The notes under the pieces: model-generated
Told to the model about the DNA's origin: nothing
The model's input: the letters and a program-made list of their open reading frames with translations, nothing else
Database searches by the model: none
Made by a program: the position numbers and the translations under genes
Part shown: one piece after another, positions 1-26,968 of the stretch
How the letters are laid out: each line of letters starts with the position of its first letter
Numbering within the stretch: the first letter of the stretch is position 1
IMG/VR virus record: IMGVR_UViG_3300020215_000130
Span: 1-26,968 of that record
Source: a virus
Length of the DNA: 26,968 nucleotides
Reading direction: 5' to 3' (one strand)

Positions 1-2
1 GC

Positions 3-74
3 AGCTACCACTGCCAAGAATGGCACGCACTTGAAGAAGCACAGAGATGGGTGAATTCAAGGAGGCCCGCATGA
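3..74 (+). CDS. 3' end of an upstream early gene (partial)
   Basis: An open frame runs in from the left edge and stops at a TGA that overlaps the ATG at 71 (ATGA). The visible 23 residues read SYHCQEWHALEEAQRWVNSR and then RPA. Only the tail of the protein is present, so no function can be given. The stop-start overlap matches the coupling seen throughout this operon and is the main reason to call it. Confidence 0.45.
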   Translation, partial: SYHCQEWHALEEAQRWVNSRRPA

Positions 75-241
75 GTGCACTTTACACCGAACTCTCGAGA
101 CAGGGTTTACTCCTGGAGTACGACCCTATTAAGCTCCACAGGTTGAAGTTGATACGTGGATTGAAGCGAGCTGAAAAGGCCGGAGACGAAAGGACGCGGG
201 AGTGGATTAGGAAGCAGTTGGTGAATGATTCGAAAAAGTAA
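71..241 (+). CDS. Small basic phage protein, unknown function
   Basis: This 56-aa protein is rich in Lys, Arg and Glu and is probably mostly helical (central segment LHRLKLIRGLKRAEKAGDER). An in-frame ATG lies upstream at 47, but the ATG at 71 is preferred. It has an AAGGAGG ribosome-binding site at 59-65 and its ATGA overlaps the stop of the preceding frame. No family is recognised. Its size, charge and position at the head of the visible early operon fit an accessory or DNA-associated protein, but that is only a guess. Confidence 0.6.
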   Translation: MSALYTELSRQGLLLEYDPIKLHRLKLIRGLKRAEKAGDERTREWIRKQLVNDSKK

Positions 242-250
242 GTTGAGGGG

Positions 251-412
251 ATGGATGCGGCGTGGAAGGACACGCGACATCGGCGCGACTCGGGACATAA
301 ATGTACAAGGGATGCTCTTGTATATCCGCCCCCACGATGGACGCATAGCAAGCAAAGCAGGTACTCAAGCCCTGCCATCCATCCACCTGAGCTTACTTAC
401 CGGAGTTACTGA
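251..412 (+). CDS. Possible small phage protein (53 aa)
   Basis: The frame starts at ATG 251 behind a GAGGGG ribosome-binding site at 245-250 and ends at TGA 410-412, overlapping the next start (TGATG). The product is short, basic and rich in Pro, Ser and His, with no recognisable domain. A competing frame from 225 to 464 crosses into the next gene and has a poorer start. The spacing and stop-start coupling favour the frame given here, but composition does not settle it. Confidence 0.4.
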   Translation: MDAAWKDTRHRRDSGHKCTRDALVYPPPRWTHSKQSRYSSPAIHPPELTYRSY

Positions 413-612
413 TGAGCGATATAAAAAGCACAGAAGCGGACAGAGAGACGATAAGGCGCGTTAATGGACTTTATGTCGGGATGTTGAGCAACAGTGAAAT
501 AGGTTCGTTTGAACGCTGTATCGCTGATGGGTATGCAAAACGCTCATATAGCAGCGCTGGTGGCCTGCTTCTTGGGCTGTCTGTGGTTGAGTTTTTGGAC
601 CACCCTTACTGA
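412..612 (+). CDS. Small phage protein, unknown function
   Basis: This 66-aa protein starts at the ATG that overlaps the previous stop. The first half is charged and polar (TEADRETIRRVNGLYVGM); the second half ends in a weakly hydrophobic Gly/Leu segment (SAGGLLLGLSVVEFL), which could be a membrane-touching or packed helix. It ends at TGA 610-612, 13 bases before the next gene. No family is recognised. Confidence 0.6.
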   Translation: MSDIKSTEADRETIRRVNGLYVGMLSNSEIGSFERCIADGYAKRSYSSAGGLLLGLSVVEFLDHPY

Positions 613-625
613 TGGGGAATGAGGT

Positions 626-820
626 ATGAGTGAACAATTACAGAATACTGGAATGAGCCAGAACGAGAAATATTTATGGTGCTTCGCGACGGCCGCTTTT
701 GGAGTGCTTGTTGCAGAGTTCGCGAGTTCAGGCCAATTCGACATAAAAATGGTGATCATGAATGTGTATTGGTCTGGCGCAACCCTTTTGGTTCATAAGC
801 TGATATGGAGCAAAGAATGA
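626..820 (+). CDS. Small inner-membrane protein, two hydrophobic segments
   Basis: This 64-aa product has two hydrophobic stretches, about residues 14-32 (with YLWCFATAAFGVLVAEFA) and 40-58 (VIMNVYWSGATLLVHKLIW). The short linker between them suggests a two-helix membrane protein. The ATG at 626 follows a GAGG about 3 bases upstream; an internal ATG at 653 is possible. The size would suit a holin, but its place among early genes argues against lysis, and immunity or exclusion roles are equally possible. No family is recognised. Confidence 0.6.
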   Translation: MSEQLQNTGMSQNEKYLWCFATAAFGVLVAEFASSGQFDIKMVIMNVYWSGATLLVHKLIWSKE

Positions 821-1098
821 ACGCCCAAATACAACCCCGGCTTTCTGATAGGGAAAGAGCGGAGATTATGAATCGTCTCTACGAGGAAAAGATAAAGGAT
901 TATCCGTTTATCGTGGAAGCGCTTGGCGAAGCCAATATAACACTGGCAGCACTCATCAGTGATTCCCTCTCGGAGGGTGGCGACGAATTTATTTTGCGCC
1001 GAGCAATCCAGGAAGCTGTAAAAATTTACATTGATTCCGAGCTGATGGAAGAAGCCGAACAGGAAGAACTTGCTTCAATCGAGAGGAACGGACGATGA
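817..1098 (+). CDS. Acidic helical phage protein, unknown function
   Basis: This 93-aa protein is strongly acidic and probably all-helical; the C-terminal part is dominated by Glu (SELMEEAEQEELASIERNGR). An upstream in-frame ATG at 805 exists, but 817 is chosen because its ATGA overlaps the stop of the previous gene and a GGAG at 807-810 lies 6 bases before it. It ends in another ATGA overlap with the next gene at 1095. No family is recognised. Confidence 0.6.
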   Translation: MNAQIQPRLSDRERAEIMNRLYEEKIKDYPFIVEALGEANITLAALISDSLSEGGDEFILRRAIQEAVKIYIDSELMEEAEQEELASIERNGR

Positions 1099-1262
1099 GC
1101 GAAACATTATTAGGGTTCGCGATGATTGCTCTTGTGGTAATTGGCTGCGCCGTTGGGTATAGGGGCGCAATGGACAACACACAGAAGGCTTGCCTCATTA
1201 AGCAGGAATTCTCCGTGTCTGGCGTCAGATTCAAATGCGAGTTTATAGATGAGTCCGCTTGA
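1095..1262 (+). CDS. Single-pass small membrane protein (55 aa)
   Basis: The start overlaps the previous stop as ATGA. Residues 5-22 (LLGFAMIALVVIGCAVGY) form one clear transmembrane helix with a short N-terminus. The remaining 30 residues contain Cys at 33 and 48. The likely orientation is N-terminus in the periplasm or cytoplasm with a small soluble tail; the sequence does not decide which. No family is recognised. It overlaps the next gene by 14 bases in another frame. Confidence 0.55.
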   Translation: MSETLLGFAMIALVVIGCAVGYRGAMDNTQKACLIKQEFSVSGVRFKCEFIDESA

Positions 1263-1440
1263 AGAACAGATGGCCAAAGCCATTGCTGCCGCCGTGAAAT
1301 ATGAAAGCGATAGGCAAAAGCTTTTCCACCGTTTCGGGTACATACAGCCCGAATGGTACGCCGACGCTGTAACCGCCCTCGCCGCCTACAGCGTGGAAAA
1401 GGAACGGGAAGAGCAGGAAAAATTACGAGTTAATTACTGA
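1249..1440 (+). CDS. Small helical phage protein, unknown function
   Basis: This 63-aa protein is helical and charged, with an Ala-rich start (EEQMAKAIAAAVKYESDRQK), a central FGYIQPEWYADAV segment, and a Glu/Lys-rich end. The ATG at 1249 lies inside the previous gene and has only a weak ribosome-binding site; ATG 1270 is an alternative start. The pattern resembles the short Ala-rich phage proteins found ahead of recombination genes, but no named family is claimed. Confidence 0.55.
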   Translation: MSPLEEQMAKAIAAAVKYESDRQKLFHRFGYIQPEWYADAVTALAAYSVEKEREEQEKLRVNY

Positions 1441-1450
1441 GGATAAATAT

Positions 1451-1993
1451 ATGAGCGACAAAACACACTATAGGAAAGTCTTCAAAAGCGATCATTTAGG
1501 GGTCGCTGACCTTGAGGATTTAATCGAGGCCGGGAAGCCGCTGATCTTCACAATTAAGGAGGTCAAGCAGGAGTACGGCGTGTCTGTCGCTGGCAGAAAA
1601 GGCGACTTTAACATTGCCTATTTCAAGGAAAACATAAAACCTCTGGTGCTGAACGCTACGAACTCAAAGGTTATGAAGGGCCTTTGTGGCGGCAGTGCAT
1701 TTGTTGAGGATTGGGTAAATATTCCCGTGCAATTATACATTGACCCGTCTGCGAAGCTCAAAGGAGAAGTTGTCGGCGGCGTCAGAATCAGCCCCGATCC
1801 ACCAGTCATTAAGAAACCGGTTGTTACACCAGGGAGCAAAGCGTGGCCGAACGCCATAGCTGCCTACAGGCGAGACGGCAACTTTAACAAAGTTCTGGAA
1901 CATGCAACTCTTAGCGAGGAGCACCAAAAACAAATTATTGAACTGGTAAAAGCAGAGACGGCACCAACAGGAGCAGTTGCCAATGCTGGCTGA
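1451..1993 (+). CDS. Conserved phage protein of the recombination module
   Basis: This 180-aa protein is preceded by GAGGAT about 5 bases before the ATG. The N-terminal half (KVFKSDHLGVADLEDLIEAG, then a beta-rich stretch with FTIKEVKQE and LVLNATNSK) looks like a pattern common in phages next to YqaJ-type exonucleases; that is from memory, not a search. The last 40 residues are helical and include TLSEEHQKQIIELVKAE. It overlaps the exonuclease gene by 11 bases. Exonucleases of this class normally work with a strand-annealing protein, and no RecT, Bet or Erf signature is seen here. This gene is therefore a candidate partner, by context only. Confidence 0.75.
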   Translation: MSDKTHYRKVFKSDHLGVADLEDLIEAGKPLIFTIKEVKQEYGVSVAGRKGDFNIAYFKENIKPLVLNATNSKVMKGLCGGSAFVEDWVNIPVQLYIDPSAKLKGEVVGGVRISPDPPVIKKPVVTPGSKAWPNAIAAYRRDGNFNKVLEHATLSEEHQKQIIELVKAETAPTGAVANAG

Positions 1994-2630
1994 ATGGGTT
2001 GATGTCGATCATAACTCCGAGGAATGGGACTTGCTTAGGGTCGGCAAGATAACCAGCAGTGCCCTAGGGTGCGTTATGGCCAACTACGGAAAGGCCTTCG
2101 GTGATCCGGCAAAGAAATACGCGGTAAGTATCGCGCTTGGCCAGATAACCGGTAAACCACAACCTCAAGGATACTCGAACGAGCACATGGATCGGGGCCA
2201 CGAGGACGAACACTTGGCGCGAATGGCTTATGAAGCCGAAACCTTTACCCAGGTTAAAAGGGGCGGCTTCTTCTATCGCGGCGATATTGGCTCATCTCCG
2301 GACGGCCTGATCGGCGAAGACGGAGCAATAGAAATTAAATGCGCCATACCATCGATCCACTATGAGCGGATCAGAAGGCAAAGTTACGACCCGTCCTACA
2401 AGTGGCAGCTTGTTGGAAACATGATGATACCCGGAAGGAAGTGGATTGATTTTGTGAGTTTCTGCCCCGAGTTTCCACCAGACAAGCGGCTTTACATTGT
2501 CAGGTTGAAGGCCCGAGACTTTGGGCAGGAATTCAACATGGTAAATACAAGGCTAGATGAATTCAGGCAGTTAATTAAAGAAACGAAAGAAACTATTTTG
2601 AACAGCAACTACTTAATAGAGGCAGCGTAA
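1983..2630 (+). CDS. YqaJ-type phage exonuclease
   Basis: This 215-aa protein looks like a member of the YqaJ / lambda-Exo-type 5'-3' exonuclease family, which resects double-stranded DNA ends for phage recombination. Landmarks are the N-terminal [15 protein letters not shown] block (12-26), RGHEDE (71-76) with an acidic metal-site residue, SPDG (105-108), EIK (117-119) giving the D...ExK catalytic core (Asp107, Glu117, Lys119), and YKWQL with Gln142. Length is normal for the family. The ATG at 1983 has AGGAG at 1969-1973; a TTG two codons upstream is less likely. The stop overlaps the ssb start (TAATG), so the two are co-translated. Confidence 0.9.
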
Positions 2631-3055
2631 TGGCAAAAGGCGTCAATCAAGTCATTCTTATCGGTCATCTTGGCCAAGACCCAGAAGTAAAGTACATGCC
2701 CTCAGGGTCAGCCGTGGCTAACGTCAGTATCGCCACAACTGAATCTTGGAAAGACAAGGCCACGGGCGAGAAGAAGGATAAAACCGAGTGGCACCGGGTT
2801 ATTTTCTTCGCGAGACTGGCTGAGGTTGTGGGCGAGTATCTGCGCAAAGGATCGCAAGTGTACGTTGAGGGTCGGTTACAGACTCGTAAGTGGCAGGATA
2901 AGAACGGCCAAGATCGCTACACCACCGAGATTGTGGCCAGTGATATGCAAATGTTGGGCGGCAAAGGCGAGCGGTCAGAAAGGTCAGAGCCTGAGCGGGC
3001 AATCGACCAGACGCCAAGCAGTGATCCCGGCTTCGATGACGACATCCAGTTCTAA
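2630..3055 (+). CDS. ssb: Single-stranded DNA-binding protein (SSB)
   Basis: This 141-aa protein has a typical bacterial-type OB fold over residues 1-110 ([19 protein letters not shown] at the start, [19 protein letters not shown] in the middle, [11 protein letters not shown] later). It has a short polar linker and an acidic C-terminal tip DDDIQF, which resembles the DDDIPF tip that recruits partner proteins. It coats single-stranded DNA during replication and recombination as a tetramer. It is shorter than chromosomal SSBs (about 175 aa), as usual for phage copies. It sits directly behind the exonuclease gene. Confidence 0.95.
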
Positions 3056-3082
3056 CCCCCTGGCGATATGCGAGGAGATGTG

Positions 3083-3601
3083 ATGAGTGATTTAGCGCGG
3101 ATGAAAATGTTCCCCGTAATGGGCCAGCTAAGAACTGTCGCCTATGTCCCTTTTGATCTGGTAAAGGCACACGAGGGCCAAGCCAGAACAAACCATTCTC
3201 AGACTGTTCAGGGCTTAGCTGATCGTGGTGGGCTTGATTGCAGCGAGCTTGCAGCGGTTCTTGAGGATCGCGAGTGGCATCACATAAGCACCGAGGATGC
3301 CTGGAAGATTATATTGAAAGCATGCTCCGACCACATGAACACCCGAGCCACAGAGGGGGTGTGGATACCGGTGGCTGAGAGGTTGCCGGAATTTGTGAGC
3401 TTCATCGAGCCAAGCGAAGACTTTATTGGCATGTCCGAAAGCTTCGATGTTCTAGCATACAGCGAATACTCAGGTCTTTGGGGTAAAACGCGTTACGTGA
3501 AATATGGGAATGCTGCACACGGGCATTTTAAGGACCTAGCTTACGTTTCTCACTGGAAGGAGTTCATTCCCCCATCGCCAACCGGCGGGGAGGCTTCGTG
3601 A
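3083..3601 (+). CDS. Two-module phage protein with DUF551-like C-terminus
   Basis: This 172-aa protein appears to join two phage modules. Residues about 15-85 carry a pattern common in phage proteins (YVPFDLVKAHEGQARTNHSQ, then QGLADRGGL). Residues about 93-163 resemble DUF551 (VWIPVAERLPE, FDVLAYSE, and HWKEFIPP near the end). Neither module has a known activity. The ATG at 3083 is chosen because GAGGAG lies 5 bases upstream at 3072-3077. The stop overlaps the next GTG start. Module assignments are from pattern recognition only. Confidence 0.75.
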   Translation: MSDLARMKMFPVMGQLRTVAYVPFDLVKAHEGQARTNHSQTVQGLADRGGLDCSELAAVLEDREWHHISTEDAWKIILKACSDHMNTRATEGVWIPVAERLPEFVSFIEPSEDFIGMSESFDVLAYSEYSGLWGKTRYVKYGNAAHGHFKDLAYVSHWKEFIPPSPTGGEAS

Positions 3602-3798
3602 CAAAGAAAATAGTTATGATCTCCTCAATCGAAGAGGTTGCCCAAGTTCTAACGAATGCAGGATACAAAGTTGAGGTTGTGGAAATGGATGAGATGGCCA
3701 TCGAGCCACTGCCGCCGCTACCTGATGTAACGATACGGCCGGAGCCCGAACCGTGCGGCCCTAAGCGAAACCGAAATCTGTCCAGATGGAGGCAGTAA
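3598..3798 (+). CDS. Small phage protein, unknown function
   Basis: This 66-aa protein begins at GTG 3598, overlapping the previous stop (GTGA) behind a GGGGAGG ribosome-binding site at about 3586-3592. The first 35 residues look like a beta-alpha-beta unit (KKIVMISSIEEVAQVLTNAG, then YKVEVVEMDE). The rest is a Pro-rich tail ending in basic residues. The stop overlaps the next ATG. No family is recognised. Confidence 0.55.
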   Translation: MTKKIVMISSIEEVAQVLTNAGYKVEVVEMDEMAIEPLPPLPDVTIRPEPEPCGPKRNRNLSRWRQ

Positions 3799-4142
3799 TG
3801 ACATTGAGCATTAATGTCCGGGCGAAAAAACCCCTGAGCCCGGAGCGGAGAAAACGCGTTGCGGAGACTTGCCTCCCCGGGGAGTCAATCGCATCGATTG
3901 CATCATGGCGACCCGAAGAGAATTTGTATGACAAGGACAAACTCACCCAGACGACCGCGAGGATGATTGAGGAACGGAAAAAAGCGTACCGCGAAACTAT
4001 CACAATGCCAAATCCGGATTTTGGAATTGTGAATAACGATTGGCAACAGCATATGGAACGGTTAAACGCAGCCCAAGCCACCGGAGACACGAACGCAATA
4101 GAGCACTTATTGAGCGAACTACTGGAGAAGAGTGATGGCTAA
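3798..4142 (+). CDS. Phage protein, unknown function (114 aa)
   Basis: The gene starts at ATG 3798, whose A is the last base of the previous stop (TAATGA), with GGAGG at 3787-3791. A basic N-terminus (INVRAKKPLSPERRKRVAET) is followed by charged helices and a C-terminal helix (NAIEHLLSELLEKSDG). The basic leader could contact nucleic acid, but no motif proves it. No family is recognised. Confidence 0.6.
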   Translation: MTLSINVRAKKPLSPERRKRVAETCLPGESIASIASWRPEENLYDKDKLTQTTARMIEERKKAYRETITMPNPDFGIVNNDWQQHMERLNAAQATGDTNAIEHLLSELLEKSDG

Positions 4143-4335
4143 AGGCATTAGACGACAGTTAAGGAAGGCGCAAGACCGTGTCCGCAAGGAAATGGCTGAG
4201 CGCAACGAAAGTTTTTACGGTAGAGGATTATCTACCGAAGGGTATGCTGGAGGATACAGGCAGGCGCTGGCCGACGTTGAACTTGCGCTAAATGGCGTTG
4301 ACCCAAATTCGAGGTATTGGCATGAGCGAGATTAA
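4135..4335 (+). CDS. Small basic phage protein (66 aa)
   Basis: The ATG at 4135 has GGAG at 4124-4127 and overlaps the end of the previous gene by 8 bases; a GTG at 4132 is one codon upstream. The product starts with a basic helix (KGIRRQLRKAQDRVRKEMAE) and has a Gly/Tyr-rich centre (FYGRGLSTEGYAGGYRQALA). Such short basic proteins are frequent in phage early operons. Function is unknown. Confidence 0.6.
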   Translation: MAKGIRRQLRKAQDRVRKEMAERNESFYGRGLSTEGYAGGYRQALADVELALNGVDPNSRYWHERD

Positions 4336-4702
4336 CCCCCAACCACTCGAAATAAGGAGGGTGAATCCGGAGCTGATAAGGAAATGTATTCAGATTCTGC
4401 CCGAGGATGCCGGATACTGGTATCACGAAACAGATAAATGCGCGTTTGCTCCGGCAGACAACGAGGACGGTCTTAGGGAATTCGATCCATTTGCCAGCCC
4501 GGCAGACCGCGAAGCCCTCATGCTGGCGTTGATGGATGAGAAGAATGGATGCTGGTTATTTCATAAGGTCGAAGGGGTGCCCAGAGGCGTTGGTGTAAAA
4601 GCAAATGGAAGGCTTGAAGTTCTGAAGGACGAATCCTTCCCCATGCTCCTATTAAAGGCCGTCAGTGCCGTATCCGGCCTGCCGGTGTATTTGGAGGAAT
4701 GA
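4322..4702 (+). CDS. Small alpha/beta phage protein (ABA-sandwich-like)
   Basis: This 126-aa protein starts at ATG 4322 with a GAGG about 7 bases upstream; ATG 4292 is a less likely start. Its arrangement is short strands with Trp/Tyr (GYWYHETDKCAF), an acidic loop, a helix (SPADREALMLALMDEK), then strands and a closing helix (FPMLLLKAVSAVSGL). This resembles the phage ABA-sandwich proteins and the products at 4702 and 5337. The fold assignment is inferred from layout, not from a clear motif. Confidence 0.6.
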   Translation: MSEINPQPLEIRRVNPELIRKCIQILPEDAGYWYHETDKCAFAPADNEDGLREFDPFASPADREALMLALMDEKNGCWLFHKVEGVPRGVGVKANGRLEVLKDESFPMLLLKAVSAVSGLPVYLEE

Positions 4703-5097
4703 TGGAATTTACAGCAGAGCAAATGAAAGCGGTGGCGGAGAAGGTTTATCCTGATTTTGGGTGGTTTATCCAAAGCTACCACGACAAAGGCTGCATCTTA
4801 CCTGCTGGCTGGGAGGTCCTCAGAAAGACATACACCGGCGAAATCATTCCATTTAAGCCAAAACTCGATGGCACCGACCAAGAGAAGGCGCAGGCGTTGG
4901 AAGTAATGATGCACGTTGCAGCGATGGATGGTGTTTGTAAGCTCAATTGCCACGGGGGTCTGGGTTACAGCATTGATTACATGGTTCCAGATGGGGATTG
5001 GCAAACACAGTTTAAAGTTAAATCAACAAGAGTATGCCCCAACATCCTCACCGCTGCTATCTGCGCCCTCCTTGAGCACACAGGAGAGAGAGGGTGA
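4702..5097 (+). CDS. Small alpha/beta phage protein (ABA-sandwich-like)
   Basis: This 131-aa protein starts at the ATG overlapping the previous stop; GGAGG at 4693-4697 is better spaced for this ATG than for the one at 4699. It has an N-terminal helix (TAEQMKAVAEKVYPDFGW), a polar middle, a helix (EKAQALEVMMHVAAM), a beta stretch and a last helix (CPNILTAAICALLEHTG). The layout matches its neighbours at 4322 and 5337, which suggests a duplicated family. Function is unknown. Confidence 0.6.
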   Translation: MEFTAEQMKAVAEKVYPDFGWFIQSYHDKGCILPAGWEVLRKTYTGEIIPFKPKLDGTDQEKAQALEVMMHVAAMDGVCKLNCHGGLGYSIDYMVPDGDWQTQFKVKSTRVCPNILTAAICALLEHTGERG

Positions 5098-5306
5098 AAC
5101 AGCTCATTTTAAATCCAGATGGATGGCCTATACCTCTGGGGGAATGTCCTCCTGGGTTCTTTGTTTACGAGGGTCAGCTTTGCTTTAAATCAGAATACGC
5201 GGCAGAGATGCAAATATATAACTCTGCTGGTGAGAATTTCTGTGTAAAAGACCGTGATAAGTTAATTGTTCAACCGGTTTTTGCGGAGTGGATTGATGAT
5301 GAATAG
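5094..5306 (+). CDS. Small phage protein, unknown function (70 aa)
   Basis: The gene starts at GTG 5094, overlapping the previous stop, with a GGAGAGAGAGG purine run just upstream. The product is beta-rich with aromatic residues (WPIPLGECPPGFFVYEGQLC) and ends acidic (FAEWIDDE). Three Cys are present, but their spacing is not a known metal site. No family is recognised. Confidence 0.6.
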   Translation: MKQLILNPDGWPIPLGECPPGFFVYEGQLCFKSEYAAEMQIYNSAGENFCVKDRDKLIVQPVFAEWIDDE

Positions 5307-5340
5307 CAAAGAAATCAAAACCGGCAGGATGGATAAATGA
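5296..5340 (+). CDS. Possible 14-aa linker ORF
   Basis: A 14-codon frame (MMNSKEIKTGRMDK) starts inside the end of the previous gene, 7 bases after GGAG, and stops in an ATGA overlap with the gene at 5337. It bridges the only 30-base gap between these genes. It may serve to carry ribosomes from one gene to the next rather than to make a working peptide. It could also be chance. Confidence 0.25.
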   Translation: MMNSKEIKTGRMDK

Positions 5341-5672
5341 AACCCCCGCGCACCAAAACCGAGTGGGTGAAGATGACGCTTGAGGTGGCGCAGTTTGTGA
5401 ACCCGCACATTGAGTGGATCGCAGAGCCAGACGGCCGCATTGTATCGAAGCACGGAATGCTGGATTTCAGTCTTGAAAATACCAAAGACCAACTCGCTAC
5501 GCGTGCGGCGCTTGAAGCCAAAGGCTGGAACTTTAAAGCAGGTTCAAAATATTGCTATGCGTACCGTAGATTTCAAAACGCAAAAAACTCAGGAACCGAG
5601 GAACACAGATACAACACCCTCCCCGAGGCACTGGTTGATTGCGTCAGGATTATGAAGATGGAGGGGGAATGA
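5337..5672 (+). CDS. Small alpha/beta phage protein (ABA-sandwich-like)
   Basis: This 111-aa protein has an AGGATGG ribosome-binding site upstream. It starts with a basic helix (TKTEWVKMTLEVAQFV), then strands with a Trp (HIEWIAEPDGRIVSKHGMLD), a helix (TKDQLATRAALEAKGW), and a final helix (LPEALVDCVRIM). This is the third gene in a row block (with 4322 and 4702) showing the same order of elements. Its stop overlaps the next start (ATGA). Function is unknown. Confidence 0.6.
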   Translation: MKPPRTKTEWVKMTLEVAQFVNPHIEWIAEPDGRIVSKHGMLDFSLENTKDQLATRAALEAKGWNFKAGSKYCYAYRRFQNAKNSGTEEHRYNTLPEALVDCVRIMKMEGE

Positions 5673-6118
5673 GCAGACAAATTAAATTCAGGGCGTGGGA
5701 TGGCAAGCGGATGATTTATCAAGACCGCGAAAACTTCAGCATTCGCTTGAGAGCCGTGAAAGCTGGTAATGAGGTCTACATAGAGCGCTCGAACTTTATA
5801 GACAATTTCTTCACCCCGGAAATGGGGCAGCTCATGCAATGGATTGGCCTGAAGGACAAGAGCGGCGTGGACGTGTTTGAGGGGGATATTCTGGAGTCAC
5901 CAAATGATCCGGCAGAGCCGATTCACCATGTCGTGGAGTGGAGCGTCAAATATTCCGGATGGTTTGCTTGGAACGTCACCGACACTAATCGTAACTCCGG
6001 AAATGGCTCTCTCCAGTTATGGCAATACGTAAGAAGCGTACAGTACGGAGAGTTTTCCGTAATCGGCAACATCCACGAGCATCCCGAGCTATTGCAGGCT
6101 GGACGGGGGAGTGAGTGA
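5669..6118 (+). CDS. YopX-like phage protein
   Basis: This 149-aa protein carries hallmarks of the YopX family: IKFRAWDGKRM at the N-terminus, MQWIGLKDKSGVDVFEGDIL in the middle and FSVIGNIHEHPELL near the end. These proteins occur in many phages; their biochemical role is not established. The ATG at 5669 is chosen over an upstream in-frame ATG because GAGGGGG lies just before it and it overlaps the previous stop. The C-terminus overlaps the excisionase start (GTGA). Confidence 0.85.
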   Translation: MSRQIKFRAWDGKRMIYQDRENFSIRLRAVKAGNEVYIERSNFIDNFFTPEMGQLMQWIGLKDKSGVDVFEGDILESPNDPAEPIHHVVEWSVKYSGWFAWNVTDTNRNSGNGSLQLWQYVRSVQYGEFSVIGNIHEHPELLQAGRGSE

Positions 6119-6384
6119 GTAGATTGACCCTTACAGATTGGGCTGTAAAAAGCCTGGGGCTCGACCCTCCCCCGCCCATTGGCACCCTGCGTTCCTGGGC
6201 CAGAAACGGGAATATATCACCGCAACCGGTATTGATAGGCCGTGAGTACCGGGTTGATAGTGATGCGGTCTATATAAGGAAAGCCAGAATCCCGAGCATT
6301 GGGCCAATTCACGTGTTAAAGTCCGAGGACCCTATAGTCAATGACATTATCAGTGGGAAGACCCAGAAGCGCCGGCAGGCGTGA
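6115..6384 (+). CDS. xis: Excisionase-like protein (Exc/Xis family)
   Basis: This 89-aa protein resembles excisionase (PF07825-type) winged-helix DNA-binding proteins. It has LTLTDWAVKSLG, then the recognition segment PIGTLRSWARNGNISPQPV, then GREYRVDSDAVYI. Such proteins bend attachment-site DNA and steer the integrase toward excision. The start is GTG 6115 overlapping the previous stop, with GGGGGAG upstream. The 3' end overlaps integrase by 44 bases, the same xis-int arrangement as lambda, so the two are likely co-transcribed with the early operon. Confidence 0.85.
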   Translation: MSRLTLTDWAVKSLGLDPPPPIGTLRSWARNGNISPQPVLIGREYRVDSDAVYIRKARIPSIGPIHVLKSEDPIVNDIISGKTQKRRQA

Positions 6385-7582
6385 TCTGCCGGATAATCTG
6401 AACCCAAAGCCCCGCAAAGTCGCGGGCGGCCGAATTGTCGTCTATTGGTTCTGGCGCGATCCAAGGAATGGAATTGAAAAGCCCCTGAAATGCCCGGATG
6501 ACAAGGCGACTGCAATCCGGCGGGCGAAAGAACTCAATGCCATCGTCGCTCAGGAACGCGCTGAGCAAATCATTTCCGATATTATCGCCTCACCCAAGAA
6601 GCTCCCCGGAACACCTTTCGACGCCTTCGCGATTAACTACCTGACGAAACTGGAAAGCTCTGAGCTTGCTGCCAACACGCTGAAAATGCGCAAGAGCTTG
6701 GTTAACACGGCGATTCGGTTTTTTAAAAACAAACCCTTTCATGAAATAGGCGTTCCGGATATGGACGCCCTGCTCCAATCGCTTGTAGCCCAGGGAAAGC
6801 ACCGAACCGCTCAGGCACTCCGAAGTGTAATGATTGATCTCTGGAAGAAGGCTTATTCTAAGGGCACGATTCCAAGCTCGCACCCGAATCCCGCTGAAAT
6901 CGTCGAGCGCCCAAAGGCCAAGGTAAAGCGTGCCAGGCTGGTTCTGGAATCGTTCAACGCAATACTGGAGTCTGCAAGAAAGATCGCCGAGAAACGCGGC
7001 TCTTGGATGCCCAACAGCATGCTTTTAGCGCTGGTAACCGCTCAGAGGCCGTGTGACTTAGTAACCGCTCAATTCAAACGCGGACGGGACTGGTATAAGG
7101 CATGGGAGGAGTATCAGCACAACCCAAAGGGGACACCGCCCTATGCTCATGTTCATGATGGCTTCTTTTGGGTGGTCCAGCAGAAAACAGGAGCGCTGGT
7201 CAAAATACCGCTGAATCTGCGTCTTGAGGCTATCGGGATGAGTGTCGGAGAAGTAATTGAGCAATGCCGATCGCAGGTGGCAACACGATACATCCTTCAC
7301 CATACAATACCTTTTGGTAACGCGCCGCTCGGGAGCCCGATCAGTAACTCCCGGCTTGCACATGGGTTTGCAGACGCCAGGGACGCGACGGATCTGGAGT
7401 GGCCCGGCAAGGAAGCCCCGCCCTTTTATGAAATCAGATCGCTTTCAGAACGGCTCTACAGCGAGCAAGGCATCGACACGCAATCCCTGCTTGGCCATAA
7501 GCACGCGAGGATGACAGAGGTCTATGCGGACCCGAGACAGGCGGAGTGGATGACCGTCGTTTATAAACAGATTTCAGAATAA
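6341..7582 (+). CDS. int: Lambda-type tyrosine integrase
   Basis: This 413-aa tyrosine recombinase carries out site-specific integration and excision. The N-terminus (GRPRSAGRRDLPDNL, then VVYWFWRDPRNG) matches the arm-site binding domain of lambda Int. A SAM-like core-binding region covers about 90-180 and the catalytic domain about 200-413. Catalytic residues are Arg236 (AQRPCDL), Lys282 (QQKTG), Arg366 (EIRSLSERLY), His386 (LLGHKHARM) and nucleophile Tyr395 (EVYADPR). The usual His of the HxxR box is Tyr363. GTG 6353 is an alternative start, closer to lambda Int, but no ribosome-binding site favours either. It is somewhat longer than lambda Int (356 aa). Confidence 0.93.
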   Translation: MTLSVGRPRSAGRRDLPDNLNPKPRKVAGGRIVVYWFWRDPRNGIEKPLKCPDDKATAIRRAKELNAIVAQERAEQIISDIIASPKKLPGTPFDAFAINYLTKLESSELAANTLKMRKSLVNTAIRFFKNKPFHEIGVPDMDALLQSLVAQGKHRTAQALRSVMIDLWKKAYSKGTIPSSHPNPAEIVERPKAKVKRARLVLESFNAILESARKIAEKRGSWMPNSMLLALVTAQRPCDLVTAQFKRGRDWYKAWEEYQHNPKGTPPYAHVHDGFFWVVQQKTGALVKIPLNLRLEAIGMSVGEVIEQCRSQVATRYILHHTIPFGNAPLGSPISNSRLAHGFADARDATDLEWPGKEAPPFYEIRSLSERLYSEQGIDTQSLLGHKHARMTEVYADPRQAEWMTVVYKQISE

Positions 7583-7600
7583 TTTTGGAAATGATAAAAT
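7583..7600 (+). repeat. Direct repeat, left copy (partner 7759-7776)
   Basis: TTTTGGAAATGATAAAAT begins at the int stop. It matches TTTCGGAAATGGTTATAT at 7759-7776 in 14 of 18 positions. The copies flank 158 bases of gene-free DNA. They may be recombinase arm sites or remnants of an insertion; both are inferences. Confidence 0.5.
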
Positions 7601-7835
7601 TACCCGAGAAATTTAGCTGTGCGTTTGCTTCCCATGCAGACAAACAAAACATTCACTTTTGACATAAAAATCAACTAGTTAAGTTAGATTTTGGCGCTAA
7701 AAAACACATCGAAAAACCAATGAATGCATCTTATAACATTCAACCACTTAGGCGATAGTTTCGGAAATGGTTATATATAGCGTAACCACACCCAAGCATG
7801 TTGCAAATTACAACGGGTGGGTCATACTGGTAGTG
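7583..7835. other. AT-rich intergenic stretch, probable attP region
   Basis: No gene is seen in these 253 bases between int and the lipoprotein gene. Structure present: an imperfect 18-bp direct repeat (7583-7600 and 7759-7776, 14 matches, core GGAAATG); two AACATTCA copies (7648-7655, 7735-7742); and TGAATG at 7721-7726, which with CATTCA at 7737-7742 makes an inverted pair spaced by 10 bases. These could be integrase or excisionase sites. A TTGACA at 7659-7664 has no good -10 partner. The attP assignment rests on position next to int and on these repeats; no core could be proven. Confidence 0.45.
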
Positions 7836-8366
7836 ATGCGATACCTGCTGCTTACTATTCTCTTGGTCGCGGGCTGTAAACACAGCTCAGGTGGTAGTAG
7901 TGGCGGCAACAATAACTCTCCACCAGATGAAGAGCCAGAGCCTGTCTTTTATCCATTCGAATTTGATGTAGCAACGCCCGAAGGCATCCAAATAGAAACC
8001 AATGGGCACACCATCCCGCAAGTCTGGGATATAGATACTTGGTATGCTGAAGTCTCGCAGTGTGTTTCAGACGGGTATATCGCTTTAGGAAGAAATGATT
8101 ATGAATTCGTACCAGGGCCGCCAGTGATCATAAAAGAAGACCTGACAACTATCCCCATGTGTGATGTAACCGGGTTCGGCGTTTATTGCGTGAATTACGC
8201 TATCCCTTTTATGGGGCTTGATTCCTCTAATTCGTCGGTCCTATTCCGCAGGGAATGGAAGCACGAATTTATCCATCACATTCTTTTTTCTAACGATGTT
8301 GATACAAATCATACGTGGCACAAAAACCACATTCCAAACGAGATTTGGGACTGCGAATGGAATTAA
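7836..8366 (+). CDS. Lipoprotein with HExxH metallopeptidase-like motif
   Basis: This 176-aa protein starts with a lipoprotein signal (MRYLLLTILLVAGC, lipid anchor at Cys14), followed by a Ser/Gly/Asn/Pro-rich linker (16-36). Its folded part holds HEFIHH at 143-148, an exact HExxH zinc-binding motif, with His159, His162 and His165 downstream as possible third ligands, and four Cys that could form two disulfides. It would sit in the outer or inner membrane facing the periplasm. An upstream in-frame ATG at 7767 would bury the signal peptide, so 7836 is preferred although its ribosome-binding site is weak. It stands alone, between attP and the tail operon, which is typical of a lysogeny-expressed moron. 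Peptidase activity is inferred from the motif only. Confidence 0.75.
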   Translation: MRYLLLTILLVAGCKHSSGGSSGGNNNSPPDEEPEPVFYPFEFDVATPEGIQIETNGHTIPQVWDIDTWYAEVSQCVSDGYIALGRNDYEFVPGPPVIIKEDLTTIPMCDVTGFGVYCVNYAIPFMGLDSSNSSVLFRREWKHEFIHHILFSNDVDTNHTWHKNHIPNEIWDCEWN

Positions 8367-9115
8367 ACGCTTACCATGTAAGAAAATGTAAACCCGCCAA
8401 CGCCTTTAGTTCCTGAAGTTGTAAAGGCCGCATCTGACACCCTGCCAAAAGTTAACGCCCCCGTATTCTCCATAAATACGGTCCCAGCCTGCCCTGTTCC
8501 ATTGTCATAAACCTGAACTATTCCCTCGCCGGTTGCGGACGCTGGTGTAATCCCAGCGGGTGCCCCTGTAATGGTGAAAGTTGAAGCATTACTAGTCCCA
8601 GTCAAAGACGAACGAGTTTCAACAAAGACCATATTGCCAACTCTTTTATAGTTAACAGTAACGGTTGGGGAGGTGGTAAGCCCAGTCGCAGTTCCGGTAT
8701 ATGAGCCGGATGTAGATCCGGCCAAGGTATTTAATTCTGCCGTGGTAGCAGTCGTTGCCGTGGCGTTATTAATTTGGGTAGCTGTAGATGTTATCGCCGT
8801 GCCAGCAATAGCCAAGTCCCCGGCGGCAGCAATGTTAACGAGCCCGGTTCCATTTGGCGACAGTTCAATATTCCCGTTAGTGTTAGTTGATGAAATCGTG
8901 TTCCCATCTAGCCGCAGATTATCTACATTCAACTGGGTAGCAGTATTTGAGCCGTCTTTGTTGATACATTGATTAATCCCAGTCGCTAAATCCTGATCGT
9001 GGGTGTCATGCCGATCAGCCCGGATTTTGACTCCGGCAGCCGCATCGGTTGCCCAGGTTGTTGCTCCGGTATTTACGCCATTTGTTCTTGTAAAAGTACC
9101 GCCACTCCAAGCCAT
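8363..9115 (-). CDS. Tail fibre-like protein
   Basis: This 250-aa protein is low in charge and rich in Thr, Ala, Gly and Asn. Its N-terminal block is of the kind seen in podoviral tail fibres (TWATDAAAGVKIRADRHDTH, then DQDLATGINQCINKDG). It then has repeated short beta units (TAITSTATQINNATATTATT) and a beta-rich C-terminal domain ending FTFSYMVSV. It probably forms a trimeric fibre or fibre base for host recognition. It is the last gene of the late operon; its ATG overlaps the stop of the gene before (TAATG). Its stop shares TTAA with the convergent lipoprotein gene. Confidence 0.7.
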   Translation of the reverse strand: MAWSGGTFTRTNGVNTGATTWATDAAAGVKIRADRHDTHDQDLATGINQCINKDGSNTATQLNVDNLRLDGNTISSTNTNGNIELSPNGTGLVNIAAAGDLAIAGTAITSTATQINNATATTATTAELNTLAGSTSGSYTGTATGLTTSPTVTVNYKRVGNMVFVETRSSLTGTSNASTFTITGAPAGITPASATGEGIVQVYDNGTGQAGTVFMENTGALTFGRVSDAAFTTSGTKGVGGFTFSYMVSV

Positions 9116-10611
9116 TAGAGGAGTCCTCCAGGGTTAAACATGTAATTCGTTGCAAACCAGCGAACGTCCTGACCGGAAACGGAGACTCTCAGTCTTCCGG
9201 AGACGTTGTAACCAATGTTGTTACAGGGGGCCCAATAGTTAATCGGGTTGTAACTCCCCGCCCAGTCGTCTGTATCCCAGGTTCCGGTATCCCAAGATGC
9301 GCCGGAGCTGACGGTGATTGAGGTAGAAGAAAAGTCGGAGTAATTTCCTTGATCGACGGCGAAGGCTGTAGAAACAGTTAAATTCCCGTCCGCAGACATA
9401 ATGGGCTTCAAGCCGGTAAACTGTTTAATATTGGTTCTGCTTCCGAGGTAGTTGAACGCTTGTTTCCCGTCAGCGGCTATCGCTGCCCCGTTGTCGCTTC
9501 TTGTGGTGTCATCTGCAAGATAAACCGTCCCATCCCCGCCAAAATAAAGGCGGTCGTTGTAGATCCCAAAACACCGGGCGTTCCAGTTGGTGAACTTGCA
9601 CCATGCGCCGGGGTTGTCAGAAGTGTTTACAACGTGCTGAACGTAAGTGAGGTCAACCGCTACCGGAACGTTAAAAAGAGCAAGGCCACCACGGGGATAA
9701 AAAACGCCCTCCCAGCCTTGATTGCTTCCGTAATTCTGCGCGTCTTCAACAACCTGCCCTCGGATCTTGTCTGAGACGGTTGCTTTACTGCTGCCCCTCA
9801 ATCCATTAATAACTGCGGACATGGGGACATAGCCGTCTTTGGTCAGAATGATTAACTCACCACCTACTCTCAGAAGGCATCTACGCCCCAACGGGGGCGC
9901 GGTGTGGTAACGTCCGACGAGGGACCATGAATAGGAGGTTCCTGGGTCTGATCCTTGATAAACGATGACTTCACCGTTTGAAGTGACAGCCACAAACACA
10001 TCATCAGGCCCGCTCCCCGCATCACGGGTCCAAGTTCCTGTGGCCATGAGATAACCGCCGCGTTCGGTAACGCGTTCTAATGGGAATTCAGTTAAAGCCC
10101 CTCCCAAAGTGTTAACAGCCGAATACCAAAACGAGAGTGAGCTGTTTTCACAGAAGTAGGACCGGCTTTTAAATTGCGAGATATTGACGAGATTGGTAAC
10201 GGTGAGCCCTGTTCCACTAACAGTCATGTTCGAGACGGTGGAGCCGTCATAGGTTTTGGGATTATCCGCCCCGTTGACTAATCCCAACTTTCCGTCGAAA
10301 TTGATCGTCTGCCAGTAATCATTGGTCAGGGACGAAACCAAGCTGGAAGGGGTTGAGGTCGATATATCCCAAATATTCCCATTCGCAGCCGCAAGGAATT
10401 TACGAGTTCCAAATCCGTCATAAGCCGCAAGGGTTCGGACATCATTACCCAGGCCTGAGACGTACTGAGAAAACCCTTTCCTTAACTCACACCGACCCGC
10501 CCGAGGAATCCAGTTCTCTAACAGGATGGCGTCGGATTCAGGCATTTGATCAAGGGAATCTCGGGCATTCCAACCGCCCGTAGGCGCAGGGACAGCTTTA
10601 ATTCTAGCCAT
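9115..10611 (-). CDS. Tail nozzle-like beta-propeller protein
   Basis: This 498-aa protein starts MARIKAVPAPTGGWNARDSL at 10611; an upstream in-frame start at 10665 would run far into the previous gene. The N-terminal APTGGWNARD...LLENW pattern is common in podoviral virion proteins. The remainder is strand-rich with repeated turn-like units (LAAYDGFGTRKFLAAANGNI, NDRLYFGGDGTVYLADDTT), suggesting a propeller. By position after the adaptor gene it probably plays the part of P22 gp10 or T7 gp12, closing the tail tube. This is inference from fold pattern and order. It overlaps the adaptor gene by 8 bases. Confidence 0.7.
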   Translation of the reverse strand: MARIKAVPAPTGGWNARDSLDQMPESDAILLENWIPRAGRCELRKGFSQYVSGLGNDVRTLAAYDGFGTRKFLAAANGNIWDISTSTPSSLVSSLTNDYWQTINFDGKLGLVNGADNPKTYDGSTVSNMTVSGTGLTVTNLVNISQFKSRSYFCENSSLSFWYSAVNTLGGALTEFPLERVTERGGYLMATGTWTRDAGSGPDDVFVAVTSNGEVIVYQGSDPGTSYSWSLVGRYHTAPPLGRRCLLRVGGELIILTKDGYVPMSAVINGLRGSSKATVSDKIRGQVVEDAQNYGSNQGWEGVFYPRGGLALFNVPVAVDLTYVQHVVNTSDNPGAWCKFTNWNARCFGIYNDRLYFGGDGTVYLADDTTRSDNGAAIAADGKQAFNYLGSRTNIKQFTGLKPIMSADGNLTVSTAFAVDQGNYSDFSSTSITVSSGASWDTGTWDTDDWAGSYNPINYWAPCNNIGYNVSGRLRVSVSGQDVRWFATNYMFNPGGLL

Positions 10612-11308
10612 AGCCCTGATCCGGTATGTTCGCGCCCGCAGGAGAACCCGTGTAAGAGTCGCCAAAGCAAAGGTTTCTCATACCACCATCACGAGCGATC
10701 ATTTTCTTTTTCTGGTTTTCGTACTCCAGAAAGTCCGATTCCCACTCAAGGCCCTTGGCTTTCTTGAATCGCCAAACGACACCAAGTGTTATTAATTCCT
10801 CGTCGAGTTTCGCGGTATCCGTATCAGCAGCCCATGCTGCCTGGGCAACAGACAAAGAGGATTGGCACCACTTATTTGAAATGTACTCAAAGGCAATCGT
10901 CTGCCCGTTTTCAGCGGAGGTAATCGTCTGTTGAAAGACAACCTGATTACCATGGATGCGGGCATACAGGTTTAACCCTGTGGGTCCGGACCACGCTTGC
11001 AGGAATTCCCACTCTTGAGGGGTAACAGGATTTAGAACGTAACGACTGGTCGAACGATTCCACATCGTGGTAGGAATGATCCACCCAAAATCTGTTGGCA
11101 GGACGTAATCTTGATCCCCTGTAGCCAACGTAAATGTGTGAATAGTTCTTAACGCCTGCCAAGGCGCAGCTTTAGATAATGCTTTCCCCTCCCGATTCGC
11201 AAGCCTCAATAGCTGATTTGCGTTCGCATCAGAATTTGAAACAATCGTGGACGGCTCAGGAAAACCAATTTCCGCCGCCGCATCTTGGCAGATCGTTAAC
11301 AGACTCAC
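10604..11308 (-). CDS. Head-tail adaptor (tail tubular protein A-like)
   Basis: This 234-aa protein begins at GTG 11308 with GAGGAG 9 bases upstream. The opening MSLLTICQDAAAEIGFPEP, then QLLRLANREGKALSKAAPWQ, is typical of podoviral adaptor proteins of the T7 gp11 type that dock below the portal. A central beta part (DYVLPTDFGWIIPTTMWNRS) and a C-terminal helical part (WRFKKAKGLEWESDFLEYE) follow. Length fits. It lies between the helix-hairpin-helix gene and the nozzle-like gene. Confidence 0.8.
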   Translation of the reverse strand: MSLLTICQDAAAEIGFPEPSTIVSNSDANANQLLRLANREGKALSKAAPWQALRTIHTFTLATGDQDYVLPTDFGWIIPTTMWNRSTSRYVLNPVTPQEWEFLQAWSGPTGLNLYARIHGNQVVFQQTITSAENGQTIAFEYISNKWCQSSLSVAQAAWAADTDTAKLDEELITLGVVWRFKKAKGLEWESDFLEYENQKKKMIARDGGMRNLCFGDSYTGSPAGANIPDQGYG

Positions 11309-11821
11309 TTAGTCAATCTCCTCAGCCATTACACGGGGTTTCGGGCCGGGCTTCTTTCTTGGTGCGGGTTCTACATTTGGGTTGTTGCTCAACGCGGAGA
11401 CATTTACAGGAGAAGGCGTTTCTTCCGCTTCAGCCTCAACACTCAAGGCTTCAAGGTAAGCCTTTGCGCGTTTCTGGAGAGTTCTGCCGCCGGGGATGTT
11501 GTTGATTCCGGGTTCGCCCAGATTGGCAAGATCCTCAATTGAGTACACACCCAGCGCTTTCAGGTTGATCGCCTGAGAAGGACCAACGCCGGGGAGCACG
11601 GAAATCGGATTGCCGTCAGTTAAATCGGGGCTGTTGCTTTGATACGCTGCCCAGGCTTTGGGGTAATTGATCTTATCCTCGTCAATAACCTCTCTTGAAA
11701 ATGAGGTGTTTTTATTCCCTCGAATCGAAATCTCGACATACACCTTATCTTTGTGAGATCCATCTCCCTGAAGCTGGGGATGAGTGTAAAAACGGGCGTA
11801 CGTATCAGGATGAGCTGGCAT
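11309..11821 (-). CDS. Helix-hairpin-helix protein in virion operon
   Basis: This 170-aa protein carries a helix-hairpin-helix-like DNA-binding segment at about 73-123 (LPGVGPSQAINLKALGVYSI and so on) and a basic AT-hook-like stretch near residue 155 (RKKPGPKPR). Between them is an acidic linker (SVEAEAEETPSP). Similar genes occur near adaptor genes in podoviruses. A role at the DNA-filled head-tail junction is possible but unproven. AGGAG lies 8 bases before the ATG. It abuts the adaptor gene with no gap and overlaps the DUF115 gene by 17 bases. Confidence 0.65.
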   Translation of the reverse strand: MPAHPDTYARFYTHPQLQGDGSHKDKVYVEISIRGNKNTSFSREVIDEDKINYPKAWAAYQSNSPDLTDGNPISVLPGVGPSQAINLKALGVYSIEDLANLGEPGINNIPGGRTLQKRAKAYLEALSVEAEAEETPSPVNVSALSNNPNVEPAPRKKPGPKPRVMAEEID

Positions 11822-12587
11822 AGTTTGCTCCTATGTGCTGTTGGTGAATGAAAGGAATTAAACCGGTCCCGTGGGCGTACACTCGAATACCGGCTCCTTC
11901 GAGTGCTTCAATTTGTTTTTGGTAGTCTTCTGCCTGAGTTAACATCCAAGGCGAGCAAGTGAATTTCTTCCCGTTGAACTCAACGTCAAGACGCTCCTCC
12001 CCGTCGTTAATGGGTTGAGGGAATGCGTGGTGGTAGTCTTCGTAGCTACTGTCCATTCCGTAGTGGTGAATGGTTCGATACCCCAACGCAGCACCAAGAC
12101 ACATCAAACGAAGCCCTATCGTGCTTCCTCCTTGAATCATCAGGACTTCTGGTGACTTGGAATACTTGAGAATCGTGTCTTGTAATTCGGGTTCGTGGTT
12201 GTGCCAGAGAACAACCTTGCAGTCTTTCAGGGAATCCAACACCGAAGGGTGACATTGGGAAGCGATAAAGTAGGTAACATCTTTCCGTGGATTCTGGACA
12301 AAACTCGCGCTCTCTTTCCGAGCGTCCAACATCGCCATGTAGTCGGGTACGATCCCTTTTGAAATCAGGTAATCGTGCGTTCCGTTTGTAGCCCAGACTT
12401 CGGCCTTCTTTGCCTTGCGATAACGAATCTGAGGTAACTGGTTTTTAAGCGAAGGTCCACCGCCCACAATAACCATTTGCCGACCGTGAGGCTTTAAACT
12501 GACGACCTCTGGGAGCCCCCGGCTTGTATTGATTTCGATGTTTCTCGCCCTGTCCCGTGGTCTGGTGTTAACGGATTGAGCAATCAT
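11805..12587 (-). CDS. DUF115 (Maf/MptE-like) protein, stand-alone copy
   Basis: This 260-aa protein looks like a DUF115 protein, the group that includes flagellin-modifying Maf factors and the archaeal pterin enzyme MptE. Landmarks are VIVGGGPSL (39-47), WATNGTHDYLISKGIVPDYM (65-84), GGSTIG (153-158), YGMDSSYEDYHHAF (176-189) and a final HGTGLIPF (239-246). It aligns along its whole length with residues 58-263 of the preceding gene product, so the two are paralogues. The start at 12587 overlaps the previous stop (ATGA); no clear ribosome-binding site is seen, so translation is probably coupled. Likely a nucleotide-sugar or diphosphate-linked transferase, but the substrate is unknown. Confidence 0.75.
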   Translation of the reverse strand: MIAQSVNTRPRDRARNIEINTSRGLPEVVSLKPHGRQMVIVGGGPSLKNQLPQIRYRKAKKAEVWATNGTHDYLISKGIVPDYMAMLDARKESASFVQNPRKDVTYFIASQCHPSVLDSLKDCKVVLWHNHEPELQDTILKYSKSPEVLMIQGGSTIGLRLMCLGAALGYRTIHHYGMDSSYEDYHHAFPQPINDGEERLDVEFNGKKFTCSPWMLTQAEDYQKQIEALEGAGIRVYAHGTGLIPFIHQQHIGANYASSS

Positions 12588-13936
12588 GAGGACACATAGA
12601 GCAATGCGGTATGCTCTTGATCCATTCCCCACTTAATGCTAAACCCGAGCGACTCGAACTTTTCTACCCACCATTTACAAGGATGGACTGAAAGGTGTAA
12701 CGGGTGGTCAATCAACTCGCCCATGACATCAGGCACAAGACTGATTTGGAAAAAGCAGTCGTTCACACACTCCATGATGTTTTTAATTACTACCTCAACC
12801 TGCTCCGGCGGGATGTGTTCCATGACGTCAGTGCAATAGCCATGTTTGGCCCTAAACGGCATCGCTTCGGATAAATCCCATTGAACAAACGGAAGGTGCG
12901 AGGATTCGGGATCTCGGGAGTTGCTTGTGAAGTCCACCAAAAGCACTTCGAGACCTGAGTTGTGAAGCTTTAAAGCTCCCCGACCAGTACCACACCCAAA
13001 ATCAATGACGTTTCCGGAGGGTTTCACGATCTCAAGGAATTTCTCTACACAGTCCTCGCCCGGTGCCACTTGCCGGTATTCCGGGTAATTCCACATCAGT
13101 TGGTATTTCTCGGCCTCGGACAAATTCTCTAATTTGGCGTTGTACATGTCCGGGAGAAGGCCGTAACCATGGACATTGATCTTGCAGCCGTAAGACCTGA
13201 GCGCTCGTGAAGTCTCCATGAACTTCTCGGCCTGGAGTTTCATGGTTAAGGAGCAGGTATATTCCTTCCCTGCGAAATTCACGACGCAGCACGGGTCACC
13301 GTCATTTAATGACTGATGGAACGCATGGCCTCTGCCCTCTTTGTGGCTGGAGTCATAACCGTAGATTTCGAGGTTACGATATCCCATGGCGTATGCGAGA
13401 CAAGTGGCGGTATTCCCAACGGAGGCCGCGCCACCGATCAAGCAATAGCTTTGGTTGTACTCAGGTAACAGTGAATCAATGTTTTCAACCTGCAAATGCC
13501 ACAACCGGGCGGTGGGCATTTTAGAGAAGGTCTCTGGAGCAACCTGAGAGGCAAACAAATATTCATTGGCGGGCCCTACGAGAGTTGCCGTTTCGGGTCT
13601 TGCGTCAATGATGACTTGATAGTCCGGAAGTATCCCGTTTTCATTTAGGAACTTCGCGGCGCCATTCATGGCGAAGACTTTCCCGCCTTTCTTCTGCTTG
13701 TTTCGAATCTCGTTCAGGTAATCGGAAAGGCTCGGACCAGACCCGCAGAGAATCGCAACCCCGTCATGCGCATCTTCCAGCCTTACCCAATTACTATGAT
13801 TTCTGGAATTGATTCGGATGTTGTTATAAATCTGTTCATCCGATGTATTGCAGATCAGGTGAACCGGGAGAGTAAGGGGCATCTTTGCCCCCGGGTTCCA
13901 ATGCTTTAACTGAACGTTCGCATAAGGAAGGCGCAT
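12584..13936 (-). CDS. DUF115-methyltransferase fusion protein
   Basis: This 450-aa protein joins two enzymes. Residues about 58-265 form a DUF115 domain (ILCGSGPSL at 62-70, MNGAAKFLNENGILPDYQV at 90-108, YGYDSSHKEGRGHAF at 192-206). Residues about 295-450 form a class I SAM-dependent methyltransferase, with motif I VIDFGCGTGRG at 310-320 and the DVMEHIPP segment at 370-377. GGAGG at 13941-13945 precedes the ATG by 4 bases. It is the first gene after a strong terminator in the late operon. It probably transfers and methylates a sugar-like group on a virion or host surface molecule; that target is inference. Confidence 0.85.
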   Translation of the reverse strand: MRLPYANVQLKHWNPGAKMPLTLPVHLICNTSDEQIYNNIRINSRNHSNWVRLEDAHDGVAILCGSGPSLSDYLNEIRNKQKKGGKVFAMNGAAKFLNENGILPDYQVIIDARPETATLVGPANEYLFASQVAPETFSKMPTARLWHLQVENIDSLLPEYNQSYCLIGGAASVGNTATCLAYAMGYRNLEIYGYDSSHKEGRGHAFHQSLNDGDPCCVVNFAGKEYTCSLTMKLQAEKFMETSRALRSYGCKINVHGYGLLPDMYNAKLENLSEAEKYQLMWNYPEYRQVAPGEDCVEKFLEIVKPSGNVIDFGCGTGRGALKLHNSGLEVLLVDFTSNSRDPESSHLPFVQWDLSEAMPFRAKHGYCTDVMEHIPPEQVEVVIKNIMECVNDCFFQISLVPDVMGELIDHPLHLSVHPCKWWVEKFESLGFSIKWGMDQEHTALLYVSS

Positions 13937-13965
13937 CCATCCTCCGGGAGGTGAATTAGTTGAAA

Positions 13966-13999
13966 ATTGGAAAGAAAGGGGAGGCCGTGAAGCCTCCCC
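13966..13999 (-). terminator. Intrinsic terminator after the coat/decoration genes
   Basis: An 8-bp perfect stem (GGGGAGGC at 13978-13985, GCCTCCCC at 13992-13999) with a 6-base loop is followed, reading leftward on the - strand, by TTTCTTTCC. It lies 9 bases after the stop of the decoration-like gene. It would cap highly expressed coat transcripts and lower expression of the DUF115 genes downstream. Confidence 0.85.
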
Positions 14000-14008
14000 A
14001 AATCAGCC

Positions 14009-14506
14009 TTAGCTGACGCGTCCTTGCATATGAGGACGATTGATGACGACTTGAACAGTAGTGCGGCCAGCGGTCGCGGAAGCCACGGCTGCCACAAGAG
14101 CGCCCTGGATTTCCTTGCCCGAACCAGTACCCGCAACCAGACCGGTCGTGAGTACACCAACCGCAGCATTTGCGGCCAGAGATACCGTACAGGTCTTTTT
14201 CATTACCGCGATACCGCTGATCTGATACCAACCATATTGGTTGGCAACGTTAGCGGACATCGCAACAGCAATGGGTTGCGCTTTATTGGTCCCAACAGCT
14301 GCAAGTGTGGTCGTATAGCTGTTGGTGTTATAAGTCACCAACGAACCAACTGCCGTACTCGCAACGCCTTTGAGGTAGATAAACTCGCCAAAGCCATACG
14401 TCGAATCGTAAGCATTTACGATTGTGCCCAACTCATGCTGCTGAGTCGTGCTCGTATCGGCGATAGCCTGAGCGCCCAAAACCAGATCTCGGATTTTATA
14501 TGCCAT
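14009..14506 (-). CDS. Head decoration-like protein
   Basis: This 165-aa protein starts at ATG 14506 with AGGAGAG upstream; the longer frame from 14578 overlaps the coat gene and is not favoured. It is beta-rich, with small and polar residues (YLKGVASTAVGSLVTYN, VVAVGT-like repeats, GRTTVQVVINRPHM at the end). Its position directly after the coat gene, its size and its composition fit a capsid cement/decoration protein. No family motif proves this. A terminator follows immediately. Confidence 0.65.
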   Translation of the reverse strand: MAYKIRDLVLGAQAIADTSTTQQHELGTIVNAYDSTYGFGEFIYLKGVASTAVGSLVTYNTNSYTTTLAAVGTNKAQPIAVAMSANVANQYGWYQISGIAVMKKTCTVSLAANAAVGVLTTGLVAGTGSGKEIQGALVAAVASATAGRTTVQVVINRPHMQGRVS

Positions 14507-14517
14507 GATTTCTCTCC

Positions 14518-15462
14518 TTAATCGTCGATCATGACGCCCTGGAGCGAGCGATTCGAACAGGTCATATTGCCTGCCCAAACCACCGGGATCACCTTGGCGT
14601 CTTGGTTGAGGGAGTTACGTTCATCGAGCGTAACGAACTGTCTCTGCGAATGCGGACGGAGGTAAATGTAGTCCGTATTCAACAGATAGACGTGCTTGGC
14701 GGGGCATTGATCGTCATACACGAAGTCGGCTGTCTGGTACATCAGGGATGTAAAGCCAGCGCCAGCCATTTCCTTACTGGTAAACCGTTGCAGGTCTTGC
14801 AAGGAATCCAGATAGAACGTGTATTCAGTCGAGTCAGCAATCAAGAGGTCCGGCTTGTCCGTACCACGCACGCATGACAGCCAAAGCGAATTCAAGCGGG
14901 ATGCGATGTTGTTCGCGCTGGTAGCTGCTGCCGCGGAGTACTGATTGCGCCAGAAAGTATAAGTAGCTTGATTGATGCCACCAACCGTCGATGAGGCGGT
15001 CGGGTCATCAGCCACCAACAGACGCAGACCACCCAAGGATTTGGGGTCGGTCGTGCCGTTGGCATACACCGCAGTCGCTGCGGCGTTCTTCATGCTCTTT
15101 TCCAGGTTCTTGATGCGCTTTTCCAGGAGGTTGATGATTCGCTCTTTACCAGAGTTCTTCAGTTCCTCCAGGCCGGAAATACTCACCGTACCTGCCAGCT
15201 GTTTCCAGTCGTAGGTCGCGGCGTCGAAAACTTCCTGCGGGGTAATATCCAGCTGATCATAGCCAGAGTACCAACCCACCGTACCGTTTTCGGCGTATTC
15301 CAGTTCTTCAACGATTTCTCGGCCCCCGTCCGCCGGTTGAACATTGCCTTTCTTGTTCAGCCGGAGAAACAGGGCGTTATGGTTCGTGATGTTATCGGCC
15401 AGCTCTTTGCGTCTGTTGCGGAGCGTGACCGTAACCATTTCACCAATGTTTATAGTTGCCAT
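14518..15462 (-). CDS. Major capsid protein
   Basis: This 314-aa protein lies right after the scaffold gene and before the decoration-like gene, the expected place for the coat. Features are the N-terminal MVTVTLRNRRKELADNITNH, EEL-YAENGTVGWYSGYDQL, a long helix (RIINLLEKRIKNLEKSMKNA) like the spine helix of HK97-fold coats, and a C-terminal beta part with YIYLRPHSQRQFVTLDER. GGAG lies before the ATG. Hundreds of copies would form the head shell around the scaffold. The HK97 fold is expected rather than shown. Confidence 0.85.
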   Translation of the reverse strand: MATINIGEMVTVTLRNRRKELADNITNHNALFLRLNKKGNVQPADGGREIVEELEYAENGTVGWYSGYDQLDITPQEVFDAATYDWKQLAGTVSISGLEELKNSGKERIINLLEKRIKNLEKSMKNAAATAVYANGTTDPKSLGGLRLLVADDPTASSTVGGINQATYTFWRNQYSAAAATSANNIASRLNSLWLSCVRGTDKPDLLIADSTEYTFYLDSLQDLQRFTSKEMAGAGFTSLMYQTADFVYDDQCPAKHVYLLNTDYIYLRPHSQRQFVTLDERNSLNQDAKVIPVVWAGNMTCSNRSLQGVMIDD

Positions 15463-15482
15463 GGTGTCTCCAGGGAGTTAGG

Positions 15483-16541
15483 TTAGGATGTGGCCTGTTG
15501 GTCGTAGAGTTCGCTTAGTTGCGCTCTAAGAGTTTTCGGGCCTTGTTTTTCCACACTCGCACTACCGCTCCGGATTCCGCTGGCTGCCTTCTTGGCCTGT
15601 ACCGCTTTCTGTTTGAGCGCGTCTTGATCCTTCACCTGAGTAGCTTTCAGCTTTTGCTGAATGGACTGCTCGACTTGTTTGTCGTAGATATCGGGATGCA
15701 AACGAACGGCAAGGCTGTACGCATCGTCCAACGTCTTGGCGCGCCCACTTTCAATCAGCACGGACATGTCTTGGCGTACCGTTTCAAAGTGAGGATGCTT
15801 GAGATTGCCTTTTTCGTCCTTCGCGTCCCGGAAGGAATTGACTTGCTCTAAAAGAGAGTTGTTGACCTGAATTTGCTGGGCCTGTTGGGCTTGAGCAATT
15901 TGCGATTCTAATGCGTGGACCTTATTCAGAATCGGCTGAACCTTCGGGTCTATGGCTTCCGCTTCTTTCGTAAAATCCACACCGTAATCCGCCGCTAAAC
16001 GCATCAGCGTTTGGGCGGGGTTCTGTTGGAGCGATGAATACCACCCCACCAGGTAACGAATAGCGCCGACGTCATCCAGACCGTGCATCGCGAACTGATT
16101 GCGATACGGTGTGAACAATTGATCGACGTTATCCCTAAAACGTTTTACATCCGCGACTTCTTGAGTCTTTCGCGTGTAGTCCGCCTCCATGTCTTTATGG
16201 CGGCGAAGTAGAAATTCTTGGCCCTCTTTCTGAAGCTTGGAAAACACCGCTTTATCTTCAGCGGACCAGTGCTGAGGAGGCTCCAAACCGGGCTCAGCCT
16301 CGGCTTCAGCCTCTACTTCCTCGGTTTCTTGTTCTTCTGCGGCCTCGGCTACTTCTTCGGTTTCTTCTTCAGCCTGCGCGGCCTTTACAAACTTCCCTGA
16401 TTCATCCCGTTTGCGCCCTTCCTTTGGCGCTTCTTCTTCGGCTGCCTCTACTGGTTCTTCGGTCTCAGTTTCGCTCTGCTCGTCATAAATTTTGGACAAA
16501 TCGTCTCTCAATGAGACTGACTGCTCAGCAGTGTCTGCCAT
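15483..16541 (-). CDS. Scaffolding protein
   Basis: This 352-aa protein has an extremely acidic, low-complexity N-terminal third (repeated Glu/Ala, about residues 20-85) with an ESGKFVKAA element. A helical middle follows (ALESQIAQAQQAQQIQVNN) and then a basic C-terminus (KLKATQVKDQDALKQKAVQA). This acid-helix-basic layout directly ahead of the coat gene is typical of phage scaffolds, which guide head assembly and then leave. GGAG precedes the ATG. Confidence 0.85.
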   Translation of the reverse strand: MADTAEQSVSLRDDLSKIYDEQSETETEEPVEAAEEEAPKEGRKRDESGKFVKAAQAEEETEEVAEAAEEQETEEVEAEAEAEPGLEPPQHWSAEDKAVFSKLQKEGQEFLLRRHKDMEADYTRKTQEVADVKRFRDNVDQLFTPYRNQFAMHGLDDVGAIRYLVGWYSSLQQNPAQTLMRLAADYGVDFTKEAEAIDPKVQPILNKVHALESQIAQAQQAQQIQVNNSLLEQVNSFRDAKDEKGNLKHPHFETVRQDMSVLIESGRAKTLDDAYSLAVRLHPDIYDKQVEQSIQQKLKATQVKDQDALKQKAVQAKKAASGIRSGSASVEKQGPKTLRAQLSELYDQQATS

Positions 16542-16566
16542 TGTGGTGCTCCAGGTTTAAGGGGGA

Positions 16567-16851
16567 TTAGGCTTCGGGTCGTTCGGGTCTTTTGCCCGCG
16601 TACTCGACAAGATCGTGTTTATCCATGATGTTCCGGCGCTTTCTCTTGGTCTCTACCCACTCTTTAGTTACAGGGCAGACATAGCCAGGGCAGCGCGTAC
16701 TGCCCAGAAAGCCAGCGTTAAACATCACGGGGGTAATGATTTTTTTAGTTCCGAGCCCACATTCGCAGGCTGGGCAGTCGTCCATCTCAGCAATCGACCG
16801 GTAAGCCTCGGTCGTATGGCCTTTCTCGCATTGATAAACGTAAAGGGGCAT
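16567..16851 (-). CDS. Zinc-ribbon protein, FmdB-like
   Basis: This 94-aa protein begins MPLYVYQCEKGHTTEAY at 16851, with GGAG 7 bases before; an extended frame to 16875 is less likely. Cys8 and His12, then CPACEC at 26-31, form a probable zinc ribbon like that of FmdB-type regulators; a second Cys pair (54, 59) lies in the middle. The C-terminus is basic (KRKRRN at 70-75). Small zinc-ribbon proteins occur beside phage scaffold genes; the role is unknown. Confidence 0.75.
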   Translation of the reverse strand: MPLYVYQCEKGHTTEAYRSIAEMDDCPACECGLGTKKIITPVMFNAGFLGSTRCPGYVCPVTKEWVETKRKRRNIMDKHDLVEYAGKRPERPEA

Positions 16852-16865
16852 GGCAGACTCCGGAA

Positions 16866-17012
16866 ATGGAAACACTTTGGATCGCCCTGCTGGTACGACC
16901 CTTCGTCTTATTGCTGTTGGCTTTTTTCGTGTTTGCGCCTGCCGTTTATGCGGTCAAACGCTGGTTGCCGGATGGCAAACTGAAAAGGCTATTGCTGACC
17001 CGCGTAAACTGA
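16866..17012 (+). CDS. Small membrane ORF opposite the late operon (48 aa)
   Basis: On the strand opposite to all surrounding genes, this frame encodes a 48-aa peptide with a 30-residue hydrophobic core (LLVRPFVLLLLAFFVFAPAV) and a basic tail (LPDGKLKRLLLTRVN). The tail resembles the conserved end of small phage membrane proteins, from memory only. It fills the 137-base gap between two - strand genes and overlaps the 3' end of the ejection-protein gene by 24 bases. The ribosome-binding site is weak (CCGGAA). Its real status is uncertain, but its composition is unlike antisense noise. Confidence 0.5.
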   Translation: METLWIALLVRPFVLLLLAFFVFAPAVYAVKRWLPDGKLKRLLLTRVN

Positions 17013-18242
17013 GGAATTCATTAAAGCTAACGCCAGTGGCAAATTAGGATTTGCTGCCGCCGTTGAGTTAGCGATTGGCATAAGCATTTGTCTTTGAACA
17101 GCCGGGTTTTTCAACAGATTAGCCATTGAACGCAGGGCCGGGCGCAATACAAGCCCCGTAGCAGCTCCGCCCACCGAGCCGCCAAGACCTGGGAAAATCA
17201 TATTCCCAACCATGCCGCCGACAGCGGCAGGTCCATAACGCTTAACCCGCGCCATTAGCTGGCCCTTGGCTTCTTTGCCACTGAGTTTTTCAGCAGCAAT
17301 CTTTGCGGCGCGATCAGCTTCCGTATCCATCGCTTCTTTGTATGCCTTAGCAGTTGCTTCTTTCTCGGCAGCAGCAGGCATTAACTTACCAGCAGCTTTC
17401 TCAGCAAGTTCTTGCTCTAACTGGGCAGCTATCTGTGCTTCCTCGGCCGTTAAGCCACGCAAAGCTCCAAGCTCTCTAAGGTGTTCCAATTGTCGATAAG
17501 CATTCTGTGCGGCATTACCGGCAGCGGATCTCGCGCTAGCAGTTTCAGCGGCAGCTTGGGCGGCAGCCTTCTCTGCTACAGCACCCTCGATCTGAGAAAC
17601 TTTGCCCTTTGCTGCGTTAACAGCTTTACCAATAGCGGAGCCAATGCCTTGGCCGGCCAGGCCAGCCCCCGCGCCAACAAGCGTATTTACTCCGCGCGAC
17701 TCTCCTTCGGTTGTTGGCTGTAGAGCGCCCACAGCCCCCCCCATAGCAGCAGCCCCGGTGTAAGTGTTCACGCCCGGGATCGCAAGAGCGGGCAAAGTCA
17801 TGAGGACGTTCCCGCCTATGTTTCCTGTCGTGCCCCATCCGGTATCCATCAATGGAGCGTCCAGTCTTCTGGAATCTGCAATCTCTTTATTAATCCCCGC
17901 CAAACCTTCATCCGGAATAACCTTCTGTTGCAACCGGTCGCCCTTACCCCATGCCTGCATTGTCATTTGCTGTTGTGGGCTTAAGGCTTGAGCAAGATTC
18001 ATTCTGTTGCCTTTCTCGGCAAGCATCTGTTTCGAGCCTCGGCCGACATCAGCAACAGCTTTTCCGGCTCCGGCGGCTAGAAGCTGGCCGGAGGACATGT
18101 CATCAGTGGGATTGATCTTCTCGGCTTGAGGCTGCGAAAACTGCTGATTAGCAAACTGGAGCACCTGTTGCTCGGTTGTTCCCTCAGGAACTTCGAATTT
18201 TGCAACTCGGCCGTCAGGTAATTGAATTTTGGCAATTGGCAT
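16989..18242 (-). CDS. Probable internal virion / DNA-ejection protein
   Basis: This 417-aa protein is Ala/Gly/Glu-rich. The N-terminal 30 residues are a small beta unit (AKIQLPDGRVAKFEVPEGTT). A Gly-rich hydrophobic stretch (about 140-215, with GAAAMGGAVGALQPTTEG), a long Ala/Glu coiled coil (about 220-325) and another Gly-rich hydrophobic segment (about 335-365) follow. This mix of coil and membrane-seeking parts is typical of podoviral proteins that leave the head and build a channel for DNA. Assignment is by composition and position after two similar genes. Confidence 0.65.
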   Translation of the reverse strand: MPIAKIQLPDGRVAKFEVPEGTTEQQVLQFANQQFSQPQAEKINPTDDMSSGQLLAAGAGKAVADVGRGSKQMLAEKGNRMNLAQALSPQQQMTMQAWGKGDRLQQKVIPDEGLAGINKEIADSRRLDAPLMDTGWGTTGNIGGNVLMTLPALAIPGVNTYTGAAAMGGAVGALQPTTEGESRGVNTLVGAGAGLAGQGIGSAIGKAVNAAKGKVSQIEGAVAEKAAAQAAAETASARSAAGNAAQNAYRQLEHLRELGALRGLTAEEAQIAAQLEQELAEKAAGKLMPAAAEKEATAKAYKEAMDTEADRAAKIAAEKLSGKEAKGQLMARVKRYGPAAVGGMVGNMIFPGLGGSVGGAATGLVLRPALRSMANLLKNPAVQRQMLMPIANSTAAANPNLPLALALMNSSVYAGQQ

Positions 18243-19243
18243 TATTCAAATCCTAGAAATTTGATCCCACCACCAGCTGATGGCTGCTGACCGGCACGCA
18301 AACCAGCACGAGCCTGCAAATCTTTTAGGATCGCTTCGTTAGTTGCCTGATCGTATTTAACGTTTGGCAACTGAAGCCCGTACTGCGCCTGCTCCTTATC
18401 GGACAGAGTACCTTCACCAGGGATTCTGAATACAGTTCGCAGCTCCGTAGAAAGCTGTTGATTGAGGTTCTCGAATCTCATAATGTCCTGAGAATCCAGA
18501 ACTCTTGAGGCCTGCCCTGCAACCCCCATCGGACCGCCTGTGGTGATCTTGGGGAAGATGTCCGCGTACTGGCTCATGACATAATTCATTGAGTCAAGAA
18601 CAGATCCCTTGGCCTCCTTCGCAGCGTCGGTCTGCGCTTTCTCTTTCGCGCCTTCGACCTCACCAGCAATATAAGCCTTGTCCCCGGCTATCTTGCCAGT
18701 AGGTACAATTTGTTCACCGCCCGCAGTGTACTGAACACCGCCCGCCCCAAATCCCGAGCGCTTCATGTTCAGGTATGCTTTTTGATCGACTGGAGACAGC
18801 GAGTTGTAGTATTTCCACTCCGCGACATTTGACGGCGTATCCTGACCAGGCTGCAACATGCCCTTAATCGAGGCTTGGAGGCCCATATCTTGGAATTCCG
18901 GCAACTCAGAACCCATAAGAGCCTGAGCCAGTGGAACGCCAGGGCGAGCCGGAGCTGAAGGGCCGACTTGATCGGGAGGCAACATGTGAGCTGGCTGATC
19001 CTTGGTCATGCTCAGGATTCTTGAAAGCTCGTTTTTGCGACCCTCGCTCTGCTGGCCCATTACGTTTTTGTGTTGCTCGTCCAACGAGCCCATTTTTTTA
19101 TTGGCAAGATAAGCCGCCAGAAGGCGGGCAACGCCGGTCAATGCGGTCTGGTTCTGTTGGGGAGCAAGAGCCTGTCCCAACATGGATTGGGTAAAGTCAC
19201 GCTGACGCCCAATAGAATCTAATTGGCCCTGATAATTAACCAT
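18242..19243 (-). CDS. Probable internal virion / DNA-ejection protein
   Basis: This 333-aa protein is rich in Gln, Ala and Gly and has no signal or clear enzyme motif. The N-terminus includes SMLGQALAPQQNQTALTGVA and a helix (RLLAAYLANKKMGSLDEQHK); the centre is Pro-rich; the C-terminal half is helical with LNQQLSTELRTVFRIPGEGT. GGAAGG precedes the ATG; its stop overlaps the next start (TAATG). It belongs to the three-gene ejection block between portal and scaffold. The exact role is unknown. Confidence 0.6.
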   Translation of the reverse strand: MVNYQGQLDSIGRQRDFTQSMLGQALAPQQNQTALTGVARLLAAYLANKKMGSLDEQHKNVMGQQSEGRKNELSRILSMTKDQPAHMLPPDQVGPSAPARPGVPLAQALMGSELPEFQDMGLQASIKGMLQPGQDTPSNVAEWKYYNSLSPVDQKAYLNMKRSGFGAGGVQYTAGGEQIVPTGKIAGDKAYIAGEVEGAKEKAQTDAAKEAKGSVLDSMNYVMSQYADIFPKITTGGPMGVAGQASRVLDSQDIMRFENLNQQLSTELRTVFRIPGEGTLSDKEQAQYGLQLPNVKYDQATNEAILKDLQARAGLRAGQQPSAGGGIKFLGFE

Positions 19244-20240
19244 TCAGCACCTTCCCATAGTTAACCATCTTGTACCCGTCGAAACGGGTATACACCGCCT
19301 CAGGCATGATTAACTCAACCTCATCAGCCATTACCCCAATCGTCCTCTCAGGATTGTCTTTGTAATTGAAGGCGTAGATATTTAAGCCGTTGCTCATCTC
19401 GCCAAGTCGAACGATGTTTTCCTTGAGGCGTCTGTCTGAGCCCATGAGATACGCAGCTCCTAGATTCGTCCCGGCATTAACACCGCTGGATTTCTTCGCC
19501 TGCTGGTTCTGCATGTTGGCTACATTGCGATTGAGAGCCATATTGGCAGGTCCCATCACATCCACCGGGGACGTGGGGACAACCTGGTTCTGGCCAAGGA
19601 TGGAGGCAAGTTCGTTGAACTGCTGGCCTCTCTCGCTCATGTTCAATCCACGCTCACGGGCCGCAACGTCATTGCCCGCTAATACTGCTGACAATGCCGC
19701 TTGTTCACGCGCTTGGTTCTGTGCTCGGCTGATATTGGCGAATTCGTTATCGTAGGCCGCACCACCAGAGGGTAATCCACGATCAGCCATGGTCTGTTGG
19801 AAGTCCCTCATCTGCTGCTGCTGGCCGGGCTCAAGCAGGTTCATGGCTCTGCGAAAAGTCGCTTGCTCTATATCTTGGTTAAAGGTCTGGCTATTAGCAG
19901 GGCCGCCAGCCATAGAAACCTGTTGCTCAAAAAGCCTTTGTACTTCCGGCGAAAAGGTCGTAACGGATTGCATCGGCATAACCGACCTTGAAGGATCGCG
20001 CGACTGTTGCTGACCGGACTGCTGGATTCTCCCCATCTTCCCGCCACGGGAAGCGCCGCCAGGTCTCACATCAGTAGTACGCCTTCTACCCCCAGACGAA
20101 CCGCCCCCTGCCGGAGAAAACACCGTGCTCCCATAAGGGGTGTATGTGTTGACTCGGTTTGCCGCAGCTTGAGCGTTAACTAGAGGGATATATTCTTGAG
20201 GGGACGGCATGCTTGCGCTGCCGCCGGATTTCTTACCCAT
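19236..20240 (-). CDS. Ejection-type virion protein with S74 chaperone domain
   Basis: This 334-aa protein has a Gly/Ser/Arg-rich N-terminal third, a Gln-rich helical middle (TMADRGLPSGGAAYDNEFAN) and a C-terminal Peptidase_S74-like domain of about 67 residues beginning SDRRLKENIVRLG. In S74 domains the chain is cut before the Ser, helped by a Lys five residues later; Ser268 and Lys273 have that spacing here. The ending MADEVELIMPEAVY...VNYGKVL also fits. S74 domains help trimers fold. ATG 20240 is preferred over 20246 because GAGGA is better spaced. Confidence 0.7.
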   Translation of the reverse strand: MGKKSGGSASMPSPQEYIPLVNAQAAANRVNTYTPYGSTVFSPAGGGSSGGRRRTTDVRPGGASRGGKMGRIQQSGQQQSRDPSRSVMPMQSVTTFSPEVQRLFEQQVSMAGGPANSQTFNQDIEQATFRRAMNLLEPGQQQQMRDFQQTMADRGLPSGGAAYDNEFANISRAQNQAREQAALSAVLAGNDVAARERGLNMSERGQQFNELASILGQNQVVPTSPVDVMGPANMALNRNVANMQNQQAKKSSGVNAGTNLGAAYLMGSDRRLKENIVRLGEMSNGLNIYAFNYKDNPERTIGVMADEVELIMPEAVYTRFDGYKMVNYGKVLNG

Positions 20241-20623
20241 TTGCATTCCTCTTTGAGCATGCCATAGACATACAAATCATTTCCGTTATCTGCCGCGTGT
20301 CTTAGTAACCCCTCACGAACAAAACCAAGCCTCTCCACTAAATTTATGGATTCTTGGTTTGATATTTCGATGAGAGCCGAAAGACGTCGCAGTTTGGCAA
20401 GCTGGAAGGCGTACCCAAAAACAATCTCGATAAAGCCTTTGCTTAATCCGCGTTCTGAAACAATTGAAACCTCACAACCCGATAACTTCTGATTGTGAAA
20501 AACAACTACACAGGAAATCTTCCCATCTTTGAAATTGGCGATTGTGTAGGCAGGCCCAAAGTTACATTGGAGCTGCCGGGAGGCCCATTGCAGGATCGAT
20601 GGGAGCTGCTCCAGGACTATCAA
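20180..20623 (-). CDS. GNAT-type acetyltransferase
   Basis: This 147-aa protein has a GNAT layout: N-terminal strands (ISCVVVFHNQKLSGCEVSIV), a central helix region with GLSKGFIEIVFGYAF in the acetyl-CoA-binding zone, and the C-terminal motif NQESINLVERLGFVREGLLR. It would move an acetyl group from acetyl-CoA to an amine; the target is unknown. The start is TTG 20623, set 5 bases after a strong GGAGG, inside the end of the portal gene (62-base overlap). It also overlaps the next gene by 61 bases. Similar genes occur next to portal genes in podoviruses. Confidence 0.75.
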   Translation of the reverse strand: MIVLEQLPSILQWASRQLQCNFGPAYTIANFKDGKISCVVVFHNQKLSGCEVSIVSERGLSKGFIEIVFGYAFQLAKLRRLSALIEISNQESINLVERLGFVREGLLRHAADNGNDLYVYGMLKEECKWVRNPAAAQACRPLKNISL

Positions 20624-22361
20624 TCATGCCTCCAGGGACACCGGGTATTTGTGGTGCGCCATCACCCAATTTCTCAAGAACCTGCTCAAGCTGATCGCCA
20701 CCCTTAAACCTACGAATGGCAAACAACAGCATCTCCTTGCCAATCTCAGGAGGGATACCCATTTGAACAAGCGGGGCGAATTGCTGAATAAAGCTCGTAA
20801 CCGCCCCCAACAATTCAATAACGTTCTGCTGTTCCTCGGATTGATCAGTGGCAACCGTGGAGTCCGTCTCAATGTCGATCTTGTAGGAGCGTAAGAGGTC
20901 ATTCTTCATGACCGCCATCATCTCAGGTGTGACCTGAATACCAGTCATTAAGGTTAAGGTCTCGGGCTGGAACTGCTCGACAATAACCTCGGCTTTCAAC
21001 CTGTATACATCCCGGAAGAACCGGGCAACCTCATTCTGTTTCTGAGTCAGCCCGAGCGAGGCATTCTGCTGCTTGAGCTGCTGCGCACCTAAAGTCTCAG
21101 TAGCTTTCGTTGATCCCCGTATAATGTCCGAGATACCCGTGATTTCGTAGATCGTCTGCTTGATCTGTTCGCGGGCGTTGTAGAGGTCAATTACAACCTG
21201 ACGCAACTTATCCAAGGGACGAACAACAATAGCATTCTCAAGCGCCGGAGGAGCTCCTGCAAAGCGTTCGCTCCAACCATCAACCGGTTTGAAATCTCCG
21301 TCACCAGCGCCCCCAAGATCAGCCAGTTCCTTAAACGAGCCATCGTACATCCCGTTCCACTTTAACTCCCTTACAAGGTGTCGAATACGGGAGGTAATCT
21401 CATCCAGCTCTAACGCCTGCTCCTCGTAGTGGATGTAATCCGGAGTGGGAATACATCTGTCCGAGAGGACATTGGTCATCATGGGTTTGGGGAAGGGATA
21501 GAAGCCCTCAAGGCTTAATGGGTCGTCTTCTTGTCCTAAAGGCTGGTTGTAGCCGTCACAGATGAATATGAGCTTGCGTTTACGCTTGTCGAATATCTCG
21601 TAGACTTTCGCGCGGCTCTTACCATCCTGTTCCGTTTCGCTGAGTTTGTTGCCGTCCTCGGTGTAGCCTAAAGGACATTGCTCAGCCTTCTCAGCCCCAA
21701 ACTGTTCCTCAAGCTCTTCCTTGCTCAGGTAGTGCTCAATGGCGCACCAAAAGACATTCTCCCAGTTATTCGCAGGCTGCCATCTGAAGCGATCCCATGC
21801 CACAGCCTCACACGAGACTTCTTCGTAAACCACAACTTCAGGGGGCTCGCCAAGGATGAATGGCTGGCCCAGCTCATCAATCTCAGGAACAACTTCCTTG
21901 TCCTCATGGAGGTAGGTCCCGTCTGGTTGAGCAATGACAGGAATACGCGGAGGTTCGCCAGGGCCAAAATACGGCTTGTAGCGAATGCGCATCTGGGCAA
22001 GGCCAGCGATCAGATAATCATCAGCCGCCAAATTCGCCTGCCCGTCGTAATCGTACACGTCCACGGAATAGGCCAGCGCACGCTCGGTTACTTCAGCTAT
22101 GTCGCGGGATAACTGGTCGGGGTCTTTGTAACGGCGAGTTACGTCAGGCTTGGGGCGACTCGAAAGAACGGCAGAGTGCTGTACCCGAGTGTTCGACCAC
22201 AGGATATTAAATTTAGCCTTCTTATCCTTCTCCGAGCGGTAACGTTCCACCGTTCTCTTAGCCTGATTCCGGAACTCCTTATGCGCCTTCTCTTCGGCAT
22301 CCAGTTCCTTGATCCAGTAGTTATAAATCGGATCGCTTGTGCTTTCGGTCGTGTCGTTCAA
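20562..22361 (-). CDS. Portal protein
   Basis: This 599-aa protein is a large podoviral portal. It has a helical N-terminus (AEEKAHKEFRNQAKRTVERY), IRYKPYFGPGEPP, a long middle with ELDEITSRIRHLVRELKWNG, and IRGSTKATETLGAQQLKQQN, a segment common to P22-type portals, followed by a helical crown region and a Pro/Gly-rich tail. Twelve copies form the DNA channel at one head vertex. The start is TTG 22361 with AGGGG 6 bases upstream, overlapping the terminase gene by 41 bases. Confidence 0.9.
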   Translation of the reverse strand: MNDTTESTSDPIYNYWIKELDAEEKAHKEFRNQAKRTVERYRSEKDKKAKFNILWSNTRVQHSAVLSSRPKPDVTRRYKDPDQLSRDIAEVTERALAYSVDVYDYDGQANLAADDYLIAGLAQMRIRYKPYFGPGEPPRIPVIAQPDGTYLHEDKEVVPEIDELGQPFILGEPPEVVVYEEVSCEAVAWDRFRWQPANNWENVFWCAIEHYLSKEELEEQFGAEKAEQCPLGYTEDGNKLSETEQDGKSRAKVYEIFDKRKRKLIFICDGYNQPLGQEDDPLSLEGFYPFPKPMMTNVLSDRCIPTPDYIHYEEQALELDEITSRIRHLVRELKWNGMYDGSFKELADLGGAGDGDFKPVDGWSERFAGAPPALENAIVVRPLDKLRQVVIDLYNAREQIKQTIYEITGISDIIRGSTKATETLGAQQLKQQNASLGLTQKQNEVARFFRDVYRLKAEVIVEQFQPETLTLMTGIQVTPEMMAVMKNDLLRSYKIDIETDSTVATDQSEEQQNVIELLGAVTSFIQQFAPLVQMGIPPEIGKEMLLFAIRRFKGGDQLEQVLEKLGDGAPQIPGVPGGMIDSPGAAPIDPAMGLPAAPM

Positions 22362-23877
22362 GCATTTCCCCTAGGGTGGGTCTTGCGGTAATCGGTTTCT
22401 GTGGTTCTTTGGGCTTGGGTGCTTTCGGTGCCCATGTTTGGTTAATTGCTCTGCCTATCAACCCGCACGCATCAACCTTGTCGTCATGAGTTCCGCCAGG
22501 GAACTTGATACATTGCTCAATGACTTTATTGGCCCACTCGGTGTACGGGAAATAAACACAGCCTTGAGAAGCCAAGGCTTGAAAGTTTCGTGATCGTGCT
22601 TGCTTATCGTTGATGCTTGAAAGCCATTCAAGCCTGCAAATTGTCTTTCTCTGGCGCATCCTGCGCTGTAATGTGGGTTCAACTGAGCGGCGGATAACAC
22701 CGCCCTCACCAACAACAACAAACGGCCCGTAGCGTTCTATGAGGTCACAGATCCACTCAATCCACACATCAGAGGTTTCTTGTCCTGACCTCCAATCCAT
22801 TGCGTAGATGTTGTCAAACGGATCAACACCCCAGACACCAATCTCAGTGAAGTCCGGGTCTTTCCCTTCCTCAACCTCAGTAACCGCATCATCATGCGTA
22901 ATGTAGATGTTCAGGTTTTCAGGTAACTGTGTGTACCGCCTGAACCACTCCCGTTTGAAGTAAGTCCCGTCTTCAGGGGTTGGATTCTGCTGGTAGAGGC
23001 AGGACCAATTGCGAATGTCTTTCTTTGTCTGGGCCGCTTTAGTTTCTTTCCAGAACTCCGGAGTAAACCAGTCAGTCCACAACCACTCTCCGGGCTTTCG
23101 ATTAAGTGGATCGTTCTTCCCTGCTTCAGCTTGAGCCTGTATGCAAATGACAGTCCATAACTGCCCGTCAGTCCCTATGAACTCGCCCGACTCACCATCC
23201 CAATCACTCGGGAGGATTCGCCCCGAAAGGTCATGCTCTGACCATCGTGTCTGAATGATGATCTGAGCCGCACCAGGCTTAAGCCGCGTTAGGAAGTCTG
23301 ATAAATACCAGTCCCAGGTATTTGAGCTAACCGTGTCGCTATCAGCCTCTTGCCTGCCTTTAACGGGGTCATCAATGATCCCAACGTCTGCCCTTCGACC
23401 GGTGATCCCAGAACCAACACCACAGGCAAAATATGAGTTGCCTGAATCCGTCTCCCATTCCCCTTTAGCCTGCGAGTCTTCTGCCAAGCTCAACGGGAAT
23501 AGCTTCTGGTACTCTTTGGTTCTGACAAGGTTACGGACTTTCCGTCCGAAATTGTTGGCAAGATGCTCACCATAGGAAGCACAGATAATGCTCTTGTGCG
23601 TCTTCTTCCCGATGTAATACGCGGGGAACCTCACACTTCCATAAGTGCTCTTGGCTGACCCCGGCGGCATGAACACCATCACACGCCTTAATAGGCCGTC
23701 CGCTACCTTATCAAGTACATCACAGAGAATTTCATGGTGCTTTGCCGGCGGCTCATCAGGAGCTATGTACCGGCAGAACTCAGTGAACCTGGTCCGGGCT
23801 TTCCGCCTTCGTAGCAGCTCCTTGGCTGCGTCCTGTGGCGATACTTGTAAGTTCTGAGTCGGATAGGTCGCTGACAT
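22321..23877 (-). CDS. terL: Terminase large subunit
   Basis: This 518-aa packaging motor has an N-terminal ATPase with Walker A PPGSAKST (71-78), Walker B VGIIDDP (165-171) and the coupling segment IIIQTRWSEHDLSGR (206-220). The C-terminal RNase H-like nuclease uses acidic residues around HDD 328-330, Asp342 and HDDKVD (464-469). It pumps DNA into the head through the portal and cuts the concatemer. The length is typical. The gene overlaps terS by 98 bases and portal by 41 bases. Confidence 0.95.
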   Translation of the reverse strand: MSATYPTQNLQVSPQDAAKELLRRRKARTRFTEFCRYIAPDEPPAKHHEILCDVLDKVADGLLRRVMVFMPPGSAKSTYGSVRFPAYYIGKKTHKSIICASYGEHLANNFGRKVRNLVRTKEYQKLFPLSLAEDSQAKGEWETDSGNSYFACGVGSGITGRRADVGIIDDPVKGRQEADSDTVSSNTWDWYLSDFLTRLKPGAAQIIIQTRWSEHDLSGRILPSDWDGESGEFIGTDGQLWTVICIQAQAEAGKNDPLNRKPGEWLWTDWFTPEFWKETKAAQTKKDIRNWSCLYQQNPTPEDGTYFKREWFRRYTQLPENLNIYITHDDAVTEVEEGKDPDFTEIGVWGVDPFDNIYAMDWRSGQETSDVWIEWICDLIERYGPFVVVGEGGVIRRSVEPTLQRRMRQRKTICRLEWLSSINDKQARSRNFQALASQGCVYFPYTEWANKVIEQCIKFPGGTHDDKVDACGLIGRAINQTWAPKAPKPKEPQKPITARPTLGEMLERHDRKHKRSDL

Positions 23878-24100
23878 CGTGGATGTGCTTCACGTCCGCT
23901 GAAATCTGCTGAGGTATTAATTTGGCTGCTATGCGGTAAAAGTCAGAAGGGTTCTCTTGTGCCCAAGAAGTCATATGGGCAACACCGCCTAAGTTCTTGA
24001 ATGTCTCAAGAACAGCTTCTTTGATGCTTGTGGTGATCTTGTTAGGGGTCCCGGCCTTTCTGCCGCCCCTGTGCTCACCTGGTTTTGATCCTCGCGCCAT
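23780..24100 (-). CDS. terS: Terminase small subunit (probable)
   Basis: This 106-aa protein has a basic Gly-rich N-terminus (SKPGEHRGGRKAGTPNKITT) typical of DNA-binding small terminase-like proteins, and helices such as SIKEAVLETFKNLGGVAHMT. Position directly before terL supports the call. It would recognise the packaging site and feed DNA to TerL. The 98-base overlap with terL is long but both frames look real. No good ribosome-binding site is seen before the ATG; a 12-bp palindrome lies just upstream. Confidence 0.7.
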   Translation of the reverse strand: MARGSKPGEHRGGRKAGTPNKITTSIKEAVLETFKNLGGVAHMTSWAQENPSDFYRIAAKLIPQQISADVKHIHDVSDLSDSELTSIATGRSQGAATKAESPDQVH

Positions 24101-24114
24101 TGCTATCTTTGCTA

Positions 24115-24126
24115 CTTTTGCAAAAG
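24115..24126. repeat. 12-bp perfect palindrome before terS
   Basis: CTTTTGCAAAAG is a perfect palindrome located between the stop of the small gene (24128) and the terS ATG (24100). It could bind a dimeric protein such as TerS or a regulator, or be chance in AT-rich DNA. Confidence 0.4.
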
Positions 24127-24127
24127 G

Positions 24128-24331
24128 TTATCTTCCCGCAGGATTTACTCTCGGGTCGTTATCTGCAACCTGAATCTGGCCTGGGATTACTCTATGAAGA
24201 ATGTCACGTCCTTTCGGATCATCTACGAACTGACCGTTTTGTTTGCCTCGCCTTATTTGCCCGTTCTGCAACACGGGTTCTAGTTGCTCACACATGGCTA
24301 TCACACCGGCTGAAGCGTTGTACCACTTCAT
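24128..24331 (-). CDS. Small conserved-looking phage protein (67 aa)
   Basis: The gene starts at ATG 24331 (MKWYNASAGVIAMCEQLEPV), overlapping the previous stop (ATGA), with GGGAGG about 10 bases upstream. A longer frame to 24445 overlaps the tail gene and is not needed. The C-terminus is polar (DILHRVIPGQIQVADNDPRV). It sits between the tail protein and terS. No family is recognised. Confidence 0.6.
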   Translation of the reverse strand: MKWYNASAGVIAMCEQLEPVLQNGQIRRGKQNGQFVDDPKGRDILHRVIPGQIQVADNDPRVNPAGR

Positions 24332-25224
24332 ATTCTTGTGTCCTCCCATCCCATCGTACAAAACGATGCGGCATGATCTACTGTCGTGCCCGCGCCACGA
24401 TAACGGAATGTTCGGGAGGTGCTGGTTCTTACTTTGAGAATACACGAGGCTCTCGCGTTTCCTCCAGCATTGGAGATCAACGATAAACTGGCAACGTGTG
24501 ACACAGATGACTGGTCTGCGGCAGTGTCGCTTTGATCAAGCGAGGTAACCAACAAAGCAGAATTAGAAGACGCCGTGTTGTCTTGGAATAATGCTCCCAG
24601 AATCGCATTAACCTGCACCCCGCCAGGAACAAAAGCCAACGTGCCAGTTTGTGCAGTATCATCAGCTCCAGCCCAATCCTTGTTGAGTTCGAAAGCCGGT
24701 GTTTTGAGCAGATATTCAATAATCCCTACAGCGATTTCTTTCGCCGAGAAAGTAGGCCATGCTGCTCCGGCGGTTCTCAATGAGCCTACACGCTTGGCTA
24801 CAGTAAAAGCCGTTCCTGTGTCTGTGAGCAGATTGGCCGCAGTAACTGAGGTGTCAAAACCAAAATCAGTTGCGCCACTAGTAGGATTTAGCAGTGCGAA
24901 TAGATGCCAATCTCCGGCACCAAATGCAGCGGCTCCTGAAGCCTTCCCGCCATTACCCGATCCTGCCGCCCATACAGCATCAGCTCGCTTTGTCTTCGCG
25001 CCTATGGTGTACCCACGGGTGCCGTCAAAAGCAAAGCCTGCTGAGAAGTCAACGTCGTTTGTAGCATCCGATCCGTTATTGGAAGGGATACAACCGGTAA
25101 TAAAACCGGCCAATGAATCCTGTATCTGGCCTACTTCGGACTCATCAGTTGAAATCTGATCATGAAGCAACGCCAGCCATGGTATTAAATCGTCGCTGCG
25201 CTGGTACTTGTTGGGGAGGGCCAC
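24328..25224 (-). CDS. Tail structural protein, possibly receptor-binding
   Basis: This 298-aa protein starts at GTG 25224 (MALPNKYQRSDDLIPWLALL) with GGGAG upstream. It is rich in Ala, Thr, Ser and Gly. Its middle has beta-strand patterns with DWHLFALLNPTSGATDFGFD, common to phage tail proteins, and it ends MGWEDTRI, an ending often seen in tail fibre or spike domains. Its place before the terminase genes is unusual, since most tail genes lie at the far end of the operon. It may be a second fibre or a collar appendage. Confidence 0.7.
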   Translation of the reverse strand: MALPNKYQRSDDLIPWLALLHDQISTDESEVGQIQDSLAGFITGCIPSNNGSDATNDVDFSAGFAFDGTRGYTIGAKTKRADAVWAAGSGNGGKASGAAAFGAGDWHLFALLNPTSGATDFGFDTSVTAANLLTDTGTAFTVAKRVGSLRTAGAAWPTFSAKEIAVGIIEYLLKTPAFELNKDWAGADDTAQTGTLAFVPGGVQVNAILGALFQDNTASSNSALLVTSLDQSDTAADQSSVSHVASLSLISNAGGNARASCILKVRTSTSRTFRYRGAGTTVDHAASFCTMGWEDTRI

Positions 25225-25250
25225 TTACTCCCTTCCCTCCGTCTGCGCGA

Positions 25251-25442
25251 TCACAGTCCAAACACCTTCTCAAGCACCGACTGAGCCGCTAACAACAGCC
25301 CAATTCCTGACAGGATCTTAATCACCACGCTGTTAACGGCGTTCTGGATCTTAAGGTCAACCGTGCCGGGGAAATCCTTCCGCCATTGCTCAAGGTTCCC
25401 TACTCGCTTATCCAGGGTGTGCAAGGTTACTTCCTCTGCCAT
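25251..25442 (-). CDS. XhlA/holin-like single-TM protein
   Basis: This 63-aa protein has an N-terminal amphipathic helix (VTLHTLDKRVGNLEQWRKDF) and one C-terminal membrane helix (about 39-55, VVIKILSGIGLLLAAQ). This coil-then-TM layout matches XhlA-type and class III-like holins that help release the endolysin. GAGGGG lies about 8 bases before the ATG. It is the first gene of the late block left of the + strand island and is separated from the spanin genes, so a lysis role is probable but not proven. Confidence 0.65.
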   Translation of the reverse strand: MAEEVTLHTLDKRVGNLEQWRKDFPGTVDLKIQNAVNSVVIKILSGIGLLLAAQSVLEKVFGL

Positions 25443-25585
25443 ACGGGTTTACCCCTCAGCCTTTTGGTTGATACAGATGGGTGTGGGGGCGGTTACTATC
25501 ACTTTCCTTACTCCTGTTCACGCAGGGGTGGGGTTAAGGACTGGGGCCGGTGCGTCAACACTGGTCTCAGTCCGCGCTATAAAAG

Positions 25586-25611
25586 CTATCCCTTGAAATA
25601 AATTGGGATAG
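25586..25611. promoter_or_regulatory. Inverted repeat, candidate operator
   Basis: CTATCCC (25586-25592) and GGGATAG (25605-25611) form a perfect 7-bp inverted repeat with a 12-base AT-rich spacer. The right arm lies on the -35 box of the promoter at 25603-25631. This is the geometry of a dimeric repressor site blocking RNA polymerase. The binding protein is unknown; the product of the gene at 25639 or the phage repressor are candidates. Confidence 0.5.
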
Positions 25612-25631
25612 ATTGCTGAATTTGCTATAAT
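25603..25631 (+). promoter_or_regulatory. Sigma70-type promoter, predicted leaderless transcript
   Basis: TTGGGA (25603-25608, 4 of 6 matches) and TATAAT (25626-25631, perfect) are spaced by 17 bases. Seven bases separate the -10 box from the ATG at 25639, so transcription should start at or within a base of the start codon. No ribosome-binding site fits. This mirrors leaderless phage regulator transcripts such as lambda cI from PRM. Confidence 0.7.
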
Positions 25632-25638
25632 TTCACGC

Positions 25639-26013
25639 ATGGCAAACAAAATGCGTGACTTAACTGGTCAGAAGTTCCACAGGCTAACCGCTTTACGGCC
25701 TCATTCAAAATCCCTGAAGACCGGTGGTTGGCTTTGGGAGTTTGTTTGTGAGTGCGGCAATCACAAAATCACCAGTGGTAGCGCCGTCACTACCGGCAAA
25801 GTTCGCGGCTGTGGCTCACACAACAAAGGCTGGTCTAAGCTACAAAAGAAACCCCGTAGGCCGATGGGTTTAATCAATCTTGTCCAAAAACTCGCCAAAG
25901 CAGTTCAGCACGCTAAAAAACAGTTGCCACCAAATGCTGACACTTCTTTAATTGATGAAGCTTTGGCCAGCTATAAAAACTCTGTTCTTTACCGAAAGAA
26001 CAGATCCCATTAG
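25639..26013 (+). CDS. Small Cys-containing, basic, DNA-binding-type protein
   Basis: This 124-aa protein has an N-terminal module, MRDLTGQKFHRLTALRP at 5-21, then WEFVCECGNHK and GKVRGCGSHN. It is like the DLTGQ-F-RLTV...CDCG...SCGC unit found at the N-terminus of phage HNH/AP2-type proteins, and could bind zinc through Cys37, Cys39 and Cys58. Here no nuclease domain follows; instead there is a basic helical C-terminal half (NLVQKLAKAVQHAKKQ). It may be a stand-alone DNA-binding regulator. Its promoter predicts a leaderless mRNA. It lies opposite to the late operon. Confidence 0.7.
   Translation: MANKMRDLTGQKFHRLTALRPHSKSLKTGGWLWEFVCECGNHKITSGSAVTTGKVRGCGSHNKGWSKLQKKPRRPMGLINLVQKLAKAVQHAKKQLPPNADTSLIDEALASYKNSVLYRKNRSH
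25974..26004 (-). terminator. Intrinsic terminator, - strand, inside + strand gene
   Basis: TCTGTTCTTT (25981-25990) and AAAGAACAGA (25995-26004) make a 10-bp perfect stem with a 4-base loop. On the - strand it is followed by GTTTTTAT. It would stop transcription coming leftward from the spanin side. The hairpin is encoded within the last codons of the + strand gene, whose own transcript lacks a following U run. Confidence 0.75.
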
Positions 26014-26022
26014 TTCATTCCA

Positions 26023-26250
26023 GTGCTCAAACTCCACTCAATCGGCAAATACGAAAGGCCCAACGGTATTGAATTTGCCGTGAAAAGCCCCTTCAAAGTC
26101 CATCGGGACCATGAATCCCTTATGCATTGCTTCGGGCCAGAGATCCAAATCGACCGCAAGAAATACACGATCAAAGCCTTCTGTGTTCATCAGTCATCCG
26201 CCCCAGTTAAAGAGGGGGAGACTATTGGGATTTTGGTGCAGGCTAATTGA
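26023..26250 (+). CDS. Small beta-rich phage protein (75 aa)
   Basis: The frame starts at GTG 26023, 9 bases after the previous stop and in the same frame; no ribosome-binding site is evident. The sequence (FAVKSPFKVHRDHESLMHCF, EIQIDRKKYTIKAFCVH, KEGETIGILV) is strand-rich and resembles small phage proteins with an I-xxx-x-Y-xV...GE-IGILV ending. Function is unknown. It is in the second position of the leaderless island and overlaps the convergent gene at 26243 by 8 bases. Confidence 0.55.
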   Translation: MLKLHSIGKYERPNGIEFAVKSPFKVHRDHESLMHCFGPEIQIDRKKYTIKAFCVHQSSAPVKEGETIGILVQAN

Positions 26251-26431
26251 ACGGCTTTCCTTGCTCGTATTCTTCGCGCCTATCCATACTGTTGTGAACA
26301 TACAGCCCAACCGCTTCGTAATCCTCGGTTGGCTTGCACCAGCAATCAGGTCTCTTGTCGTGCGGCTTAAGGTCGTTTATCGGAATTACATGGGCCAATA
26401 ACCCAAAGTACTCGCAAACCCAACTACTCAT
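26243..26431 (-). CDS. Conserved phage protein with CWC and DRREEYE motifs
   Basis: This 62-aa protein has VIPINDLKPHD (15-25), CWCKPT (30-35) and VHNSMDRREEYEQG (45-58), a combination seen in many phage proteins of unknown role. The paired Cys and His could bind a metal. The ATG at 26431 overlaps the end of a tiny upstream ORF. It is the last gene of the spanin-side - strand unit before the terminator at 25974-26004. Confidence 0.75.
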   Translation of the reverse strand: MSSWVCEYFGLLAHVIPINDLKPHDKRPDCWCKPTEDYEAVGLYVHNSMDRREEYEQGKPFN

Positions 26432-26492
26432 GGTAATAGCTCAATTTGAGATTCTGCTGGCTGATAGACGCGATGCGCGGTCGGGTCATCAT
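26424..26492 (-). CDS. Possible 22-aa coupled ORF
   Basis: A 22-codon frame (MMTRPRIASISQQNLKLSYY, then HE) begins in an ATGATGA overlap with the stop of the ORF at 26489 and ends in an overlap with the gene at 26431. It may be a coupling ORF. It is too short to judge by composition. Confidence 0.22.
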   Translation of the reverse strand: MMTRPRIASISQQNLKLSYYHE

Positions 26493-26623
26493 GCGGCTTT
26501 GCAACGTTGCCAGCTCCCGGCCTTTCGGCTGCTGGGCGTATCCGCTCCTTTCTGTAAGCTCAAGGCGTGGTTCGGCGGATTGTCTCTCACCCCGATTACC
26601 AACAAAACCTCAAATTGAACCAT
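26489..26623 (-). CDS. Possible small phage protein (44 aa)
   Basis: This frame starts 3 bases after the Rz1 stop (GTGATG, either codon) behind GGAGG at about 26639-26643, which lies within Rz1. The product starts VQFEVLLVIGVRDNPPNHAL and ends basic (SRKAGSWQRCKAA). The start-stop chaining with Rz1 and the next ORF supports it. No family is recognised. Confidence 0.4.
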   Translation of the reverse strand: MVQFEVLLVIGVRDNPPNHALSLQKGADTPSSRKAGSWQRCKAA

Positions 26624-26626
26624 CAC

Positions 26627-26839
26627 TTAATACCCATTCCTCCGGTTGCATTCTTCCAGCGCTTGGCGCATCTCGACCGCGATCACGACCAATCCTGCTA
26701 CAGATTCGTCCGATGTGGTCGGGACCTCACACTTAGCCGCTTGGGCCGGTAAAGATACCGGATTCGCGCAGCACCCCGACATGAACAGCAGGAAGACTGC
26801 AATCAGCAGCAACAGTGCGGGCTTTCTCTTTGCGCTCAT
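26627..26839 (-). CDS. Outer-membrane spanin (Rz1-like lipoprotein)
   Basis: This 70-aa protein starts with a basic N-terminus and signal peptide (MSAKRKPALLLLIAVFLLFM) and a lipobox MSGC, with lipid attachment at Cys23. The short periplasmic part (CEVPTTSDESVAGLVVIAVE, then MRQALEECNRRNGY) resembles o-spanins. Its first half lies within the end of the Rz frame in another reading frame, the classical nested layout. It would link through Rz and fuse inner and outer membranes at the last step of lysis. An alternative start lies at 26857. Confidence 0.75.
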   Translation of the reverse strand: MSAKRKPALLLLIAVFLLFMSGCCANPVSLPAQAAKCEVPTTSDESVAGLVVIAVEMRQALEECNRRNGY

Positions 26840-26966
26840 TCCAAACCGGCCTCTCATCGAGTATCTTGGTTTCTGCCCTTTGCCTTAACTTAAGATTCTC
26901 GTTAGTTAAGGCAAGCAGCTCTGCCTTAACTTCGTCCTTTCCAGCCTGCTTCCCAGCATCGTAGAG
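26733..26966 (-). CDS. Inner-membrane spanin (Rz-like), C-terminal part only
   Basis: The 5' end is cut by the window edge. The visible 77 residues include a coiled-coil stretch (DEVKAELLALTNENLKLRQR) and an end with CSLPAVHVGVLRESG, close to the CSLP...LH ending of Rz proteins. The N-terminal membrane helix would be to the right of the window. The frame was read directly from the - strand and stops at TAA (26733-26735), 107 bases into Rz1. Confidence 0.7.
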   Translation of the reverse strand, partial: LYDAGKQAGKDEVKAELLALTNENLKLRQRAETKILDERPVWNERKEKARTVAADCSLPAVHVGVLRESGIFTGPSG

Positions 26967-26968
26967 CT

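Follow-up and report, generated by a model that had tools for sequence, protein, structure and literature searches.

The locus and its genomic context

The DNA analysed here (the window) is a virus contig of 26,968 bases, IMG/VR record IMGVR_UViG_3300020215_000130, in which integrase and late genes are joined, i.e., it was not assembled from an integrated prophage. On the + strand, a tyrosine integrase gene (6341..7582; phrog_7244, E 3e-42) is followed by a non-coding block (7583..7769), a promoter-like block (7799..7828) and an open reading frame (7836..8366) that starts 253 bases after the integrase stop codon and translates into a 176-residue lipoprotein with an HExxH motif. The lipoprotein gene lies on the integrase/early strand, opposite to a leftward late operon whose last gene, a tail-fibre-like gene (8363..9115, − strand), meets it in a 4-base tail-to-tail overlap. 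Upstream in the same operon lie a phage stabilisation protein homologue (9115-10665) and genes for an SU10-type adaptor, a capsid-like protein, the portal and the large terminase. Because an integrase is combined with these late genes (stabilisation protein, adaptor, portal and terminase), the sequence most likely belongs to a temperate short-tailed phage.

Several other genes of the window deserve mention. The large terminase (22321-23877, −) shares 55% identity with its counterpart in Phage CBW1004C-Prop1, the genome of which is also ordered terminase, DNA-stabilising protein, DNA transfer and tail-fibre. Within the virion-gene operon, the late-strand gene at 11805-12632 (−) matches the MptE-like family (PF01973), and its adjacent partner at 12584-13936 (−) reads like a relative fused to a methyltransferase domain (phrog_24759), making an odd pair. 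The gene adjoining the portal gene (20180-20623, −) appears GNAT acetyltransferase-like by eye. Finally, a small lipoprotein encoded at 26627-26857 (−), with the lipobox FMSGC, resembles an outer-membrane spanin (Rz1-like / o-spanin); its presence probably places the lysis module close to the end of the contig and indicates that the lipoprotein at 7836-8366 is not the spanin.

A search with the integrase located a second phage, IMGVR_UViG_3300020215_000108 (L039), and with it the first relative of the lipoprotein, a protein of 182 residues with 47-51% identity. This homologue occupies the same slot, downstream of an integrase 75% identical to that of the window and with a 4-base overlap with the adjoining late-strand gene; the arrangement is common to only these two phages. 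The late genes next to it are largely unrelated to those of the window, and two extra late-strand genes (78 and 206 residues) separate it from the att-like block. Since the L039 gene runs against the grain among late genes, it cannot be just another member of the late operon. An HExxH scan detected no copy in 37 contigs that have only the stabilisation protein in common, many of which are fragments, and an integrase-based host search of 369 genomes in the class of genome G002 returned nothing.

In both phages, the gene is thus placed as an accessory gene would be, between phage modules and on the strand opposite to the late genes. A preliminary description of the locus had portrayed it as a lone gene standing apart from both operons, next to attP. 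The opposite orientation bears out the first part with respect to the late operon, of which the gene is for this reason not a member; however, its strand is that of the integrase and early genes, and its 3′ end runs 4 bases into the last late-strand gene; a scan of the window listed no terminator-like site on the + strand at this end. The second part is a presumption: no tRNA or repeat marks an attP core, and what adjoins the integrase is a non-coding block of about 190 bp (7583..7769) conserved with L039, which likely represents the attP region.

Immediately upstream of the gene, the block TGTTGCAAATTACAACGGGTGGGTCATACT (7799..7828, +) reads as TTGCAA, a 16-nt spacer and CATACT. Between 7799 and 7827, 23 of 29 bases are identical to the block upstream of the L039 relative (TGTTGnAAATTACAA...GTCATAC), a level that 1,000 Markov shuffles of the two upstream regions never attained, and the pattern TTGnAA, 16 nt, CATACT is common to both. 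The promoter scan lists the block in L039 but not in the window, where TTGCAA has one consensus position fewer. Moreover, the window start codon lies 8 bases past the −10-like hexamer and the predicted transcription start falls on the ATG, so that either translation is leaderless or the hexamers are misread. The block is therefore best described as a weakly called candidate promoter of the lipoprotein gene, and read-through from the integrase strand before integration is possible instead. A dyad, TTG-N7-CAA, spans the −35 element; no second exact copy of this palindrome occurs in the window or L039, and thus no shared repressor operator was found. In L039, a perfect hairpin of 10 pairs with AAGGA in its loop (12356-12380) separates the promoter-like block from the start codon of the relative; the window lacks this hairpin.

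Architecture of the predicted lipoprotein

The product comprises a signal peptide (residues 1-13), a lipid-bearing Cys14, a linker (about 15-36) and a domain (about 37-176). Its lipobox, MRYLLLTILLVAGC (VAGC / LVAGC), is followed by Lys at position +2, and LVAGC at Cys14 matches the Gram-negative lipoprotein pattern [LVI][ASTVI][GAS]C after a short signal peptide. Under established sorting rules, Lys after the lipid Cys favours the outer membrane in gammaproteobacteria; judged by this residue, the protein is probably sorted there. The linker is a low-complexity stretch rich in Gly, Ser, Asn, Pro and Glu that reaches about residue 37. An alternative in-frame ATG at 7767 would give a protein of 199 residues, although the start at 7836 is preferred because the start and signal peptide of the L039 relative agree with it.

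The HExxH motif is HEFIH at residues 143-147 (codons 8262..8276, +). A six-frame translation of the whole window, about 20,800 residues, contains only three such motifs, and this rarity, together with invariance across the family described below, indicates that HEFIH is more than chance. The clean lipobox, flexible linker and exact HExxH of the preliminary description were all recovered in the translation, with Cys14 nearly invariant in the family. Its count of four Cys is correct if the lipobox residue is excluded; the total is five (14, 76, 109, 118 and 173).

No match to the 176-residue protein was found in Pfam, PHROGs, NCBIfam, the PDB, phage records or plasmid records, nor in direct protein scans of viral contigs and genome contigs, and PDB sequence profiles gave weak matches only (Spartan, E 0.11). 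The NCBIfam model J517_1871 was rejected, its match being confined to the signal peptide.

An uncatalogued family in phages and bacteria

Scans with the degenerate pattern HEF[h]HH[h]L[FY] uncovered a family of lipoproteins of about 150-200 residues. Viral relatives were detected on a 363-kb viral contig (L047, = L116) and, in a final viral scan, on L117 and, more distantly, L118. Bacterial relatives were found in a Dadabacteria genome (L057, two tandem copies), a deltaproteobacterial MAG contig (L075), a Thiotrichales genome (L081) and a gammaproteobacterial MAG contig (L085). These four were the only real members among 45 genome matches to the pattern, the others having arisen by chance, as did L043, the single match to KHEFIHH. 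Weak matches in L101 and L102 were rejected as other HExxH proteins, and membership in phrog_9897 was not adopted, as that entry aligns with three relatives over the HEFIHH stretch alone. Relatives carry lipoboxes such as LACMVAAC, LSGC and LAGC. The alignment of 12 members shows no variation at Gly50, Cys76, Pro95, His143, Glu144, His147, Leu150 and Cys173, and almost none at Met1, Cys14 and His165.

A profile from which the two close phage copies had been left out was tested on 10,000 decoys, and in half of these HEFIH was retained at its position. With this profile, the product of 7836-8366 (P0001) scores 32.5 bits and P0002 scores 24.7 bits, above all decoys; the best of the 5,000 HEFIH-keeping decoys reached 20.1 bits. 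Because both proteins exceed every decoy, the homology is real and does not reflect the motif alone. The lack of matches in curated libraries and annotated phage or plasmid records could have pointed to a chance open reading frame with accidental motifs; the close relative in a second phage and the profile-level family already refute this notion, which we consider to have practically no remaining probability. A profile search located family members in 12 of 57 genomes from the G006 phylum (Dadabacteria-type) and in a small number from the G002 class. One weak member was found among 340 genomes of the phylum centred on a Bdellovibrio MAG, and among 329 genomes of the phylum centred on a Myxococcales MAG no member passed, which is weak evidence.

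The chromosomal relatives in the 12 genomes and in the Thiotrichales genome, as well as the low GC content of the gene (45.2%, vs. a gene mean of 50.5%, sd 2.6), would be compatible with a housekeeping or neutral passenger lipoprotein that came from a bacterial chromosome and has no role in the phage. Such an origin is nevertheless very unlikely, as two phages in which half of the residues differ keep all motif residues, the slot and the upstream block, and homologues also occur in unrelated phages.

The surroundings of the relatives are varied. On the 363-kb viral contig, inspection by eye places the relative beside a predicted outer-membrane-barrel-like ORF and several further ORFs with signal peptides; together they form one run (L116 5266-8001), which is possibly an envelope-modification cassette. 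In L057 (869-5020) and L075 (4601-7654), a FecR-like gene and a Wza-like gene for polysaccharide export run divergently from the lipoprotein gene; this synteny is conserved, with the lipoprotein copies in tandem in L057. The L081 relative adjoins pantothenate genes. The L117 relative lies beside a T4-type portal and a prohead-protease-like ORF (by eye), and that of L118 in a tail region.

The last two positions, among the structural genes of other phages, make a lytic-cycle role possible. In this alternative, the lipoprotein would be an envelope protein that aids release or stops progeny from adsorbing to debris, as T5 Llp does, without any function in the lysogen. Llp itself is a lytic-cycle superinfection-exclusion lipoprotein (PMC9586334), and the location of the window gene on the early/integrase strand, shortly downstream of the integrase, would fit as well. 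The gene is, however, opposite to the late strand in both the window and L039 and has its own conserved promoter-like block, and a separate o-spanin-like lipoprotein is already encoded at 26627-26857. An exclusively lytic role is thus rather doubtful.

The putative zinc site and predicted fold

The zincin metallopeptidase motif extends family-wide, with His143, Glu144 and His147 invariant in the 12 aligned members. Further downstream, position 165 is His in 15 of the 16 sequences of the profile set and Glu in L085, and the spacing to the third ligand ranges from 11 to 17 residues among relatives. Of the downstream His residues pointed out previously, His159 and His162 vary in the family alignment and only His165 (codon 8328..8330, +) is nearly invariant; the candidate zinc site therefore consists of HExxH plus His165 (His143/Glu144/His147/His165) rather than the neighbouring His159/162. 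Cys76 and Cys173 are conserved in addition.

An AF2 model of residues 36-176 from nine sequences (pLDDT 61.6, pTM 0.62; an earlier two-sequence run gave a pLDDT of 33) contains a helix, a β-hairpin, a long helix on which HExxH lies and a further helix at the C terminus. A Foldseek search with this model yielded no match with E below 1e-3, the weak matches being mostly zincins or zinc peptidases. VIA-align placed the clostridial collagenases at the top (Z 8.2-8.8, 126-133 aligned residues, rmsd 3.8-4.1), although, according to the tool's own warning, Z near 8 may reflect only a common arrangement. YbeY, selecase/jannalysin (selecase, 6.0) and Wss1 (5.8) followed. With Z at this warning level, a zincin-like fold is treated as likely, not established. 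The structural comparison proposed earlier thus gave an answer of moderate confidence: the best VIA-align matches are gluzincin peptidases (Z 8.8), the pLDDT is 62 and no Foldseek match is significant. Taken with the family-wide HExxH and third His, the zincin-like model nonetheless supports the original reading of a zinc-peptidase-like lipoprotein.

Among named families, SprT-like (PF10263) comes closest in sequence: subthreshold matches were obtained for six of eight relatives, although at the gathering cut-off of 25.6 bits the window product gave no match and the best relative reached 18.1 bits. The SprT-like arrangement of a third His before an aromatic residue is present (His165 ... Trp171). 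As in SprT-like proteins, Wss1 and selecase, HExxH sits on a helix in the model and is followed by a short stretch and the third His before an aromatic residue, and the model resembles both Wss1 and selecase (Z 5.8-6.0). Those proteins, however, are cytoplasmic, whereas the lipoprotein would be exported and has a conserved Cys pair; moreover, collagenases outscore them against the model. The collagenase peptidase domains (ColG, ColH, ColT) share HExxH and are the best model match, with Z 8.2-8.8, yet are only 9-13% identical in sequence and belong to far larger proteins. In addition, the third ligand of gluzincins is Glu, in contrast to the conserved His of this family; the classical downstream Glu ligand is absent, Glu169 not being conserved. 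The metzincin signature HExxHxxGxxH/D is likewise lacking, as HEFIHHILFSND has Leu150 for Gly and Asn153 for His/Asp. By these sequence features, the lipoprotein is not a metzincin, not a classical gluzincin in its third ligand and not an accepted PF10263 member. In its action it would most resemble a small HExxH...H peptidase mounted on a lipid anchor.

Whether such a site cleaves must be weighed separately. In a zinc-binding, non-proteolytic lipoprotein, the metal site would shape a surface that blocks a receptor, or would scavenge zinc. The small domain, the variable spacing of the third ligand and the replacement of His165 by Glu in L085 are consistent with this option, and known phage exclusion lipoproteins bind rather than cleave (PMC9586334). 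On the other hand, Glu144, needless in a purely structural site, is invariant in all aligned members, and the model matches are active peptidases; we therefore deem the non-proteolytic option unlikely. Zinc binding as such is quite probable, and proteolysis moderately so.

Proposed role

On balance, we tentatively propose, with slightly less than even confidence, that the gene is an envelope-modifying accessory ("moron"-type) gene of a temperate short-tailed phage encoding a zinc-peptidase-like outer-membrane lipoprotein. After export, the product would receive its lipid at Cys14 and probably be directed to the outer membrane, where a flexible acidic linker would hold the domain of about 140 residues, with a zinc site formed by His143, His147 and His165 and with Glu144 as catalytic residue; Cys76 and Cys173 may form a disulfide that braces the domain. 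The product would probably cleave, or hold in a zinc-dependent manner, a protein that belongs either to the host envelope or to an incoming phage. The infected or lysogenic cell would most likely benefit by being protected, e.g., through superinfection exclusion, although even this single likeliest purpose is a doubtful one. From its position on the right side of the presumed attP, the promoter-like block would keep the gene expressed in the prophage, and expression in the lysogen is reasonably likely. The slot, integrase, non-coding block and promoter-like block shared with L039, with late genes that largely differ, and the low GC content of the gene count in favour of the accessory-gene proposal; the omission of the block from the window promoter scan, the modest pLDDT of the AF2 model and the restriction of the arrangement to two phages count against it.

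Known systems offer partial parallels. The position of the gene agrees with the moron-type slot suggested earlier, as it matches that of the conversion operons of P22-like phages: in epsilon34, genes 20-22, which make up the gtr conversion operon, stand between the tailspike gene (19) and gene 23, int (PMC2629481). Like gtrABC, the gene is accessory, non-virion and located between a tail-spike/tail-fibre gene and int/attP, but the gtrABC products are membrane proteins acting on O-antigen sugars, not lipoproteins. In Kapi1, genes in the corresponding slot did not account for the O-antigen change (PMC8787464). The gene for the superinfection-exclusion lipoprotein Llp of T5 neighbours that for the receptor-binding protein (PMC9586334), and Llp and T1-type Cor resemble the present case in that the gene for a small outer-membrane lipoprotein lies beside a receptor-binding or tail-fibre gene. 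They jam receptors, however, and have no known metalloprotease site, and library searches found no sequence relation to them. Listeria mtz-tim provides a precedent for a phage-associated exported zinc protease at the envelope, although it is a secreted metzincin with a Met-turn, and the lipoprotein is a separate substrate (PMC8235301).

As a kind, phage accessory lipoproteins and zinc peptidases are already known; the present family is nevertheless uncatalogued in Pfam, PHROGs and NCBIfam, and its alignment assigns conserved residues to about twenty phage and bacterial proteins left ungrouped there. A bolder and, for now, improbable extension is that these are outer-membrane-anchored zinc proteases of phages and bacteria that serve proteolytic lysogenic conversion, trimming receptors or envelope proteins and thereby shielding the host. 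Known phage conversion factors alter sugars (gtr, oac) or jam receptors (Llp, Cor). If true, a lipid-anchored protease in a conversion slot would represent a different way of remodelling the envelope.
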